DNA of 40,155 nt from a virus, in IMG/VR virus record IMGVR_UViG_3300025151_000101, positions 1-40,155 of that record; one strand, written 5' to 3'. Both the position numbers and the translations under genes were made by a program. Below are positions 1 through 40,155 of the stretch, piece by piece (position 1 is the first letter of the stretch; every line of letters begins with the position of its first letter). The notes beneath the pieces are model-generated. The model had not been told where the DNA came from and did not search any database. It saw nothing but the letters and a program-made list of their open reading frames with translations.

Positions 1-142
1 TATACGATAAGGTACCACACATCAAAAATTCATCAAGGCCTATTTTCACCGCACCCAAAGCTCCGCTTAGTTCTTACACCATAACGGGGCCGAGGGCTAG
101 CCGGGCCAGCACCATGTATATTGCGTATCCTAATTGTCAAAA

Positions 143-158
143 ACTAATTACAATTAGT
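143..158. promoter_or_regulatory. Operator-like dyad next to left early promoter
   Basis: ACTAATTACAATTAGT is a perfect inverted repeat: 7-base arms and a 2-base spacer. It touches the TATAC element of the minus-strand promoter at 158-186, on its downstream side, where a repressor would block the transcription start. The other copies of this promoter in the window lack the dyad. The function is inferred from position and symmetry; no regulator gene was recognised. Confidence 0.4.
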
Positions 159-186
159 ATACGTTCCAGAGTTCAAAAAAGTTCCA
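158..186 (-). promoter_or_regulatory. Early promoter copy P1 (faces left edge)
   Basis: Read on the minus strand this is TGGAAC, a spacer, then CGTATA. The TATAC and GTTCC elements (plus-strand view) start 23 bases apart, against 22 in the three copies at 36435, 38845 and 39375. The spacer resembles the 36.4 kb copy, both having a T run followed by GAA. No minus-strand gene lies between it and base 1, so its transcript leaves the window, or enters the early arm if the molecule is circular. Confidence 0.55.
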
Positions 187-390
187 TAATTATTAAACTT
201 TTTCAAAAAAAATTGCGACGTGAAATATAACTGGCTTAGACCGATTTGCTTTTTTCAATACAATAATCCTAACCTGAAAACGGATTGGGGGGCGGGCCGT
301 GCGAATAAAAAGAGAAACACACATGCTTATATAATTTTTTTAAAATTTTTGGAATTTTTACTGGGCGGGTACTACAAAATACTAAGCGGG

Positions 391-512
391 TACTATATAT
401 ACTATACATACTACTTACTACTTACTATATATACTATATATACTATAGTACTATATATATTATATATATATAATATATACTATTATACTATATATACTAT
501 AGTACTATTATG
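391..512. repeat. TA-rich repeated block
   Basis: This stretch is made almost entirely of TACTATA and TATATA units. A 25-base direct repeat occurs at 430-454 and 484-508, a spacing of 54. Each copy contains ATAGTACTAT, a perfect palindrome; in the first copy it extends to 12 bases (444-455). The composition suits a DNA-unwinding element or a site for a repeat-binding protein. It lies between the divergent arms. An origin role is an inference; an assembly or fork-stalling artefact of low-complexity DNA is an alternative. Confidence 0.6.
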
Positions 513-572
513 AAAAACTTCAACAAACTAAACAAACTTAATTAAATATATATTATCTACCATTTAGATGTC

Positions 573-587
573 AAGTTTTATTAAATT
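573..587 (+). promoter_or_regulatory. Shared late leader motif, copy 1
   Basis: AAGTTTTATTAAATT ends five bases before the ATG at 593 and recurs exactly at 23455-23469, before the internal virion protein gene. Both copies lie in short AT-rich non-coding leaders at the head of a plus-strand gene group. It may be part of a late promoter or a conserved leader. Chance identity in AT-rich DNA is possible. Confidence 0.3.
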
Positions 588-592
588 AAATC

Positions 593-829
593 ATGGAAAG
601 AAACCGTACACTATATCAGAGGGCCAGAATGAATGACTTTCATATTGATAACGTCTATGAGAATCTAGAGCGTTGCCGTGAGATATCAAACGAGCTAAAG
701 CTTACTGATCTCATAGACCCTACTTCAAAGCAAATAGGTCTCCTATCCGAACTATTGTACCGCATGAAGAACATGCCAGAGTTAGAGATATTAGACCTAA
801 ACCTTCTGGACGATCAGGAACCAAACTGA
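593..829 (+). CDS. Hypothetical protein at head of late arm
   Basis: This 78-residue, mostly helical and acidic protein is not recognised. The ATG at 593 has no Shine-Dalgarno site. An internal ATG at 629, preceded by AGAGGG, would give a 66-residue protein starting MNDFHIDN and is a serious alternative. The gene stops one base before the small terminase gene and must be co-transcribed with it. Its position suggests a packaging accessory role, but nothing in the sequence proves that. Confidence 0.65.
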   Translation: MERNRTLYQRARMNDFHIDNVYENLERCREISNELKLTDLIDPTSKQIGLLSELLYRMKNMPELEILDLNLLDDQEPN

Positions 830-830
830 T

Positions 831-1586
831 TTGGCACTGACTCGCACCATAAAGGGAGTCAAGCACTATGCCTACGAATCAGAAGAAGAGTTCCGTAAGG
901 CACATCCAGATACTCCGTTGATTACTGATTGGAAACAGGCAGAAGAAGGAGACTGGTGTTTATCCGATGATGGTAAGATTGTTCAGATACTAAAGAAAGG
1001 TTGTTTCGTAGATAAAAAGAAAAGGGACAACGATTATATCAGAACGGTTATTGGAATGTTTAACCACAGGGGGTCAAGTCCTTTTGTTGGTACAATCAAA
1101 GATGAGATATATAGATTTACAAAGAAAGCAGGGTATCAAGTCAAAACTGGTGGCTACCTGACAGAAGCAAAGAAAAACTTTGCAAAGTATGTAGCACATG
1201 GCATGGATCCTGTAGAGGCGTATCAAAAAGCATTTCCAAAGACAACCAGTTTAGATCATGCAGAAAGAAGATCAACACTACTACTTAAAAACAAAACAGT
1301 GAGGCAGGCAGTGGATAAAGAAATAGAAAACTTAATGTCAGAAGTAGGTATTACAAAACGATACCTACTGGAAACAACGAAAGATGTTATTGACAAGATA
1401 GACGTTAGGGACAATGACAAGCTTAGAGCGATAGAAACCCTGATGAAGATCTCTGGTTTGCTTTCTACAGAAAAGAAAGTAGACTCTGTAGCACTGATAC
1501 AGGAGTTCTCTGGATTCAGCAGAGAGAAGCTACAGGCATTTGAACAGGGCATACTGCCTGAAAAGCAGAAAGAACTAACTGAATGA
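831..1586 (+). CDS. Terminase small subunit
   Basis: This 251-residue protein should recognise phage DNA and recruit the large terminase. Residues about 1-85 form a small domain with GDWCLSDDGKIVQIL, an SH3-like pattern met in phage proteins. Residues about 110-215 carry the helical part typical of small terminases: an AKKNFAKYVAHGMDPVEAYQKAFP-type helix-turn-helix region, a stretch of Lys/Arg-rich helices, then RAIETLMKISGLL. The start is TTG, one base after the previous stop, with AGGA about 12 bases upstream. The 3' end overlaps the large terminase by ATGA, the usual arrangement for the pair. The family call rests on pattern and context. Confidence 0.8.
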   Translation: MALTRTIKGVKHYAYESEEEFRKAHPDTPLITDWKQAEEGDWCLSDDGKIVQILKKGCFVDKKKRDNDYIRTVIGMFNHRGSSPFVGTIKDEIYRFTKKAGYQVKTGGYLTEAKKNFAKYVAHGMDPVEAYQKAFPKTTSLDHAERRSTLLLKNKTVRQAVDKEIENLMSEVGITKRYLLETTKDVIDKIDVRDNDKLRAIETLMKISGLLSTEKKVDSVALIQEFSGFSREKLQAFEQGILPEKQKELTE

Positions 1587-3172
1587 GTTTTAATATTACC
1601 CCTCCACCATCAGAGATGGAGAAAAGAGATGAGGTATTAGCAAAAGCATATAGCAACCTTATCTACTTTGGTAGAGCGTTTCTACCTAATGACTTCCTGA
1701 AGAAGTCTGAATCAGCACCCTTCCACTACGAAATGGGAAAGAAAATGATAGATACAGCACCCGGTGCTCGTATCTGTAATATCATTCCTAGAGGTCACGG
1801 TAAATCAGTAGTAGCCAAAGCGGCTATCATGCATAAGCTATGCTTCGCCGCTGATGACCAGCAACACTTCATTGCATGGGTATCAGAAGAACAGTCACAG
1901 GCTATTGACCACTTGAAATACATTAGATCACACTTTGAAAACAATAAAATGATACGTTATTACTTTGGAAACATGGATGGTGGTAGTGTAGGCAAACGCT
2001 GGACAGAGAAAGATTTAGTAACACCAAAGGGTGATAGGGTTATATCCAAAGGTACATCACAGAGACTTAGAGGTAGGGCAGAGGTAGATGTGCGTTATAC
2101 TGGTATTGTGCTGGATGACTTTGAATCAGAGCTAAATACAAAAACGCCAGAAAGGCGTGCTGACATCAAGAAGTGGATCGTATCCACAGTGTACCCTGCC
2201 TTAGAAGAAACACCGGGCAATGAGGGCTGGATATGGCTGTCTGGGACTATTGTACACTATGACTCATATTTGCAAATGACCTATGATGGATGGAAAAAGG
2301 CACAAGAGGACAAAAGAGAGTATCCTTGGGACGTAAACTTCTACAGGGCTATTGAAGATGGTAAACCGCTGTGGTCATCTCAGTTCTCAAAAGAAAAGCT
2401 GGAAGCAAAGAAACGTGAGTTCATTGAAGCTGGACTGGTTAATAAGTTTGCTCAGGAGTACATGAATGATGCTAGAGATGTTTCCAGTGCATCATTTAAG
2501 ATAGATAGAATACAGTATTACAACGGAAGGGTTGAATGTAAGAATAAATTTAACTACCTTATAGACGGTGATGATGCTATCCCAATCAATATCTACATGG
2601 GTGTTGACCTTGCGGCGACTGCCTCAGAGACTTCTGACTATCAAGTCATACTGGTCATGGGCATTGATTCCAGCAACAATAGATATGTACTGGAATATTT
2701 TCGTGAGCGTATACCAACATTCGATGTTCCCAAGGAGATTATCCGACTTGCGAACAAATATGCACCGGTACGCCGTGTCACGATTGAAACAGTTGCGGCA
2801 CAGGAGATGGTTCGGGATATGGTTACGAGACTTTCCGCAAAAGAGAAAAGACTTCTTCCCGGCATATTTAAAGGCGTTAAGCCTCCATCTAGAATCAAAA
2901 AAGAAGATAGGCTGGAAACCAGTCTCGGCCCTCTTGTTAATTCTAAGAAGCTGTATCTACAAAGAGAGATGACAGAGCTGGTAGATGAGTTCTTTGAGCA
3001 CCCAAAGCCTAGAAACGATGATGTCATGGATGCATTGTACTATGCAGACTATTTTGCAAAACCACCGAAAAGCTCTAGAACCAAACGGGAAAGCCTGTTG
3101 AACGAACAGGAAACACCAACCAAACGCATTGCAAGAAAGACCTATAGCTGGATGACTGGTGCACGGGTTTAA
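1583..3172 (+). CDS. terL: Terminase large subunit (ATPase and nuclease)
   Basis: This 529-residue DNA packaging motor pumps DNA into the procapsid through the portal and cuts it. The Walker A motif is PRGHGKS at 69-75 and the Walker B motif is LDDFE at 177-181. Residues SGT at 220-222 fit the coupling motif. The C-terminal RNase H-like nuclease has D342 in MGVDLA, E402 in VTIETVAAQ, and D480/D483 in NDDVMDA. The length is normal for the family. It starts inside the end of the small terminase gene (ATGA). A 52-base non-coding gap follows, then the endolysin. Confidence 0.95.
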   Translation: MSFNITPPPSEMEKRDEVLAKAYSNLIYFGRAFLPNDFLKKSESAPFHYEMGKKMIDTAPGARICNIIPRGHGKSVVAKAAIMHKLCFAADDQQHFIAWVSEEQSQAIDHLKYIRSHFENNKMIRYYFGNMDGGSVGKRWTEKDLVTPKGDRVISKGTSQRLRGRAEVDVRYTGIVLDDFESELNTKTPERRADIKKWIVSTVYPALEETPGNEGWIWLSGTIVHYDSYLQMTYDGWKKAQEDKREYPWDVNFYRAIEDGKPLWSSQFSKEKLEAKKREFIEAGLVNKFAQEYMNDARDVSSASFKIDRIQYYNGRVECKNKFNYLIDGDDAIPINIYMGVDLAATASETSDYQVILVMGIDSSNNRYVLEYFRERIPTFDVPKEIIRLANKYAPVRRVTIETVAAQEMVRDMVTRLSAKEKRLLPGIFKGVKPPSRIKKEDRLETSLGPLVNSKKLYLQREMTELVDEFFEHPKPRNDDVMDALYYADYFAKPPKSSRTKRESLLNEQETPTKRIARKTYSWMTGARV

Positions 3173-3224
3173 ATCTATTGCAACATTTATCATTTTATAG
3201 CTAACATAGCCTAGTAAAATATTC

Positions 3225-3632
3225 ATGCCAAGATATTCAAAGAGATCAAAGGAAAGACTAGCAACATGCGATCAGCGGTTGCAAGACGTGTTTAATGAAG
3301 TGATTAAGCATGTGGATTGTTCTATCTTGGAAGGATATAGAAACAAGGAAAGGCAAAATAAACTATATGATGAAAAGCGTACTAAGGTCAAGTATCCTAA
3401 TGGCAGGCATAATTCTAACCCTTCTAAAGCCGTTGACGTTACCCCTTATCCTGTGGATTGGGAAGACAGGGAACGACAAACCCTCTTTGCTGGGTTCGTT
3501 ATTGGCATTGCTAGGGGCATGGGCCATAAGATAAGATGGGGCGGTAATTGGGATATGTATGAAGAGAAAGGGAGATGGGAAGTAAAAGATAACAGATTTG
3601 ATGATTTTCCACACTTTGAGATAAAAGAATAA
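3225..3632 (+). CDS. Endolysin, M15 L-Ala-D-Glu peptidase type
   Basis: This 135-residue protein should cut the peptide stem of peptidoglycan at the end of infection. It matches the zinc peptidase M15 pattern of the T5 endolysin class: H62, D71 (SKAVDVTPYPVDW) and H130 (FPHFEIK) as zinc ligands and D127 as the likely catalytic acid, plus a conserved RWGGNW at 105-109. There is no signal peptide or membrane segment, so a holin is needed. The gene sits between terminase and portal, far from the holin-like gene at 19587. No clear ribosome binding site precedes the ATG. The end overlaps the next ATG by TAATG. Confidence 0.9.
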   Translation: MPRYSKRSKERLATCDQRLQDVFNEVIKHVDCSILEGYRNKERQNKLYDEKRTKVKYPNGRHNSNPSKAVDVTPYPVDWEDRERQTLFAGFVIGIARGMGHKIRWGGNWDMYEEKGRWEVKDNRFDDFPHFEIKE

Positions 3633-5191
3633 TGCCCGGAACTACAGATACAGTAAAAGCAATACTAACCCCCGGAGAGTTTGTGATCCGTAAAGAGGCA
3701 GTAGACATGATAGGAGCACCCATGCTAAATATGATAAACAACATGCCAGAAAAAGGCGGTCACTCAAACATAGATAGCCTTATAGAAAAGGCTACAATGG
3801 CAAACATGAAAGGAATGTATGGTGGTGGCATGGTTCAAGCTGGGCCAAAGCCAATGGGCACCGGAGGCATGGTAGATGCTTATGCTGGTGGCGGTATGGT
3901 CATGGATCAATATGGTCATGGTGGTAAAGTAAAAAAGAATTTAAAACCAGTTCCTCAAGGCAATCCCGGTCTAGGTAAACTACCAGAGGCAGTTAGAAAC
4001 AAGATGGGCTATATGCAAGAAGGTGGTAAGGTATTGCCAGCATTTATAAATGGTATAGACTCTAGGGATATTAGGAGTGTTTTAACCCAGTTTAGTGAGT
4101 TTCCAGAAACGGCTGTACAGGGTATATATGAAATGAATGAGCCTTCTGGTCGTGGAAAAAGATACTATTTTGGTAAAGGTCAAGTCCCAAGTGCTAGGGT
4201 TTCTGATTTAGAAAAAGCATTTGAAATGTCATTAATGGATGCCGCTAGGTCACAAAAAGAATTTCCGCAGGATTCAATACCTTTATCATCTGTATTGCAA
4301 ATGTTAAGAGACCCAGAGGTTAAGGGTGATAAACGAAGTATTGATGGTATGAAAGAAGGTGGAGAGGTACAGGATTCTTTGATGGGAATGATGGGCGGCG
4401 GTATGGCTGGCTATCAGGGTGGTGGCAAGGTAATGGATTACATTACAGACTTGCTTACTGTGGGTACTGTACCCGGTATAGGGGGTGTTATGGCGAGACG
4501 TGCATTGGCGAAGAGAAATTCTGGAGATATAAAAAGCGATATGCCTTTGGCAGATGAGCAAATAGATGCTCCAATGATTGATATGGATGCTGTCTTGGCT
4601 AAGAAAAAAATGCAGGACGATGCGGCTTTTAGCATAATTCCAACAGTAGGAGAGTTTAAAGGGCAAAGGATATATCAAGGTAGCCCTGAAATGAGTTCTT
4701 ATCTAGACAGTGATGCTCACAGTCAGTATATTAAATCTAAATTTAATTTTCAGCAGGGCGGTTTAATAAATTATCAAGATGGCGGCATGATAGGCCCACC
4801 ATTACCACCAGAAATGATGGGACAGGCAATGAATCAACAATTAAGTAACAGCATTGACATGAGGATGCAAAATCCACAAGGTGGAGAGCTTGGTGTAGTT
4901 CGTCAAGAATCAGATGCTATAGAGGCGGCAATGAAAGACAACCTTGCTAGAAATGCTAGATTAGCACTTCAAAAAATGAGATTGGATAGCATCCTCTCAG
5001 AGCAAGGTGCTTCAATGCAACCAGAAGCCTTAGAGCCAAGAATGTTCATACCGCAAGAATTACTTCAAGGCGGTCAAAGTTTAGATATTAGAGACTATGA
5101 CAAATCTGTTGAAAAGTATTTAGAAAGCGAATATGGCCCACAAAACACATTAAAAGGCATCCTTAGAACGATGCCTTATTTACCTAAGTAG
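3632..5191 (+). CDS. Gly-Gly repeat virion-associated protein with tape-measure-like N-terminus
   Basis: This 519-residue protein begins with DTVKAILTPGEFVIRKEAV (residues 6-24), the motif usually seen near the C-terminus of tape measure proteins as TDTVPAMLTPGEFVI. The rest is low in recognised domains but carries about ten short repeats of the form aromatic/Met-x-x-G-G-(K/M/L)-(V/I), such as YMQEGGKV, YQGGGKV, YQDGGMI and FQQGGLI. A hydrophobic stretch with GTVPGIGGVMARR lies near residue 280. Similar GG motifs occur in the internal virion protein at 23485. It sits just before the portal gene. It is probably a structural or assembly protein; the exact role is unknown. Confidence 0.75.
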   Translation: MPGTTDTVKAILTPGEFVIRKEAVDMIGAPMLNMINNMPEKGGHSNIDSLIEKATMANMKGMYGGGMVQAGPKPMGTGGMVDAYAGGGMVMDQYGHGGKVKKNLKPVPQGNPGLGKLPEAVRNKMGYMQEGGKVLPAFINGIDSRDIRSVLTQFSEFPETAVQGIYEMNEPSGRGKRYYFGKGQVPSARVSDLEKAFEMSLMDAARSQKEFPQDSIPLSSVLQMLRDPEVKGDKRSIDGMKEGGEVQDSLMGMMGGGMAGYQGGGKVMDYITDLLTVGTVPGIGGVMARRALAKRNSGDIKSDMPLADEQIDAPMIDMDAVLAKKKMQDDAAFSIIPTVGEFKGQRIYQGSPEMSSYLDSDAHSQYIKSKFNFQQGGLINYQDGGMIGPPLPPEMMGQAMNQQLSNSIDMRMQNPQGGELGVVRQESDAIEAAMKDNLARNARLALQKMRLDSILSEQGASMQPEALEPRMFIPQELLQGGQSLDIRDYDKSVEKYLESEYGPQNTLKGILRTMPYLPK

Positions 5192-5192
5192 A

Positions 5193-7223
5193 ATGGATAA
5201 AGACCCTAGAGCTTCCTATAACGAAGAATTATATCGCCAATGGCGTGATTCAAGATCTGACTGGGACACAGAGGCCCGTAAGGATATTGACTTTTATCTT
5301 GGGAATCATTTTAGTCAAGATGAATCTGATGAGTTGTCTCAGAGGAATCAGGCAGACATACCAATGGACAGGATTTCTGCCGCTATTGAAAAGTTTAAAG
5401 CAGTACTAACATCCAGACCACCAGCGTTTACTATAACCCCTAGAGAAGATTCCGATGTGCAAGTTGCTACATTGTGGAGAACAGTCATGGGTTATGTGTG
5501 GCAAAACTCAGATGGTGACTGGCAGATGAAACAGGCAATACAGGATTATGCTACTACCGGCATGGGGTATCTGTATGCTTACATTGACTCAGAATCAGAT
5601 TTCGGTAGAGGTGACGTTAAGTTCACTTATGTTGACCCGTTTAGAGTGTACGCATCTCCCAGCTCTAGAGATCGTTGGTTTGGCGATTCGGATGGCATTA
5701 TCCTTTCCACCATCCTAACGGGAGAACAAGCCGTCAACCTCTACCCTGAATTGGCAGATAAACAAGACCCGCTTACTGGAGAAACGATACCCGGACTTAT
5801 AAATGACATTTCTGGGTTTACTTATGACGAAGAGGATTACCCGGCATCACAAAATAAAAATTCAATGGTAGTCTTTACACCAGCAGATGTAAAAGATAAA
5901 GATTATTATCAAGTAAAAAAGTATCAGGTATTAGAAAGATTTTATAAAGTCAAGGTTCCTTATTACAGAGTCATTGACATGCAGACACAGGATGAAGACA
6001 TTCTGTCTCAAGAAGAGTACGCCAAGTTCTATCAGGAAAACAAAGAAGCGTTTGACATTAATGCGTTTACAGCTATAGAAGTCTTACAGACTAGGGTGAA
6101 AGTATGTGCATCAATGGGAGAAGTTGTTTTGTATGAACAGATTTTAAATACGGATGAGTATCCAATCATACCACTTCCAAACATTTGGACTGGTACTCCA
6201 TATCCAAAGTCTGATGTATCTAGGGCTAGGCCAATGCAAAGGCTTTTAAATAAGCTATGGTCTTTGGCACTGTCTCATGCACAGGCATCCGCAGGATTAA
6301 AGCTTTTAGTACCTTTGGGTAGTGTGGACGACATAGATCAACTTGAAAAAGACTGGGCTAACCCGAACGCAGTCATTGAAGTGGATTCATCCCAAGGCGA
6401 ACCGCACTACCCTGCTCCTCAACCGCTTGCTGGTGAGTTCTATAGGTTGATACAGCAGTCAGAGTTTTACATAGATTTTATCTTTGGCCTACCAGAAATG
6501 ATGCATGGTTTTGCAGAGAAAGCTCCAGAGACCATGAGGGCTACAGAAAGAATGATAGCACTGGGTAGCGAAAGACCAAAGTCCAAACTCCGAGACATAG
6601 AGTTCAGTATTAACAAATTGGGTAAGGTTTTGTATAACCTATCCAAGGGTCACTACACCTACAAAAAGATTTTTAGACTGGCACAGCCAAATAACAACAT
6701 CACAGAGGTTATGGCAAACTTCTATACAGATGTATCTCAGTCAATCTTAGACCTGAAGAAAGAAAGACACATGCTAGACCAGCACGATGTAAGAATTGAA
6801 CCGGGATCAACAATGCCATCCAGTAAATATGCAGAACTAGCTGTATATCTAGAGGCGTTCCAGATGGGCATTGTAGACCGTTATGAAGTATTGAAGAAGA
6901 ATCCTGAGCTATTTGATAAGGAAGGTATTATGAGGAGGACGGAAGAGAAGCAGTTGATGCAACAGCAGATACAGGCAATGGATGCTCAGATAAAGAATTT
7001 GCAAGGTGACTTGCAGACAGCCCAAAGAGAATCAGTCAGTGATAGAAAGAGAGTCGAAGTTGAAAAGTTCAAGTCACGTTTGAGCGAAATTAATTCCGAG
7101 TCTAAGGCTGATAGAAGGGTACAACGTGGAAAACTAGAAAACGAGGTGAAGCTTGAGGTGGAGAAATTGGCTAGCAATCTCAAAGATGTACAGAGAAAAG
7201 TCAGTTCTACTCCAGAAGCCTAA
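5193..7223 (+). CDS. Portal protein
   Basis: This 676-residue protein should form the dodecameric ring at the capsid vertex through which DNA passes. The N-terminus (YRQWRDSRSDWDTEARKDIDFYLGNHF) and the following AAIEKFKAVLTSRPPAFTITPRE are typical of large podovirus portals, as are the DPFRVYASP region near 150 and the ETMRATERM helix near 445. Residues about 587-676 form a long charged coiled coil, as expected for the barrel or crown end. It starts one base after the preceding stop and is followed by the scaffold gene, the standard portal-scaffold-capsid order. Confidence 0.9.
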   Translation: MDKDPRASYNEELYRQWRDSRSDWDTEARKDIDFYLGNHFSQDESDELSQRNQADIPMDRISAAIEKFKAVLTSRPPAFTITPREDSDVQVATLWRTVMGYVWQNSDGDWQMKQAIQDYATTGMGYLYAYIDSESDFGRGDVKFTYVDPFRVYASPSSRDRWFGDSDGIILSTILTGEQAVNLYPELADKQDPLTGETIPGLINDISGFTYDEEDYPASQNKNSMVVFTPADVKDKDYYQVKKYQVLERFYKVKVPYYRVIDMQTQDEDILSQEEYAKFYQENKEAFDINAFTAIEVLQTRVKVCASMGEVVLYEQILNTDEYPIIPLPNIWTGTPYPKSDVSRARPMQRLLNKLWSLALSHAQASAGLKLLVPLGSVDDIDQLEKDWANPNAVIEVDSSQGEPHYPAPQPLAGEFYRLIQQSEFYIDFIFGLPEMMHGFAEKAPETMRATERMIALGSERPKSKLRDIEFSINKLGKVLYNLSKGHYTYKKIFRLAQPNNNITEVMANFYTDVSQSILDLKKERHMLDQHDVRIEPGSTMPSSKYAELAVYLEAFQMGIVDRYEVLKKNPELFDKEGIMRRTEEKQLMQQQIQAMDAQIKNLQGDLQTAQRESVSDRKRVEVEKFKSRLSEINSESKADRRVQRGKLENEVKLEVEKLASNLKDVQRKVSSTPEA

Positions 7224-7242
7224 AGACATCTAAGGAGAAACT

Positions 7243-8028
7243 ATGTCAACACTAGAACAACAGGAAATGAATATCCCCGCCGAACAGCCCGGTGCTAATA
7301 GTACTTTTGAAGAGGATATCATCAATCAACAGGCAGGCCCACAGCTTGTCGCTGAAGCTCAAGAACCAGTACAGGAAGAAGTTCCTGCTGTAGATTATCA
7401 AGCTGAGGCTAAAAAGTTTCAGTCTATGTACGATCGGTCACAGGCCGAAAATGCTAAACTGCAACAAGGTGCTCAGATACTACAGTTACTAGAACAGAGA
7501 CCTGATTTAGTTCAGGTTCTTGAGGATGGTATAGCCGGAAACAGAACACAACAGCAACCAGAGCAAACAGTAGGTAAGGATGATTTCAATCCTTGGGATG
7601 CGTTTACAGATGAAAACTCTGAATCAGGACGGTATGTTAATAGCAAGATAGAGAATCTGGTACAACAGAGATTGCAATCTGCGTTATCCCAACAACAGCA
7701 ACAGATACAGGCTGAGATGCAAATGCAAAACACTGTTAATGAACTGAGGGGAACTTATAAAATGTCCGATGGTGACATTCAAGAGTTCTTGCAGTTTACG
7801 ACACAGCCTAAAGAGAGAGTAGGTTTGAACAATCTAGTCAAACTTTGGCAAATGCAGAACGGTCAATCCGTTGCTAATAATGATACAATGGAAGCGGTAA
7901 CTGCGGCACAGCAGGCTCCTCGCACAGCGGGAGTTCTCCAAGGAGAGCCACCAATGCCTAAAAAGACTGATACAGACAATATGTTTGATTCAATCATGGC
8001 AACTGGGAACTCTGGAAGATTACCGTGA
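7243..8028 (+). CDS. Scaffolding protein
   Basis: This 261-residue protein is acidic and rich in Gln and Glu, with helical Q-rich segments at about 45-85 and 140-170 and a disordered N-terminus. It lies directly before the major capsid gene and has the size and composition of podovirus scaffolds, which template the procapsid and then leave. The C-terminus (about 225-261) holds a PPMPKKTDTDNMFDSIMATG segment that could be the capsid-binding end. A clear AAGGAG site precedes the ATG. The call rests mainly on composition and position. Confidence 0.85.
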   Translation: MSTLEQQEMNIPAEQPGANSTFEEDIINQQAGPQLVAEAQEPVQEEVPAVDYQAEAKKFQSMYDRSQAENAKLQQGAQILQLLEQRPDLVQVLEDGIAGNRTQQQPEQTVGKDDFNPWDAFTDENSESGRYVNSKIENLVQQRLQSALSQQQQQIQAEMQMQNTVNELRGTYKMSDGDIQEFLQFTTQPKERVGLNNLVKLWQMQNGQSVANNDTMEAVTAAQQAPRTAGVLQGEPPMPKKTDTDNMFDSIMATGNSGRLP

Positions 8029-8061
8029 TTAATAATAACCACATAACACAAAGGTAACAAA

Positions 8062-9432
8062 ATGGCAATATCATACAATTCTGGAGTATTAAAGTCCAGT
8101 GATATTACTGCTACTACCTCTGATGCTAGTGTAGGTCAAAGACCGGATAGAAGACGAATATTTAATTTCGGCGACAGAGTTGCCGAATTGGCTCCTGAGG
8201 AGTCTCCATTTTTCGTCTATCTAAATCAGGTTGCTAAAGCACCTACCGATGACCCAGTGTTCCGTTATTTGGAAAACCGTAACCGAATTAGCTTTACAGA
8301 TCGTTCTTTACTTCTTAAAGGTGCTGTAAATGGTGGTTCCGCTGTTTCCGCAGGTTCTTCGTATTCATTTACTGTTGATACTGCTGGCGGTGCTACTGTT
8401 GACTACCTAGTAAAAGGAATGGTTTTGGCTGTCGGTACAGTTGATTCAGCGGCAGGATACGGTCAGGCATTAGTTAGAGTAGAGTCAGGAGTAAGTCATG
8501 CAAGTGCTGATTCATCATTTACTGGTAAAATAATTGATGTTTCTGCTGTCAGTGGAAGTAATGTTTTATCTGATAATGACGTAGCTCAAATCATAGGTTC
8601 TTCCTATGAAGAAGGTTCTGGTTCCCCAGACGTGTTCTCTTCTGAACTAGAAGATGACTTTGGGTACACCCAGATTTTTAAAACAGCGGCAGAAATGACC
8701 AACACTGCTTATGCAACTCGCTATCGTGGGTATGCTGAAGAGTGGAATCGTATCTGGGCTACCAAACTGCGTGAGCATAAGATTGACATTGAAAGAGCTA
8801 TGCTCTTCGGTCAAAGAGCTCGTGTAGGCGGTATCCAGTACACAGAAGGTCTAGTCGGTCACATCGTAAAGAATGTGTCACCAGTAGTAAACGATTCTGC
8901 ACTTTCCTATTCCTCTGGAAATGCTTATCACCGTAGCGTTGATCAAGCTGAATTAACATACGATAGATTGCTTAGTGATCTTGAAGTTATATTTGATCCA
9001 GCTAGAGGTGGAATGGCAGAAAAGCTAGTACTATGTAGTTTACCAGTCATTACATTCTTTAACAAGTTAGGTGACGGTGCGTTTCTTGATGCATCTATTG
9101 GTCATTCCAATGGCCCATTCAGACTAAACATGGACTCAAGAGAAGGTGCTTTTGGACATTCCGTTATGGTAATTGATACCATTCATGGAAAGTTAAACCT
9201 TGTCAAAGAGCCATTGTTTAGAGGAATCGCATCTGGGTTTATGCTCATGGCTGATATGACACAACTTGCTTATCGTCCGCTAGTCGGTAACGGTATCAAT
9301 CGTGACACTCAAGTTATGACCAATATACAGGCGGCTGATGAGGATTTAAGGAAAGATATGATCTTAACCGAAGCTGGTTTAGAGATTACTCTTCCTGAGT
9401 CACACGCACTGTTCAACCTAGAAGGGGTGTAA
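8062..9432 (+). CDS. Major capsid protein (HK97-type, SU10/DUF5309-like)
   Basis: This 456-residue shell protein has an N-terminal FNFGDRVAELAPEESPFFVYL segment, a Ser/Gly-rich beta insertion at about 95-185, and a central helix of the type AEMTNTAYATRYRGYAEEW followed by LREHKIDIERAMLFGQ. That helix pattern is like the capsid family typified by phage SU10 (DUF5309), itself HK97-like. No protease gene or long delta domain is evident, so scaffolding is by the separate protein upstream. AAAGGTAACAAA precedes the ATG. It should be one of the most highly expressed genes of the late arm. Confidence 0.9.
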   Translation: MAISYNSGVLKSSDITATTSDASVGQRPDRRRIFNFGDRVAELAPEESPFFVYLNQVAKAPTDDPVFRYLENRNRISFTDRSLLLKGAVNGGSAVSAGSSYSFTVDTAGGATVDYLVKGMVLAVGTVDSAAGYGQALVRVESGVSHASADSSFTGKIIDVSAVSGSNVLSDNDVAQIIGSSYEEGSGSPDVFSSELEDDFGYTQIFKTAAEMTNTAYATRYRGYAEEWNRIWATKLREHKIDIERAMLFGQRARVGGIQYTEGLVGHIVKNVSPVVNDSALSYSSGNAYHRSVDQAELTYDRLLSDLEVIFDPARGGMAEKLVLCSLPVITFFNKLGDGAFLDASIGHSNGPFRLNMDSREGAFGHSVMVIDTIHGKLNLVKEPLFRGIASGFMLMADMTQLAYRPLVGNGINRDTQVMTNIQAADEDLRKDMILTEAGLEITLPESHALFNLEGV

Positions 9433-9433
9433 G

Positions 9434-9862
9434 ATGAGAGCTGATTATCTAAATAATAATAGCGGTAAAGCTGATCTTAAACTAAAAGTAGAGACTGTTA
9501 ATGCGGCTAAAACCTTAACTGCTTTAGATTCTGGTAAGGTTTTTATGATTCAGCAAGACTCTGCTTATGAGATTACCCTACCATTGGCGGCAACAGCCGG
9601 TGCTGGATGGAACGCTAAGTTCATCCTATCTGAAGTTGCATCTAATGCAGTTACCATTGCTAACAATACATCTGAAGACACCATTGTTGGAACAACAGTT
9701 GGTGCTGACGGTGGTGCTGGTAGCAGTGCTGAGTCTGCTGTTGATGAAATTGTTTTCATCAGTGGTGCACAGTTAGGAGATCAGGTTGAGTTAATTTGCG
9801 ATGGTACTTATTACTATGCCAAAGCACAGGCTCACGATGTCGCTCATATAACCATATCTTAA
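9434..9862 (+). CDS. Head decoration protein candidate
   Basis: This 142-residue protein is rich in Ala, Thr and Val with a beta-strand pattern. ALDSGKVFMIQQDSAYEITLPLAATAG resembles the small all-beta domain found in many phage capsid decoration or fibre-tip proteins. It starts one base after the major capsid gene with GGGGTG as ribosome site, the usual place for a decoration protein. No signal peptide or catalytic motif is present. A hairpin follows it (9898-9924), consistent with differential expression of the capsid pair. Confidence 0.6.
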   Translation: MRADYLNNNSGKADLKLKVETVNAAKTLTALDSGKVFMIQQDSAYEITLPLAATAGAGWNAKFILSEVASNAVTIANNTSEDTIVGTTVGADGGAGSSAESAVDEIVFISGAQLGDQVELICDGTYYYAKAQAHDVAHITIS

Positions 9863-9897
9863 TCCGAATACATAAGGATAACAGTAATAGGTACTGT

Positions 9898-9924
9898 GAG
9901 GGCTGTCAAAAAAAGGCGGCCCTC
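9898..9924 (+). terminator. Hairpin after capsid genes
   Basis: GAGGGC at 9898-9903 pairs with GCCCTC at 9919-9924 around a 15-base A-rich loop. No T run follows, so it is a weak intrinsic terminator at best; an mRNA-stabilising or attenuating hairpin between the capsid genes and the zinc ribbon gene is as likely. Confidence 0.4.
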
Positions 9925-9944
9925 GAAACCTAAAAGGAATAATT

Positions 9945-10151
9945 ATGAAAAAATGTATGCATTGCAATAAAGAAAACAAGGGAGGCTGGTTCTACTGCAA
10001 GTCTTGCGGTAAACAAGCATCTGAAAGTAAGTTTACTACGAATATGTGGATGACTTCTGACTTAGGAAAAAGAACAGACGTTGAGTTTTCTACTCAAAGT
10101 ATGAGTGACAATGTAAAAAGTATGAGGAAAAATTTAGGCTATGCCAGCTAA
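9945..10151 (+). CDS. Zinc-ribbon protein
   Basis: This 68-residue protein has C4-x2-C7 and C18-x2-C21, a compact zinc ribbon, followed by a charged, probably disordered tail with SMSDNVKSMRKNLGYAS. AAAGGAATAATT precedes the ATG. It starts the run of small basic proteins after the capsid genes and overlaps the next gene by 11 bases. Zinc ribbons of this kind bind nucleic acid or protein. Whether it enters the virion is unknown. Confidence 0.75.
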   Translation: MKKCMHCNKENKGGWFYCKSCGKQASESKFTTNMWMTSDLGKRTDVEFSTQSMSDNVKSMRKNLGYAS

Positions 10152-10434
10152 AAAGAAGAGAGACCCAAAGCTTGTACGGGCTGGAGTAAGTGGCTATAAC
10201 AAACCAAAGCGTACTCCAAACCACCCAAAGAAGTCACATGTGGTGGTTGCTAAGGTTGGGAGCACAACAAAATTAATTAGATTTGGACAGCAGGGAGTGA
10301 GAGGTGCTGGCAAGAATCCAAAGAGTAAAAAAGACAAAGCAAGACGTAAATCGTATTATGCAAGGCATAATGCACAAGACTCTAAGCCTAGCAAACTATC
10401 AGCAAGGTATTGGAGTCATAAGGTGAAATGGTAA
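10141..10434 (+). CDS. Very basic capsid-region protein (97 residues)
   Basis: Rich in Lys and Arg with few acids, it carries VVVAKVGSTTKLIRFGQQGV (about 34-53), a small beta domain, then KSKKDKARRKSYYARHNAQ and ends RYWSHKVKW. Similar proteins are common in marine phages and cyanophages by recall, without known function. The ATG lies inside the zinc ribbon gene, and its stop overlaps the next start (TAATG). Composition suggests DNA or RNA binding, perhaps packaging with the genome. Confidence 0.75.
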   Translation: MPAKKKRDPKLVRAGVSGYNKPKRTPNHPKKSHVVVAKVGSTTKLIRFGQQGVRGAGKNPKSKKDKARRKSYYARHNAQDSKPSKLSARYWSHKVKW

Positions 10435-10598
10435 TGAATAAAAAAGTAAAAGCACCTACTGGTTATCATTGGATGAAAGCTGGTGCCGGTTATAAATTAA
10501 TGAAGAACCCTAGAGGTGGATACAAGCCACACAAAGGTGCAAGTTTAACTGCCAGTTTTAAAGTTCAAATGACACACTCCAAAAGTAAAAAGAAATAG
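10434..10598 (+). CDS. Small basic protein (54 residues)
   Basis: Hand translation gives a 54-residue protein starting MNKKVKAPTGYHWMKAGAG and ending HSKSKKK. It is strongly basic, with a Gly/Tyr/Lys middle (LMKNPRGGYKPHKGA). Its ATG overlaps the preceding stop (TAATG) and its TAG overlaps the next GTG start (TAGTG), so it fills the gap exactly between two other basic genes in one translationally coupled chain. That fit is the main evidence that it is real. The function is unknown; nucleic-acid binding is likely from charge. Confidence 0.75.
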   Translation: MNKKVKAPTGYHWMKAGAGYKLMKNPRGGYKPHKGASLTASFKVQMTHSKSKKK

Positions 10599-10981
10599 TG
10601 GCAACAGCAAAAAAAAGAGATCCCGCCAAGTGGGCAAGAGCAAAGGCTAAGGCTAAAAGAAAAATGGGTGGAAAACACTCTGCTAGGGCTATGCAACTTG
10701 CTGTAAAGTATTATAAGGATATGGGTGGGACATATTCTGGTAAAAAATCATCTAAGAATAAATTATCAAAGTGGTCAAAACAAAAGTGGGATTATGTCGT
10801 TAAAGCAGATAAGAAAAAACCAAAAGCAAAGCGTGGACGTTATTTACCTGAATCAGTTAGGAAAAGTCTTAGTGCCTCTGAAAAAGCGGCTACAAACAAA
10901 AGAAAGAGGGCCGCATCTGCAAAGGGAAAACCAAAGGCAAAGTATTCAAAAAAGATAGCAGGCAAGGTAAGAAGAGCATAA
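10598..10981 (+). CDS. Basic DUF5872-like protein
   Basis: This 127-residue protein starts at GTG within the preceding TAG. It is highly basic throughout. The section KNKLSKWSKQKWDYV (about 53-67) followed by RGRYLPESVRKSLSASEKAATNKRKR (about 79-104) fits the DUF5872 pattern (K-W-T-K-Q-K-W, R-Y-L-P, L-T-x-x-E-K-x-A-T-N) as I recall it from large viruses and phages. It ends in a Lys-rich tail. It is the third basic protein in a row, ending one base before the neck protein gene. A virion-nucleoid role is plausible but not shown. Confidence 0.75.
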   Translation: MATAKKRDPAKWARAKAKAKRKMGGKHSARAMQLAVKYYKDMGGTYSGKKSSKNKLSKWSKQKWDYVVKADKKKPKAKRGRYLPESVRKSLSASEKAATNKRKRAASAKGKPKAKYSKKIAGKVRRA

Positions 10982-10982
10982 C

Positions 10983-12962
10983 ATGGCAACATTTGAAGCA
11001 CAAGTAGAAGCATTAACAAGTTTAGACATAGATGGTAGTAGTGCACCAACCCAAGCAGAATTAAGTCAGTTTTTAACAGATGGTGCGGCTGAGGTTATAA
11101 ACTCTATGCCAGCACGGTTAAAGTTACTATGTGCAACAGAAGATAATTTTACAAGCACGGCAGTAGGTAGTGAAGCAGAGACATTGGATTCTTCCTCTGT
11201 TTTATATGTTACAAGAAATGATGGGACAATAGATCAGCCATGTCGTAAAATACCTGCTGTATTAAGAGGTAAAGCTTCTGATAGTGATGATATGATAGCG
11301 GCTACAGCGACAGACCCCGTGTATTATATTTATAATGGAAAGCTAAATGCATTACCAGCATCAGGAGCTTGTAAGTATCTAGAAGTTAATAATCCTACAG
11401 TTGCTTTTGGTGATTCTGCTATAAGTAATTTTCCAGATGAATATGAATATTTAGTGCCATTATATGCCTCTTTAAAGTCTATACAAAATAAAATGGGAAG
11501 CAAAAGCGATGAGCTACCTTCAGATGTGTCGCTTCCGTCTATTCCTGTGGCTCCATCTGCTCCTAATATAGAGGATTTAAGTATAGTAGCGGTAGCCCCT
11601 GCACTTCCTTCTAATCCAAGTTTTACATCTATTTCTATTGGTGATATAACTGTTGATACAACTACTCTTTCAAATGTTGGGATTGCACCTACTTATAACA
11701 AGCCAAGCTTAACAGCTAGGGTTTCTTTTAAATCTTTTTTTGCAGATGTTAGTAGCTCGAATCCTTTTGGAGATAGCGACCCAAGCGTTTTAACAATTTC
11801 TGTTTCCCCTCCTGTTGTTCCTGCATCCCCTAGTTATACAACTCCAGATGTAGACAGTGAAACTGTAGGTACTATGCCAACAATAGATTCTGTTTCCATT
11901 TCTAATATTGGGGTTCCTCCTGCATATACAGCACCTACCGTTGGTGGAGCATCAGAAGAGTTAACTGGTACTATAACAGCTGGCAACTCACAAACAGATG
12001 TTAGTGATTGGTTTGAAGTAGTTGGTGATTTTATTCAAACGGACGAAGATACAGAGCTGGCTAATGTTCAGCTTCAAAAAATATCTACTTATTTAAATGC
12101 ATATCAACAAGCTTTGAATAATAATTTAAATTTATTTAACAAAGAAAACGTAGCGTACCAAGCTAAACTTCAGGAAGCAATACAGCAAGCCCAGATAAAT
12201 TCTCAGAAGGTAATACAGCAAGCTCAAATTGATAAAGACAAGGTTTCTCAACAAGCTCAAATAAATGCACAGGAAAAACAACAAGAAGCCTCTTTAAAAC
12301 TGCAAAAAGAAAATCAAGAGTACCAAGCTAAACTGGCTAAATTTTCAGATGAGCTTCAGTCTTATCAGGCTCAGGTAAATAAAGAAGTTCAGGAGTATGG
12401 TCAAAAACTTTCTAGGTATCAATTTGAAGTGAATACCGCTTTTCAATCTTGGTCTAAGACTGAATCGGATAATTTATCTCAGTATAGTGCAGACATTCAA
12501 AATGAGCTTAATGAATTTAACAAAGAAAATGTAGCTTATCAGGCTAAGTTGCAAGAGGCTACTCAGCAATCACAGTTATCTGCACAGGTAAGGCAACAAC
12601 AGGCCCAGCTAGACTCTCAAGATGCTCAAAAAGAAACAGAGCTAACTTTATCAAAAGAAGTACAGGAGTATCAAGCGAGCATATCAAAATATAATGCAGA
12701 GCTTCAAGCCTACCAAGCCAATGTAAGTAGGGAAGTACAGCAATATAGCAATAACTTAAATGCTGACATACAGGATTATCAGCAAAAACTTGCAAAGTAT
12801 TCAGGAGAAATTCAGTCGTATCAAGCTGAAGTAAATTCTAAAATAAGTAATTACAATGCAAACATTCAAAAGCAAAGCACAGATTTTCAGTTTTTAAACA
12901 GTAGATATGCACAGCTATCTGCTAATTACGAACTTGGGCTAAAAACACTAAGGAATATTTAA
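10983..12962 (+). CDS. Virion protein with adaptor-like head and duplicated Q-rich coiled coil
   Basis: This 659-residue protein has three parts. Residues about 1-175 resemble neck/adaptor proteins (helical start, then a DEYEYLVPLYASLKSIQNKMG helix). Residues about 180-345 are rich in Pro, Ser and Val, like a stalk. Residues about 355-640 form a long Gln-rich coiled coil. FNKENVAYQAKLQEA occurs at 385 and again at 512 (Ile or Thr then follows), 127 residues apart, with different synonymous codons, so the coiled coil arose by an old internal duplication. It sits between the basic trio and the head-completion genes. It is probably a connector or fibre-like structural protein. Confidence 0.7.
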   Translation: MATFEAQVEALTSLDIDGSSAPTQAELSQFLTDGAAEVINSMPARLKLLCATEDNFTSTAVGSEAETLDSSSVLYVTRNDGTIDQPCRKIPAVLRGKASDSDDMIAATATDPVYYIYNGKLNALPASGACKYLEVNNPTVAFGDSAISNFPDEYEYLVPLYASLKSIQNKMGSKSDELPSDVSLPSIPVAPSAPNIEDLSIVAVAPALPSNPSFTSISIGDITVDTTTLSNVGIAPTYNKPSLTARVSFKSFFADVSSSNPFGDSDPSVLTISVSPPVVPASPSYTTPDVDSETVGTMPTIDSVSISNIGVPPAYTAPTVGGASEELTGTITAGNSQTDVSDWFEVVGDFIQTDEDTELANVQLQKISTYLNAYQQALNNNLNLFNKENVAYQAKLQEAIQQAQINSQKVIQQAQIDKDKVSQQAQINAQEKQQEASLKLQKENQEYQAKLAKFSDELQSYQAQVNKEVQEYGQKLSRYQFEVNTAFQSWSKTESDNLSQYSADIQNELNEFNKENVAYQAKLQEATQQSQLSAQVRQQQAQLDSQDAQKETELTLSKEVQEYQASISKYNAELQAYQANVSREVQQYSNNLNADIQDYQQKLAKYSGEIQSYQAEVNSKISNYNANIQKQSTDFQFLNSRYAQLSANYELGLKTLRNI

Positions 12963-12963
12963 A

Positions 12964-13452
12964 ATGGCAAATCAAATAAGAATAAACACATCGGTAGACG
13001 TTGTTCAAGACAATGACGTTACAGTTGAAGGAATATCATATTCACATAAAGTATTAGACGGTAATGCAGACTCTAGAACTTGGGGTGGTAGTTATAATAT
13101 TGCCACTGCATATACAGATGCAGACGTTTGTTATTGGAAAAATGTAGTTGTATCCGCTACAAGTGCAGATGGTTTAAATGATAGTGGATGGACAGAGGCT
13201 AGTGCACCTAGCGATGGAACAATACCTGCAACGGCTCATGTGGTTTGCGTTGAGTATGTAAGCACGTTAGGAACTGTTGCTAGCGTTTCTGTTACTATAA
13301 ACTCTGAGGTTCATGCTGTTTTAACCAAAGGAGAGTCTGTTGTTATTCCTTTGGCGGCTGGAGAAGACCCTGCAAATGTAAAAGTTCATGCATCTGCTTA
13401 TAGTAATGGGACAAACGAAGCAACTATTAATGCAATGTTGGCTGGTGTATAA
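12964..13452 (+). CDS. Structural protein, beta-rich (162 residues)
   Basis: This Ala/Val/Ser/Thr-rich protein has an all-beta pattern and no membrane segment or catalytic motif. SVTINSEVHAVLTKGESVVIPL (about 108-129) looks like an immunoglobulin-like or decoration-type strand pair. It starts one base after the coiled-coil protein and its stop overlaps the next start (TAATG). Its position among connector genes suggests a decoration or neck-associated protein. The family was not recognised. Confidence 0.65.
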   Translation: MANQIRINTSVDVVQDNDVTVEGISYSHKVLDGNADSRTWGGSYNIATAYTDADVCYWKNVVVSATSADGLNDSGWTEASAPSDGTIPATAHVVCVEYVSTLGTVASVSVTINSEVHAVLTKGESVVIPLAAGEDPANVKVHASAYSNGTNEATINAMLAGV

Positions 13453-13802
13453 TGGCAATACAATCATTAACAGTAAAACAGATTATCAGCAGGGTTAGAC
13501 AGGTTTTTCCTAATGCACCTGAAACATATATTATGTCCTTGATAAATGATGCATTGAATGAACTTGGTCAATACTCGCAGAAGTCCATGTCTGCTAAAAT
13601 AAACATTGTTGCCGATCAAACATTTTATGATTTGTCAGACAGTGCAACAGACTCCAGTAGTAATGCAATGGGTATCAATAAAGTTTATAGAGTAGATGTA
13701 ATGGACAATGACGGTGACTACATAAGAGTTCCTAGGGTATTAGATGGAGAGCCTTTGATGTTTGACAACACGTCTGAGTCTGCAATAGAGGAGCCTTCAT
13801 AA
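13452..13802 (+). CDS. Head-tail adaptor protein, N-terminal-type
   Basis: This 116-residue protein begins SLTVKQIISRVRQVFPNAPETYIMSLINDALNELGQYSQKS, the helix pair typical of podovirus head-to-tail adaptors, followed by a beta part with FYDLSD and NKVYRVDVMDNDGDYIRVPRVLDG. It is coupled to the next gene by TAATG. The two together (116 + 142 residues) have about the length of one full adaptor, so they may act as a pair. Confidence 0.7.
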   Translation: MAIQSLTVKQIISRVRQVFPNAPETYIMSLINDALNELGQYSQKSMSAKINIVADQTFYDLSDSATDSSSNAMGINKVYRVDVMDNDGDYIRVPRVLDGEPLMFDNTSESAIEEPS

Positions 13803-14230
13803 TGGCAAGTAATATTAAGTATCCAGAAGACAAGGTTTTATATTTTATTAGAGGAGATCATTTAGGTCTCATAACAACATTTTCTTCTTCTGGTGAGTCT
13901 AGAACTGATAGAAAGGCATATCAGGCATTTGACCACTCAGTTACCAACGGTATGCTTCTGCATTACTATGGCAACCCAAGTAAGGTTACTGCGATTACTC
14001 AAACTCCAGATATAGACAATTTGTTTCATTCAGCGATTGTTGATTATGTAAAGAAGTGTTTGTACATGGATAGAGCTGGTACGGAATCAGATGCAAGTAT
14101 GGCTCAGGTGTCTATGAATTTAATGATGCAACATGAAAGAAAATTTGATATGGCCGTAAAGAAATACGGCACTAAAAAGAGAAGTAAAACTGGAGGAACC
14201 AGAGCAGTGGTGCCAGCAAGTTTTACTTAA
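13802..14230 (+). CDS. Adaptor / head-completion partner
   Basis: This 142-residue protein has an LYFIRGDHLGLITTF start, GMLLHYYGNPSKVTAI, then PDIDNLFHSAIVDYVKKCLYMDRAG and a C-terminal helix with HERKFDMAVKKYG. Pattern and place fit a podovirus adaptor or head-completion protein; the DIDxxxHxAIVDYVK helix is common in such proteins by recall. It starts at TAATG from the preceding gene. The C-terminus is basic. A 102-base non-coding gap follows, ahead of the tail fibre gene. Confidence 0.65.
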   Translation: MASNIKYPEDKVLYFIRGDHLGLITTFSSSGESRTDRKAYQAFDHSVTNGMLLHYYGNPSKVTAITQTPDIDNLFHSAIVDYVKKCLYMDRAGTESDASMAQVSMNLMMQHERKFDMAVKKYGTKKRSKTGGTRAVVPASFT

Positions 14231-14332
14231 TATAATTGATTGATTATTTGTTTTAATGTAAGGTAAGTTACAGAACATATAATTTAACTATATGGATGCT
14301 TTAAGCGGTGGTGGAGGAATATAGGATAGATT
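14231..14332 (+). promoter_or_regulatory. Leader of the tail fibre gene with TATAAT element
   Basis: This is one of the longest gaps in the late arm. It contains TATAAT at 14278-14283 and an AGGA site before the ATG at 14333. No convincing -35 box is seen at the normal distance. It may hold a promoter that boosts fibre and downstream genes. Confidence 0.3.
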
Positions 14333-17050
14333 ATGGCAAACCCAAATAAATTCACCGCTAAGGAAGTTCTAAACAAAGTACTTCTAGACTCTTCAGGAAA
14401 CGCCGTCACGGCAAACTCAGTAACCTCACAAGAAGCACTAAACAGTGTCTTAGATACTACAAACAACAGATTAAATATGTCCCTAGCTGGAGGTACAATC
14501 TCTGGCGATGTTACTATATCTGGAGACTTGACTGTTAATGGTAGTGGAACTAACTCTTATGATGAAATAATCAATGGAGACCTTCATGTAAAATCAGATA
14601 GTGGCAATTCTACTTCTGCATTTCTAGTAGAGAAGAATGATGGAACAGATGTATTTGTTGTAGATACGACTAATTCAAGAGCAAATATAGGAGCAAGAGT
14701 AGGAACTGCAATACTTGAAGTTAAAGGTTCTGTTGATAATGATTATGCTGGTAGGTTTGAAAATACACATAGTGGTGGTTATGGAGCATTAGTTAAAATT
14801 GATGGAACTACTGCAAATGACCTTGCATTTCAAGTCAGGGCAGATTCTACAAACATTCTTACCATTAATGGGGATAGTTCGACTACTTTTTCTGGTAATG
14901 TGGGTATAGGCGTATCACCTTCGAGTAAGCTACACATTAATGTTGGTACTGACCAAAATCTTGAAGTGACAAGTGTTAGTTCTAAATTACACTTAATGGG
15001 TACTAATAATGCAAGAAGTGCCAATATTCCACTTACTCTTGGTTTTTCAGAATATATTTTTGAGCAAGGAAATATTGGTATAGGCGGAACGCCAGATGTA
15101 AAACTTCACATTATGACATCTGATGCAAGTCTTACTACAGCCGATGCAAATGTCTCAGTAATTATAGAAGAAAATGACCACACTTATTTAGAGTTACTAA
15201 CACCCAGCGATAAGCAAAGTGGAATTATATTTTCAAATGGTACATTATCCAGCTCTGGAATAATAAATTACAATCAAAGCACAGATGCTATGACTTTTAA
15301 TACTGATGGTGATACTGCACTCACTATAGACTCCAGTCAAAATGCTACTTTTTCTGGTGCAATTAACTCATCTATGAGTAGTACATCTGTTCTTGGAAAT
15401 TTACAAAACACACACGCATCTGGTTATGGATTAAAAATACAAGCAACTGGTGGAACTGCATCACAATATATAGCAACCTTCAATGATAAAGATGATAATG
15501 TAAAAGCAAGGGTATATGGAGATGGTAGAATTACCTCCTTTAATTCATCTGGTGCAGTTTTTAGGCTCGAATCTACTAATACAAATATAACTGGTGCAGA
15601 ACTTGTTGGTAAAGTTGAAGCATATATATCTGATGCAAGTGGAAACTTGCCCGGTGTAGCTGGTTCTATTGACTGGACTACAAGTGGCTCAATAGATGGT
15701 GGCTCCTCAAAAGGTACGACTTTAACTTTAAAAAACTATCTTGAATCTGCTGGGTTGCAAACTGTACTTACAATTGATAAAGACAAAGTTGCTACTTTTG
15801 GTGGTGCGATTACTTCTGGTGCTAATATAAATATTCCGTCTGGAAATATTTTATACTTAGATGGTGGTAGCAACACATACATTTATGAATCAACAGCGGA
15901 TACAATGTCTTTTGCTTGCAATTCTAGTATCAGATTTCAACTTGATAACAACTCCAGAATCTCACTAAGTAATAATGATGGAGGCACATTAAATACAGCA
16001 TTTGGATACCAAGCTGGTACTGCACTCGCATCTGGTTCTACTGAGAATACAATTTTTGGACACCAAGCTGGGTTAGCACTTAGTACGGGAGATTACAACA
16101 CAGCAATCGGTGCATTAGCACTGAAAACTGAAGATGCTGGTAATAGAGCTGTTGCAGTTGGGACAGGTGCTTTGTTTTCTCAAAATGTAGCTGATGTTGC
16201 TGGGAATGTCGCTGTTGGTTTTACAGCGGGTTATTATAATGTTACAGGAACAAACAATACTGCTATTGGACACGAAGCACTACAGGGGGCATCTGGAAAT
16301 AGTCACAGTAACAATACTGGAGTTGGGTATCAGTCATTAAAAGCAATTACTACAGGCGGTTCAAATGTAGGGTTGGGAGGTTACGCTGGAGACACTATAA
16401 CTGATGGAACTGAAAACACTTGCATTGGATATGCGGCAAGAACAAGCTCTGCATCTGCAACTAATCAAATAGTAATAGGTAGAGCTACAACAGGAGTAGC
16501 AGATAACTCAGTAACACTTGGTAACGCAGATGTAACTAATGTTTATATGGCACAAGATAGTGGTGCTACAGTTCATTGTGGTGGAATAAGGTTTCCAGAT
16601 ACACAAAGTTCAAGTAGTGATGCTAATCAATTAGATGATTACGAAGAAGGCGAATACACTACCACTATAACTGGTGCAACAAGTGGAAGTTGGGTGTTAG
16701 ATTCAGCTCAAAATAAACTTTCATACACAAAGATTGGAAGATTGGTAACTGTGATAGGTAAATTTGAAACAGATAGTGGTTCTGGTGCTGGTTCTTTAAA
16801 AATTAATTTACCATTTACAGCGGCAAATTTAACAAGTGGAGCTGGTATTGCGGCTGGCTCAATTACAATTAATAGATATGGCTCTACCTCAATAGCAACA
16901 CAAATAACGCCTATAGTTTTTGAAGATACTAACTATATCAATGTACAGATTCATAGCACAGACGGAACATCTAATGAGTCTTATGTGCAAGCAAATGATA
17001 TAGATGGTATTTTTGAAGGGCAATTAAGTATTACATATTTTACAGATTAA
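14333..17050 (+). CDS. Tail fibre with YadA-like head repeats
   Basis: This 905-residue receptor-binding candidate has a short N-terminal anchor region. From about residue 55 it carries repeats of the type GGTISGDVTISGDLTVNG, common in phage fibres. Residues about 550-735 contain a series of NTAIG/NTIFG/VAVG units (AFGYQAG, NTIFGHQAG, NTAIGALAL, NTAIGHEAL, NTCIGYAA), the left-handed beta-roll repeat of trimeric autotransporter heads. Residues about 755-905 form a C-terminal domain starting LDDYEEGEYTTTITG, seen at the ends of many marine phage fibres. It is followed by small genes that may be fibre accessory proteins. Confidence 0.85.
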   Translation: MANPNKFTAKEVLNKVLLDSSGNAVTANSVTSQEALNSVLDTTNNRLNMSLAGGTISGDVTISGDLTVNGSGTNSYDEIINGDLHVKSDSGNSTSAFLVEKNDGTDVFVVDTTNSRANIGARVGTAILEVKGSVDNDYAGRFENTHSGGYGALVKIDGTTANDLAFQVRADSTNILTINGDSSTTFSGNVGIGVSPSSKLHINVGTDQNLEVTSVSSKLHLMGTNNARSANIPLTLGFSEYIFEQGNIGIGGTPDVKLHIMTSDASLTTADANVSVIIEENDHTYLELLTPSDKQSGIIFSNGTLSSSGIINYNQSTDAMTFNTDGDTALTIDSSQNATFSGAINSSMSSTSVLGNLQNTHASGYGLKIQATGGTASQYIATFNDKDDNVKARVYGDGRITSFNSSGAVFRLESTNTNITGAELVGKVEAYISDASGNLPGVAGSIDWTTSGSIDGGSSKGTTLTLKNYLESAGLQTVLTIDKDKVATFGGAITSGANINIPSGNILYLDGGSNTYIYESTADTMSFACNSSIRFQLDNNSRISLSNNDGGTLNTAFGYQAGTALASGSTENTIFGHQAGLALSTGDYNTAIGALALKTEDAGNRAVAVGTGALFSQNVADVAGNVAVGFTAGYYNVTGTNNTAIGHEALQGASGNSHSNNTGVGYQSLKAITTGGSNVGLGGYAGDTITDGTENTCIGYAARTSSASATNQIVIGRATTGVADNSVTLGNADVTNVYMAQDSGATVHCGGIRFPDTQSSSSDANQLDDYEEGEYTTTITGATSGSWVLDSAQNKLSYTKIGRLVTVIGKFETDSGSGAGSLKINLPFTAANLTSGAGIAAGSITINRYGSTSIATQITPIVFEDTNYINVQIHSTDGTSNESYVQANDIDGIFEGQLSITYFTD

Positions 17051-17082
17051 TTGGATAATTAATTGGAACTAATAAGGAGTAA

Positions 17083-17328
17083 ATGATGGCTTTAGAAAAA
17101 AAACAAACATATGACTATGAAGTGCGTGGTCAATTTAAAATCATTCAAGAACGATGTAAAACATCTATTGAAGAAGATGGTAAGGAAATATCATTTTCAT
17201 ACAATAGAAAATCATTTGCACCAGATGCCGATGTAAGTGGTGAAAGTGATGAATTGAAAGCATTAGCAAATGCACTTTGGACTGATGAGATTAAGAAAGC
17301 GTATGAAGATAGTCAAAAAGAAGATTAA
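17083..17328 (+). CDS. Small fibre-associated protein (81 residues)
   Basis: An acidic protein with YDYEVRGQFKIIQERCKTSIEEDGKEISFSYNRKSF, a predicted beta-hairpin, then SGESDELKALANALWTDEIKKAYE. Proteins of this pattern often follow fibre genes in marine phages by recall. AAGGAG precedes two possible starts; the second ATG (17086) has better spacing. It may be a fibre assembly factor or chaperone. No direct evidence of function. Confidence 0.65.
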   Translation: MMALEKKQTYDYEVRGQFKIIQERCKTSIEEDGKEISFSYNRKSFAPDADVSGESDELKALANALWTDEIKKAYEDSQKED

Positions 17329-17345
17329 CTAACAAGGAGTCAATA

Positions 17346-17573
17346 ATGGCTAAAGAAAAAAAAGAAAAGCCAGTTATCAATCTTGATGGTGTAGAGTATA
17401 TCATTGAGGACTTAACTGACGAACAAAAGATGATGGTAAATCATATAAACGACATACAAAACAAACAAGCATCTAATGGTTTTATTGCAGACCAACTTAG
17501 AGTAGGTCACGATGCATTTGTTAAGATGTTGAAAGAATCATTAGAATCTGAAGAAGAGGTCAAAGAAGACTAA
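17346..17573 (+). CDS. Small helical protein (75 residues)
   Basis: The protein starts with INLDGVEYIIEDLTDEQKMMVNHINDIQNKQ: a short beta turn then a long helix, a pattern I recall from DUF6447-like phage proteins. It is acidic overall with an acidic C-terminal tail. AAGGAG precedes the ATG and the stop overlaps the next ATG (TAATG). It lies in the group following the fibre gene, and a role in fibre assembly is possible. Confidence 0.65.
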   Translation: MAKEKKEKPVINLDGVEYIIEDLTDEQKMMVNHINDIQNKQASNGFIADQLRVGHDAFVKMLKESLESEEEVKED

Positions 17574-18022
17574 TGCTTATAAGGAAAAGTTCTCAGGGTC
17601 ATTACTTACGACTATATAGAAATACAACTCCCGGTGCTACTAGGACAAAGACATATCCAGATGGTACGACTGAGACCCTGACTTATCCTTCTAGGTATAA
17701 ATATTTCTTGGTTGTAGATGGTGAGGTTGTCCAAAGAAGTGATAGTTGGGCAACGATTGAACAGGCTTATGTTGATGAGTGTGAAGACAGTCATGGTGGA
17801 GGTCATGGAAGATTAGATCCCGGACATCATCATCTTATTAATCATATTGCCACATCCCAGTCTGATTATCCCACAATGGACAATACAAAAGCAGAGATAC
17901 AAGATTTTTACGACAAGAGAAATATTTCTTATTCTAGCTCAGAAACTAAGTCAGAGTTGTTATCTAGGATAGTTCCAATGATGGCTGGGGATGAAGAGGT
18001 TTCTAAACATTTAAAGGTTTAA
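17573..18022 (+). CDS. Hypothetical protein with His-rich linker and SAP-like C-terminus
   Basis: The 149 residues divide into three. Residues about 1-70 are beta-rich. Residues about 73-86 are HGGGHGRLDPGHHH, a Gly/His linker that could bind metal. Residues about 104-135 (NTKAEIQDFYDKRNISYSSSETKSELLSRI) form a helix-extension-helix like SAP or LEM motifs. Such C-termini occur on phage tail-associated proteins and can bind DNA or protein. It is coupled to the previous gene by TAATG. Confidence 0.65.
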   Translation: MLIRKSSQGHYLRLYRNTTPGATRTKTYPDGTTETLTYPSRYKYFLVVDGEVVQRSDSWATIEQAYVDECEDSHGGGHGRLDPGHHHLINHIATSQSDYPTMDNTKAEIQDFYDKRNISYSSSETKSELLSRIVPMMAGDEEVSKHLKV

Positions 18023-18023
18023 T

Positions 18024-18332
18024 ATGAGTTTATATAAATACACACAGAAAGAAGCCGCTAATCTATTAATAGGCCAGAATGGTTTTGATGTTATAGCAGA
18101 GCACGACACTACTGTTGTCAATCCAGATACAGGATCATGGATTGCTATACAGGCACTGGGTAAAGACTCTAGTGGTACAACTGAATTTCTAAAAATAAAG
18201 GTTACGTCAAACATAGGTGACGATATTAGTTCTTTTGTTAATCTTATACCCGGAGAGATACTATATGGTAACTTTAGTGGTATTGTAAACCATACAGACT
18301 CTACAGCAGTATGCATAGCTTACAGAGGGTAA
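18024..18332 (+). CDS. Structural protein, beta-rich (102 residues)
   Basis: The sequence has NGFDVIAEHDTT, GSWIAIQALG, then GDDISSFVNLIPGEILYGNF and a final AVCIAYRG, a small beta-barrel pattern common in marine phage virion proteins by recall (often beside fibre genes). It starts one base after the preceding stop. No membrane segment or catalytic site is present. It is probably a tail-tip or decoration protein; the family was not identified. Confidence 0.6.
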   Translation: MSLYKYTQKEAANLLIGQNGFDVIAEHDTTVVNPDTGSWIAIQALGKDSSGTTEFLKIKVTSNIGDDISSFVNLIPGEILYGNFSGIVNHTDSTAVCIAYRG

Positions 18333-18364
18333 GAAGGACAGAGAGGCTAAAGAGAAGAGCAAAG

Positions 18365-18655
18365 ATGAAAAGCCCATTAACCGATTTAGTAACTTGGCAA
18401 AAAGAAACAGGACAGCTTGATGGCTGGACAGCTTATCATATAGCGGCTGGTGCGTTTCTCTGTAAGGTGTTTCAGTGGTGGGGGTGGACTGATTTTTGGT
18501 GTGTGATGGGGGTCTTTATTGTTGGTGTTCTTTGGGAAGTATTTGAATACTACATAGAAAATTGGAAGCCTTATGGTAGTAAAAAGAAGTGGGCGTATAA
18601 TACGATTGCTGACATTATTGTTGAGACTGCTATGGCTTGGTGGATGGTAATTTGA
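18365..18655 (+). CDS. Multi-spanning membrane protein, lysis-like group
   Basis: This 96-residue protein has hydrophobic segments at about 22-36, 43-60 and 79-96, with WEVFEYYIENW between the second and third. The layout HIAAGAF...GVLWEVFEYY...YNTIADIIVE resembles small VanZ/DUF2238-like membrane proteins found in phages and bacteria. The ATG at 18365 follows AGAGAAGAG; an ATG at 18311 would add a basic, less plausible N-terminus overlapping the previous gene. It heads a run of four more membrane or coiled-coil proteins. It could be a holin or a membrane anchor for the group; neither is shown. Confidence 0.65.
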   Translation: MKSPLTDLVTWQKETGQLDGWTAYHIAAGAFLCKVFQWWGWTDFWCVMGVFIVGVLWEVFEYYIENWKPYGSKKKWAYNTIADIIVETAMAWWMVI

Positions 18656-18679
18656 AACATAAAATAGAAAAATTAGATA

Positions 18680-18922
18680 ATGGAGATTTTAAAGTTGTTA
18701 GTACGAGTTATGGTCTTCCTGTTATTTATAACGATAACGGGATGCGGAAGAGGGTGGAGCGTAGGAGGCTACCAAATCACACCTCAGGATACTGTGTCGA
18801 ATACAGTTTTTATAGAGATAATGGGGGCTGATTCAGTGGTGCACTACTATCATGGAAGAGTATACACAAATTCAAATTGGTGTTGGTTGCATAATCAATT
18901 TGAAGACATAGAACATGACTGA
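18680..18922 (+). CDS. Small lipoprotein, outer-spanin-like
   Basis: This 80-residue protein has a basic start and a hydrophobic stretch (LLVRVMVFLLFITITGC), ending in a lipobox-like ITGC with C22 as the lipidation site. The mature part of about 59 residues carries two more Cys or Trp-rich parts (NWCWLHNQ). Its last bases overlap the next gene by 8. A frame on the same strand at 18637-18831 overlaps it but lacks any such features. Being next to a TM plus coiled-coil protein, it may be the outer-membrane half of a spanin pair. Confidence 0.6.
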   Translation: MEILKLLVRVMVFLLFITITGCGRGWSVGGYQITPQDTVSNTVFIEIMGADSVVHYYHGRVYTNSNWCWLHNQFEDIEHD

Positions 18923-19232
18923 TGTCAAAACTGCAAGGAGCTATCGTGGTCATTTGGTTGACGACAATATGGTTCTTAGCATTAACATCAAATGGATTAT
19001 ACAGCTATGTGTTCTTGTGGGTGCTATTGTGTATGGGTACTATCGTATTGAGTCAAGATTGGGTAAACTTGAGTCGGAACTGGTCGAAGCAGATAGCACG
19101 ATTAGGGGTTTGCTTGATAAGCACAGCTTGGAAGAACAGCGGGAAAGGGCAGAATTGGAAAGTCGAATTTCATTCTACGAAAAAGAGTTCAACATCAACC
19201 CATTCAGTTGGGGAAAAAAGAAGCGGAAATGA
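18915..19232 (+). CDS. TM plus coiled-coil protein, inner-spanin-like
   Basis: This 105-residue protein has a hydrophobic segment at about 26-42 (IKWIIQLCVLVGAIVYGYY), then a charged coiled coil (about 43-93) with RLGKLESELVEADSTIRGLL, and a basic C-terminus (GKKKRK). This is the layout of inner-membrane spanins and of some phage membrane anchors. A competing frame at 18922-19242 ends in a Ser/Thr/Lys-rich tail that looks like an off-frame shadow. The stop overlaps the next start by ATGA (19229-19232). Confidence 0.65.
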   Translation: MTDVKTARSYRGHLVDDNMVLSINIKWIIQLCVLVGAIVYGYYRIESRLGKLESELVEADSTIRGLLDKHSLEEQRERAELESRISFYEKEFNINPFSWGKKKRK

Positions 19233-19597
19233 ATCACAATGAATTTCAACATATTGCAGAAGAATTATTCGGAAAAGCTGTATGGGTGGCTTTTGCATAC
19301 TTGGGCGTATCTATCTTTAAGGGACTCATTCTTAACGTCTACGAAGGGCTTATGGTTTTTATTGGCAATGATTACAATCAAGATGATGTTGTATATTTGG
19401 GCCCAGAAGAACGGCCTGCTCGCATTGTTCGCATGGGAATTAGAAAGACGGTTTTTTATATGAAAGACGGAGATGGTAGGTGGAATATAAAAATGGCAGT
19501 TCCTAACGAAAGTTTAAAAACAATGGTGATTAAAAAAGAGTTGCCGAAAAATGGTGGTAAGTTTCATAGTATAACAGGACGGGAAGATGGAAAATAA
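19229..19597 (+). CDS. Mini-MscS-like membrane protein
   Basis: This 122-residue protein has a hydrophobic helix at about 16-45 that aligns by eye with TM3 of MscS, then GNDYNQDDVVYLGPEERPARIVRMGIRKT (46-74) and VPNESLKTMVI (91-101). That order matches the MscS beta domain (gate helix, R-x-G-E-Y-V-D-L, G-x-V-x-x-I, V-I-P-N-x-x-I). The alpha/beta vestibule and TM1/TM2 of a full MscS (about 286 residues) are missing. The ATG lies in an ATGA overlap with the coiled-coil gene, preferred to GTG/ATG options upstream. It may form a small pore or sense membrane tension at lysis; this is inference. Confidence 0.65.
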   Translation: MNHNEFQHIAEELFGKAVWVAFAYLGVSIFKGLILNVYEGLMVFIGNDYNQDDVVYLGPEERPARIVRMGIRKTVFYMKDGDGRWNIKMAVPNESLKTMVIKKELPKNGGKFHSITGREDGK

Positions 19598-19799
19598 AGA
19601 TATATATCAAGTGCTGGTAAAGCACGATGAAAGATTAAAAAATATATATTCTGCATTAGGAAGAATAGAAAAACATTTAGACAAGTTAAATGGGAGAGTT
19701 ACAAGTAATGAGAAAGAGATTGCAAAGCTTCAGGTATGGGGCGGTATTGCACTTGTCACTTTTCCAGTAATCGTAAATACAATAATGAGGTTGGTGTAA
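19587..19799 (+). CDS. Holin-like protein, XhlA-type layout
   Basis: This 70-residue protein has an N-terminal coiled coil (about 10-49) with RLKNIYSALGRIEKHLDKLNGRVTSNEKEIAKLQ, then one hydrophobic helix (about 50-68: VWGGIALVTFPVIVNTIMRLV). XhlA/hemolysin-like phage holins have this layout and size. Its ATG lies in the last codons of the MscS-like gene, with GGGAAG just upstream. With the endolysin at 3225 it is the best holin candidate in the window. Confidence 0.7.
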   Translation: MENKDIYQVLVKHDERLKNIYSALGRIEKHLDKLNGRVTSNEKEIAKLQVWGGIALVTFPVIVNTIMRLV

Positions 19800-19800
19800 C

Positions 19801-20028
19801 ATGGATATTAAATCAATGCTAGTAAAGCTTGCAGAAGAGCAAGCAGAAAAAATGCAAGAACAAGCTATGGAGCATTTAGCTTCCGATGATATGGCTGAGA
19901 AGATTGCAAGTGCTATCAACAAGCGAATTGACATTCCTTTCGTATCTGAAGAAAAAGAACAGATATTCTTTGAAAAGGTTGTTGATGTAGTTACTGATAT
20001 TATTGAAGGCGTATTTAAAGGTAAATAG
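19801..20028 (+). CDS. Small helical protein before tail hub
   Basis: This 75-residue protein is helical and acidic, with EEQAEKMQEQAMEHLASDDMAEKIASAINKRIDIPFVSE near the start and a Val/Ile-rich amphipathic C-terminus (FFEKVVDVVTDIIEGVFKGK). It starts one base after the holin-like gene and its TAG overlaps the next GTG. The amphipathic tail could bind membranes. It is not recognised; it could be a lysis regulator or virion protein. Confidence 0.6.
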   Translation: MDIKSMLVKLAEEQAEKMQEQAMEHLASDDMAEKIASAINKRIDIPFVSEEKEQIFFEKVVDVVTDIIEGVFKGK

Positions 20029-22739
20029 TGCCTAAAAAACTGTACCAATTAAACGACTTTAGCGGTGGATTAAACAGGCTTAAAGACATTGCTGACATTG
20101 CTGACAATGAGGTAGGTACGGCTAGAGCTGTCATGTTCAATGTATATGGTGGTATACAGCCATTCTACAGCATGAAAGATGCTACAAACAATAAGGTAGA
20201 TGCTTATGTTAATGATGAGATAGCTACGGTACAGCCCGGATATGGATTAGGCTATTTTGAAACAGATTATGTTAGAGACCCTGTAACAGTTTCACAAACC
20301 AGCTCTATTGCAGGTGATGATGACAGTGAAGGTTCTGCTACTGGTTTCATAGCAAGGACTAATGGCGGCTCACTAAGAGAGTTGGAGTATAAGGTTAGTG
20401 GTGCTCAGCAGAATCTCGCATCTTCTTTTCCCGTTGGAACCTTGGTACACATGACTGCTAGTTCTTTTCCTGCAAATGGTATTGATAAGGCGGCTCAAGG
20501 ACTTTATCGAGTAGTGGATACAAACAGCAATAATATTGTTTTTGATAGAGCTATGCCTATTGCTATTGAAACTCCTCCTCAAGTTTTTTGGGGGGCTACC
20601 TTAAAAGGTGTTTCCCTAGGCGATCAGATTATATTATTGGCTAACCCTGCGGCACACGACATAGATGTTTTTTCTACAAATGCTAATAATTATACACACA
20701 ATGTTATTACTTTAAGGTCTTCTGCTAGTAGTATTCCTTCAAAGGTAAAGTACTACAAGTCAGAGGAGTCTATAAGATGCTGTGATACTGCCGATACGAA
20801 TGATTGCACAATTCAATGGTACGGATGGATACAAAGAAGACATTTTAATGGTGCTAATAATTCTAATGATAGCAATTCTTACATGAATTACTTTTCTAAA
20901 AATAACGATCTTGCTCCCCCTACAGATGGCACTGTTGCTACAACGTCTTCGTCAACTGGAGTTTTAGCAAGTTATGAAAAAAATCAAGATGATGATAGTG
21001 CAACTGCAACATCTCTTACTGCTGGTTCTGGTTTTAATATTGCTGTTACTACAGAAACGGATGAAGATGGGCTTGTTTCAAGCGGGTCTTATGAATTTGC
21101 TCAGACGTTTATTTATGATGGCAATCAAGAATCTTTACCATATAAATACTCTGAGACTTTAACTGTTTCTGGTGCGAATGATTTAAGCTCTTTATCTTTA
21201 AATGTTGCAACTATCGGGCCTTACGACCCTAGGATATCTGGTGGCAGAATATACATTAGAGAACTAGGGACAGATTCAGAATATATTATGTTGTTAGACA
21301 TTGACCTAGGAAAGGGCTGTAGAACAAAACTTTCAGAGGATTACACGGCATGGGTTAATCCAGCACTAACCTTAACGGGAACAATATCAAGTGGTACCAC
21401 CTCTGTAACTAGCACCTCAAATGACCTTGCTATACCCGGAATGTCTGTTTCAGGATCGGGTATATCACTTGGAACGACTATTAGTGCGGCAAATAATCTA
21501 GCTAATGTAATAACCCTTTCTCAAAATGCGACAGCGAGTGCATCCGGTGTTACCCTTACTCTTACAGGTAGCTTTTATTCATGTCCCGATAGAGATGTAG
21601 CTAATAACTTTAGAGTTTCTGAGCTTGGTTTTATCACCTACGAAGTTATAAATGGATTTAGCTCCAGTATATTTAGCAATGCATTGGGTGACTCCGGAGA
21701 ACATTGGAAAGATGCAGTAGTTGCAAACAATAGAGTATTTATTTGTAATGTAACCATGAAGGATGAAGATACTGGTGACACTAAGTCTGAGGCAACATTA
21801 AGGTCTTATCCAGACAGAATCATGTACTCCATGCCTAATAGGTATGACACATTCCCATCTACTAATTTTATAGAGGCGGCTAAGGGTGATGCAGATGTGT
21901 ACGTTGCAATAGAGGCGTATGCAGATAGATTGTTAGCCTACAAAAATAAAAGTTTAGACATCATTAATATAGCCGGAGATGACCGTAACTGGTTCTTAGA
22001 GGACAGTAAAAAGTATCAGGGTGTATTGCATCCAGAAGCAGTAAAAAGAACCCAGTATGGCATAATATGGGCTAATAAGCAGGGCCTGTATCTATATAAC
22101 GGATCCTCTATAACCAACCTAAGAGAAAATAAAATTAGCGATAGTGTTTGGAATAGTCATATTGGAGGAACTACAGGTATTATATACGATGAACAAGAGT
22201 CTATGGTTTTTGTAGTAAAGAGCCTTGACGATGATGGTGATGTATATATGTGCGATTTAAAGAAAGGTAATTTTACTTTTACTAGGGATTTTGTTTTAGA
22301 TTCTAATGATGGACTTACTAATTCAGTAGACACGGAAAGTAACAATACGCTAATAGCTCACGATAGTGATAGTCAGATTGACCTTTATCAGATAAATAGG
22401 ACAGTAGTTGCTAGTCAGTTCACGCAGTTTACAACAAGAGCGTTGGATTTTGGAAGTGTGCATCAGGTAAAGAAAGTATATGCTGTACATGTTACATATA
22501 AATCAGATGTGGCACTGACAGGCATGTTCACCCTATTGGAAGAAGATGGTACCAGCACAGCTTTGAGTGGTACCATTAATGCATCAGCATCTAACTGGGC
22601 AAAGGTAAAGCTTACTCCATCATCGCCAGTAACTTGTAACAAAATTTCGTTAAAGTTTGATAGTGGTAGCACTGCTGTTAAAGCATATATTAATGACATT
22701 GCAATAGAACATCGAGTTCTTTACAGAAAAGGTTCTTAA
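20028..22739 (+). CDS. Tail nozzle/hub protein (beta-propeller-like)
   Basis: This 903-residue protein begins KLYQLNDFSGGLNRLKDIADIADNE, a start typical of podovirus tail tubular B/nozzle-type proteins. Near 560-720 it carries YPDRIMYSMPNRYDTFPSTNFIEAAKGDADVYVAIEAYADRLLAYKNKSLDIINI and WANKQGLYLYNGSSITNL, propeller-blade-like units. A Ser/Thr/Gly-rich insertion lies at about 445-520 (GTISSGTTSVTSTSNDLAIPGMSVSG). It starts at GTG overlapping the previous stop (TAGTG), and its stop overlaps the next start (TAATG). It is very probably a core tail component attached below the adaptors. Confidence 0.8.
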   Translation: MPKKLYQLNDFSGGLNRLKDIADIADNEVGTARAVMFNVYGGIQPFYSMKDATNNKVDAYVNDEIATVQPGYGLGYFETDYVRDPVTVSQTSSIAGDDDSEGSATGFIARTNGGSLRELEYKVSGAQQNLASSFPVGTLVHMTASSFPANGIDKAAQGLYRVVDTNSNNIVFDRAMPIAIETPPQVFWGATLKGVSLGDQIILLANPAAHDIDVFSTNANNYTHNVITLRSSASSIPSKVKYYKSEESIRCCDTADTNDCTIQWYGWIQRRHFNGANNSNDSNSYMNYFSKNNDLAPPTDGTVATTSSSTGVLASYEKNQDDDSATATSLTAGSGFNIAVTTETDEDGLVSSGSYEFAQTFIYDGNQESLPYKYSETLTVSGANDLSSLSLNVATIGPYDPRISGGRIYIRELGTDSEYIMLLDIDLGKGCRTKLSEDYTAWVNPALTLTGTISSGTTSVTSTSNDLAIPGMSVSGSGISLGTTISAANNLANVITLSQNATASASGVTLTLTGSFYSCPDRDVANNFRVSELGFITYEVINGFSSSIFSNALGDSGEHWKDAVVANNRVFICNVTMKDEDTGDTKSEATLRSYPDRIMYSMPNRYDTFPSTNFIEAAKGDADVYVAIEAYADRLLAYKNKSLDIINIAGDDRNWFLEDSKKYQGVLHPEAVKRTQYGIIWANKQGLYLYNGSSITNLRENKISDSVWNSHIGGTTGIIYDEQESMVFVVKSLDDDGDVYMCDLKKGNFTFTRDFVLDSNDGLTNSVDTESNNTLIAHDSDSQIDLYQINRTVVASQFTQFTTRALDFGSVHQVKKVYAVHVTYKSDVALTGMFTLLEEDGTSTALSGTINASASNWAKVKLTPSSPVTCNKISLKFDSGSTAVKAYINDIAIEHRVLYRKGS

Positions 22740-23437
22740 TGGATAGGGCCACTCGATTCATTGCCAACAGAAAACAGGACAAGATTAGAGTTGTAAGAGA
22801 ACAGCCTTCTGTTCAGTCTATGAGAGAAGGTGAAGAGGTACTGTATTTTAGAAATCGTGGTACCCTTACAAGATACAGAAAAGAACGTGGTAAGATTTGG
22901 ACTTCTGATATGCATGGTGGTCGCAATAAACAGGAAGAGGGTACATTTACTGCATCGAGACTAGAGTACAAATCATCATTTGTAGACTATAGAATGTTCT
23001 CTCACAATTTTACAGACGACTTGCCCAGCTCAAAGATATACATACCTTGGCAAGGTACAGCGGAACAGATAGCCTCACCTGAGGCTAGGACTTCTTTTTT
23101 AACCCCTTTTGATATGACCTGTCATAAGATACTTATTAAGATACCTGAAATGGATTCCCCGTCTACTGATATTGTTTTCACTATAGAAAAAATAGCAGAA
23201 AATGACAGTGGGCAAGGAATTTCTACCGTTGCAACTTTTGATTACGATACAACAGTGCAGGGTAATTGGCAAGACGATGAAGTTGTCACAATAAATATGT
23301 CTGATTGGAACGCTGTTCCAAAAGTGTCTGCTAATGAAATAGTACAAATAGGTTTAAACCCAGATAATTCTAATATAATACAAGATGAGAGTCATTTTAT
23401 AATAACGTCAGTATGGAAGACAATCGTAACAATATAA
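22739..23437 (+). CDS. Tail-associated protein (232 residues)
   Basis: Coupled to the nozzle gene by TAATG. The N-terminus has SMREGEEVLYFRNRGTLTRYRKERGKIW (about 29-56), a pattern seen where phage proteins dock onto tails, then a helix-poor domain with PWQGTAEQIASPEARTSFLTPFDMTCHKILIKIP, suggesting a jelly-roll-like beta-sandwich (about 100-232). There is no catalytic signature. It is followed by a short AT-rich leader and the ejection protein genes. It is likely a tail tip or short spike protein. Confidence 0.65.
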   Translation: MDRATRFIANRKQDKIRVVREQPSVQSMREGEEVLYFRNRGTLTRYRKERGKIWTSDMHGGRNKQEEGTFTASRLEYKSSFVDYRMFSHNFTDDLPSSKIYIPWQGTAEQIASPEARTSFLTPFDMTCHKILIKIPEMDSPSTDIVFTIEKIAENDSGQGISTVATFDYDTTVQGNWQDDEVVTINMSDWNAVPKVSANEIVQIGLNPDNSNIIQDESHFIITSVWKTIVTI

Positions 23438-23454
23438 TCTTTATATTATGATAA

Positions 23455-23469
23455 AAGTTTTATTAAATT
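23455..23469 (+). promoter_or_regulatory. Shared late leader motif, copy 2
   Basis: AAGTTTTATTAAATT is identical to 573-587 and lies in the gap before the gene at 23485, followed by AAAGGA. Two copies, each at the start of a gene group, suggest a late control element. Confidence 0.3.
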
Positions 23470-23484
23470 CAAAGGAATCACACC

Positions 23485-24699
23485 ATGCATAACAGTTCTA
23501 ACAAATCAAAAGGTTATATGCCAGTTCCTTCTGGCCCAAACATGACTGGTTTTGACATGGGTAAAACGTCTAGTCTAATGGAGATGATGCAGACTGGTGG
23601 GCCGACTACCAGAGGTGGAGCCGCACTGGCCCGTGCATTGCAAATGAGTTCTGATCAAGATAGGTTAGAAGAAATACAAAGAGAAGAGGCTGAAAGGCAA
23701 AAGAAAGGTGGTTTATTTGGTAGCGTTGCAAGCTTTGCCGGTGGGTTGCTAGGTGGTGCAATAGGTGGCCCAGCGGGGGCCGCAATAGGTGCTGGGTTAG
23801 GTAAAGGTATTGGTGAAAGATTTGGTGCAGGAAAAGCTAGAGACTATGATGCATCAGGGACTGTGTTTAGTCAACAGAGTTTTAGAGATGTTGATGAGGC
23901 TAGTGAAGAGTTTAATGAAGGTATGCTTGGTCGCTCACTTCTTTCAGGTGCTGTTGCAGGGGCAACTGCGGGATTAACTCCGGGTGGCGGTATTTACGGT
24001 CAGTACAATCCATTGACTTCTACTGGGCAACAAGGAATTAAAGCTGGTCTCCAAGGTTTAGGGGTTACTGGTTATACACCAACTCAAAGCTTGACAAGTT
24101 TCGGTAGGGCACAGTACGAAGGTGGTACGGGTGGATTGGCTGGGACTGGAGATCTTACTTTCTTTGATAAGGCTCGCAGGTCTTTGTTCGGTGGTAGAAG
24201 TCTATATAATCTTGAAGATGGTGGTCTTATTGGTATGCAAACTGGAGGCCCTTTAACAGCAGAGGGAATTTTAGAACAGCAAGGCTTAGGGGCAACGCCT
24301 GAGCAGTTAGCATTATTTCAAAGTTTTGATCCTACTGGAATACAAAGTGCCACACAGGCTACCGGCGAAAGTCTTCTTGGTATGACTGGAGGGCAAGGAC
24401 TGGCGAGTGCAGGCGGTGGTTTTGGATCACAACAAAGGGCAGTGTCTCAAGCGTTAGGGCAAGCTCAACAGTCTCTTGAGGGACAAATAGAAGCAGAGCA
24501 AAGAGGATTTGAGTCGCAGTCTTTAGGAACTGCGGCAGACATTGTTGCAGGTGGGGGAGAATTTTCAGTAGCTGAATCTGTTCCTGAGCAACCTCCAACT
24601 AGCCCGCCATCATCTTCTTTACCTAATAATACATGGATTCAAACCGGCCCAGATGGCAGAAGATATATTTGGACTGGTAGTAAGTGGGTAACTGGGTGA
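23485..24699 (+). CDS. Internal virion / ejection protein with glycine zipper
   Basis: This 404-residue protein has a charged coiled coil at about 57-74 (DQDRLEEIQREEAERQKK), then a glycine zipper at about 77-116 (GGLFGSVASFAGGLLGGAIGG and onward), a sequence type that inserts in membranes. A second Gly/Ala-rich stretch lies near 149-170. QTGGP and LEDGGLIGMQTGG echo the GG motifs of the protein at 3632. The C-terminus ends in a WIQTGPDGRRYIWTGSKWV motif. It starts the three-gene ejection block, fitting a protein that enters the host envelope with DNA. Confidence 0.75.
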   Translation: MHNSSNKSKGYMPVPSGPNMTGFDMGKTSSLMEMMQTGGPTTRGGAALARALQMSSDQDRLEEIQREEAERQKKGGLFGSVASFAGGLLGGAIGGPAGAAIGAGLGKGIGERFGAGKARDYDASGTVFSQQSFRDVDEASEEFNEGMLGRSLLSGAVAGATAGLTPGGGIYGQYNPLTSTGQQGIKAGLQGLGVTGYTPTQSLTSFGRAQYEGGTGGLAGTGDLTFFDKARRSLFGGRSLYNLEDGGLIGMQTGGPLTAEGILEQQGLGATPEQLALFQSFDPTGIQSATQATGESLLGMTGGQGLASAGGGFGSQQRAVSQALGQAQQSLEGQIEAEQRGFESQSLGTAADIVAGGGEFSVAESVPEQPPTSPPSSSLPNNTWIQTGPDGRRYIWTGSKWVTG

Positions 24700-24704
24700 T
24701 AGAA

Positions 24705-26465
24705 ATGGCTAACGGCCCTAGAAGTATATATAGCAGAAGACAGCGTATGGCTCCCGGCCAATACGACAATCCCCTTGCAGACTTTTTAGATAACCTTCCC
24801 GGTTATGTAAATCAATTCCAACAGAATCAATTAGCACTTGGTAGGCAACAACTTCAAGAGAAAAGGTACGAGGATTCTATAACTAGACAGAATAAATTAG
24901 ATGTTGAAAATCAAAAGCGTTATGAAAAAGCTCAAGAGGACAAAGAGTTAGCTGAACAAAAAGGTGACTATAGAAGAATTGTTGATGCTTTACCAGAATA
25001 TGATTATGAAGGTAAGGCAAGGGCCGCTAGACAATTTAATTTTGAAGATCAAGCTCAATTTTTTGATACTCAAGCAGAATCTCAAGACTTGAACCTTTCT
25101 GAAGTTAGGGGTAAAGTAAGTCAAATACAGAGCCTTGGGCTAGATGCAACTTTCTATGATTATGATAAAATTAAGATATCCCCAGAACAAATAAGAATGT
25201 TGAAAGAAAGGGATCCATTTGCTTATGATACTTTAGTTAAGGCAAAATCTAAATATGATAATCAAAGACAGACTGGTATGCGTATCATGTCTAGCGAAGA
25301 TCAAAATCAATTAAAGAAAGATAGGAGCAATATTGCTTTTATAGAAAAAGAAATGATAAAGGTTGCTCAAAAGATACCAAGTATAGACACTGAAAATAAA
25401 ACCAGTAAAGAAATATTAGATGCTTTAAAAGCTACTGGAATTGATCCCACTAATGAGCTTAGGCAGTTAAAGGGCCAGTTAGGTGCTTTTCAAGCAAATA
25501 TTGATCGAATAAATAATAAATACAGAATCACTGCTCCCTCAGTAGAAGATCCATCTTCGACACAAAATAATGCAATTAATGAAATTGAATCTGACATATC
25601 TCCTTTTATAGCTAGGCCAGATTATAATACAGCTACTACAGAATCATTAGTGACACGTTCAGATGCCTTGGAAAATGCTGATCGTATAGATGCTCAATTC
25701 GCTTTAGCCAGTCAGCCAGAGGAAAGCGATGAGTATAAAAAAGCGATGGCTTTATTAAGTGAAGAATATGGAAGTGCTATGGATGTATTGAATCAAGGTG
25801 ATAATATAGATATCACTACCTCTAGACCATTACCGGGTATAAGCGGACTTACTGAAAGGCTTAGCATAGCAGGTCAGCAAATACAAGAGGGTGAAAAGGA
25901 AGATTCTGGATTTAGGATAAATCCTAGTGCTCGTGCATTTAGTTTGCCACCAGAAGGAGAAGACAATCCAGAGTATTACGATAGGGTGGCTAGGCAGTTT
26001 GCTATAGAGACTGGCAAGTTAAACACACTAACTCTTAATCCAGAGCAATATGAAGGAGCGGGCAGAAAAGGTGTTACTCAAAAAACAGTAGAGTTAAACA
26101 ATGCTTTAAAAACACGTGACAATTTAGTCAAACAGGTAAAGGAATTGTATAAGCAAATACCAAAAACAAAAGAGTTTGCAGATCAGATAAAGACTTTCAA
26201 AGACATTATTGATAACAACCCTACGGGATTACAGGTTGTGCTAGATAGAAAAGCACGTGGTGGTAAAGGTGCCTTTAAATTTAATAAGAGTAAGTTGAGT
26301 AAAGAATATAGACAGTTGTTGGCTGATGTTAACAAACAATTAGATTTTGACGAGGATAAACAGCCAACTCAAAATCTAATGGAAAGGCTTCTCAATCTTC
26401 AGGGAGCAATGGCATCGCCTAATACAGACCCACAAAGCAATGTACAGCCTATAGATTTGTTTTAA
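24705..26465 (+). CDS. Internal virion protein, coiled-coil rich
   Basis: This 586-residue protein starts MANGPRSIYSRRQ. It is mainly helical and charged, with a coiled coil at about 40-95 (QQNQLALGRQQLQEKRYEDS, KRYEKAQEDKELAEQKG). There is no membrane segment. A GTG at 24684 would add seven residues and overlap the previous gene; the ATG is preferred because MANGPRS looks like a natural start. It lies between the glycine-zipper protein and the 1303-residue protein, the usual place of podovirus internal core proteins. Confidence 0.7.
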   Translation: MANGPRSIYSRRQRMAPGQYDNPLADFLDNLPGYVNQFQQNQLALGRQQLQEKRYEDSITRQNKLDVENQKRYEKAQEDKELAEQKGDYRRIVDALPEYDYEGKARAARQFNFEDQAQFFDTQAESQDLNLSEVRGKVSQIQSLGLDATFYDYDKIKISPEQIRMLKERDPFAYDTLVKAKSKYDNQRQTGMRIMSSEDQNQLKKDRSNIAFIEKEMIKVAQKIPSIDTENKTSKEILDALKATGIDPTNELRQLKGQLGAFQANIDRINNKYRITAPSVEDPSSTQNNAINEIESDISPFIARPDYNTATTESLVTRSDALENADRIDAQFALASQPEESDEYKKAMALLSEEYGSAMDVLNQGDNIDITTSRPLPGISGLTERLSIAGQQIQEGEKEDSGFRINPSARAFSLPPEGEDNPEYYDRVARQFAIETGKLNTLTLNPEQYEGAGRKGVTQKTVELNNALKTRDNLVKQVKELYKQIPKTKEFADQIKTFKDIIDNNPTGLQVVLDRKARGGKGAFKFNKSKLSKEYRQLLADVNKQLDFDEDKQPTQNLMERLLNLQGAMASPNTDPQSNVQPIDLF

Positions 26466-26472
26466 TTAACTC

Positions 26473-29400
26473 ATGGCTGAATCCACCAAGCAATATTCAT
26501 ATTACGATGACCTATTAAATAGCTTGTCTGGAGATTTGGATGACGTTTCCATACAAAAGGTGCAAAACACTGGAGATTATTTAGATCAAAAATCAGATTA
26601 CGATAATAACTTATTTGATTCTTCTACATACTACGATGCACTATTAGAAAAAAACACAGAATATAAAGTTTCAAAAGAAGACAAAGACCTGTATGGGTTT
26701 ATACCCGGAGACTGGCTACCTGATTGGGTAAAAGCTGGTTACAATCAAAGCATTACAGGTTTAGCAGAGCAGGTCGCTACTGGAGAATCTAGGTTTGACC
26801 TGTCTAATTATAATCCCGGTATATTAGAAGATGTTGGTGCTATGGTTGTTTCTTTTTTACAGCCAGCAGACATTGGAACTATGATAGCCGGTGGTGGAGT
26901 TGGTGGTTTTTTTGCAAAGTCAGCAACAAAAGCTGGAATAAAGAAAGCAATACAGCAAGGAGTTGGTAAGGGTGTAGGTGCAAGTGACGACTTAGTAAAG
27001 GCTATCATTGGTAAAAACGCAGAAGAGGCAAAGAGAAGACTTCTTTTAAATAAGGTTCCTTTAAAAACTGCTGAAGAGGTAATAAAGAAGGCTACTCCAA
27101 GAGTCGTAAATCAGGCTTTTCAAGCTAGTATTGTAGGCGGTACTGAATTAGGTTTTTACAGTGGATTACAATCAAGCCTTGGGCAGATAGCTGATCCTCA
27201 ACAGGAATTTGATTTTTTAATGAATGTTAGAAACGCATCTAAAGGTTTTGTATTAGGTGCAACTACAGGTGCTCTTGGCCCAGTAGTTCAATCAGCTACA
27301 AAGAACCTTAATCCCATTACTCAACTAGCGGCTACGAAGGCGGCACAAACTGTTGATTTTGCTGTGGTGGCTCCCGTATTAGAGGGTGAACTTCCAAGCC
27401 CTGAAGACTTTGCGTATGCGGCTGGGGTAGTAGGTGCTTTAGGTGCACAAAGGTTTGCTACGGGTAACTTGGTTAAGGGTTACAAAAAGATTAGACAGGC
27501 GAAGAAGGATGTAAAATTAACATCAGATGAAGGAGCTAAGATATTAGGTCAGATAGAAACAGAAACTGTTATACAGCCCAATGAGGTTTTTGTAGATAGG
27601 AATGGTGTCAGGGTAAAGAATGTTGTGTTTGATAAAAGGACTGTCACAAAATCAGAAAAGAAAACTGAGTTAGGATCAGAAAAAGTTAAAATAGATGAAG
27701 ATATTGTAAAGTTAAAAGATGCTGATACAAACAAACAATTAGACCCTATTTCATTTGCAGAGTTTCAACAGAGAGGTTTTACTAGGGGTGGTAAGGGTAG
27801 CCCTGCTGAACTTACACAGAGAAGGATTAGCGGTATATTTGACATAAGAAAAAATTTAAAAATGGACGATAACACTTTTCAAGATAGGGCTGGTGTTATT
27901 ACTGGTAAAGATTTAGTAGGCCAGAATCCAAAGCGTATTGTAAAGAACATGACACCTCTTGAGCAACTTAAAATGTTAAATCAAATGAGGCATGAAACAA
28001 GAGTTGTAAAACTTTCAGAGCGTTTGAAGAATAATGGGTGGGAGACCACAATGGTTCCTAATAAAACATTGTCTGACTATCACGGTTTTAAGGTATTAGA
28101 TCGCTCAGGTAAAAGGTTAAATACTCAGTTGTCTACTGAAGTAACTCGTAGAGTTAATGATGCAGATGCTAGGTATTTTACATTGATGGGTACTTTTAGC
28201 CAAAGGTTTACTGATGCCGGTTTAGAATCAGCAGGAATGGCAAAAGTATTGGAAAAGTTTCCAACCAAAGCTAGAGAGAAGGCAAGTCAAGATGCTATTG
28301 AGTTGGGTAAAAAACTGGAGAACCCAGCTTTTGCTAATGACCCAAAGGTAAGAGAATACAGAGCTATACTTGATGATATGTGGGAGATAGCACGCAAAGC
28401 GGGTGTAGACCTAGGGCCAAAAGAAGAATTTTATTTTCCCAGAATTATAAAGCAAGACATCTTAAAGGTACTGTCTAATGACATAGCAAAATTAAGAGAT
28501 AAAAATCCTCAGTTGTTTACTGAAAATGCAATGTATAACAAGCCTGAGTTTCAAAAAGTTATAGGTGACATTGTTTCAAAGGGTAGTATGTCTGAAAAGT
28601 CTCTTAAAGCAATATATGAAATGGCTGGAATTAGTAGGAAAGAAAAAAGAGAGAAGATACCAGATTTTAATTTAAGAGTTTCTAAGGTGTTTCAAAGATT
28701 AAACACGACAGTAAATACTCAATATCACAACATTGCTAAAAATTTAGAACTTGCTAGAAAAGCAAAAGACCTTCCAGATTTTATGTTAGAGAGAGATGCT
28801 AGGGTAGCACTAGCACAGTATACCCATCAATGGGCAAGGCGTGTTGCTAGTGTTGAACAGTTTGGTAATAAAGGTGAGTTCTGGAAAAGGTCTATCAGTG
28901 AGTTAAGGAAGATGGGAAGAAATGAAAAGAACCAGTACACTGAGAAACAGATAGATGTATTTAAAAAAGAGGCTGATATACTTGATCAGCTTTATAAAAT
29001 ACAAAGCAATAATATAGAACTTGATCCATCATATAATTGGAAAAGTGCATCGGCTAGAAAAGTATGGAGTGATATTGTAGACTTTGAGATAGGTTCTAAA
29101 ATAGGATTAGGTTTTGCAACTGTTCCTAACTTAACTCAGTTGTCTATATCTACTGCCGTTAAGGCGGGTTACTACCCAGTTATAAAGGGCATGTATAAAC
29201 TATCTACTTCTTCTGAATACAGAAAGCTTATTAGGAATTCAGGTGTTAGTAATATTTCTCTGTATCAGTCTCTTGCAGGGCTTAACCCCAATGACTCTTT
29301 CATGGGTAAATTTGCAGAAGGTGCTACATGGTTGTCTGGTTTTAAAAAGATAAACGAGATAAACCAGTTGGTGTCATCTGCGGCCGCTAAAGAATGGATT

Positions 29401-30384
29401 GATCTATTACAGCCAATAGCACAGGGTAAGGGCACCGGAATATTTAAAGCAAGACAAAATTGGGCTAGGCAGAACTTGAGCGATTTAGGCTTTAGGGACA
29501 TCAACAAGATTACAGACAGACAGAAATCTGAAGCTATGTACAGATTTGCAAGAGACACGCAGTTACAAAGAAACATATTGGAAGAGCCTTTAGTTTTCAA
29601 CGACCCAAGATTTAGACCATTGTTTTTATTTAAGAAGTTTGGATATAAGCAATTTAACTGGGTCAGGGGTCAACTTGGTTCTGAACTAAAAAGAGGTAAT
29701 GTGTTTCCCATGTTAAGAATAGCATCTGCTGGTTTGCTCGGTGGTGAGTTTGTTTCTTACGCTAGAGATTGGTTGTCAGAAGCGTATGCTGGAAGAGAAG
29801 TGTATGACGAGAATGAGTACTTCTTAGATTTTGGTGGATTAAAAGACGTAGCCTTTGGAGATAGAAAAATAAATTCTTTGGTCAAAGTAGATCGAATGAC
29901 ATGGGGTGATGTGCTTGATAGGTTCTCATCTGTTGGTGCATTTGGAATTGGTATGGATATAGTCGCATCTGAAAATACAATAAGAGCTTTAGAATTTGCG
30001 GGTAAACCTGCTGTTGTTCAAGACTTTGATAAAATATGGACAGCCATGACTAGGACTTGGGAAAACTTAGGTGAGTATGGAGGTATTGGAGCATTGCAAA
30101 GATTGCCTAAGTATATTGCACCAGTTTTAGGAACAGTCCCTAGAAGATTAGCAGAAAGAATAGAACCCGCAGGTCAGCGTAAAAGCTATGTTAAATACAG
30201 AAAAGGATTGACTCGTGCAAAAATATTAGATTTTATAATTGAAGGGGATTCTGTAAAAGCTACAAGACTTATAAAGAATTGGAACAGATCGTTTCCAGAA
30301 AGCCCTTTGTTGTATGATGATATATCAGTTGACGAGATCACAAAAAGAATTATAAACAAAGCAAAGAAAAAAGCTAACCCTTAG
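26473..30384 (+). CDS. Large internal virion / ejection protein
   Basis: At 1303 residues this is the largest gene. Residues about 1-80 are acidic and Tyr-rich. Gly/Ala-rich hydrophobic segments follow at about 115-165 (TMIAGGGVGGFFAKSATKAG) and 205-290 (FQASIVGGTELGFYSG; GFVLGATTGALGPVV), then a long helical body. Another hydrophobic region lies at about 870-900 (GLGFATVPNLTQLSISTAV). No transglycosylase motif was recognised, unlike T7 gp16. It is the last gene of the late arm, and its end overlaps an early gene on the other strand by 11 bases. Role inferred from size, layout and position. Confidence 0.75.
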   Translation: MAESTKQYSYYDDLLNSLSGDLDDVSIQKVQNTGDYLDQKSDYDNNLFDSSTYYDALLEKNTEYKVSKEDKDLYGFIPGDWLPDWVKAGYNQSITGLAEQVATGESRFDLSNYNPGILEDVGAMVVSFLQPADIGTMIAGGGVGGFFAKSATKAGIKKAIQQGVGKGVGASDDLVKAIIGKNAEEAKRRLLLNKVPLKTAEEVIKKATPRVVNQAFQASIVGGTELGFYSGLQSSLGQIADPQQEFDFLMNVRNASKGFVLGATTGALGPVVQSATKNLNPITQLAATKAAQTVDFAVVAPVLEGELPSPEDFAYAAGVVGALGAQRFATGNLVKGYKKIRQAKKDVKLTSDEGAKILGQIETETVIQPNEVFVDRNGVRVKNVVFDKRTVTKSEKKTELGSEKVKIDEDIVKLKDADTNKQLDPISFAEFQQRGFTRGGKGSPAELTQRRISGIFDIRKNLKMDDNTFQDRAGVITGKDLVGQNPKRIVKNMTPLEQLKMLNQMRHETRVVKLSERLKNNGWETTMVPNKTLSDYHGFKVLDRSGKRLNTQLSTEVTRRVNDADARYFTLMGTFSQRFTDAGLESAGMAKVLEKFPTKAREKASQDAIELGKKLENPAFANDPKVREYRAILDDMWEIARKAGVDLGPKEEFYFPRIIKQDILKVLSNDIAKLRDKNPQLFTENAMYNKPEFQKVIGDIVSKGSMSEKSLKAIYEMAGISRKEKREKIPDFNLRVSKVFQRLNTTVNTQYHNIAKNLELARKAKDLPDFMLERDARVALAQYTHQWARRVASVEQFGNKGEFWKRSISELRKMGRNEKNQYTEKQIDVFKKEADILDQLYKIQSNNIELDPSYNWKSASARKVWSDIVDFEIGSKIGLGFATVPNLTQLSISTAVKAGYYPVIKGMYKLSTSSEYRKLIRNSGVSNISLYQSLAGLNPNDSFMGKFAEGATWLSGFKKINEINQLVSSAAAKEWIDLLQPIAQGKGTGIFKARQNWARQNLSDLGFRDINKITDRQKSEAMYRFARDTQLQRNILEEPLVFNDPRFRPLFLFKKFGYKQFNWVRGQLGSELKRGNVFPMLRIASAGLLGGEFVSYARDWLSEAYAGREVYDENEYFLDFGGLKDVAFGDRKINSLVKVDRMTWGDVLDRFSSVGAFGIGMDIVASENTIRALEFAGKPAVVQDFDKIWTAMTRTWENLGEYGGIGALQRLPKYIAPVLGTVPRRLAERIEPAGQRKSYVKYRKGLTRAKILDFIIEGDSVKATRLIKNWNRSFPESPLLYDDISVDEITKRIINKAKKKANP

Positions 30385-30571
30385 CCCTTTCGTAAAACTC
30401 TTCAGCCCATTCTGGAAACCCGTGCTTCTTCCAGAAGTCACCTAGATTTTCCCAGTACACATCAAGTGATATAAATTTATTTTGTAAGTCTCTCATAATC
30501 TTAGTGATTTCGTCAGCCTGTTCCTTTGTCAGTTCCCTCTGTTCTTTTGGAAACTCATCTAATATATCCAT
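30374..30571 (-). CDS. Last early-arm gene, hypothetical (65 residues)
   Basis: An acidic, Trp-rich helical protein (VYWENLGDFWKKHGFPEWAEEFYERAKG at the end). AAGGAG precedes the ATG, which overlaps the stop of the next upstream gene (TAATG). Its 3' end overlaps the end of the large internal virion gene by 11 bases, tail to tail. It is not recognised. Confidence 0.65.
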   Translation of the reverse strand: MDILDEFPKEQRELTKEQADEITKIMRDLQNKFISLDVYWENLGDFWKKHGFPEWAEEFYERAKG

Positions 30572-30870
30572 TACTTACTCCTTATCTCTAATGCTTGCAG
30601 TTCTAATCTTTTATTTTTTGTATATGTTGTCCGTTGACTCTTTGTCATCTCAAGCCAACAGTCTGGAAGTGAAGAAACTCTAGTGTCATAACTACTTGCT
30701 ATGCCACAAAATTCTCTTTGCTCACCATCAAAATCTCTAATTTCTGGATTGTAGGTTGTAAAACCACAAAAACCACAGCTCTTCCCTGTCTTGCTACAAA
30801 TTTCAAACATTGGTGTTAAAAAACCCCCTCTATTCTCCCGTATTTCGCTGTAAAATAAATTCTTTGACAT
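30571..30870 (-). CDS. Cys-containing hypothetical protein (99 residues)
   Basis: C25, C32 and C35 with C55 (ICSKTGKSCGFCGF then REFCG) could form a zinc or Fe-S site, a CxxC plus two more Cys. The rest is charged and helical (TKSQRTTYTKNKRLELQALEI). The ATG at 30870 has a good AGGTGAT site; a GTG at 30879 is the alternative. A strong hairpin lies upstream. Function unknown. Confidence 0.65.
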   Translation of the reverse strand: MSKNLFYSEIRENRGGFLTPMFEICSKTGKSCGFCGFTTYNPEIRDFDGEQREFCGIASSYDTRVSSLPDCWLEMTKSQRTTYTKNKRLELQALEIRSK

Positions 30871-30897
30871 AGGTATCACCTATTTAAAAGACATTGA

Positions 30898-30921
30898 ATA
30901 AGGGGGCCGTAGCCCCCTTAT
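30898..30921 (-). terminator. Strong GC hairpin between early genes
   Basis: ATAAGGGGGC (30898-30907) pairs perfectly with GCCCCCTTAT (30912-30921) around a 4-base loop. It follows the gene at 30934-31146 on the minus strand. No T run follows closely, so it may be an imperfect intrinsic terminator or an RNA-stabilising hairpin. Being symmetric, it could also limit transcripts arriving from the late arm. Confidence 0.6.
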
Positions 30922-30933
30922 AATCAATCAGCA

Positions 30934-31146
30934 CTAAAAAGGGCTATCTTTCTTTTTATATGGGTCTTTGAACTGACCAGAAAGGTATCTATCGCCTTTC
31001 TCATCCTCATTGATCCACAAAGAGAACTGTTGCTTCTTGCCATTGACCATTCCGTTACCGGTGTAGTCAGGCTTTTTGTCGCCGTCTTCTTTGTACTTGT
31101 TTTTCCACAGTGTAAAACTGCCGTCTTTTTGTTTGTATTCAGCCAT
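30934..31146 (-). CDS. DUF736-like small protein
   Basis: The 70 residues have the pattern of a DUF736-like beta fold: KDGSFTLWKNKY, PDYTGNGMVNGKKQQFSLWIN, and DRYLSGQFKDPYKKK. Proteins like this occur in phages and near conjugation genes, function unsettled; they may have an OB-like fold. GGAG precedes the ATG. Another minus-strand frame (30924-31196) has a Ser/Thr/Lys-rich composition and no ribosome site and is rejected. Confidence 0.65.
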   Translation of the reverse strand: MAEYKQKDGSFTLWKNKYKEDGDKKPDYTGNGMVNGKKQQFSLWINEDEKGDRYLSGQFKDPYKKKDSPF

Positions 31147-31171
31147 GCTGATCTCCTATTTATGAGATGGC

Positions 31172-31381
31172 TCAGTTTCGGTCTTCTTTTAGCCAACCGA
31201 AGGAAACACTTTCATCATCCTTCAACCTACTTCTAAGCCATCTCGTTTCTTTGATATGTTGTCTTTCTAGTTGTCTCATTCTATGATAAGCCGGGCCATT
31301 TTGTTTTATGGTGTTTTCTTTTAACATCCTCTTATACACAGAAATGATTCCTCTTTTCTTCAATTCGTTACTATCCCTCAT
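31172..31381 (-). CDS. Basic helical protein (69 residues)
   Basis: Highly charged, with RMLKENTIKQNGPAYHRMRQLERQHIKETRWLRSRL in one long helix. The ATG at 31381 lies inside the end of the nuclease-like gene; a TTG at 31390 would add three residues. The amount of Arg, Lys and His suggests nucleic-acid binding. It is not recognised. Confidence 0.6.
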   Translation of the reverse strand: MRDSNELKKRGIISVYKRMLKENTIKQNGPAYHRMRQLERQHIKETRWLRSRLKDDESVSFGWLKEDRN

Positions 31382-31706
31382 CTTTTGCAAGTTCCTTCAT
31401 AATAGATAATAGATTTACAAAGTACTCGTAGTCTAAGACAATATATGGTTTCCCCCTATCTTCTCTTACGACCACGCCTTCTTCTTCTTTCTCAGGCTTC
31501 AGCCATTGTGCGATACGAGTTCTTCTTTTGCACCCATAATAATGACCTTCTATTTCTATGTCTCCCTGTTCGTGCTGTGCTCCACCTCTATCTCTGTTGT
31601 ATGCTTCAAGTCCTGCATCCTTTGCCATACGCACAGCCTGTCTTTGTAATTCTGCACCACGTTGTCGTGCCCTTCTACCACGTTTCACATTCTTTGGATT
31701 TTTCAT
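31371..31706 (-). CDS. Resolvase-like PD-(D/E)XK-fold protein with altered active site
   Basis: This 111-residue protein looks like small phage Holliday-junction resolvase-like nucleases: GAELQRQAVRMAKDAG (E19), D49 in EQGDIEI, then CKRRTRIAQWL (59-69), GVVVREDRGKPYIVL and EYFVNLL. In the family the residue two before Lys60 is normally Glu (ECK); here it is Gly58 (YGCK). Either another Glu substitutes or the protein has lost catalysis and keeps a structural or inhibitory role. It overlaps both neighbours. Confidence 0.7.
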   Translation of the reverse strand: MKNPKNVKRGRRARQRGAELQRQAVRMAKDAGLEAYNRDRGGAQHEQGDIEIEGHYYGCKRRTRIAQWLKPEKEEEGVVVREDRGKPYIVLDYEYFVNLLSIMKELAKDEG

Positions 31707-31873
31707 AATGCAAGCCTCATTCTGTTATTCATTCTTTTTACAAAACATTTAGGACATCGTTTAAACAGTTTCTTTGAATCGCTCCAGTAAACATAGTCGC
31801 ACTCTGGACATTCATATAAATACTCAACAAACTCATATCCTTCTTTTATTTTCTTTCTAGTAGTCTTACGCAT
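31703..31873 (-). CDS. Small zinc-ribbon protein (56 residues)
   Basis: Hand translation gives MRKTTRKKIKEGYEFVEYLY followed by a zinc ribbon, C22-x2-C25 and C40-x2-C43 (ECPECDYVYW, KRCPKCFVKR). It ends in Leu-Ala-Leu. Its start overlaps the stop of the gene at 31866-32108 and its TGA overlaps the ATG of the resolvase-like gene. It is strongly basic outside the zinc ligands. Such a mini-ribbon may bind DNA or act as a partner of the nuclease. Confidence 0.75.
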   Translation of the reverse strand: MRKTTRKKIKEGYEFVEYLYECPECDYVYWSDSKKLFKRCPKCFVKRMNNRMRLAL

Positions 31874-32108
31874 TTTGCACTACTGTAGACTCTACTTCTT
31901 CTTTGTGCCTGTACCCGTTTATCAAAGCATCGTTTTCTTTATCAAGCATTTCGTCATTAATTCTTTTCATATCCTTCAACAGTTTCTCGTATCTGCCACG
32001 ATAATTTGCCAATGCAGGGCTAGACAAAGCCATTTTTAGTGCATTGATATGTAGCTCTACTTCTTGTCTTGTATATTTTATTTTTGCAGTACATATATAT
32101 TTAGTCAT
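31866..32108 (-). CDS. Hypothetical helical protein (80 residues)
   Basis: A helical protein with QEVELHINALKMALSSPALANYRGRYEKLLKDMKRIND in one likely helix pair. No domain was recognised. ATG overlaps the stop of the nuclease-like gene upstream (ATGA), and its own end overlaps the zinc-ribbon gene. Part of the DNA-processing operon by position. Confidence 0.65.
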   Translation of the reverse strand: MTKYICTAKIKYTRQEVELHINALKMALSSPALANYRGRYEKLLKDMKRINDEMLDKENDALINGYRHKEEVESTVVQNA

Positions 32109-32587
32109 AATAGTTCTATTCCTCTTTTAAATGGCAAGTATGCATTAGTTCTTTTGACCTTGCCCCCATTGATTGTTTTTTGTGTTGTTGTATTTCTAAC
32201 GTCAAAGTCAAACAAAAAGTTCCCATAACTATCTGTTATTTTCCAATACATGATTATCTTATCTTTGATTAGGTACAGGAAACCTAGATACGGAACTCGT
32301 AGCATTTCTGAAAGTCGTTTGCCGTCCATGATTTTATCAAACGTAATAAGCCAAGAGCCAAACTTTCGTAGCTCCATCAGGCTCAAGTCTCTGCATTTAG
32401 ATTCAAAGATACCTGACAGTTCATTGTTTTTTATGATAATGCCGTCCACCTTAGCATCTGTATCCTTCTTTGTCTCCACCAGTGTAGAGTCGCTTTTGTG
32501 TTCGTTGCAGATACTGTGTCTGATTCTGTCTAACATTTCTCTTTCATACTCTAATGACTTCTGTCCTTTCTTTGTAAGTATGTCCAT
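32105..32587 (-). CDS. PD-(D/E)XK-type nuclease candidate
   Basis: This 160-residue protein has D48 in AKVDGIIIKNN and E62-S-K64 in GIFESKCRD, the D...ExK pattern of the PD-(D/E)XK nuclease fold. An N-terminal helix with E15/E17 precedes it. The following FGSWLITFDKI and RVPYLGFLYLIKDKIIMYWKI alternate as helix and strand as the fold requires. It sits in the operon with the Cas4-like exonuclease and DUF669-like protein and is coupled to neighbours by overlaps. Its substrate is unknown; a role in recombination or host DNA degradation fits the context. Confidence 0.65.
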   Translation of the reverse strand: MDILTKKGQKSLEYEREMLDRIRHSICNEHKSDSTLVETKKDTDAKVDGIIIKNNELSGIFESKCRDLSLMELRKFGSWLITFDKIMDGKRLSEMLRVPYLGFLYLIKDKIIMYWKITDSYGNFLFDFDVRNTTTQKTINGGKVKRTNAYLPFKRGIELL

Positions 32588-33063
32588 TAAAATGGTACCT
32601 CCGCAGATTGAATTAGTTGTATTGTTCTAGCTACTGGATACCTGACCTCTGAGTCTAAGTCGTTATAAAATGTTTTCATGGTTACGTCTATCAAAACCTT
32701 AGCACCTTTTATGTCAGGTAGATAAAGGAAGGGCAGTTGCCCACCCTGTCCTTTATCCTTGCGGAGTTGCATAATAGATAGGAACTGAGCAAAGCCCCAG
32801 TTCTTTCTATGTTCGTATAATTGACCATCTACCTTCTTGTAGCGAAACACACCATTGTCCTTGACAGTACATGATTCATACTCAGGGTGTTCTTTTCCAT
32901 CAACTTCGTATTCGGGTTTGAATACATCTGCCACATACCTACCAAACCTAACATTTTCAGATGTGTCCATTCCTATGATACTAGCTGTGTACCTACCAGT
33001 AGGCACCGATCTTGTAAACTGACTCTCGTCAGCAGGGTAATATGCATCTCCTATGTCTACCAT
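32587..33063 (-). CDS. DUF669-like ssDNA-binding candidate
   Basis: The 158-residue protein has VPTGRYTASIIGMDTSE (about 19-35), a strand start like the DUF669 family (P-x-G-x-Y-x-A), GRYVADVFKPEYEV, NWGFAQFLSIMQL and DIKGAKVLIDVTMKT. DUF669-like proteins often lie beside recombination exonucleases and are thought to bind single-stranded DNA. The neighbours here fit. The similarity is by pattern only. It starts two bases after the upstream stop. Confidence 0.5.
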   Translation of the reverse strand: MVDIGDAYYPADESQFTRSVPTGRYTASIIGMDTSENVRFGRYVADVFKPEYEVDGKEHPEYESCTVKDNGVFRYKKVDGQLYEHRKNWGFAQFLSIMQLRKDKGQGGQLPFLYLPDIKGAKVLIDVTMKTFYNDLDSEVRYPVARTIQLIQSAEVPF

Positions 33064-33065
33064 AC

Positions 33066-33473
33066 TTAGAAGTGTTTCATCTCTCCAATCTTATCTAAAC
33101 AAGCCTGAAGATTGTCAACAGTAATGTTGCCTTGCTTTAGTTGGTACAGAACTTTGTTCTTGTCCTTCTTCCCCAATGTTTTTACAGCTTTATTGATTTC
33201 ATTCTTAACATAATCTTCATCTGTTTCTTTTACCACCTCTCCATCAAACTTATCAATAATCGCTTTCTTGACCTCTTCACTGCTAAGAGCCTTCTTCTGC
33301 TCCAGTATGTCCTTGATACCATCGTAGCCGTGAATGATAAACTGCACCCACTTCTCCATCAATCGCATGTTGTCTTCGTTAAGCTCCATGCCTTTGCCAA
33401 AAGCTTCTACTGCAATACCATGCCGTATCTTACCTTCGGTTATCTTATCCCAATCGGGTTGTTGATCGCTCAT
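33066..33473 (-). CDS. Recombination-operon accessory protein (135 residues)
   Basis: The sequence starts PDWDKITEGKIRHGIAVEAFGKG, a motif I recall in phage proteins encoded with exonucleases. The rest is helical and charged. AAAGGAGATGATCT is a near-perfect Shine-Dalgarno, and the start overlaps the exonuclease stop (ATGA), so the two are translated together. The function is unknown; it may be an exonuclease partner. Confidence 0.65.
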   Translation of the reverse strand: MSDQQPDWDKITEGKIRHGIAVEAFGKGMELNEDNMRLMEKWVQFIIHGYDGIKDILEQKKALSSEEVKKAIIDKFDGEVVKETDEDYVKNEINKAVKTLGKKDKNKVLYQLKQGNITVDNLQACLDKIGEMKHF

Positions 33474-34198
33474 AGATCATCTCCTTTCTCTTTTAGTCCT
33501 CCACCACATACCTGATAGAAGTTGCAGTACTTGGGATTACATTCCCACTTGTATACTGGTGCAACTCCAAGTTCTATTGGTGGATTTCCTTTTTTAAATA
33601 TCTTATTAACATCTGTCCAATACTGTTTTGCTATGTCTATAAATGAATTAGAAATAACCTTCTCCTTCATTCTTGAATTGTCTTTGTTATAATATAGTAA
33701 CGCTAACTTCTTTAATTTGTTCCCAGTTTCTTCTTCATACCACCAACCATAGGTTCCTAGTTGTATGTTATAGTTGACGGGTTGTTCAGGGTCAGGCTTC
33801 CTACCAAACAATCCTTTCCACTTCCAAGCATTACAAGTCTTGATGTCGTACAGTGCATCATCCTCTACGATGATTACATCTAGGAAACCTCTTACATTTA
33901 CCTCAGGCAATCGTATCTCACGTTCTATCATTATCTGAGAACCATTAAGACTTGCATAATCTATTAGTGCTTCCTGTATGTCTCCATGTACTAAGTCTCC
34001 AAGCCTGAATAACCTCATGGTATTATCATCTACTTCTTTAGGCTCTACGTTGGCAACGTGTTGAAAGTAATGTTTTCTCATGCACATCCCACTTGAAGAA
34101 GCATGGAACCAACTCTCCTTCCCCTGATATCTTTTCTTTCGATGTAGCTCATTGCCTTTCCTTAGCCAATCTTCATATATCTTTTGTATGTCTAACAT
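33470..34198 (-). CDS. Cas4-like Fe-S exonuclease
   Basis: This 242-residue nuclease shows the Cas4/RecB (PD-(D/E)XK) pattern: C39 in SSSGMCMRK, H71 in GDLVHGDIQEAL, D107 in RGFLDVII, D118-x-K120 in YDIKT, Q146-x3-Y150 in NIQLGTYGW, and three C-terminal Cys (C220, C225, C231). The four Cys can hold a 4Fe-4S cluster as in Cas4. Phage Cas4-like enzymes resect DNA ends for recombination and replication. No Cas1/Cas2 or CRISPR array is nearby, so it is not an adaptation module. AAAGGA precedes the ATG, and a structured leader lies upstream. Confidence 0.85.
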   Translation of the reverse strand: MLDIQKIYEDWLRKGNELHRKKRYQGKESWFHASSSGMCMRKHYFQHVANVEPKEVDDNTMRLFRLGDLVHGDIQEALIDYASLNGSQIMIEREIRLPEVNVRGFLDVIIVEDDALYDIKTCNAWKWKGLFGRKPDPEQPVNYNIQLGTYGWWYEEETGNKLKKLALLYYNKDNSRMKEKVISNSFIDIAKQYWTDVNKIFKKGNPPIELGVAPVYKWECNPKYCNFYQVCGGGLKEKGDDL

Positions 34199-34224
34199 AT
34201 TGTTTCCTTTGGTATGTAGGGAGG

Positions 34225-34303
34225 ACGGGGCAAGTAAGATGTGTAGTTGTGAGCGGTCGGAAACAAATGGAGTAAAATATAACCGACCTTGTACCTGCCC
34301 CGT
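34225..34303 (-). ncRNA. Structured leader RNA of the exonuclease operon
   Basis: On the minus strand, ACGGGGCAGGT (34303-34293) can pair with ACTTGCCCCGT (34235-34225) over 11 positions, with one G-U pair replacing a mismatch that would exist on the other strand. Inside, GGTCGG (34288-34283) pairs with CCGACC (34260-34255). The element lies in a 113-base gap, with AAAGGA and the exonuclease ATG just downstream. Wobble bias favours RNA from this strand. It could be a regulator, terminator or ncRNA. It matches no riboswitch class I can name. Confidence 0.5.
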
Positions 34304-34311
34304 GTCATTAA

Positions 34312-34512
34312 TTAGTCCTTGTACTCTAGTACGTCTTTATCTTTAGAGAACAGTGTGATCTCGATAGTTTCACCAGACTCTGTTTTGATATGCATCGTTC
34401 TAAAGTATTTATTATGAGGGTTTAGAGAATCTAACTCGGTAGTCTCTTCTATCTCCACAGACTCTACCTTATGTATGCTAACCTCTTGCCCTGTTCCTAG
34501 TTGTAAGTTCAT
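34312..34512 (-). CDS. Hypothetical beta-rich protein (66 residues)
   Basis: An acidic protein with alternating charged and hydrophobic residues (KYFRTMHIKTESGETIEITLFS), suggesting a small beta barrel. AGAGGAAAGGA precedes the ATG. Its start lies within the end of the upstream gene. It ends just before the structured leader of the exonuclease operon. It is not recognised. Confidence 0.6.
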   Translation of the reverse strand: MNLQLGTGQEVSIHKVESVEIEETTELDSLNPHNKYFRTMHIKTESGETIEITLFSKDKDVLEYKD

Positions 34513-34720
34513 TCCTTTCCTCTTCTTGTTTTTGTGTAGCCCACTTATCTAACGCTGTCAACTCCTCAGCCTCTGCTCTTGCAATATGATCTAAGGCAGA
34601 CCTTAGTCCACATATCTCTGCAAAGTAATAGTCATTGCTAGGGTTAGTCTCCCAGTGTTCTTCCACACGTTTAATATCCTGTTTAATCCTGTACTTTAAC
34701 TTGTTCAGTGTTGCGAACAT
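34478..34720 (-). CDS. Hypothetical helical protein (80 residues)
   Basis: All-helical and charged (YRIKQDIKRVEEHWETNP, LRSALDHIARAEAEELTALDKW). The ATG at 34720 is placed at the right distance from GGAG; the ATG at 34726 is directly on the Shine-Dalgarno. The start overlaps the end of the upstream gene by 38 bases in another frame. No domain recognised. Confidence 0.6.
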   Translation of the reverse strand: MFATLNKLKYRIKQDIKRVEEHWETNPSNDYYFAEICGLRSALDHIARAEAEELTALDKWATQKQEEERNELTTRNRARG

Positions 34721-34886
34721 CACCATCTCCTTTTATGTCGTATATGTCTCCAATGTCGTATGTGTATCCCGTATCCGGATCATACATTACAGGTACCTTG
34801 ATGTATCTCTCGCCGTTGAATCCATGATACTCATAACGTATTTTAAGTTTCGCTTGAAGTCTTTTATTCATTGTTGTTTCTTTCAT
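34683..34886 (-). CDS. Hypothetical protein downstream of HNH gene (67 residues)
   Basis: The ATG overlaps the HNH stop (ATGA at 34886-34883). The sequence has YEYHGFNGERYIKVPVMYDPDTGYTYDIGDIYDIKGDG, Tyr- and Asp-rich, likely a small beta domain. A GTG at 34895 is the alternative start. A degenerate early-promoter-like site lies in the 3' end of the HNH gene just upstream. Function unknown. Confidence 0.6.
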   Translation of the reverse strand: MKETTMNKRLQAKLKIRYEYHGFNGERYIKVPVMYDPDTGYTYDIGDIYDIKGDGDVRNTEQVKVQD

Positions 34887-35413
34887 ATTATACACCTGTA
34901 ACGCTCATCCTTATTGTAAAGTTCCAAATTTTCTTCATATTCTTTTATAATATCTTGAACGTCTGCATGGTACTTAAAATCTTTAAATGTTTTTATCTGA
35001 TGACAGTTACGACACCTGACCACACACTTCTCTATTTCTCTCTTGATCGTGCTCCACTTGTAGCCGTTACGAACTAGGTATCCAACTCCTGCACCTCTTT
35101 GATGTTTGATACTACGCTTGACTCCTGTAACGTGATCAAACTCCAGAACTCGTGGATCTTGTGTACCGCAATCCACACACCCTTTTGAAAAGTACAGTTC
35201 TAATATTTTTTTAAAGTTGGCTCGTTTCACTCTTGCTTTTCTAGTATAATTTTTTTCTATGATTCGTTTTTTGTTCTTTTTGTACCAGTTACGATTGTGG
35301 TATTTCTTTTGACATTCCTTGCATTTAGCTTGTCTACCATCTTTCTTTTGACGATTCTTATAGAAGTCACTTATTGGTTTTTTGGTTTTGCATCTTCCAC
35401 ATCTTTTTAACAT
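34883..35413 (-). CDS. HNH endonuclease with N-terminal zinc domain
   Basis: This 176-residue protein has an N-terminal zinc module (C5-x2-C8, C31-x2-C34) followed by a basic linker (about 39-67) and an HNH domain: C79-x2-C82, D93-H94 in EFDHV, then C134-x2-C137-H138 (RCRNCHQ). The layout is like free-standing phage homing endonucleases, which nick DNA to spread, or packaging-associated HNH enzymes; it is far from the terminase, so homing is favoured. The ATG at 35413 follows GGGGT. A TATAAT box lies upstream, so the gene may have its own promoter. Confidence 0.8.
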   Translation of the reverse strand: MLKRCGRCKTKKPISDFYKNRQKKDGRQAKCKECQKKYHNRNWYKKNKKRIIEKNYTRKARVKRANFKKILELYFSKGCVDCGTQDPRVLEFDHVTGVKRSIKHQRGAGVGYLVRNGYKWSTIKREIEKCVVRCRNCHQIKTFKDFKYHADVQDIIKEYEENLELYNKDERYRCII

Positions 35414-35470
35414 CAACTACCCCGCAAGTTATTGATTATTAGGATTATATGCTACCTAAAATTTTAAAGC
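35414..35470 (-). promoter_or_regulatory. Possible promoter of the HNH gene
   Basis: The gap before the HNH gene contains TATAAT on the minus strand (35449-35444). No good -35 box is seen at the standard distance; TTTAAA lies 13 bases upstream. Free-standing HNH genes often carry their own promoter. Weak call. Confidence 0.3.
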
Positions 35471-35674
35471 CTACTCCTCCTCATCTGCAACATCCCAAAG
35501 TGTTTGTTTGTCTAGCACCTCTTCCACAGTCTCATCCTGTACGTCAAACTCCCAGTACTTCTCATCATCTATGATGTACCCAATGGCGTTCTCTTTCAGA
35601 AGCTCCTCAGCTTCCTTAACTGAGTGTGCTTCTATAAAGCCACTCGATGTTATTGTCCAATGATATGTTTTCAT
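35471..35674 (-). CDS. Hypothetical acidic protein (67 residues)
   Basis: Starts MKTYHWTITSSGFIEAHSVKEAEELLKENAIGYIID, a strand then a helix that mimics a small alpha/beta domain, and ends in an acidic run. Several early-arm proteins share this kind of start (compare 39410, IVYANSEKEALSVARN). GGAGG precedes the ATG. Function unknown. Confidence 0.6.
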   Translation of the reverse strand: MKTYHWTITSSGFIEAHSVKEAEELLKENAIGYIIDDEKYWEFDVQDETVEEVLDKQTLWDVADEEE

Positions 35675-35686
35675 TAGTTGTCCTCC

Positions 35687-35980
35687 TTATGATAGTATTT
35701 GTTTAAGATTAAAGCATTGATAAAGCATACACATTTCACCATTCGGCTCATCCCTACTATCCGAATCATAAGTAGTAACCCAAATGTCCCAGTCTGCCAC
35801 TTCCATTTCTATTAGCTCCCTAACCAACTCTTCAAATGTATAGAAGTGTCCATCCCAATCTCCTTTATGGGGTTTGCATTGGTACTCTACCCTGTATCCT
35901 TTTGTTTGAACTCTACTATTGTTGATTGTTTCTCTAATGTGCTTTCTAACTTTTTTTCTAATTTGCACTGTACTTTCCAT
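35687..35980 (-). CDS. Hypothetical protein (97 residues)
   Basis: Basic N-terminus (IRKKVRKHIRETINNSRVQTKG), then strands with RVEYQCKPHKGDWDGHFYTFEELVREL and an acidic part ADWDIWVTTYDSDS. AAAGGAGTTAA precedes the ATG and upstream lies a GC-rich hairpin. Not recognised. Confidence 0.6.
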   Translation of the reverse strand: MESTVQIRKKVRKHIRETINNSRVQTKGYRVEYQCKPHKGDWDGHFYTFEELVRELIEMEVADWDIWVTTYDSDSRDEPNGEMCMLYQCFNLKQILS

Positions 35981-35982
35981 AA

Positions 35983-36020
35983 TTAACTCCTTTGTTTATA
36001 GGGGCGGGTTGCCCCGCCCC
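35983..36020 (-). promoter_or_regulatory. GC hairpin plus conserved AACAAAGGAGTTAA leader
   Basis: GGGGCGGG (36001-36008) pairs perfectly with CCCGCCCC (36013-36020) around a 4-base loop. On the minus strand it directly precedes ATAAACAAAGGAGTTAA (to 35983), a leader repeated before the genes starting at 36388 (36390-36404) and 39351 (39354-39370). No T run follows, so the hairpin is more likely a 5' mRNA stabiliser or processing site than a terminator. Confidence 0.5.
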
Positions 36021-36028
36021 AGTTTAGT

Positions 36029-36388
36029 TTACGCTACCTCTTCTTCTAAGGGATAAGTTTCATACTCATCGAGTTTCTCAAGGACACCTTGAACTAGATG
36101 CCATATCCCCTCAAACCTCATGGTTCTCTTATATTGATCGTCTAGCCTACCCTGATTACAATCCCAGTTATATTTATTTACAGCCTTTAAAACATTTAGC
36201 ATCTCAGGTGCGGACGTTATTAATCTAGCATTGCTTTCTAGCTCTTTTTTAGGTAGACCCCTGTTCATCTCGCAAATTGCTTCTGCAAAGGCTTCTTCCT
36301 CAATATATCCATGTATCGAATAGCGGTTGACCTCATCGAATACCCACTTCCCTTTAGTTATGTTGTTAGTAACAGTTTGATTTTTCAT
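36029..36388 (-). CDS. Hypothetical protein downstream of promoter P2 (119 residues)
   Basis: Contains KWVFDEVNRYSIHGYIEEEAFAEAICEMNRGLPKKELESNARLITSAPEMLNVLKAV, a pattern of phage early proteins with an NARLI(T/A)SAPEML motif that recurs in many phages and prophages as I recall. It is the first gene after P2 (TATA element about 47 bases upstream of its ATG). The leader AACAAAGGAGTTAA provides the ribosome site. The function is not known. Confidence 0.65.
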   Translation of the reverse strand: MKNQTVTNNITKGKWVFDEVNRYSIHGYIEEEAFAEAICEMNRGLPKKELESNARLITSAPEMLNVLKAVNKYNWDCNQGRLDDQYKRTMRFEGIWHLVQGVLEKLDEYETYPLEEEVA

Positions 36389-36434
36389 TTTAACTCCTTT
36401 GTTTGTAGCACTTTTTTTGTGTGCCGTTTACTCT

Positions 36435-36462
36435 TATACGCTCTAGGTTTCAAAAAGTTCCA
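36435..36462 (-). promoter_or_regulatory. Early promoter copy P2
   Basis: On the minus strand: TGGAAC, TTTTTGAAACCTAGAG, CGTATAAG. The TATAC and GTTCC elements (plus view) begin 22 bases apart, as in P3 and P4. It lies in the 76-base gap between genes ending at 36465 and starting at 36388. Confidence 0.6.
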
Positions 36463-36464
36463 AA

Positions 36465-36749
36465 TTAATTTTTTAGAGGGGCGATAATATACTTGTATAT
36501 CCTACCTCCAAGTGCGTTCTCATACCTAAATTCAGAAAATTTCAGAGGTTGATTGTGTTCTGCAACAAAAACCATTCTCACATAATCCCTGACTTTCTTA
36601 TTTATTCTCCTCCCTTCTTTCCATTGCAATGTTCTGTTCTCTCCCCAATCATCGTAGCTAAACTCACTAGCCCTTACACCACACATGCCCAGTAACAGCA
36701 TTATTTTAGCCTCTACGGGACTTTTATGGTTGTGGGTATATGTTACCAT
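36465..36749 (-). CDS. Hypothetical protein (94 residues)
   Basis: Has KSPVEAKIMLLLGMCGVRASEF then LQWKEGRRINKKVRDYVRMVFVAEHNQPLKF, alternating helix and strand. AAGGAG precedes the ATG. The TAA stop overlaps the distal end of promoter P2. The AEAKIMLLL-type start is met in small phage nuclease-like proteins but no catalytic residues are evident. Function unknown. Confidence 0.6.
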   Translation of the reverse strand: MVTYTHNHKSPVEAKIMLLLGMCGVRASEFSYDDWGENRTLQWKEGRRINKKVRDYVRMVFVAEHNQPLKFSEFRYENALGGRIYKYIIAPLKN

Positions 36750-36768
36750 GCCTTACTCCTTAATTGTT

Positions 36769-37080
36769 TTATTTATTGTTATTATATATTCTTAACTGTT
36801 CTGATATTTCGACTGGTCGGTCTTTACTATACAGGATTTCATCAGCATGATACCCTGACCTATAATCCCAATCTCCTTCGTTATTGGTTTTAGAATACTC
36901 ACGATCTGCCAGTTTTCTATTCCTATCGTACTCTTTTTGTAAATGAATTTGTACTTCCTCAATAATTTCACATTTCTCAACAGGATTAAGTTTTTCAAAC
37001 TGTTGGAAGTATTTAACAAAGAACTCAGTACTTGGCTTTCCTCCGTTTTTATTGCGAACAGCTCTAAACAACCCCTTCAC
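36769..37080 (-). CDS. Hypothetical protein (103 residues)
   Basis: A highly charged, helical protein (VKYFQQFEKLNPVEKCEIIEEVQIHLQKEYDRNRKLADREYSK). The GTG start overlaps the preceding TAG (TAGTG). No family recognised. Part of the P3-P2 operon. Confidence 0.6.
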   Translation of the reverse strand: MKGLFRAVRNKNGGKPSTEFFVKYFQQFEKLNPVEKCEIIEEVQIHLQKEYDRNRKLADREYSKTNNEGDWDYRSGYHADEILYSKDRPVEISEQLRIYNNNK

Positions 37081-37373
37081 TACTCCTCCTCTTCTATAAA
37101 ATGGTATACTTCTACATGGGTGTTGCAGTCGTAGTTAGAACAAGAAAAGTTGGATGCGATACCTTCCTTGTCCTCTTCTAGCATGACCTCTTGTATGTCG
37201 TGGTCTCCACCCCAAATCAGTTCAGAATCACAATGCCAACATCTAAATCTGTGTAAATCATTTGGATCCTGTGATGCGATTACGTTCTGTAACTTCTTTA
37301 TTTTCTCCTCTCTTCGTTCCACCATCTGTTCATACTTTAGAACTTCCAACTGCAACTCCATGTATTCTTTCAC
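37080..37373 (-). CDS. Coiled-coil zinc-ribbon protein (97 residues)
   Basis: Residues about 1-35 form a coiled coil (MELQLEVLKYEQMVERREEKIKKLQN), followed by C45-x2-C48 (RCWHCDSELIWGG) and C78-x4-C83 (SCSNYDCNTHV), a zinc ribbon with an acidic C-terminus. The upstream frame is open to 37484 but that part encodes an unlike stretch; a GTG at 37373 with GGAGAGG, overlapping the TGA of the 43-residue membrane gene, is the likelier start. Zinc-dependent protein or RNA binding is possible. Confidence 0.65.
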   Translation of the reverse strand: MKEYMELQLEVLKYEQMVERREEKIKKLQNVIASQDPNDLHRFRCWHCDSELIWGGDHDIQEVMLEEDKEGIASNFSCSNYDCNTHVEVYHFIEEEE

Positions 37374-37501
37374 TTTCCTCTCCAGTCCTGTATTGAATAA
37401 ATAACCAAGCAAACTACAAATAACACCATTGTCAAAGTTATTAAACTCATGGAGAATACGAACAGGTTTATCACCCATTCCCATAAATCTACCAGTATCA
37501 T
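37370..37501 (-). CDS. Small membrane protein (43 residues), overlapping
   Basis: Hand translation gives a 43-residue protein that is mostly one or two hydrophobic helices (residues about 10-36, NLFVFSMSLITLTMVLFVVC region), with a short acidic start MILVDLWEWV and a basic end QDWRGK. GAGGAG stands upstream. Its ATG overlaps the previous TGA (ATGA, 37501-37498) and its TGA overlaps the next GTG. It occupies, in another frame, the region otherwise read as the N-terminus of the zinc-ribbon gene. Small early membrane proteins can be superinfection exclusion or membrane-modifying factors; this is speculation here. Confidence 0.65.
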   Translation of the reverse strand: MILVDLWEWVINLFVFSMSLITLTMVLFVVCLVIYSIQDWRGK

Positions 37502-37761
37502 TTGCTCTCCTCTACATATTTACTAAACTCAATAAATTTCTCCCATTGAGCTATGGCATGTATTCCATCAGAAGCGATCCACTCACCCTCAACAAGCATA
37601 ATAAGTTGCCCGTCAGATAATTCATAAAGCTCTTTATGTATCCTTGACGTATAATCTTCTATTATTTCGCCTATTCCTTTTGTATGTACAATCATATCAA
37701 CATAGCGATCTTGAAAGTCTATTCGCTCTTTAGAATGTGATTCTTCTTTTGTCTTTTCCAT
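37498..37761 (-). CDS. Hypothetical protein (87 residues)
   Basis: Charged helix-rich sequence with DMIVHTKGIGEIIEDYTSRIHKELYELSDGQLIMLVEGEWIASDGIHAIAQWEKFIEF. Start at TAATG from the upstream gene, end at ATGA into the small membrane gene. No family was identified. Confidence 0.6.
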   Translation of the reverse strand: MEKTKEESHSKERIDFQDRYVDMIVHTKGIGEIIEDYTSRIHKELYELSDGQLIMLVEGEWIASDGIHAIAQWEKFIEFSKYVEESK

Positions 37762-37937
37762 TATTGTTCCACCTGTTTTGCTCTCTTATATAAGAAAGCC
37801 TCTATGATCTGTATCATTAGATCGTGATTGATGTTATGTTCTTCCATCAAATGACTCGCCAAACTGTCTATCACCTCGTCAAACTCAGGGAATAAGACCT
37901 CGCATAGCTTGTCAAATACTAATTCGTTATTGTCCAT
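37761..37937 (-). CDS. Small acidic helical protein (58 residues)
   Basis: Starts MDNNELVFDKLCEVLFPEFDEVIDSLASHLMEEHN and ends in KRAKQVEQ. AGAGGAGAGCAAAGA is an excellent ribosome site for the ATG at 37937. The frame is open to an ATG at 37982 that overlaps the upstream stop (ATGA), adding 15 polar residues; that start has poor ribosome-site support. Function unknown. Confidence 0.6.
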   Translation of the reverse strand: MDNNELVFDKLCEVLFPEFDEVIDSLASHLMEEHNINHDLMIQIIEAFLYKRAKQVEQ

Positions 37938-37978
37938 TCTTTGCTCTCCTCTTGTATTTTCTTTTTGGTTTCGGTGGC

Positions 37979-38353
37979 TCATAACCCAAGATCACTTGCC
38001 TTACCAGTTCCATTGTTTTTATGAACTTGTTCATTGTCCTTTCCTTTGTATTTATGTAGCATAGCTACCATTAGTAGAAGATAGTTTATGATGTCGCTCA
38101 TTCTACCTTCTATTGGTTCTGCATACTCCTTACCAGTTTTAAAGTAACTGAATAAACTGGATGTATGCTTTTGTAAATATACAGATAGAACTTGCATAGG
38201 TGTAAGGTTCAATGTGTTGGCTATGTTCTCAAAGTTCCATAGTACGTTTGTTTCGTGATTGCCTTCTGTATACTCAATTCGTTTCTCGTCTGAAAGTTTC
38301 AAAGTTTCTGTAAGGAACTTGTTTCTCAGAACTTCATATTCTTTAGCTGTCAT
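37979..38353 (-). CDS. Nucleotide-modification-associated-domain-like protein
   Basis: The 124 residues carry EYTEGNHETNVLWNFENIANTLNLTPMQVLSVYLQKHTSSLFSYF and EGRMSDIINYLLLMVAMLHKYKG. This order (NF..IA, V..YL.KH, DI.NYLLL) resembles small phage proteins of the DUF6378/DUF1599 kind associated with nucleotide metabolism or DNA modification. The match is by pattern recall. The ATG overlaps the preceding TAA (TAATG). Confidence 0.5.
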   Translation of the reverse strand: MTAKEYEVLRNKFLTETLKLSDEKRIEYTEGNHETNVLWNFENIANTLNLTPMQVLSVYLQKHTSSLFSYFKTGKEYAEPIEGRMSDIINYLLLMVAMLHKYKGKDNEQVHKNNGTGKASDLGL

Positions 38354-38550
38354 TACTTTACCTCTTGTACATTTTTCTTTACATAATCTAAAGTCATGTA
38401 CCTATCTTTAGATTTATTTAAAAAGACTGGTTCATCGAGTTTATCGAATCCACCCTTATAACATATTGAATCAATCGTTATTACATCTTTAGGTTGTCCA
38501 TCTCCATAATCCTGATTCCATAAAACCTTTCTACCTAAGTATTTCTTCAT
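38353..38550 (-). CDS. Hypothetical protein (65 residues)
   Basis: Basic protein starting MKKYLGRKVLWNQDYGDGQPKDVITIDSICYKGG; Lys- and Tyr-rich with likely beta structure. Coupled on both sides by TAATG overlaps. Not recognised. Confidence 0.6.
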   Translation of the reverse strand: MKKYLGRKVLWNQDYGDGQPKDVITIDSICYKGGFDKLDEPVFLNKSKDRYMTLDYVKKNVQEVK

Positions 38551-38810
38551 TATCCCGCCTCACTATCTTTTCTTTCCCACTCTAGTGCTTCTTGGTCTAG
38601 CTCTTCCTCTAGTTTCATTAACTCCCTTTCCTCTATTAGCTTTTTTGCTGACTCTAGTTTCTCTTCTTCTGTTCCGTCCCAACCTTCTAGGTGGTCATCC
38701 TCAATGCACCTCAATGCCCATTGAATATCAATGTCGGTGTCTATTTCTTCTAACCTATTCTCCAGTTCAGCAAGTTTCTCAAAGTGTCCAGTTTCTGTAA
38801 TGTTACCCAT
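38550..38810 (-). CDS. Acidic coiled-coil protein downstream of promoter P3
   Basis: This 86-residue protein is acidic and helical: HFEKLAELENRLEEIDTDIDIQWALRCIEDD, then EEEKLESAKKLIEERELMKLEEELDQEALEWERKD. AAGGAG and the spacing select the ATG at 38810. The frame is open to 38939, but that reads through promoter P3, so longer starts are rejected. Acidic helical early proteins can mimic DNA or bind host proteins; no evidence here. Confidence 0.65.
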   Translation of the reverse strand: MGNITETGHFEKLAELENRLEEIDTDIDIQWALRCIEDDHLEGWDGTEEEKLESAKKLIEERELMKLEEELDQEALEWERKDSEAG

Positions 38811-38844
38811 TTGCTTCTCCTTTTTTTTCATTGGATATGGCATG

Positions 38845-38873
38845 TATACGCTCCTTGTTGTTATAAGTTCCCA
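38845..38873 (-). promoter_or_regulatory. Early promoter copy P3
   Basis: On the minus strand: TGGGAAC, TTATAACAACAAGGAG, CGTATACA. TATACG and GTTCC begin 22 bases apart (plus view). It lies in the 64-base gap before the acidic coiled-coil gene. CGTATA is preceded by GAG as in P2. Confidence 0.6.
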
Positions 38874-38874
38874 T

Positions 38875-39351
38875 TTATTTAGGCAGTATGTAGTAGTCTG
38901 TGGCAAATCTTCTTTTGTTCTGATTTTTGAAACTACCATTGCTTTCTGCTTTAATTGGATCTACAAATGCAAAATCTTTGTAGTACAGCTTACCCTTCAG
39001 TTCTTCAGGCTGTGGGTAAAAGATTACGTTGTTTCCAGTATCTTCAAGTGGTACAGCTATATAATCACAATGATTGGGCGTTACTTTTACGTGTAAAGAG
39101 TGACCATAAGACGTGTCTGATATTCTTGTACTGTATTTAACTTGTATAGATTTCCAATTATTTATCAGGGTTCTTTTACCCCATTTCTTTGGTTTACAGA
39201 CAACCATGTCTATTCCTAAGTCTACATCAGGTCTAGTAACAATGTACCCATTCTTCAAAAAAAGATTAGCTACTTTGTTTTCTCCTATTATTCCTTGTAC
39301 CATCGTACCCACATCTAAGGTAGTGGTGCTTTTATATCGTTGTTTCTTCAA
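38875..39351 (-). CDS. PD-(D/E)XK endonuclease-like protein
   Basis: This 158-residue protein carries G23-E24-N (GENKVANLFLKNG), D44/D48 in PDVDLGIDMVV, and Q70-V-K72 (SIQVKYS), the E, D and (E/Q)xK residues of the PD-(D/E)XK fold as in archaeal Holliday-junction resolvase-like and PDDEXK_11-type nucleases. The C-terminus (HCDYIAVPLEDTGNNVIFYP) matches the family's later strands. The TTG start is selected by AAGGAG with 6-base spacing; promoter P4 lies upstream. Confidence 0.75.
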   Translation of the reverse strand: MKKQRYKSTTTLDVGTMVQGIIGENKVANLFLKNGYIVTRPDVDLGIDMVVCKPKKWGKRTLINNWKSIQVKYSTRISDTSYGHSLHVKVTPNHCDYIAVPLEDTGNNVIFYPQPEELKGKLYYKDFAFVDPIKAESNGSFKNQNKRRFATDYYILPK

Positions 39352-39374
39352 TCTTAACTCCTTTGTTTATTACT

Positions 39375-39402
39375 TATACTACGTTGTGTTTGATTGGTTC
39401 CA
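39375..39402 (-). promoter_or_regulatory. Early promoter copy P4
   Basis: On the minus strand: TGGAAC, CAATCAAACACAACGTA, GTATAAG. TATAC and GTTCC start 22 bases apart. It directly precedes AACAAAGGAGTTAA and the TTG start at 39351, about 24 bases from the TATA element. Confidence 0.55.
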
Positions 39403-39409
39403 ATTTATT

Positions 39410-39904
39410 TTAATAATGTACATCTGCGGGTACTACATACACATTCAAGTCTTTGTAGTCTTTGTTTCCCCACTTGTTTAGTACGTTGTCCAAATGCTCT
39501 CTATCTTTTATCCCTTCTCCATCTCCATCGTACAACCAAACACTATCTCCATAATAATCTCCCACAGATTTGTAGTGATACTGAAGCCAATCCTTTCTGA
39601 TACCTCGCATGATTTCTGTAACCTTCTTGCCTTCTGTAATCTCTTTTATCTTTCGTAGGTGGTATCGCATATCTCGTAGTGTTGCCTTCCATCCTTCTAC
39701 CACCATCTTACGTCCTATCTTACTTGTTACATCTGCCACCTCAGGGTACTTGCCTCCCCAATATGATGCACCACCATTGTCAAACATATCGTAATAATCA
39801 AATGGTCTCTGTCCTTCGCATAGGTTCTCAAAGTTATTCCTTGCCACAGAAAGTGCCTCCTTCTCAGAATTAGCATAGACTATGTTTCGTATTATCATGT
39901 GCAT
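39410..39904 (-). CDS. Conserved viral hypothetical protein (164 residues)
   Basis: Starts IIRNIVYANSEKEALSVARNNFENLCEG, then FDYYDMFDNGGASYWGGKYPEVADVTSKIGRKMVVEGWKATLRDMRYHLRKI and ends SVWLYDGDGEGIKDREHLDNVL with NVYVVPADVHY. I recall this architecture (DUF7995-like) in phages and haloarchaeal viruses, without known function. The WLYDGDGEGI and VVPADVHY ends are its signature. The ATG overlaps the upstream TAA (TAATG). Confidence 0.65.
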   Translation of the reverse strand: MHMIIRNIVYANSEKEALSVARNNFENLCEGQRPFDYYDMFDNGGASYWGGKYPEVADVTSKIGRKMVVEGWKATLRDMRYHLRKIKEITEGKKVTEIMRGIRKDWLQYHYKSVGDYYGDSVWLYDGDGEGIKDREHLDNVLNKWGNKDYKDLNVYVVPADVHY

Positions 39905-40155
39905 TAGACCACCTCCCCGTCATGTTCTCGTATTGCCTCTTGTCGTTCCTCCCACAGATGTGTAGCCACCTCATAGAAGTTGACCTCTTTTATAGAACTG
40001 TTCACCATATCCTTTATAAACCCATGTGCGTATTCGTATGAGCTCAGCACATCGTTAGCCATATCTTCTGCCCATCCTTCTAGTTTTTGCATCAGTTCGT
40101 ATTCATGCTCAGAATCAAACGCCATTTCTAAAGCGTGACTGTGGTCTTCCTCATC
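39904..40155 (-). CDS. Hypothetical protein, 5' end beyond window
   Basis: An ATG at 40125 would give 73 residues (MAFDSEHEYELMQKLEGW...), but the frame is open to the window edge, with DEEDHSHALE before that Met and no ribosome site at 40125. So the real start may be outside. The sequence is acidic and helical with SYEYAHGFIKDMVNSSIKEVNFYEVATHLWEERQEA. Function unknown. If the molecule is circular, the frame meets a stop at 22-24 across the join. Confidence 0.6.
   Translation of the reverse strand, partial: DEEDHSHALEMAFDSEHEYELMQKLEGWAEDMANDVLSSYEYAHGFIKDMVNSSIKEVNFYEVATHLWEERQEAIREHDGEVV

Follow-up and report, generated by a model that had tools for sequence, protein, structure and literature searches.

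The early genes of a widespread family of tailed phages are preceded by a repeated two-box motif whose copies are almost certainly promoters and, as we read the sequence with moderate confidence, these would be early promoters recognized by the RNA polymerase of the host together with one of its ECF sigma factors. The predicted promoter comprises an A-rich tract, a -35 element (TGGAACTTTTT), a gap of 16 (sometimes 17) nt counted from GGAAC, and a -10 element reading (C/A)GTATAA, with an EcfG/RpoE2-like or SigW-like stress sigma as the putative host factor. By analogy with other promoters, transcription would start ~6–9 nt past the -10, with a Shine-Dalgarno (SD) sequence and start codon usually following 25–45 nt after the -10. 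Small accessory early genes would be read in this way at once after DNA entry, and alongside the ECF-type copies a single canonical sigma-70 promoter would act at the head of the arm.

The DNA analysed (the window; 40,155 b) is the whole of an IMG/VR record classed as linear and derived from a tailed phage. The late arm lies on the plus strand, while the early arm occupies the minus strand from the right end (~40125) to 30374 and encodes RusA-like, PDDEXK, Cas4-like and HNH proteins along with many small unknowns (Table 1). The phage collection held no close relative, with no match to the central 20 kb or the portal of the window and matches to the terminase and capsid only at <60% identity, and IMG/VR contained hundreds of capsid relatives. 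The samples are presumably marine, judging from IMG numbering. For three of the relatives, end repeats fit closed genomes (G011, 42.8 kb; G013, 42.9 kb; G025, 45.6 kb).

Table 1. Predicted promoters and selected genes of the window
Feature	Position	Strand	Remarks
Lead early promoter (predicted)	158-186	-	TGGAACTTTTTTGAACTCTGGAACGTATA; -35 GGAAC, N17, -10 CGTATA
Early promoter (predicted)	36435-36462	-	TGGAACTTTTTGAAACCTAGAGCGTATA; TGGAAC-N16-CGTATA; 46 nt before ATG 36388
Early promoter (predicted)	38845-38873	-	TGGGAACTTATAACAACAAGGAGCGTATA; GGAAC-N16-CGTATA (N16 from GGAAC); 34 nt before likely ATG 38810
Early promoter (predicted)	39375-39402	-	TGGAACCAATCAAACACAACGTAGTATA; TGGAAC-N16-AGTATA; 23 nt before TTG 39351
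Degenerate fifth copy	34897-34926	-	inside HNH gene; GGAAC-N17-CGTTAC; unsupported as promoter in the window's clade
Canonical sigma-70-like promoter	574 to 545	-	TTGACA-N18-TATATT; head of early arm, points into it; conserved in relatives
Conserved non-coding leader	1-140	-	downstream of lead promoter; GCGGTGAAAATAGGCCT block
Early gene	36029-36388	-	phrog_1273, function unknown; read from 36435 promoter (predicted)
Early gene	38550-38810	-	read from 38845 promoter (predicted); start moved to ATG 38810 after GGAG
Early gene	38875-39351	-	phrog_5018 (4e-8); read from 39375 promoter (predicted)
TerS	831-1586	+	late arm
TerL	1583-3172	+	late arm
Portal	5193-7223	+	late arm
Major capsid	8062-9432	+	late arm

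The window holds four exact occurrences of GGAAC-N16/17-[CA]GTATA, every one on the minus strand, compared to a mean of 0.073 and a maximum of 1 in 300 dinucleotide shuffles. The original prediction had placed these four sites correctly, as the minus-strand sequences read back exactly at each position, and had set three of them in the only sizeable gaps of their part of the early arm, shortly before a gene. That placement was borne out: between 36389 and 40125 there are just three gaps of at least 20 nt (76, 33, and 58 nt), each holding one right-hand copy. The proposed form of the motif, TGGAAC-CGTATA, is slightly too strict because the rightmost copy reads AGTATA. Orthologous sites were found for the copies at 36435 (G001, G002, G004, G005, G006, G008, and G015), 38845 (G001, G002, G003, G005, G006, and G008) and 39375 (G001, G002, and G004), and the 17-bp spacer of the left copy is retained in its orthologues (G002, G003, G008, G010, G012, and G016). 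One of the genes that follow, listed as an ORF at 38550-38939, probably starts at the internal ATG; the product of its neighbour at 38875-39351 has a weak match to DUF4365 (E 0.011), below the Pfam cut-off.

The fifth, degenerate copy proposed at the 3’ end of the HNH gene did not hold up as a promoter of the window, as matches of the same quality (9/11) are common on both strands, at the level of chance, and the -10 is lost at this position in relatives of the same clade. These relatives retain GGAAC, as would be expected if the copy were merely HNH coding sequence. In G013 and G017, two further relatives, the 3’ end of the HNH gene does contain a perfect site, so that, on sequence, this position appears to be used as a promoter site in relatives and not demonstrably in the window.

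Across the relatives, the motif is strongly biased to one strand and one spacing. In the window and 18 relatives, the early strand has 42 perfect copies of GGAAC-N16/17-CGTATA and the late strand none, against an average of 0.2 for permuted motifs, and allowing one mismatch yields 83 early and 5 late sites, against 8.7 and 10.0 for permuted motifs. When gaps from 8 to 29 were scanned in these 19 genomes, allowing up to one mismatch, there was a single peak at 16 (74 early, 3 late) and a shoulder at 17 (9 early, 2 late), with all other gaps giving ~0–7 early matches. (A position weight matrix with iterative retraining drifted to A-rich or SD-like sequence and was replaced by these exact two-box counts with permuted-motif controls.) The enrichment on the early strand before early genes that the original prediction called for, as opposed to an equal frequency in coding or late DNA, was found in the window and 25 related records, with 126 early against 9 late sites at up to one mismatch and the motif present in 25 of the 26 genomes (all except G014). 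Within 160 nt, 93 of 123 sites lead to an SD with a start codon and an ORF of at least 40 codons, compared to 16% of random early-strand positions; the start codon lies a median of 34 nt past the -10.

The view of the motif as a repeated early promoter is thus upheld by strand bias, fixed spacing, position before starts, and occurrence in nearly all relatives examined; conserved boxes with near-fixed spacing, directional and just upstream of starts, are the marks of a two-box sigma-dependent promoter. The same features (fixed strand, two-box spacing, and position before starts) make it highly doubtful that the motif is instead an operator bound by a repressor or another regulator. Some copies in G002, G004, G005, and G015 have an inverted repeat in the -35/spacer region, which would suit an operator, but it is restricted to a minority of copies.

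The consensus of the sites is an A-tract, the -35 sequence given above, N11, and (C/A)GTATAA. In the sequence logo, an A-rich tract spanning -10 to -4 relative to the box precedes tTGGAACTTTTT, the bases G, A, A, and C in the -35 and GTATA in the -10 are near invariant, and a T-tract comes after AAC. Base frequencies at the -10 are C 0.60 or A 0.31, then G 0.97, T 1.00, A 0.94, T 0.96, A 0.92, and A 0.63, though conservation of the boxes is inflated because only sites within one mismatch of GGAAC/CGTATA were taken. No such selection acted on the A-tract, the T-tract, the adenine following GTATA or the free position (T 0.32, A 0.37) where TATAAT would have its final T.

Because (C/A)GTATAA can be read as TATAAN and overlaps a TATAAT-like sequence (GTATAAt), and the A-rich upstream tracts resemble UP elements, the sites could be ordinary host sigma-70 promoters in which GGAAC is a contact for an activator or alpha-CTD. 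This we consider improbable, given that the final T of TATAAT is unconserved while the G preceding TATA hardly varies, that the -35 is conserved at least as well as the -10, and that the same genomes possess a canonical TTGACA-N18-TATATT promoter. The motif shows neither a TTGACA-like -35 nor a TATAAT with a conserved final T, and canonical sigma-70-like sites occur separately. The presence of the canonical promoter in the same phages also argues for an ordinary primary sigma factor in the putative host.

At the left end of the window, the lead motif copy is directed off the record. In the relatives, the lead promoter is followed by a leader of ~190 nt and then by early genes, and comparison with G002 indicates that ~2.9 kb joining the right end to the left appears to be missing from the window; the corresponding G002 interval contains a DUF932 gene and two further motif copies. 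The leader portion retained in the window (1-140) has weak covariation support as a structured RNA and no match in an Rfam search.

Which factor reads these promoters was approached through the phage proteins. The original prediction had offered a host alternative sigma factor, a phage-modified polymerase, or a phage polymerase encoded outside the window, and the first gained from the ECF architecture of the motif while the last lost ground. Recognition by a single-subunit or virion RNA polymerase of the phage is very improbable, as two boxes with a variable spacer of 16/17 are unlike the promoters of single-subunit polymerases and T7-type RNA polymerase (PF00940) had no match in 21 records, the latter being weak evidence because the control genomes also gave no match. 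The window does encode several large virion proteins (593–1303 aa) without an assigned function in which such an enzyme could reside, but these contained no convincing DFDGD motif and the family of the 1303-aa protein has no PDB relative. The list is narrowed further by the three closed relatives, which are without a recognizable sigma domain.

A more substantial alternative, though still an unlikely one, is a divergent phage sigma factor or a sigma-appropriating activator, comparable to phiEco32 gp36 or T4 MotA/AsiA, that is made from the sigma-70 lead promoter and acts on the motif copies as delayed-early promoters. The upstream sigma-70-like lead promoter would provide this two-step logic, most of the early proteins are of unknown function, and the target of the phiEco32 sigma factor gp36, tAATGTAtA, shares GTATA with the motif (PMC8948821). 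Divergent phage sigma factors such as gp36, or gp47 of phage 7-11, may escape profile searches. Against this, ~30 records, including the three closed relatives, yielded no Pfam match to sigma-70 region 2 and nothing over the cut-off for region 4, while cellular controls matched. Candidate Sigma70_r4_2 matches were discarded as weak and below the cut-off, covering about half of the domain in frames of ~1730–1800 codons (G006, G007, G017, and G024) and half of the domain in a 637-codon late-strand frame (G004). The 27 early proteins of the closed genome G013 included nucleases, SSB-like, and metalloprotease-like proteins and no transcription family by PHROGs and Pfam, and a conserved helical early protein of 135 aa, folded as a possible regulator, gave a moderate model with no structural match.

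The arrangement of the early arm also weighs against a phage factor. Motif copies precede many different, lineage-specific accessory genes toward the head of the arm. At its distal end lie the early genes common to the family, which encode for the most part nucleases, a resolvase, and an SSB-like protein, plus a few small unknowns. That so many different accessory genes carry the promoter suggests a factor present at entry and, with the shared genes at the far end, points to one that would be in the cell before infection, namely a host ECF sigma. As the phages possess no recognizable sigma factor or RNA polymerase, a host stress sigma is probably borrowed, and we regard it as fairly probable that the factor reading the motif is host-encoded.

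A search of 2.9 million viral contigs for TGGAACTTTTT-N10-12-CGTATAA returned 69 exact matches, ~60 of which carry homologues of proteins from the window, G013, or G011 and belong to the same phage family. A contig with ten sites once considered unrelated (L146/G021) is now placed as a distant family member. Another contig, L168 (58% G + C), has two motif sites of its own, so that this type of promoter is not found strictly within the family alone; its kinship to phages of Alteromonas and Idiomarinaceae is through the recombination ATPase gene only. Motif clusters were absent from those related Alteromonas/Idiomarinaceae phages and from the nearest isolate phages by capsid or terminase (CRP-810, CRP-5, Mel-JY34, and CAM-P21). 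Among possible clues to the host, no tRNA genes were found, and a capsid alignment run against 84,980 genomes gave no relative.

Phage early promoters usually imitate the housekeeping sigma-70 promoters of the host. We tentatively propose, at slightly less than an even chance, that this phage family uses a host ECF stress sigma as a standing early switch, tying the first steps of infection to the stress state of the host. If true, infection success would be coupled to host stress or starvation, a link that matters in sea water with its many starved cells, and once a host is found, its ECF sigma/anti-sigma pair would predict when the early genes can be expressed. No description of ECF-type phage early promoters was found in the largely open-access literature searched.

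Among known phage systems, phiEco32 and 7-11 likewise combine repeated phage promoters with the host core polymerase and a non-primary sigma, as proposed here. Their promoters are middle/late, read by a phage-encoded sigma and of another consensus (GTAAtg-16-aCTA for gp47 of 7-11), whereas the present motif is on the early strand and no phage sigma was recognized (PMC8948821).

The closer likeness is to bacterial ECF promoters, with which the motif shares an AAC-core -35, a spacer of 16–17, and a CGT(A/T)-type -10. The -10 of RpoE is TCTGA-like and differs from that of the motif. The -35 of E. coli RpoE, GGAACTT (PMC8103513), is the same as in the phages. The general-stress promoters read by EcfG in alphaproteobacteria, GGAAC-N16-CGTT (PMC7083833), have an identical -35 core and spacing and the CGT opening of the -10. 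They differ in the -10, as the phages usually have CGTATA or AGTATA (the base after CGT is A in 94%), with a few CGTTTA copies in G010 and G012 that are nearer to EcfG, and no nepR/phyR/ecfG context was seen in the phages. Bacillus subtilis SigW promoters, TGAAAC-N16,17-CGTA(T) (PMC2375139; -35 quoted as ATTGAAACCTTT, PMC8103513), share the spacing, the CGTAT of the -10 and the AAC core of the -35. The phage TGGAAC is one base apart from TGAAAC, with G in 95% at that position among sites preselected around GGAAC with at most one mismatch, and the phage -10 also tolerates AGTATA; SigW is known in B. subtilis, while the motif comes from an uncultured phage family.

When GGAACTTTTT-N11/12-CGTATAA was searched in the 84,980 genomes, many of the matches listed were Bacillaceae sites before SD-led genes. 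Among these listed matches, the motif string precedes bPH_2-type genes at several Bacillus and Peribacillus loci (one gene was checked by profile, the others being near-identical in sequence), and we take these genes to be ydbS-like. In B. subtilis, ydbST belongs to the sigma-W regulon (PMC3498285). The largest cluster among the listed matches (>100, in a Nitrospirae MAG) was set aside because its flanks and spacer are conserved too, marking it as an interspersed repeat and not promoters. By sequence, the phage motif fits neither the SigW nor the EcfG consensus strictly, being one -35 base from the former and one -10 base from the latter, and we consider it likely, with good confidence, to be of the ECF (group 4) sigma type.

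Downstream of the lead early promoter, the conserved leader of the window (Table) has counterparts in the related phage records G002, G006, G008, G010 and G012, with a CGGTGAAAATAG block that is near-invariant in all of these sequences. The consensus fold carries two-sided changes at 8 of 25 pairs, in an alignment of only six sequences, and an Rfam search with the leader returned no match; the element may represent a structured RNA made early, or a leader. The canonical promoter is conserved in about eight relatives as well. Between it and the lead ECF-like promoter, at about 330–560 of the window, sits a low-complexity run of TACTATATATAC-type repeats.

In some copies of the ECF-like motif, the -35 element and spacer are enclosed by a near-perfect inverted repeat, GGAAGTCGGGAAC-TTTT-CCCGACTTCC, followed by AGTATA, an arrangement that could be an operator or a terminator-like element.

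The circularly closed relatives (G011, G013 and G025; about 43–46 kb each) possess DUF932 and GP88 proteins in the early arm, and among those of their proteins that were scanned, neither a DNA or RNA polymerase nor a primase was noticed. The large late protein, possibly an injected virion protein, had no relative in Pfam, PHROG or PDB.

Positions of the features
Feature	Record	Position	Strand	Remark
Non-coding leader	window	1-140	minus	conserved; downstream of lead early promoter
TTGACA-N18-TATATT promoter	window	545-574	minus	canonical; late/early arm junction, directed into early arm
Late protein, 1303 aa	window	26473-30384	plus	conserved in 18 genomes
Inverted-repeat motif copies	G002	25091	early
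	G005	27042	early
	G015	2332, 2966, 3281	early
	G004	12256	early
Two ECF-like promoters	L168 (IMGVR_UViG_3300027279_000050)	5636-5662, 6527-6553		A-rich islands

Beyond this family, the 105 motif matches in the Nitrospirae MAG DUZI01 were rejected as promoters, as they belong to an interspersed repeat (GCCCTAGGAACTTTTTTTATAAGGTGTCGTATAAAAAT...; >100 copies, often at contig ends) that mimics the motif. The viral contig L168, a phage of 58% G+C from outside the family, has an identical GGCGG-CCTAAAACGCAGGAG leader after each of its two ECF-like promoters.
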